From the NCBI GenBank assembly GCA_021796905.1, contig JAKABK010000027.1:1-11044 (forward strand): a stretch of 11,044 nucleotides of DNA, read 5' to 3'. The notes below the pieces were generated by a model. The model worked only from the letters and a program-made list of their open reading frames with translations. It did not search any database and was not told where the DNA came from. Shown piece after piece: positions 1 through 11,044 of the stretch; the first letter of the stretch is position 1, and the number at the start of each line of letters is the position of its first letter. The position numbers and the translations under genes were made by a program. This stretch comes from Actinomycetes bacterium (GTDB lineage: Bacteria; Actinomycetota; Acidimicrobiia; Acidimicrobiales; Palsa-688).

Positions 1-235
1 GGCCGTGGTACGCGCCGGGCCCGAGGGACGGCGCCGAGAGGTCCGGTGCGGCCTGGGTGCGGATCGAGGCGAGGGTGAGGCGGGCGTAGCCGTAGACCGA
101 GCCGCTGGCGATCAGGGCCAGGGCCACGACGAGGTTGACCGCCACGAGCACCCGTCGCGGCCAGCGGCGCCGGTGCCGCTCGAGGAGACGGGTGTGGGTC
201 TGGTGGCGGGCATGGCGCGGGGAGGGATGGTTCAT
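1..235 (-). CDS. N-terminus of a membrane-anchored protein, probably LytR-CpsA-Psr (LCP) family (partial)
   Basis: Only the first 78 codons are in the window; the gene runs off the left edge. It starts at an ATG (235-233). The peptide begins with about 30 hydrophilic residues rich in His and Arg (RLLERHRRRWPRR at 16-28). A single hydrophobic segment follows at about residues 29-49, ending in SGSVYGYA, and then an extracytoplasmic stretch begins. Basic head, one helix and a GYAR-like exit are what LCP proteins of actinobacteria show. LCP enzymes attach glycopolymers to peptidoglycan or lipid carriers on the outer face of the membrane. The catalytic LCP domain is not visible here, so the family call is inference from the anchor alone; another single-pass membrane protein is possible. 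It lies 35 bases downstream of tmsB in the same direction. No Shine-Dalgarno sequence is visible, and a strong hairpin sits just upstream of its start. Confidence 0.5.
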   Translation of the reverse strand, partial: MNHPSPRHARHQTHTRLLERHRRRWPRRVLVAVNLVVALALIASGSVYGYARLTLASIRTQAAPDLSAPSLGPGAYHG

Positions 236-245
236 GGTCGTTTGT

Positions 246-263
246 GCGGGCCGCCAGGCCCGC
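246..263. terminator. GC-rich hairpin between tmsB and the LCP-like gene
   Basis: A perfect 7-bp inverted repeat, GCGGGCC-GCCA-GGCCCGC, fills the 35-base gap after tmsB. On the plus strand it is followed by CGGTTTTC, so the U-tract lies in the plus direction. On the minus strand, the direction of both flanking genes, the tail is ACAAACGACC and poor in U. It may end antisense transcription, stabilise the tmsB mRNA 3' end, or act as a weak or rho-independent stop for tmsB. The role is inferred from the sequence only. Confidence 0.4.
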
Positions 264-270
264 CGGTTTT

Positions 271-1545
271 CTAGTCGACCGGGGCCGGCTGCGCAGGGCG
301 CGCGAACTCGGCTCGCCACGGCATGCCCGCATCGCCACCCTCGGTGCGCACCGCGAGCACCTGGTGCAGCTCGACGCGGCGTTGCACGAAGCCGAGCCGG
401 GAACCGGCGAGGTACAGCCGCCACACCCTGGCCCGGCCCTCGCCCACCTCGGCGACCGCCTCGTCCCAGTGGGCCTCGAGGTTGGCGCTCCACGCCGCGC
501 AGGTGCGGGCGTAGTGCTCACGGAGGTTCTCCTCGTGGCGGATCTCGAGGCCGGCGTCCTGCAGGGCGGTCACGATCGTGCCGACCCCTTCCAGCTCCCC
601 GTCGGGGAAGACGTAGCGCTCGATGAACCCGCGACGGTGGGCGACCGGGCCGGTGGTCGTCGGGCGGGTGATGCAATGGTTGAGCAGCCGTCCCCGGGGT
701 CTCAGGCGGGAGGCCAGGAATCGGGCGTAGCCGGGGAGGTTGCGGGCCCCGATGTGCTCGGTCAGCCCGATGCTGCTCACCGCGTCGAAACCGGTCTCGC
801 GCACCTGGCGGTAGTCCTGGTGGCGGATCTCGGCGCGGTCGGCCAGTCCCGCCTCGACCAGGCTGCGCTGCCCCCACTCGGCCTGCTCGCGCGACAAGGT
901 CACGCCGACCACCGAGACCCCGTAGTGCTCGGCTGCGTGGCGGACCATCGTCCCCCATCCGCAGCCCACGTCGAGCAGCCGCTGGCCGGGTCGCAGGCCG
1001 AGCTTGCGGCACACCAGGTCGACCTTCTCGGTCTGGGCGTCCTCGAGAGAGGCCCCCGGGTGCGGGTACACGGCGCAGGTGTAGGCCATGGTCGGCCCGA
1101 GGAGCCACTCGTAGAAACGGTTGGACACGTCGTAGTGGTGGCTGATCGCCCGGGAGTCCCGGGTCAGCGAGTGGCGCAGTCCCCACCACAGCCCCGGGCG
1201 GACCTCCTCGGCGGGTGGGGGGACCGGGCGCAGGACCCGGGGACCGAGGCCGCGCAGCACCTCGAGGCGGTCGGCCCAGCCGAGCGAGCCGACCGTACCG
1301 GCCGACAGCAGGCAGAGGGCCTCGAAGGTGTCGCCGTGCAGGTCGAGGGCACCCGACACGTAGGCCCGGGCCAGGCCGAGCTCCCCGGGAGCGGTGGCCA
1401 GGTGGTTGAGGGCGCGGCGGTCTACGACCTCGATGGTCGCCACCGGGTCGGGCGGGCCGGCGGAGCTGCCGTCACAGGCCCGGAAGGCGAGAGGCAGGTC
1501 GGGTCCCACCGCGCGGGCGAGGACAGAGGCGATTGGCTCGGGCAT
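271..1545 (-). CDS. tmsB: SAM-dependent fatty-acyl phospholipid methyltransferase, cyclopropane synthase family (10-methylene-forming, TmsB/BfaB/UfaA1-like)
   Basis: This 424-residue protein belongs to the cyclopropane-fatty-acyl-phospholipid synthase family. Visible hallmarks are the HHYDVSNRFYEWLLG block (136-150) followed by YTCAVY, the SAM-binding motif LLDVGCGWG (190-198), SIGLTEHIG (258-266) with the glutamate that in relatives helps hold the active-site bicarbonate, and FIERYVFPDGEL (307-318). The C-terminal HQVLAVR segment (394-400) resembles UfaA1/TmsB proteins. These enzymes transfer a methyl from S-adenosylmethionine to the double bond of oleoyl chains in membrane phospholipid. Classical members close a cyclopropane ring; TmsB members give a 10-methylene product. 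The ring-versus-methylene choice cannot be read from motifs, but the FAD reductase 24 bases upstream in the same operon strongly favours the 10-methyl pathway. The ATG start (1545-1543) gives a normal family length. If the pairing were misleading, it would be a plain cyclopropane synthase. Confidence 0.85.
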   Translation of the reverse strand: MPEPIASVLARAVGPDLPLAFRACDGSSAGPPDPVATIEVVDRRALNHLATAPGELGLARAYVSGALDLHGDTFEALCLLSAGTVGSLGWADRLEVLRGLGPRVLRPVPPPAEEVRPGLWWGLRHSLTRDSRAISHHYDVSNRFYEWLLGPTMAYTCAVYPHPGASLEDAQTEKVDLVCRKLGLRPGQRLLDVGCGWGTMVRHAAEHYGVSVVGVTLSREQAEWGQRSLVEAGLADRAEIRHQDYRQVRETGFDAVSSIGLTEHIGARNLPGYARFLASRLRPRGRLLNHCITRPTTTGPVAHRRGFIERYVFPDGELEGVGTIVTALQDAGLEIRHEENLREHYARTCAAWSANLEAHWDEAVAEVGEGRARVWRLYLAGSRLGFVQRRVELHQVLAVRTEGGDAGMPWRAEFARPAQPAPVD

Positions 1546-1569
1546 CGGCAGGCTCCGGGTCGTGGTCGG

Positions 1570-3039
1570 TCAGCTTCCTAGGACGCACTTGTGGTAGAGG
1601 TCGAGGAGGCGACCTCCGGGGTCGTAGGTCGCCCGGAGCCGTCGATAGTCGGCCCCGCCGTAGAGCTGGTAGAACCGTTCCTCGTCGTAGAACGCGGTCG
1701 AGTACAGCGACTTGCGTCCACCGAGGCGGTCCACCTCGGTCTCGATCCAGCGGTTGTGGTGGGCCGGGTCCATGCCGGGGCGCAGCTCGCAGCTCGACCA
1801 GATCCCGAGGTTGACCCAGAGGGTCCCGGCGTCGAGGTCGTACAGCGGCCAGCGTCGCGTCGGGTCCCGCGACCGGAGCGGGCAGATCCACACCGGAGCG
1901 ATCGGCACCTCCCGGGCGAGCCCGTCGAGCAACGACCCGAGCTGTCCCAGGGGCACCTCCACGTCTTGGACCACGGCCTCGCGCTCCGGACGGCCGAGCC
2001 GCCGCTCGAGGGCGCCTTTCACCCCGAAGCGCTGCTCGAAGGACATGATCTTCCAGTAGGTGTCGGAGCGCAGCAGGCCGCGGGGCACCACCCGGCGGAG
2101 GGCGGGGTTCTGCACCCCGAACGCCCGGGAGCACCAGAACCAGTCGGTGTCCCAGCGCCACAGGTAGTCCCGGGTGGTGAGCCAGTCCTCGCAGCGGGCC
2201 CGCACCGAGCGGTAGAAGATCGCCTGCCCGGTGTAGGAGCGGACCACCGGCGGCGGGTCTTGCTGCCACGACCCGAGGGTGAGGGTGCACTCCTCGGGGC
2301 CCCACCAGATCCCGTCGACGAAAGCGACCGGCTCTCCGTCGAGCGTGCCGCTGCGGCACACCTCCCCGAGGGTGGCGCCCGCCTCCGCGCCGTCGGCGAA
2401 GGGCAGGTGGCGAAGGTGCACCCACGGGGCGACCTCCTCGAGCTCGATCCGGGCCCGCAGGGCGTAGCCGAGGGTGCCGTAGGAGCCCGGGAACCCGAAG
2501 AACAGGTCGCGATGCTCCCCGTCGGGGCGGGCGGTCACCACCCTTCCGTCACCGGTCAGGACCTCGATCTCGAGGACCGACTCGTGCGGCATCCCGTTCC
2601 GCCACGAGCTGGACTCGATCCCGAGCCCGGTCAACGCCCCCCCGAGGGTGATGGTCCGCAGCTCCGGTACCACGAGCGGCATCAGCCCGTAGGGGAGGGT
2701 CGCGTCGAGCAGCTGCTCGTAGGTGGTCATCGCGCCCACCTCGGCGGTCCGCTCCGACGGGTCGACGGCGAGCACCCTGTCGAGGCCGGAGACGTCCAGC
2801 CCGACGCCGCTACGGCTGCGGGGACGGAAGAGGTTGGATGTCCGTTTCGCCAGCCGGACCCGCTGGCCCGGGGGTACCGCCCGGTACTGGTCGACGAGCG
2901 ACGCCACCCGCCGGCGGTGCTCGCCCCACGCCCCGGCGGCACCGGGAGCGGGCGTCCCGGGGACCGGCCGGCTGGTCGCCTCGGGTCCCCCGGTGCTCTC
3001 GGGGAGCGGCGGGCTCGGCACCTCGGGGTCGGCGGGCAC
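1570..3039 (-). CDS. tmsA: FAD-dependent oxidoreductase, 10-methylene fatty acid reductase (TmsA/BfaA, Rv0449c-like)
   Basis: This 489-residue protein is an FAD-linked oxidase-fold enzyme of the DHCR24/TmsA type. VRLAKRTSNLFRPR (61-74) opens the conserved region. The FAD-binding core follows, with DRVLAVDPSERTAEVGAM (87-104), PLVVPELRTITLGGALTGLG (121-140) and FFGFPGSYGTLGY (180-192). The C-terminal half carries the substrate cap, ending RLLDLYHKCVLGS. In characterised relatives the enzyme uses NAD(P)H to reduce the 10-methylene chain made by TmsB to a 10-methyl chain such as tuberculostearate. It is first in the operon, with tmsB 24 bases downstream. The start chosen is GTG at 3039-3037, which has a TAGCGT -10-like hexamer eight bases upstream and would give a leaderless mRNA. 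The first roughly 38 residues are Pro/Ala/Gly-rich and look unlike a folded domain. An internal GTG at residue 45 (2907-2905) is therefore an alternative start. Confidence 0.85.
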   Translation of the reverse strand: MPADPEVPSPPLPESTGGPEATSRPVPGTPAPGAAGAWGEHRRRVASLVDQYRAVPPGQRVRLAKRTSNLFRPRSRSGVGLDVSGLDRVLAVDPSERTAEVGAMTTYEQLLDATLPYGLMPLVVPELRTITLGGALTGLGIESSSWRNGMPHESVLEIEVLTGDGRVVTARPDGEHRDLFFGFPGSYGTLGYALRARIELEEVAPWVHLRHLPFADGAEAGATLGEVCRSGTLDGEPVAFVDGIWWGPEECTLTLGSWQQDPPPVVRSYTGQAIFYRSVRARCEDWLTTRDYLWRWDTDWFWCSRAFGVQNPALRRVVPRGLLRSDTYWKIMSFEQRFGVKGALERRLGRPEREAVVQDVEVPLGQLGSLLDGLAREVPIAPVWICPLRSRDPTRRWPLYDLDAGTLWVNLGIWSSCELRPGMDPAHHNRWIETEVDRLGGRKSLYSTAFYDEERFYQLYGGADYRRLRATYDPGGRLLDLYHKCVLGS

Positions 3040-3047
3040 GGCTCCCG

Positions 3048-3053
3048 ACGCTA
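3048..3053 (-). promoter_or_regulatory. Candidate -10 element for tmsA (leaderless)
   Basis: The minus-strand hexamer TAGCGT fits the actinobacterial -10 pattern TANNNT and ends eight bases before the GTG start of tmsA. That spacing would put transcription start on or next to the start codon. A GGGAG lies only two bases from the GTG, too close for a good ribosome binding site, which also favours leaderless initiation. No clear -35 was seen. Confidence 0.35.
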
Positions 3054-3118
3054 GTGGGGCGGCGGGACCGGCGGGCGGGGCAGGCCGGCGGGCCGGCCGG
3101 CGCTCGCCGCTCCCTGCC

Positions 3119-3176
3119 CGGACCCCGGACCCGGTCCGGACCCCGGACCCCGGATCCGGTCCGGACCCCGGACCCC
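3119..3176. repeat. GC-rich tandem repeat with GGTCCGGACC palindromes in the tmsA/kynU divergent promoter region
   Basis: About 58 bases are built from the 7-mer GGACCCC and its variants. The perfect 10-bp palindrome GGTCCGGACC occurs twice (3133-3142 and 3158-3167), exactly 25 bases apart, and each copy is followed by the same CCGGACCCC run. CCGGACC to the left can also pair with GGTCCGG, so several alternative hairpins are possible. It lies between two divergent genes and upstream of the kynU -10 candidate. It could be an operator array, a topological element or a slippage-prone simple repeat. No function is shown. Confidence 0.6.
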
Positions 3177-3217
3177 AGAACCCGGAACCCGAAGCGTGCT
3201 GAGCGGGTCGTCCCGGG

Positions 3218-3223
3218 TACCTT
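3218..3223 (+). promoter_or_regulatory. Candidate -10 element for kynU (leaderless)
   Basis: TACCTT matches TANNNT and ends seven bases before the GTG at 3231, the spacing expected when transcription begins at the start codon itself. No purine-rich ribosome binding site lies at the usual distance (only TTTCCGGGG). No convincing -35 hexamer was identified. Confidence 0.4.
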
Positions 3224-3230
3224 TCCGGGG

Positions 3231-4475
3231 GTGGCCAACCCGCCGGCGACCCGAGAGGACGCAGAGGCCCGGGACCGGGCCGATCCGCTGGCGGGACTGC
3301 GGTCCCGTTTCGCGCCCGACGGCGCCGGAGCGATCTACCTGGACGGCAACTCGCTCGGTCGCCAGCCGGTCAGCGCGCCCATCCGGGTGGCGTCGGTCCT
3401 CGAGGAGTGGCGTACCCGACTGGTCGGAGCGTGGGAGGAGTGGATCGATCGCCCGGCGATGGTCGGAGATCGGATCGGGACCCTCGTCGGTGCCGGTCCC
3501 GGGCAGGTGGTCGTATCCGATTCGACCACCGTCAACCTCTACAAGCTCGCGGCGGCAGCGCTCGACGCGCGACCCGACCGCAGCGTGATCCTCGCAGATC
3601 ACCATGACTTCCCGACCGTCAGGTACGTGCTGCAGGGCCTGGCCGAGCGCACCGGGCGGGAGCTGCGCTGGGTGGACAGCGACCCGAGGGAGGGTTGCGC
3701 AGCGCCGGAGGTCACCGGCGACGTGGCTCTCGTCTGCCTCTCGGGGGTCAACTTCCGCTCCGGGGCCCTCCTGGACATGCGGGCAGCGGCCGCCGGAGCC
3801 CACCGGGCCGGTGCGCTGGTGCTGTGGGACCTGAGCCACGCCGCCGGGTGCGTGCCGGTCGACCTCGACGGCGACGGTGCCGACCTGGCCGTCGGGTGCA
3901 GCTACAAGTACCTCAACGGCGGGCCCGGGTCGCCGGCGTGGCTGTATGTCCGCCGGGGGCTCCAGTCGGGGCTCCGCCAGCCGATCTGGGGGTGGTGGGG
4001 CCAGGAGGACCAGTTCGCCATGGCTGAGCGCTACCAGCCCGTCGCGGGCATCGACCGGTTCCAGGCCGGCACCCCTCCCGTCGTCGGACTGGCAGCCGTC
4101 GACGCCGGGATCGAACCGCTGCTCGAGGTCGGCATCGGCTCGCTGTGGGCCAAGACCTCGGAGCTGGTCTCGATGCTCGCCGCGAGGGTGGAGGCCCGTC
4201 TCGTTCCCCTCGGCGCCAGGATCGCCAGTCCCACCGACGCCTCCCGCCGAGCCGGGCACCTGGCAGTAGCCCACCCCGGCGCCTGGCCGGCGGTCCGTCG
4301 CCTGGTCGATTCCCGCCAGGTGGTGGCCGACTTCCGGCCACCGGATGTGATGCGCCTCGCCCCGGTCGCCGCCTACACCCGCTTCGTCGACGTCTGGGAC
4401 GCCGTCGAGCGGATCGCCGGGGTCCTCGCCGAAGGGGAGCTCACCGGGTCGGTCCCGATCCGGCGAGTGACCTGA
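3231..4475 (+). CDS. kynU: Kynureninase
   Basis: This 414-residue fold-type I PLP enzyme cleaves L-kynurenine to anthranilate and alanine (or 3-hydroxykynurenine to 3-hydroxyanthranilate) in the cytoplasm. Visible motifs are YLDGNSLG (36-43), the DSTTVNLYKL phosphate-binding region (97-106), DHHDFPTVRY (123-132), VLWDLSHAAG (197-206) with the cofactor-contacting Asp200, CSYKYLNGGPGSPAW (223-237) with the Schiff-base Lys226, and IWGWWGQEDQFAM (252-264). Length is normal for the family. The open frame extends further upstream, but that part is Pro/Gly/Arg-rich and runs through the repeat and tmsA. The GTG at 3231 gives a family-like N-terminus (ADPLAGLRSRFA) and a leaderless promoter spacing. 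It is the first gene of an operon: the ECF gene starts one base after its stop. No other kynurenine-pathway gene is present in the window, so whether it serves tryptophan breakdown, NAD synthesis or anthranilate supply is open. Confidence 0.93.
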   Translation: MANPPATREDAEARDRADPLAGLRSRFAPDGAGAIYLDGNSLGRQPVSAPIRVASVLEEWRTRLVGAWEEWIDRPAMVGDRIGTLVGAGPGQVVVSDSTTVNLYKLAAAALDARPDRSVILADHHDFPTVRYVLQGLAERTGRELRWVDSDPREGCAAPEVTGDVALVCLSGVNFRSGALLDMRAAAAGAHRAGALVLWDLSHAAGCVPVDLDGDGADLAVGCSYKYLNGGPGSPAWLYVRRGLQSGLRQPIWGWWGQEDQFAMAERYQPVAGIDRFQAGTPPVVGLAAVDAGIEPLLEVGIGSLWAKTSELVSMLAARVEARLVPLGARIASPTDASRRAGHLAVAHPGAWPAVRRLVDSRQVVADFRPPDVMRLAPVAAYTRFVDVWDAVERIAGVLAEGELTGSVPIRRVT

Positions 4476-4476
4476 G

Positions 4477-6702
4477 GTGCCCGAACAGGCCGGCTGGCCC
4501 ACCCCACCGGGCGGCGGCGGGGACCGGGCCCCCACCCCGTCGGGGCCGTTGCAGCCGGTGGAGCTGGCTACCGCCTCGGTGCTCGCCGGGGTGACCGTGA
4601 TCCTCGTGCTCGCTGGTTGGTTGATCCCCCACGCCAGCGGCCTGATCGGTCTGGCCGTCGTCCCGATGGCGGTCGTCGCCCACCGTCACCGCCCGAGGGC
4701 GGTGGTGGCGTCGACAGTCGCGGCGGTGACCGTCGCGTTCCTCGTCGCCGGCACCGGCCCCGTCCCCACCGTCGCGCTGTGCGCAGCGGTCGGTGGCATC
4801 GCCGGCCAGGCGCACCGCCGGCAGTGGCGGTGGCCGGCGGTCCTCGGAGCCGGCCTGGCCTGCGGTCCCCTGTTCGGAGCGGCAGCGGACCTCGCCCTGG
4901 TCGCCTTCGGGCCCCTGCGGCGTCTCACCATCCGCAACCTGCGCGACAGCTGGGACGGCTACGCCCGACTGGTGGGCACGATCCGGCCGCTGCGAGCCTA
5001 CCTGCGGCCGGTCACCCGGGTCGTGCACTCGTCCCTGCACCTGTGGTGGGCGTTGATCCCGGCAGTGATCGCCGTGGTGACCGTGGTGGCCACCTGGACC
5101 ACCTGGTACTACATCCGGGGCCTGCTCAGACGTCTCGACCGGATGCCTGTCGAGGACCGGCTGGCCCCACCCCCGGAGGAGACGACCAGCCGGCGGGGCG
5201 GAGCCCACCGGGAGAATGTCGCGCCGCCCGGACCGGTGCCGGTCGCGTTCGAGGAGGTGAGCGTCCGGTACCCCGGGGCGTCGGTCGATGCCCTGGCCGG
5301 AGTCAGCCTCCGGATGTCTCCCCGGGAACGGACGGTGGTCCTCGGACCCAACGGCTCGGGCAAGTCGACCCTGGCCCGGGTCCTGGCCGGGCGCGCCCCG
5401 AGCTCGGGGCGGGTGGTCCGACCCGGCCCGGTCGGTCTCGGACGGCCGGGGGGTACCGCCTTCGTTTCCCAGCAGCCCGAGAGCCAGGTCCTCGGGGTGC
5501 GTGTCGCCGACGACCTGGTCTGGGGGCTTCCCGCCAGCTGGCAGGTGGACGTCGACGCCCTGCTCGACACCGTCGGCCTGTCCGGCCTGGCGGCCCGGGA
5601 GACCTCGACGCTCTCCGGTGGCCAGCTCCAGCGGCTCGCTCTCGCCTCCGCGCTAGCCCGGCGTCCTTCTCTGCTGATCGCCGACGAGGTCACCGCCATG
5701 GTCGACTCCTCCGGTCGCGAAGAGATCGTCTCCCTCCTCGCCCGCCTCCCGGCGGACCACGGGGTCTCGGTCGTCCAGGTCACCCACCGTCTCGAGGAGG
5801 TCGCCGGCGCCGACAGTCTCCGCTGCCTCGATTCCGGCCGGCTGCTCGCCGCCCCCCGGCTCCTCCCCGCGGACCCGGCCGGCGCGACCAGCGCCACGGT
5901 CCGCTCCGCCGCGAACCCCACCCCCGCCGCCGGTCCCGGCGGGCATCCCGGGCGCCCGGGGTCCCGGGGCGGCGAGGCGCTGCTGGTAGCGGACCGGGTG
6001 AGCCACACCTACGCCGACCGCACCCCCTGGGCCCAGACCGCCCTGCGGGGAGTGTCCCTGTCGGTGCGGGCCGGGGAGGGACTGCTCGTGGTGGGCGACA
6101 ACGGCTCGGGCAAGACCACCCTCGCCTGGGTGCTCGCCGGGTTGTTGCGTCCGACGGAGGGGGAGTGCCGGCTGCGGGGAGCACCGGTGCACCGACAGGT
6201 CGGATCGGTGGCGCTGGCCTTCCAGCACGCCCGCCTCCAGGTCCAGGCGGCGACCGTCGGCGCCGACGTCAGGGCCGCTGGCGGTGTCGACCGCAGCGCC
6301 GGGGAGGAGGCCCTCACCCGCCTCGGCCTCGACGCCGAGCTGCTGTGGGACCGTCCGGTGGACACCTTGAGCGGGGGCCAGCTGAGGAGGGTCGCCCTCG
6401 CCGGGCTCCTCGCATCCGACCCCGAGGTGCTCCTGCTCGACGAGCCCCTCGCCGGGCTCGACGCGGAGAGCCGGGACGCGTTGCTCTCCGCCGTGGCCGA
6501 CCTCCGCAACCGGCGGGGTCTGACCGTGGTCGTGATCTCCCACGACTCGGAGGCCGGCGTGGTCTGCGACCGGGTCGTTCGTCTCGAGCGCGGCGAGGTC
6601 GTCGAGGACCTACCGCAGCGAGCCGGCGCCGACGATCCGCTGGCGTCCCGGCCGAGCCCGACCGGTCCGCCGGGCACCTCCATCCCCGGTGCAGCACGAT
6701 GA
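4477..6702 (+). CDS. ECF transporter fusion: S-like membrane domain plus two ABC ATPase domains (EcfA-EcfA')
   Basis: This 741-residue protein has three parts. Residues about 30-212 form a membrane domain with some six hydrophobic segments (about 30-50, 53-69, 74-92, 95-110, 120-146, 188-212), the size and topology of an ECF substrate-binding S component. NBD1 has Walker A GPNGSGKST (290-298), Q-loop SQQPES, signature LSGGQ (379-383), Walker B LLIADEV (399-405) and H-loop His437. NBD2 has Walker A GDNGSGKTT (540-548), LSGGQ (631-635), Walker B with Asp655-Glu656 and H-loop His689. Both sites look catalytically intact. A Pro/Gly-rich linker joins the ATPases. ECF systems import vitamins or trace nutrients across the cytoplasmic membrane. 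The S-AA' fusion next to a T gene resembles, as I recall it, M. tuberculosis Rv2326c/Rv2325c. The GTG start lies one base after the kynU stop with no clear ribosome binding site, implying translational coupling. Substrate is unknown. S-component identity rests on topology and context, not a binding motif. Confidence 0.85.
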   Translation: MPEQAGWPTPPGGGGDRAPTPSGPLQPVELATASVLAGVTVILVLAGWLIPHASGLIGLAVVPMAVVAHRHRPRAVVASTVAAVTVAFLVAGTGPVPTVALCAAVGGIAGQAHRRQWRWPAVLGAGLACGPLFGAAADLALVAFGPLRRLTIRNLRDSWDGYARLVGTIRPLRAYLRPVTRVVHSSLHLWWALIPAVIAVVTVVATWTTWYYIRGLLRRLDRMPVEDRLAPPPEETTSRRGGAHRENVAPPGPVPVAFEEVSVRYPGASVDALAGVSLRMSPRERTVVLGPNGSGKSTLARVLAGRAPSSGRVVRPGPVGLGRPGGTAFVSQQPESQVLGVRVADDLVWGLPASWQVDVDALLDTVGLSGLAARETSTLSGGQLQRLALASALARRPSLLIADEVTAMVDSSGREEIVSLLARLPADHGVSVVQVTHRLEEVAGADSLRCLDSGRLLAAPRLLPADPAGATSATVRSAANPTPAAGPGGHPGRPGSRGGEALLVADRVSHTYADRTPWAQTALRGVSLSVRAGEGLLVVGDNGSGKTTLAWVLAGLLRPTEGECRLRGAPVHRQVGSVALAFQHARLQVQAATVGADVRAAGGVDRSAGEEALTRLGLDAELLWDRPVDTLSGGQLRRVALAGLLASDPEVLLLDEPLAGLDAESRDALLSAVADLRNRRGLTVVVISHDSEAGVVCDRVVRLERGEVVEDLPQRAGADDPLASRPSPTGPPGTSIPGAAR

Positions 6703-7586
6703 CCGCAGCGCCGGGCGACACCCGGAGCCAGGACCGCTCCGGCGCGGGTGTCGGCGGGGAGGTGCCGGCCAGTGGCGCCACGACCCCGCCGGTCCGGCCA
6801 CGCCGGCGCCGCCGGGAGATCGTCCTGCTGCGCCGGGTCGAGGTCGACAGCCCGGTCCATCGTCTCTGGGCGGGGACCAAGCTCCTCGCGGTCGTCGCGG
6901 TGAGCGTCACCGTCTCCGAGGACCCGACCTGGGCCGTCGCCGGGGTGCTGGCGGTCGCTCTCCTCGCCGTCGGCCGCCTGGCCCGCATCCCGTCGGCCGC
7001 GGTCCCCCGGCTCCCGGTCTGGGTGTGGATCGGCCTGGTCGCCTTCGCCGGCTTCTCGCTCGCCGCCGGCGGCAAGCCCTACGTCCATCTCGGCGGCGCC
7101 CGCCTCGGGCTCGGGGACCTCGGGCTGTACGCCCTGATCCTCGTCGTCAGCTTCGAGCTGCTCGCCGCCGCCGCGCTCGTCGGCTGGACCACCGCCCTCG
7201 GCGACGTCGGTCCCGCGGTCGCCACCCTCGGTCGTCCGCTCAGGGTCCTGCGCCTGCCGGTCGAGGAGTGGGCGGTGGCGGTGGCGTTGTGCGTGCGCTC
7301 GCTCCCGTTGCTCGTCGGCGAGATCCGGGTGCTCATCGCCGCTCGACGGTTACGCCCCAAGCCGTCCGGTCGGAGCCTCACCCGTCTCGCCGACGACGGT
7401 CTGGAGGTCCTGGCGACCGCGGTCAGCGTCGCGGTCCGTCGAGCCGCCGAGATGGGAGAGGCGATCACCGCCCGGGGAGGCGTCGGGGAGGTCACCGCCC
7501 GGGTGGCCGGGCCCGCTCGACGTGACCTGGTCGCGCTGGCGCTCGTCCTGGTCGTCTGCGGCGGGGTGTGGCTGCTGCCTTCGTGA
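6699..7586 (+). CDS. ecfT: ECF transporter transmembrane coupling protein EcfT
   Basis: This 295-residue protein is the T component that joins the S domain to the two ATPases. After a roughly 40-residue Arg/Pro-rich cytoplasmic head comes SPVHRLWAGTKLL (51-63), the typical EcfT entry motif. Hydrophobic segments follow at about 61-72, 77-92, 105-124, 141-166 and 188-207, with a last helix at 277-294. The two ATPase-contacting motifs are present: AARR (214-217), a variant of the usual Ala-Arg-Gly, and TARGG (257-261). The ATG start overlaps the stop of the ATPase gene as ATGA (6699-6702), a sign of translational coupling and fixed stoichiometry. It ends the kynU operon and converges on the flavin oxidoreductase gene with only 22 bases between stops; no obvious terminator hairpin was seen there. 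Confidence 0.88.
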   Translation: MTAAPGDTRSQDRSGAGVGGEVPASGATTPPVRPRRRRREIVLLRRVEVDSPVHRLWAGTKLLAVVAVSVTVSEDPTWAVAGVLAVALLAVGRLARIPSAAVPRLPVWVWIGLVAFAGFSLAAGGKPYVHLGGARLGLGDLGLYALILVVSFELLAAAALVGWTTALGDVGPAVATLGRPLRVLRLPVEEWAVAVALCVRSLPLLVGEIRVLIAARRLRPKPSGRSLTRLADDGLEVLATAVSVAVRRAAEMGEAITARGGVGEVTARVAGPARRDLVALALVLVVCGGVWLLPS

Positions 7587-7608
7587 ACCTGACGGCACCC
7601 GCTCCTGG

Positions 7609-8694
7609 TCAGCTCCCGGCGGCCCTCGCGACCCCGCCGGCCGCCACGGCCTCGCGGCGGTCCGGCCGCTCGGCGATCCCGGCGCCGGCGATCCCGGCGA
7701 GCAGCTCGTAGCTGTGGAGGCGGGCGGCGTGGTCGTGGACGTTGGTCGTCACCATCGCCTCGTCGGCGCCGGTCGCCGCGACCAGCTCGGCCAGCCCGGC
7801 CGCGACCCTCGACGGGGAACCGACCAGGTGCGATCCGGTAGCGGCCTCGACGATCGACTCCTCGGTCGCGCTGTAGTGGTAGGACGCGGCTTCCTGCGGG
7901 GTAGGGAGCAGCCCCGGGCGCCCGGTCCGCAGCCGCAGCATCGACAGGCGCGTCGAGCCGTGCAGGTAGCCGGCCTCCTCGTCGCTGTCCGCGCAGACGG
8001 CCGCCACCCCGATGACCACGTACGGCTCGGCCAGGACCTCGGAGGGCCGGAAACGCGACCGGTACAGCTCCACGGCGGGGAGGGTGTTGGCCGGGCTGAA
8101 GTGGTGGGCGAAGGCGAACGGCAAGCCGAGCAAGGCGGCGACCTGGGCGCTGTAGCCGCTGGAGCCGAGCAGCCAGATCTCCGGAGCGACCGGTGCGTGC
8201 GGGACCGCGCGGACCGAGGCGTAGGGGTGCCCGGCGGGCAGGTCGTCGTGGAGCAAGCCGACCAGCAGCCCGAGCTGGCCGGGGAAGTCGTCGGCTGACA
8301 GTCCGGCCGAGCTGCGCCGCAGCGCCGAGGCGGTCACCGGGTCGGTCCCGGGGGCCCGGCCGACGCCGAGGTCGATCCTCCCCGGGTGCAGCGAGGCGAG
8401 CGTGCCGAACTGCTCGGCGACCACCAGGGGAGCGTGGTTGGGGAGCATCACGCCTCCCGAGCCGACCCGGATCGTGGTGGTCGCCGCAGCGAGATGGGCG
8501 GCCACGACCGCCGGCGACGAACTGGCGATCCCCGGCATGTTGTGGTGCTCGGCCACCCAGTAGCGACGGTAGCCCCACGCCTCGGCCCGGCGCACCAGAT
8601 CTCTGCTGTGCGCCAAGGCGTCGACCGCGCTGGCCCCTTCGGGCACGGGGGCGAGATCGAGGACCGATAGCTTCACTGGACCGATGCTCTGCAC
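7609..8694 (-). CDS. Luciferase-like (LLM class) flavin-dependent oxidoreductase, group 1 / YhbW-MsnO8 type
   Basis: The 361-residue product matches the bacterial-luciferase-like TIM-barrel family, group 1. Motifs are [13 protein letters not shown] (8-20), [11 protein letters not shown] (45-55), the [23 protein letters not shown] stretch (77-99), [16 protein letters not shown] (103-118) and the [16 protein letters not shown] block (175-190). Such enzymes use FMNH2 or F420H2 to oxidise or reduce small organic substrates. The substrate cannot be inferred, and the NPNHAPL-type motif does not settle the cofactor. Start chosen: GTG at 8694-8692, the only start codon downstream of an in-frame stop at 8710-8712, with AAAGG four bases upstream as a short-spaced ribosome binding site. 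A second GTG at residue 8 gives an N-terminus (KLSVLDL) closer to many homologues. It is a single gene, convergent with ecfT and divergent from the FNT gene. Confidence 0.88.
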
Positions 8695-8893
8695 ACCACC
8701 TTTGTACCGTCACCGGTCGCCTTCCCCCTCCCGGTACCCGGAGCTGTGCTCCCACCCCGAGCTGTGCTCCCACCCCGAGGTGTGCTCCCACCCGGCGCTG
8801 TGCTCCCACCCGGAGCTGTGCTCCCACCCCGAGGTGTGCTCAGCCCCCTGCACGGGTAGGAGCAGTCGGCCACGGTCAGACGAGACGGCATGA
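8684..8893 (+). CDS. Doubtful small ORF with PELCSH hexapeptide repeats, overlapping the FNT gene start
   Basis: This is a 69-codon frame from ATG 8684. Its centre is a Cys/His hexapeptide (PELCSH, with PEVCSH and PALCSH variants) repeated about six times, encoded by the 18-bp repeats. Between repeats the changes are Leu/Val, Glu/Ala and a silent Pro third-base change, mild changes for a coding frame. Its stop overlaps the FNT start as ATGA (8890-8893), as in coupled leader peptides. Against it: there is no ribosome binding site, the start lies inside the 5' end of the opposite oxidoreductase gene, and codon use outside the repeats is poor. The frame may simply be open because the repeat unit is a multiple of three. 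I recognise no family. Confidence 0.2.
8741..8848. repeat. Six tandem 18-bp repeats between the divergent oxidoreductase and FNT genes
   Basis: The unit is GAGCTGTGCTCCCACCCC. Units start at 8741, 8759, 8777, 8795, 8813 and 8831. Units 1, 2 and 5 are identical. Units 3 and 6 have GAGG for GAGC, unit 4 has GCGC, units 3 and 4 end in CCCG, and unit 6 degenerates after TGTGCTC. The core TGTGCTCCCACCC is invariant in the first five. Within the unit, GAGC-TGT-GCTC is an inverted repeat, so each copy could be a small operator half-site array or hairpin. The block lies 41 bases upstream of the FNT start and 46 bases upstream of the oxidoreductase start. There is no spacer between units, so it is not a CRISPR. 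Confidence 0.9.
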
Positions 8894-9789
8894 ACCCATC
8901 CGACGATCCTGCTGTGGACGGGCCCGGGCCTGCCGGCGGGCCCGAGCCGACCCGGCCGGCGAAGACGGTCGTCCCGGAACTGCCGAGGGAGGAGATCCTC
9001 GAGCGCTCCTTCGACCGGATACTGGAGGAAGGTCGGCCCAGGCTGCGCCGCAGGTGGATCGACGTGGTGGCCACCGGCGCCACGGGTGGCATCGAGGTCG
9101 CCTTCGGGGTCCTCGCCTTGTTGCTGGTCGAGTCCCGCACCGGCAGCCAGCTGCTCGGCGGTCTCGCATTCTCCGTCGGGTTCATCGGACTGCTGCTCGG
9201 CCACAGCGAGCTGTTCACCGAGGGTTTCCTCGTGCCGGTGACGGTCGTCGCCGCCGGAGAGGCCCGGGTCAGGGACCTGCTGCGCCTGTGGGTCGGGACC
9301 CTCGCCGGCAACCTCGCCGGCGGCCTGCTCATGGCGTACCTGATCGACGCGGCGTTCCCGTCCCTCGCCCACCAGGCGGTCGTGGCGGCCGCCTTCTACA
9401 TCCGTGCCGGGACCACCGCCCGCAGCTTCGCGCTCGCGGTGCTCGCCGGCGCGGCGATCACCCTGCTCACCCGGATGCACCAGGGCACCGACTCGGAGCT
9501 CGCCAAGCTGGTCGCCTCGGTCGCGATCGCCTGGGTGCTCGCCGGGCTCCGGTTGTTCCACTCGGTGCTCGACTCCATCCTCGCCTTCACGGCGCTCGGC
9601 ACCGGGCACGCCACCTTCGGTTGGGGAGACTGGCTCGCGTGGTTCGGGTGGGTCCTGCTCGGCAACCTCACCGGCGGCCTGGTGCTCACCACCTTGCTGC
9701 GCCTGGTCCGCTCGCGCGCCCGGTTGATCGACCACCGGGCGGCCAACGGCCTGCCCGTGCCCAGCGCGCTCACCCCGGGCTCGGACTGA
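8890..9789 (+). CDS. Formate/nitrite transporter (FNT) family membrane channel, YfdC-like branch
   Basis: The 299-residue product has a roughly 50-residue charged cytoplasmic head and then six hydrophobic segments (about 58-80, 87-106, 131-153, 177-195, 206-222, 246-272). Family motifs are GGIEVAFGVLAL (66-77), the LGHSELFTEGFLVPV block (103-117), GNLAGG (140-145), the RLFHSVLDS helix break with His224 at the position of the central gating/proton-relay histidine of FocA, and GNLTGG (258-263). FNT proteins are pentameric channels for small monovalent anions (formate, nitrite, hydrosulfide, lactate). The ELFTE and FLVPV motifs point to the less studied YfdC branch, so the ion is not assigned. 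The ATG at 8890 is preceded by an in-frame TAG 11 codons upstream; no strong Shine-Dalgarno is visible. The CaCA exchanger follows 12 bases after its stop, suggesting one operon. Confidence 0.88.
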   Translation: MNPSDDPAVDGPGPAGGPEPTRPAKTVVPELPREEILERSFDRILEEGRPRLRRRWIDVVATGATGGIEVAFGVLALLLVESRTGSQLLGGLAFSVGFIGLLLGHSELFTEGFLVPVTVVAAGEARVRDLLRLWVGTLAGNLAGGLLMAYLIDAAFPSLAHQAVVAAAFYIRAGTTARSFALAVLAGAAITLLTRMHQGTDSELAKLVASVAIAWVLAGLRLFHSVLDSILAFTALGTGHATFGWGDWLAWFGWVLLGNLTGGLVLTTLLRLVRSRARLIDHRAANGLPVPSALTPGSD

Positions 9790-9801
9790 GCCCCCGTCGC
9801 G

Positions 9802-10800
9802 GTGAGCGTCGTTGCTGCGGGTGTCGCCTTCCCGGTCGCCGCCGCCGTGTCACTGGTCGCCAGCGGGATCGCCGTGGCACGCCTCGAAGCCGTCGCCGGC
9901 CGGTTGGGTCTCACCGAGGCGGCCCTCGGGCTGCTCGTCGCCCTCGCCGGCGACGCCCCGGAGATCACCGCCGCGATCACCGCGATGACCCGGGGGCAGG
10001 CCGACATCGGGGCCGGGGTGGTGCTCGGCTCGAACGTGTTCAACCTCGCCGCGCTCCTCGGCATGGGGGCGCTGGTCGCCGGTCGGATCCGCCTGCACCG
10101 CCGGGTCGTAATCCTCGAAGGGGTCGCGGCGGCTTGGGTGGCCGGGGTCTGTGTGGTGGTGCTGGCCACGCCTCTCGGCCCGGCGCCCGGACTGGGGCTG
10201 GTCGCCGTCGGTGTCGGACCGTACCTCGCCGTGTCGGTCCTTCCGGAGGCGACCTTGGGCCGATTGGGGGTCCCCGCGGCGGTCTGCGCCTGGTGCCGTC
10301 GGGCGGTCTCCGAGGAGGCGATGGAGCTGGCCCCGGCGTTGGAGCACCCGCCGTACCGACCCCGGGACCTTCCCGTGGCGCTCGTCGCGTTGGGCGCGGT
10401 GGTCGCGGCCAGCAGCGTGATGGAGCGGACCGCCCAGTCCCTCGGCGCCCACTGGCACCTGAGCGGCCTGGTCGTCGGGGGGGTGGTCCTCGCGGCGATC
10501 ACGAGCCTCCCCAACGCCGTCGGCGCCCTGTACCTGGCCCGCCGCGGACGGGGCGCGGCGGTGCTGTCCGAGGCGCTCAACAGCAACATGCTCAACGTCG
10601 TCGCCGGATTGTTCCTCCCCGGGGTGATCGTCGGGCTCGGTCGGCCCGGCGGGGACGGGGTCCTCGTCGCGTCCTGGTACGCCGCTCTCACCGTCTCGAG
10701 CGTCGCGCTCGCCTGGGCGGGTCGGGGACTGCGCCGACCGGCCGGGATGCTGGTGGTCGCCGGCTACCTGGGATTCCTCGCGGTAGCGCTGCGGGCCTGA
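9802..10800 (+). CDS. CaCA-superfamily cation exchanger (sodium/calcium exchanger-like) with altered alpha-2 repeat
   Basis: The 332-residue membrane protein contains the two inverted alpha repeats of the Ca2+:cation antiporter superfamily. Alpha-1 is ALAGDAPEITAAI (47-59) with Glu54, then GSNVFNL (76-82) with Asn81. Alpha-2 is AAITSLPNAVGAL (231-243), then NSNMLNVVAG (260-269). About ten hydrophobic segments are visible, with a central hydrophilic loop (about 163-190) carrying CAWCRR and several glutamates. Family members swap Ca2+ or other cations for Na+, K+ or H+. Here the alpha-2 glutamate of the usual SLPE motif is Asn238, and the usual alpha-2 Asp is Asn265. Alpha-1 has an extra acid, Asp51. 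Calcium selectivity is therefore doubtful; a monovalent cation/proton exchanger is possible. Start GTG 9802 sits 12 bases after the FNT stop with a weak ribosome binding site. Confidence 0.87.
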   Translation: MSVVAAGVAFPVAAAVSLVASGIAVARLEAVAGRLGLTEAALGLLVALAGDAPEITAAITAMTRGQADIGAGVVLGSNVFNLAALLGMGALVAGRIRLHRRVVILEGVAAAWVAGVCVVVLATPLGPAPGLGLVAVGVGPYLAVSVLPEATLGRLGVPAAVCAWCRRAVSEEAMELAPALEHPPYRPRDLPVALVALGAVVAASSVMERTAQSLGAHWHLSGLVVGGVVLAAITSLPNAVGALYLARRGRGAAVLSEALNSNMLNVVAGLFLPGVIVGLGRPGGDGVLVASWYAALTVSSVALAWAGRGLRRPAGMLVVAGYLGFLAVALRA

Positions 10801-10834
10801 GCCGATCGGCGGGCCGGTGCGCCCGTGACAGCGC

Positions 10835-10848
10835 GGTGCGCCGGCACC
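10835..10848. terminator. Small hairpin in the gap after the exchanger gene
   Basis: GGTGC-GCCG-GCACC forms a 5-bp stem 35 bases after the exchanger stop, in the 77-base gap between convergent genes. It has no U-tract, so intrinsic terminator activity is uncertain. A second inverted repeat (CCCCGTC 10891-10897 with GACGGGG 10910-10916) lies just inside the end of the converging gene and could serve either strand. Nothing else is recognised in this gap apart from the palindrome GCCGATCGGC (10801-10810). Confidence 0.25.
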
Positions 10849-10877
10849 CGGGACCTCGGGGGAGCCGGTTGTCGGGG

Positions 10878-11044
10878 TCAGGGGGAAAGGCCCCGTCCGA
10901 GGTCGGCCCGACGGGGAGCCGGGGGCTCGGGGCCGGCGCGGGGAGCGAACGGCGGGACCCGCCACCAGCCGTCCGCGGCGACCCGGCCGGGCGGGTCGGC
11001 CCCGCTGAGCACTATCGCCTGGCCCGGGCGCAGTTCGCGCACAG
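10878..11044 (-). CDS. C-terminal tail of an unidentified protein, possibly TraG/VirD4-like coupling ATPase (partial)
   Basis: An open minus-strand frame enters from the right edge and ends at TGA 10880-10878, giving 54 residues. It begins VRELRPGQAIVLSGADPPG, continues to DGWWRVPPF (24-32), and ends in a Pro/Arg-rich tail. The pattern of Arg-Glu-Leu, Pro-Gly-Gln-Ala, a hydrophobic strand, a PP-R-V turn and a Trp-Trp motif resembles the last strand of TraG/VirD4-type DNA-transfer ATPases of actinobacteria. Most of the protein, including any Walker motifs, lies outside the window. The family call is a guess from a short tail; the existence of a coding end is better supported, by codon bias and the convergent arrangement. 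Confidence 0.45.
   Translation of the reverse strand, partial: VRELRPGQAIVLSGADPPGRVAADGWWRVPPFAPRAGPEPPAPRRADLGRGLSP

Follow-up and report, generated by a model that had tools for sequence, protein, structure and literature searches.

The window, that is, the whole stretch of DNA analysed, is an entire contig of 11,044 bases from a genome assembly that is broken into 422 contigs and is 75% complete. It carries three genes arranged head to tail in the order kynU, S-EcfA-EcfA' and EcfT, the second of which joins an S domain and two ATPase domains in one chain (Table 1). The kynU stop codon ends at 4475 and is followed, after a gap of one base, by a GTG start codon at 4477; no other in-frame start was found before residue 22 of the fused gene. 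Further downstream, the stop codon of the fused gene (6700-6702) and the EcfT ATG (6699) overlap as ATGA. The open reading frames and both junctions are as an earlier note on this DNA described them. Note that such tight spacing is weak evidence: in loci L085-L113, 52 of the 190 adjacent same-strand pairs with a gap of up to 300 bases lie at -25 to +5 bases, as determined with a rough gene caller whose starts are approximate (it puts the start of the S gene of the window at 4549). Short GGACCCCGGACC-type repeats can be seen by eye at window positions 3120-3190, in the stretch that separates the FAD oxidase gene from kynU.

Table 1. Features of the kynU-importer locus in window coordinates
Feature	Position	Strand	Length	Basis
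kynU, kynureninase	3231..4475	+	414 aa	PF22580 and PF00266; 1qz9
Fused ECF protein S-EcfA-EcfA'	4477..6702	+	741 aa	
S domain, residues about 25-221	4549..5139	+		DUF2232, predicted S-component-like fold
First EcfA domain, residues 257-458	5245..5850	+		TIGR04520, motifs
Second EcfA domain, residues 506-711	5992..6609	+		TIGR04521; 4hlu_A
EcfT transmembrane protein	6699..7586	+	295 aa	PF02361; 4huq

Domain and structure matches agree on the identity of these genes. The kynU product matches PF22580 with 79.2 bits (cut-off 27) as well as PF00266, its top match among solved structures is the kynureninase 1qz9 (E 8.9e-94, residues 6-399, nearly full length), and its score against TIGR01814, 242.5 bits, is slightly under the cut-off of 246.4. 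In the fused protein, the P-loops start at residues 290 and 540, LSGGQ is found at 379 and 631, and the Walker B strands start at 399 and 651; with Walker A, LSGGQ and Walker B each present twice, both ATPase domains are intact, as the note had held. The top NCBIfam models are ECF_ATPase_1 (TIGR04520) for the first ABC domain (267.7 bits, under the cut-off of 315) and ECF_ATPase_2 (TIGR04521) for the second (259.7 bits, under the cut-off of 330), and the second domain also matches the solved structure 4hlu_A over residues 507-711 (E 1.9e-31). EcfT scores 73.1 bits against PF02361 (cut-off 25) and has the EcfT 4huq as its top solved-structure match (E 1.9e-10), while no NCBIfam model matched it. 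The importer is thus a complete ECF system made of two polypeptides, and the gene beside it is a real kynureninase gene, as proposed in the note.

We also considered 89 related loci, consisting of 80 loci (kept of 100 encoding a relative; mostly Nocardia), with flanks of at most 8 kb and less at contig ends, and nine further loci; some contigs are counted twice among the 89. In 82 of these, the S match is followed by an EcfT match about 1.9-2.4 kb from where the S match starts, and the remaining seven hit the contig end. The pairing of the S-A-A' protein with EcfT exceeds chance. The genome of the window contains a second EcfT/CbiQ gene at G000:C9:8961-9497 (L311, L314).

The S domain and related importers

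The S domain of the window matches the Pfam family DUF2232 (PF09991) with 40.4 bits (gathering threshold 27.8), and all 39 S domains of our alignment A3 match this family at E up to 1. The earlier note had named membership of a known vitamin family as one outcome that would speak against its cargo proposal; the domain was found in DUF2232 instead. Since DUF2232 is no family with an established cargo, that objection does not arise, and the importer stands, as described before, as one without a proven substrate. Alignment A1 (31 rows) shows no variation at residues A31, G47, R148, L150 and W190; the same holds in A3 (39 rows) for A31, R148, L150 and W190, the two alignments overlapping in membership.

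When the structural model of the S domain was compared by VIA-align, ranks 1-10 were all S chains of ECF transporters, including RibU, FolT and ThiT, and these ten rows span most of the domain. Foldseek gave no significant match, and a search of the S profile against the sequences of solved structures at E up to 10 gave five matches, none of which is an S component. In addition, the Pfam S-component model PF12822 is touched by only one of the 39 A3 members (E 0.11), whereas Peptidase_U4 is touched by 18 (best E 0.0016). These results would suit the alternative that the domain is not an S component and that the fused protein serves as an ABC machine of another sort. We regard this as a very remote prospect in view of the VIA-align ranking, of the EcfT and ECF-type ATPases that complete the set, and of the AXXXA motif in helix 1 (ASVLA, residues 33-37), a motif that section 10 of PMC11109136 ties to docking of the S component on EcfT. 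At the AXXXA positions, most Nocardia rows of A3 carry glycine.

Among the closest known systems are DUF2232-S-A-A' fusions in Nocardia and further Mycobacteriales. The 80 loci introduced above keep the domain order of the window protein, with EcfT behind, as does P0031 from a Mycobacteriaceae bacterium, which combines DUF2232 with two ABC stretches. These relatives differ in their surroundings: among the 80 loci, kynU is nearby only in three genus-mates of the window's genome. The ECF vitamin transporters with solved S components (RibU, ThiT, FolT and PanT) share with the window system an EcfT, two ATPases and, as far as the model of the S domain predicts, an S-like fold; in contrast to theirs, the S sequence of the window is unrelated at the Pfam level and is fused to both ATPases. 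Presumably, Rv2326c of Mycobacterium tuberculosis also has the DUF2232-S-A-A' architecture. PMC7761784 lists Rv2325c/Rv2326c as the ECF system of that species; its table names no substrate for it, and its introduction says cobalt transporter. In the portions of PMC7761784, PMC10468300 and PMC8562490 that concern the system, no tested substrate is named and this cobalt label is the most that is offered. Fusions are also described for the S component EetB, which occurs joined with ECF-T or ECF-A, and the relevant passage of PMC9973259 takes them as support for the role of EetB. The fused S-A-A' architecture is already common in Mycobacteriales; the coupling to kynU at the genus level is a new detail and makes no new kind of system. 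A literature search found no paper on DUF2232, nor on ECF with kynureninase or "kynurenin-".

Other arrangements were seen among the relatives. In P0011 (representing 6 sequences on 26 contigs), P0029, L255:5062-8040 (-) and L098:2055-5129 (+), a single chain of 976-1024 aa comprises the entire ECF importer, with two ABC domains and EcfT. DUF2232 is over the cut-off in three of these four, and the S part of L098 was found by tblastn only. In five loci of the order (L250, L252, L258, L264 and L269), the S domain belongs to a protein of 379-477 aa, and between this protein and EcfT there is another gene, for 209-238 aa and in the same blast cluster, so that the second ATPase seems to be encoded separately. 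Moreover, four Rhodococcus records match; two of them, the plasmids NZ_CP103309.1 (L312) and NZ_CP126460.1 (L313), contain short DUF2232 genes of 1044 and 1116 bases. As a clue to cargo these plasmid copies were set aside: in the two regions the DUF2232 protein is beside a helicase, with no EcfT gene listed nearby.

Distribution of the kynU linkage

Within the genus, kynU lies directly upstream of the importer in all four genomes, the junctions being +1 (window), -8 (L171), -4 (L172) and -4 (L170) bases when measured from the start nearest the kynU stop (L171 and L170 have alternative starts). The genus-mates are metagenome bins; other members of the family are labelled Acidimicrobiales, Acidimicrobiaceae and Acidiferrimicrobium. 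In G164 (L170:4469-5369), the kynU match breaks at query residue 42 and resumes at 159, 20 bases on, so that either kynU lacks a large internal part here or the contig, whose coverage is low, is misassembled.

Outside the genus the picture is different. Within the family, the S domain is present in 20 of 32 genomes and kynU (E 1e-20) also in 20; of the 16 carriers of the S domain outside the genus, nine have kynU too, never adjacent (0/9). In G149 the two share a contig, about 91 kb apart, and in the other eight they are on separate contigs. The order sample contains the S domain in 26 of 148 genomes (G139 weakly, E 2.9e-4) and kynU in 54, although many of the latter matches show low identity (about 28-45%), and some of them may be kynureninase-like enzymes. 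Thirteen genomes have both genes, including that of the window; in the other 12 they are on separate contigs (0/12 adjacent). Note that G069 is counted in both the family and the order set. For the phylum sample (296 genomes) we searched with alignment A1, because the Pfam DUF2232 profile is weak on fused proteins at this scale. S matches were obtained in 14 genomes, ten of which are clear carriers (the window's own, G209 and eight of family f89), the weaker matches G240, G294, G315 and G418 being left out of the carrier count. Among these ten, kynU is found in the window's genome and in G438, there on another contig; seven of the eight f89 carriers have no kynU at E 1e-20. Finally, kynU is nearby in three of the 89 related loci (L170, L171 and L172), all of them from genus-mates.

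The earlier note had proposed that the tight coupling to kynU may point to kynurenine, tryptophan, anthranilate or a related aromatic as the cargo, and that adjacency in relatives would be one check. The coupling is indeed kept throughout the genus, with tight junctions in all four genomes; the same check finds no adjacency outside it in any examined genome with both genes. Co-occurrence is not significant at any level: kynU is found in 13 of 26 carriers versus 41 of 122 non-carriers in the order (odds 1.98, p 0.12), in 13 of 20 versus 7 of 12 in the family (p 0.72), and in 2 of 10 versus 93 of 286 in the phylum (p 0.51). The somewhat higher frequency in the order carriers leans toward the proposal, and so does a tryptophan 2,3-dioxygenase encoded on another contig of the window's genome, by which part of the pathway exists there; in addition, the invariant arginine of the S domain would suit a carboxylate. 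A tryptophan S-component family exists, and TrpP, which we take to be the tryptophan S component of Bacillota, would make an aromatic amino acid a known ECF cargo. However, no such family is among the 18 Pfam families matched at E up to 1 by the 39 A3 members (weak matches may be filtered). Together with an adjacency that is confined to the genus and the lack of kynU in most f89 carriers, this makes an aromatic cargo of that kind, feeding kynureninase, highly unlikely, and the argument from coupling to cargo is not supported. Since kynU beside the importer is found only in one small genus, the arrangement says little about what is carried. Equally improbable is a narrower version, in which the importer of the genus was recruited to a tryptophan-pathway cargo (kynurenine or anthranilate), or always had one, and kynU was captured on that account; if this were so, the cargo of the orphan importers in Nocardia and in mycobacteria would become known as well.

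Neighbouring genes and the origin of the linkage

In 12 of the 16 family carriers outside the genus (G169, G168, G155, G156, G157, G150, G149, G137, G148, G069, G173 and G174), dnaE lies upstream of the importer on the same strand, separated from it by zero to four called genes, some of which are on the opposite strand. It was not seen in the stretches examined for G172, G154, G170 and G171, and the dnaE relative of the window's genome sits on contig C96. As the usual upstream gene, dnaE plainly gives no substrate hint, and its frequent adjacency makes adjacency a poor guide to function here.

The genus-mate G163 retains on the EcfT side an LLM monooxygenase gene, an exchanger gene and a TraG-like gene, and has kynU and a FAD oxidase gene on the opposite side. 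In G152, which has no S match and 7% contamination, the end of dnaE lies at the contig end with kynU directly after it (L104:59-1869), at the spot where in most of the family the importer comes after dnaE, and the PIG-L gene of the same neighbourhood is about 2 kb past kynU. From the gene orders in G163 and G152, kynU probably entered the neighbourhood at its dnaE end, in an ancestor or twice. Among the 12 kynU loci retrieved from genomes outside the genus, four (L110-L113) have a gene of cluster c16 beside kynU, and the sole member scanned (L111) is a tryptophan 2,3-dioxygenase.

Among scanned representatives, the importer neighbours in the family include dnaE, a TraG-like ATPase, PIG-L, EamA, pterin dehydratase, Ddl, sigma and anti-sigma factors and an amidase. 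A second group of relatives has MarR, MFS, PmbA/TldD, phosphoesterase, FMO-like, cation efflux, AraC and short-chain dehydrogenase genes, and a third has MFS, MarR, cation efflux, kinase, fatty-acid synthesis, helicase and response regulator genes. Two of these groups share MarR, MFS and cation-efflux genes, which name no cargo. A riboswitch as a clue to cargo was likewise looked for and none was found: in the window, Rfam at E up to 1 gave one miRNA-family match (E 0.45, 24.8 bits against a gathering score of 100), and in nine related loci, at the gathering score, it gave three tRNAs and one sRNA only.

These observations also bear on the possibility that kynU and the importer are co-expressed for a common state, such as the NAD or B6 economy, with a cargo that is no kynureninase substrate. 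Kynureninase needs PLP, and the coupling is retained across a diverged genus. Furthermore, an ECF transporter for pyridoxamine, HmpT, is described in PMC4860826. Against this, no gene of B6 or NAD synthesis was recognised among the representative neighbours, nor was a riboswitch in the searches above, and we consider such a common purpose unlikely.

Possible cargo and significance

The reading that we consider probable is that of a dedicated ECF (type III ABC) importer of a micronutrient unrelated to kynureninase, which kynU joined by a rearrangement at the genus level. The DUF2232 S domain would capture a scarce small nutrient outside the cell and would topple in the membrane against EcfT, and the two cytoplasmic ATPase domains fused to it would power release inside. 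The rearrangement would have put kynU directly upstream, in the place that dnaE occupies in most of the family. The enzyme and the importer are probably translated from one message, but the enzyme would be no clue to the cargo.

Importers of the same layout occur in relatives within Acidimicrobiia, in Nocardia and in further members of the Mycobacteriales. This makes a single micronutrient of general use the most likely cargo, and the invariance of R148, L150 and W190 would argue in the same direction. In particular, R148, which together with L150 and W190 is placed on the outer side by a guessed topology, hints that the cargo may be acidic.

As to the cargo, an importer of cobalt or another metal would be a special case of this main reading, for which one might cite the label of the M. 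tuberculosis system, the annotation of P0031 as a cobalt ABC transporter ATP-binding protein, and the membership of EcfT in the Pfam family CbiQ. Names such as CbiQ and CbiO-like stem from the shared ECF module, however; no CbiM/NikM type domain was matched by Pfam in the proteins of the window, whose S domain matched DUF2232 only, and a second CbiQ gene is present elsewhere in the genome. We regard a metal as a very unlikely cargo.

Fusions of a DUF2232 S domain with both ECF ATPases are found widely among Nocardia and related Actinomycetota, and cultured environmental carriers include Acidiferrimicrobium sp. IK and Antrihabitans stalactiti. For the importers of this type, the survey discards a tempting and misleading clue, the neighbouring kynU, and points instead to the conserved core of R148, L150 and W190 and to the cultured carriers as leads to the cargo.
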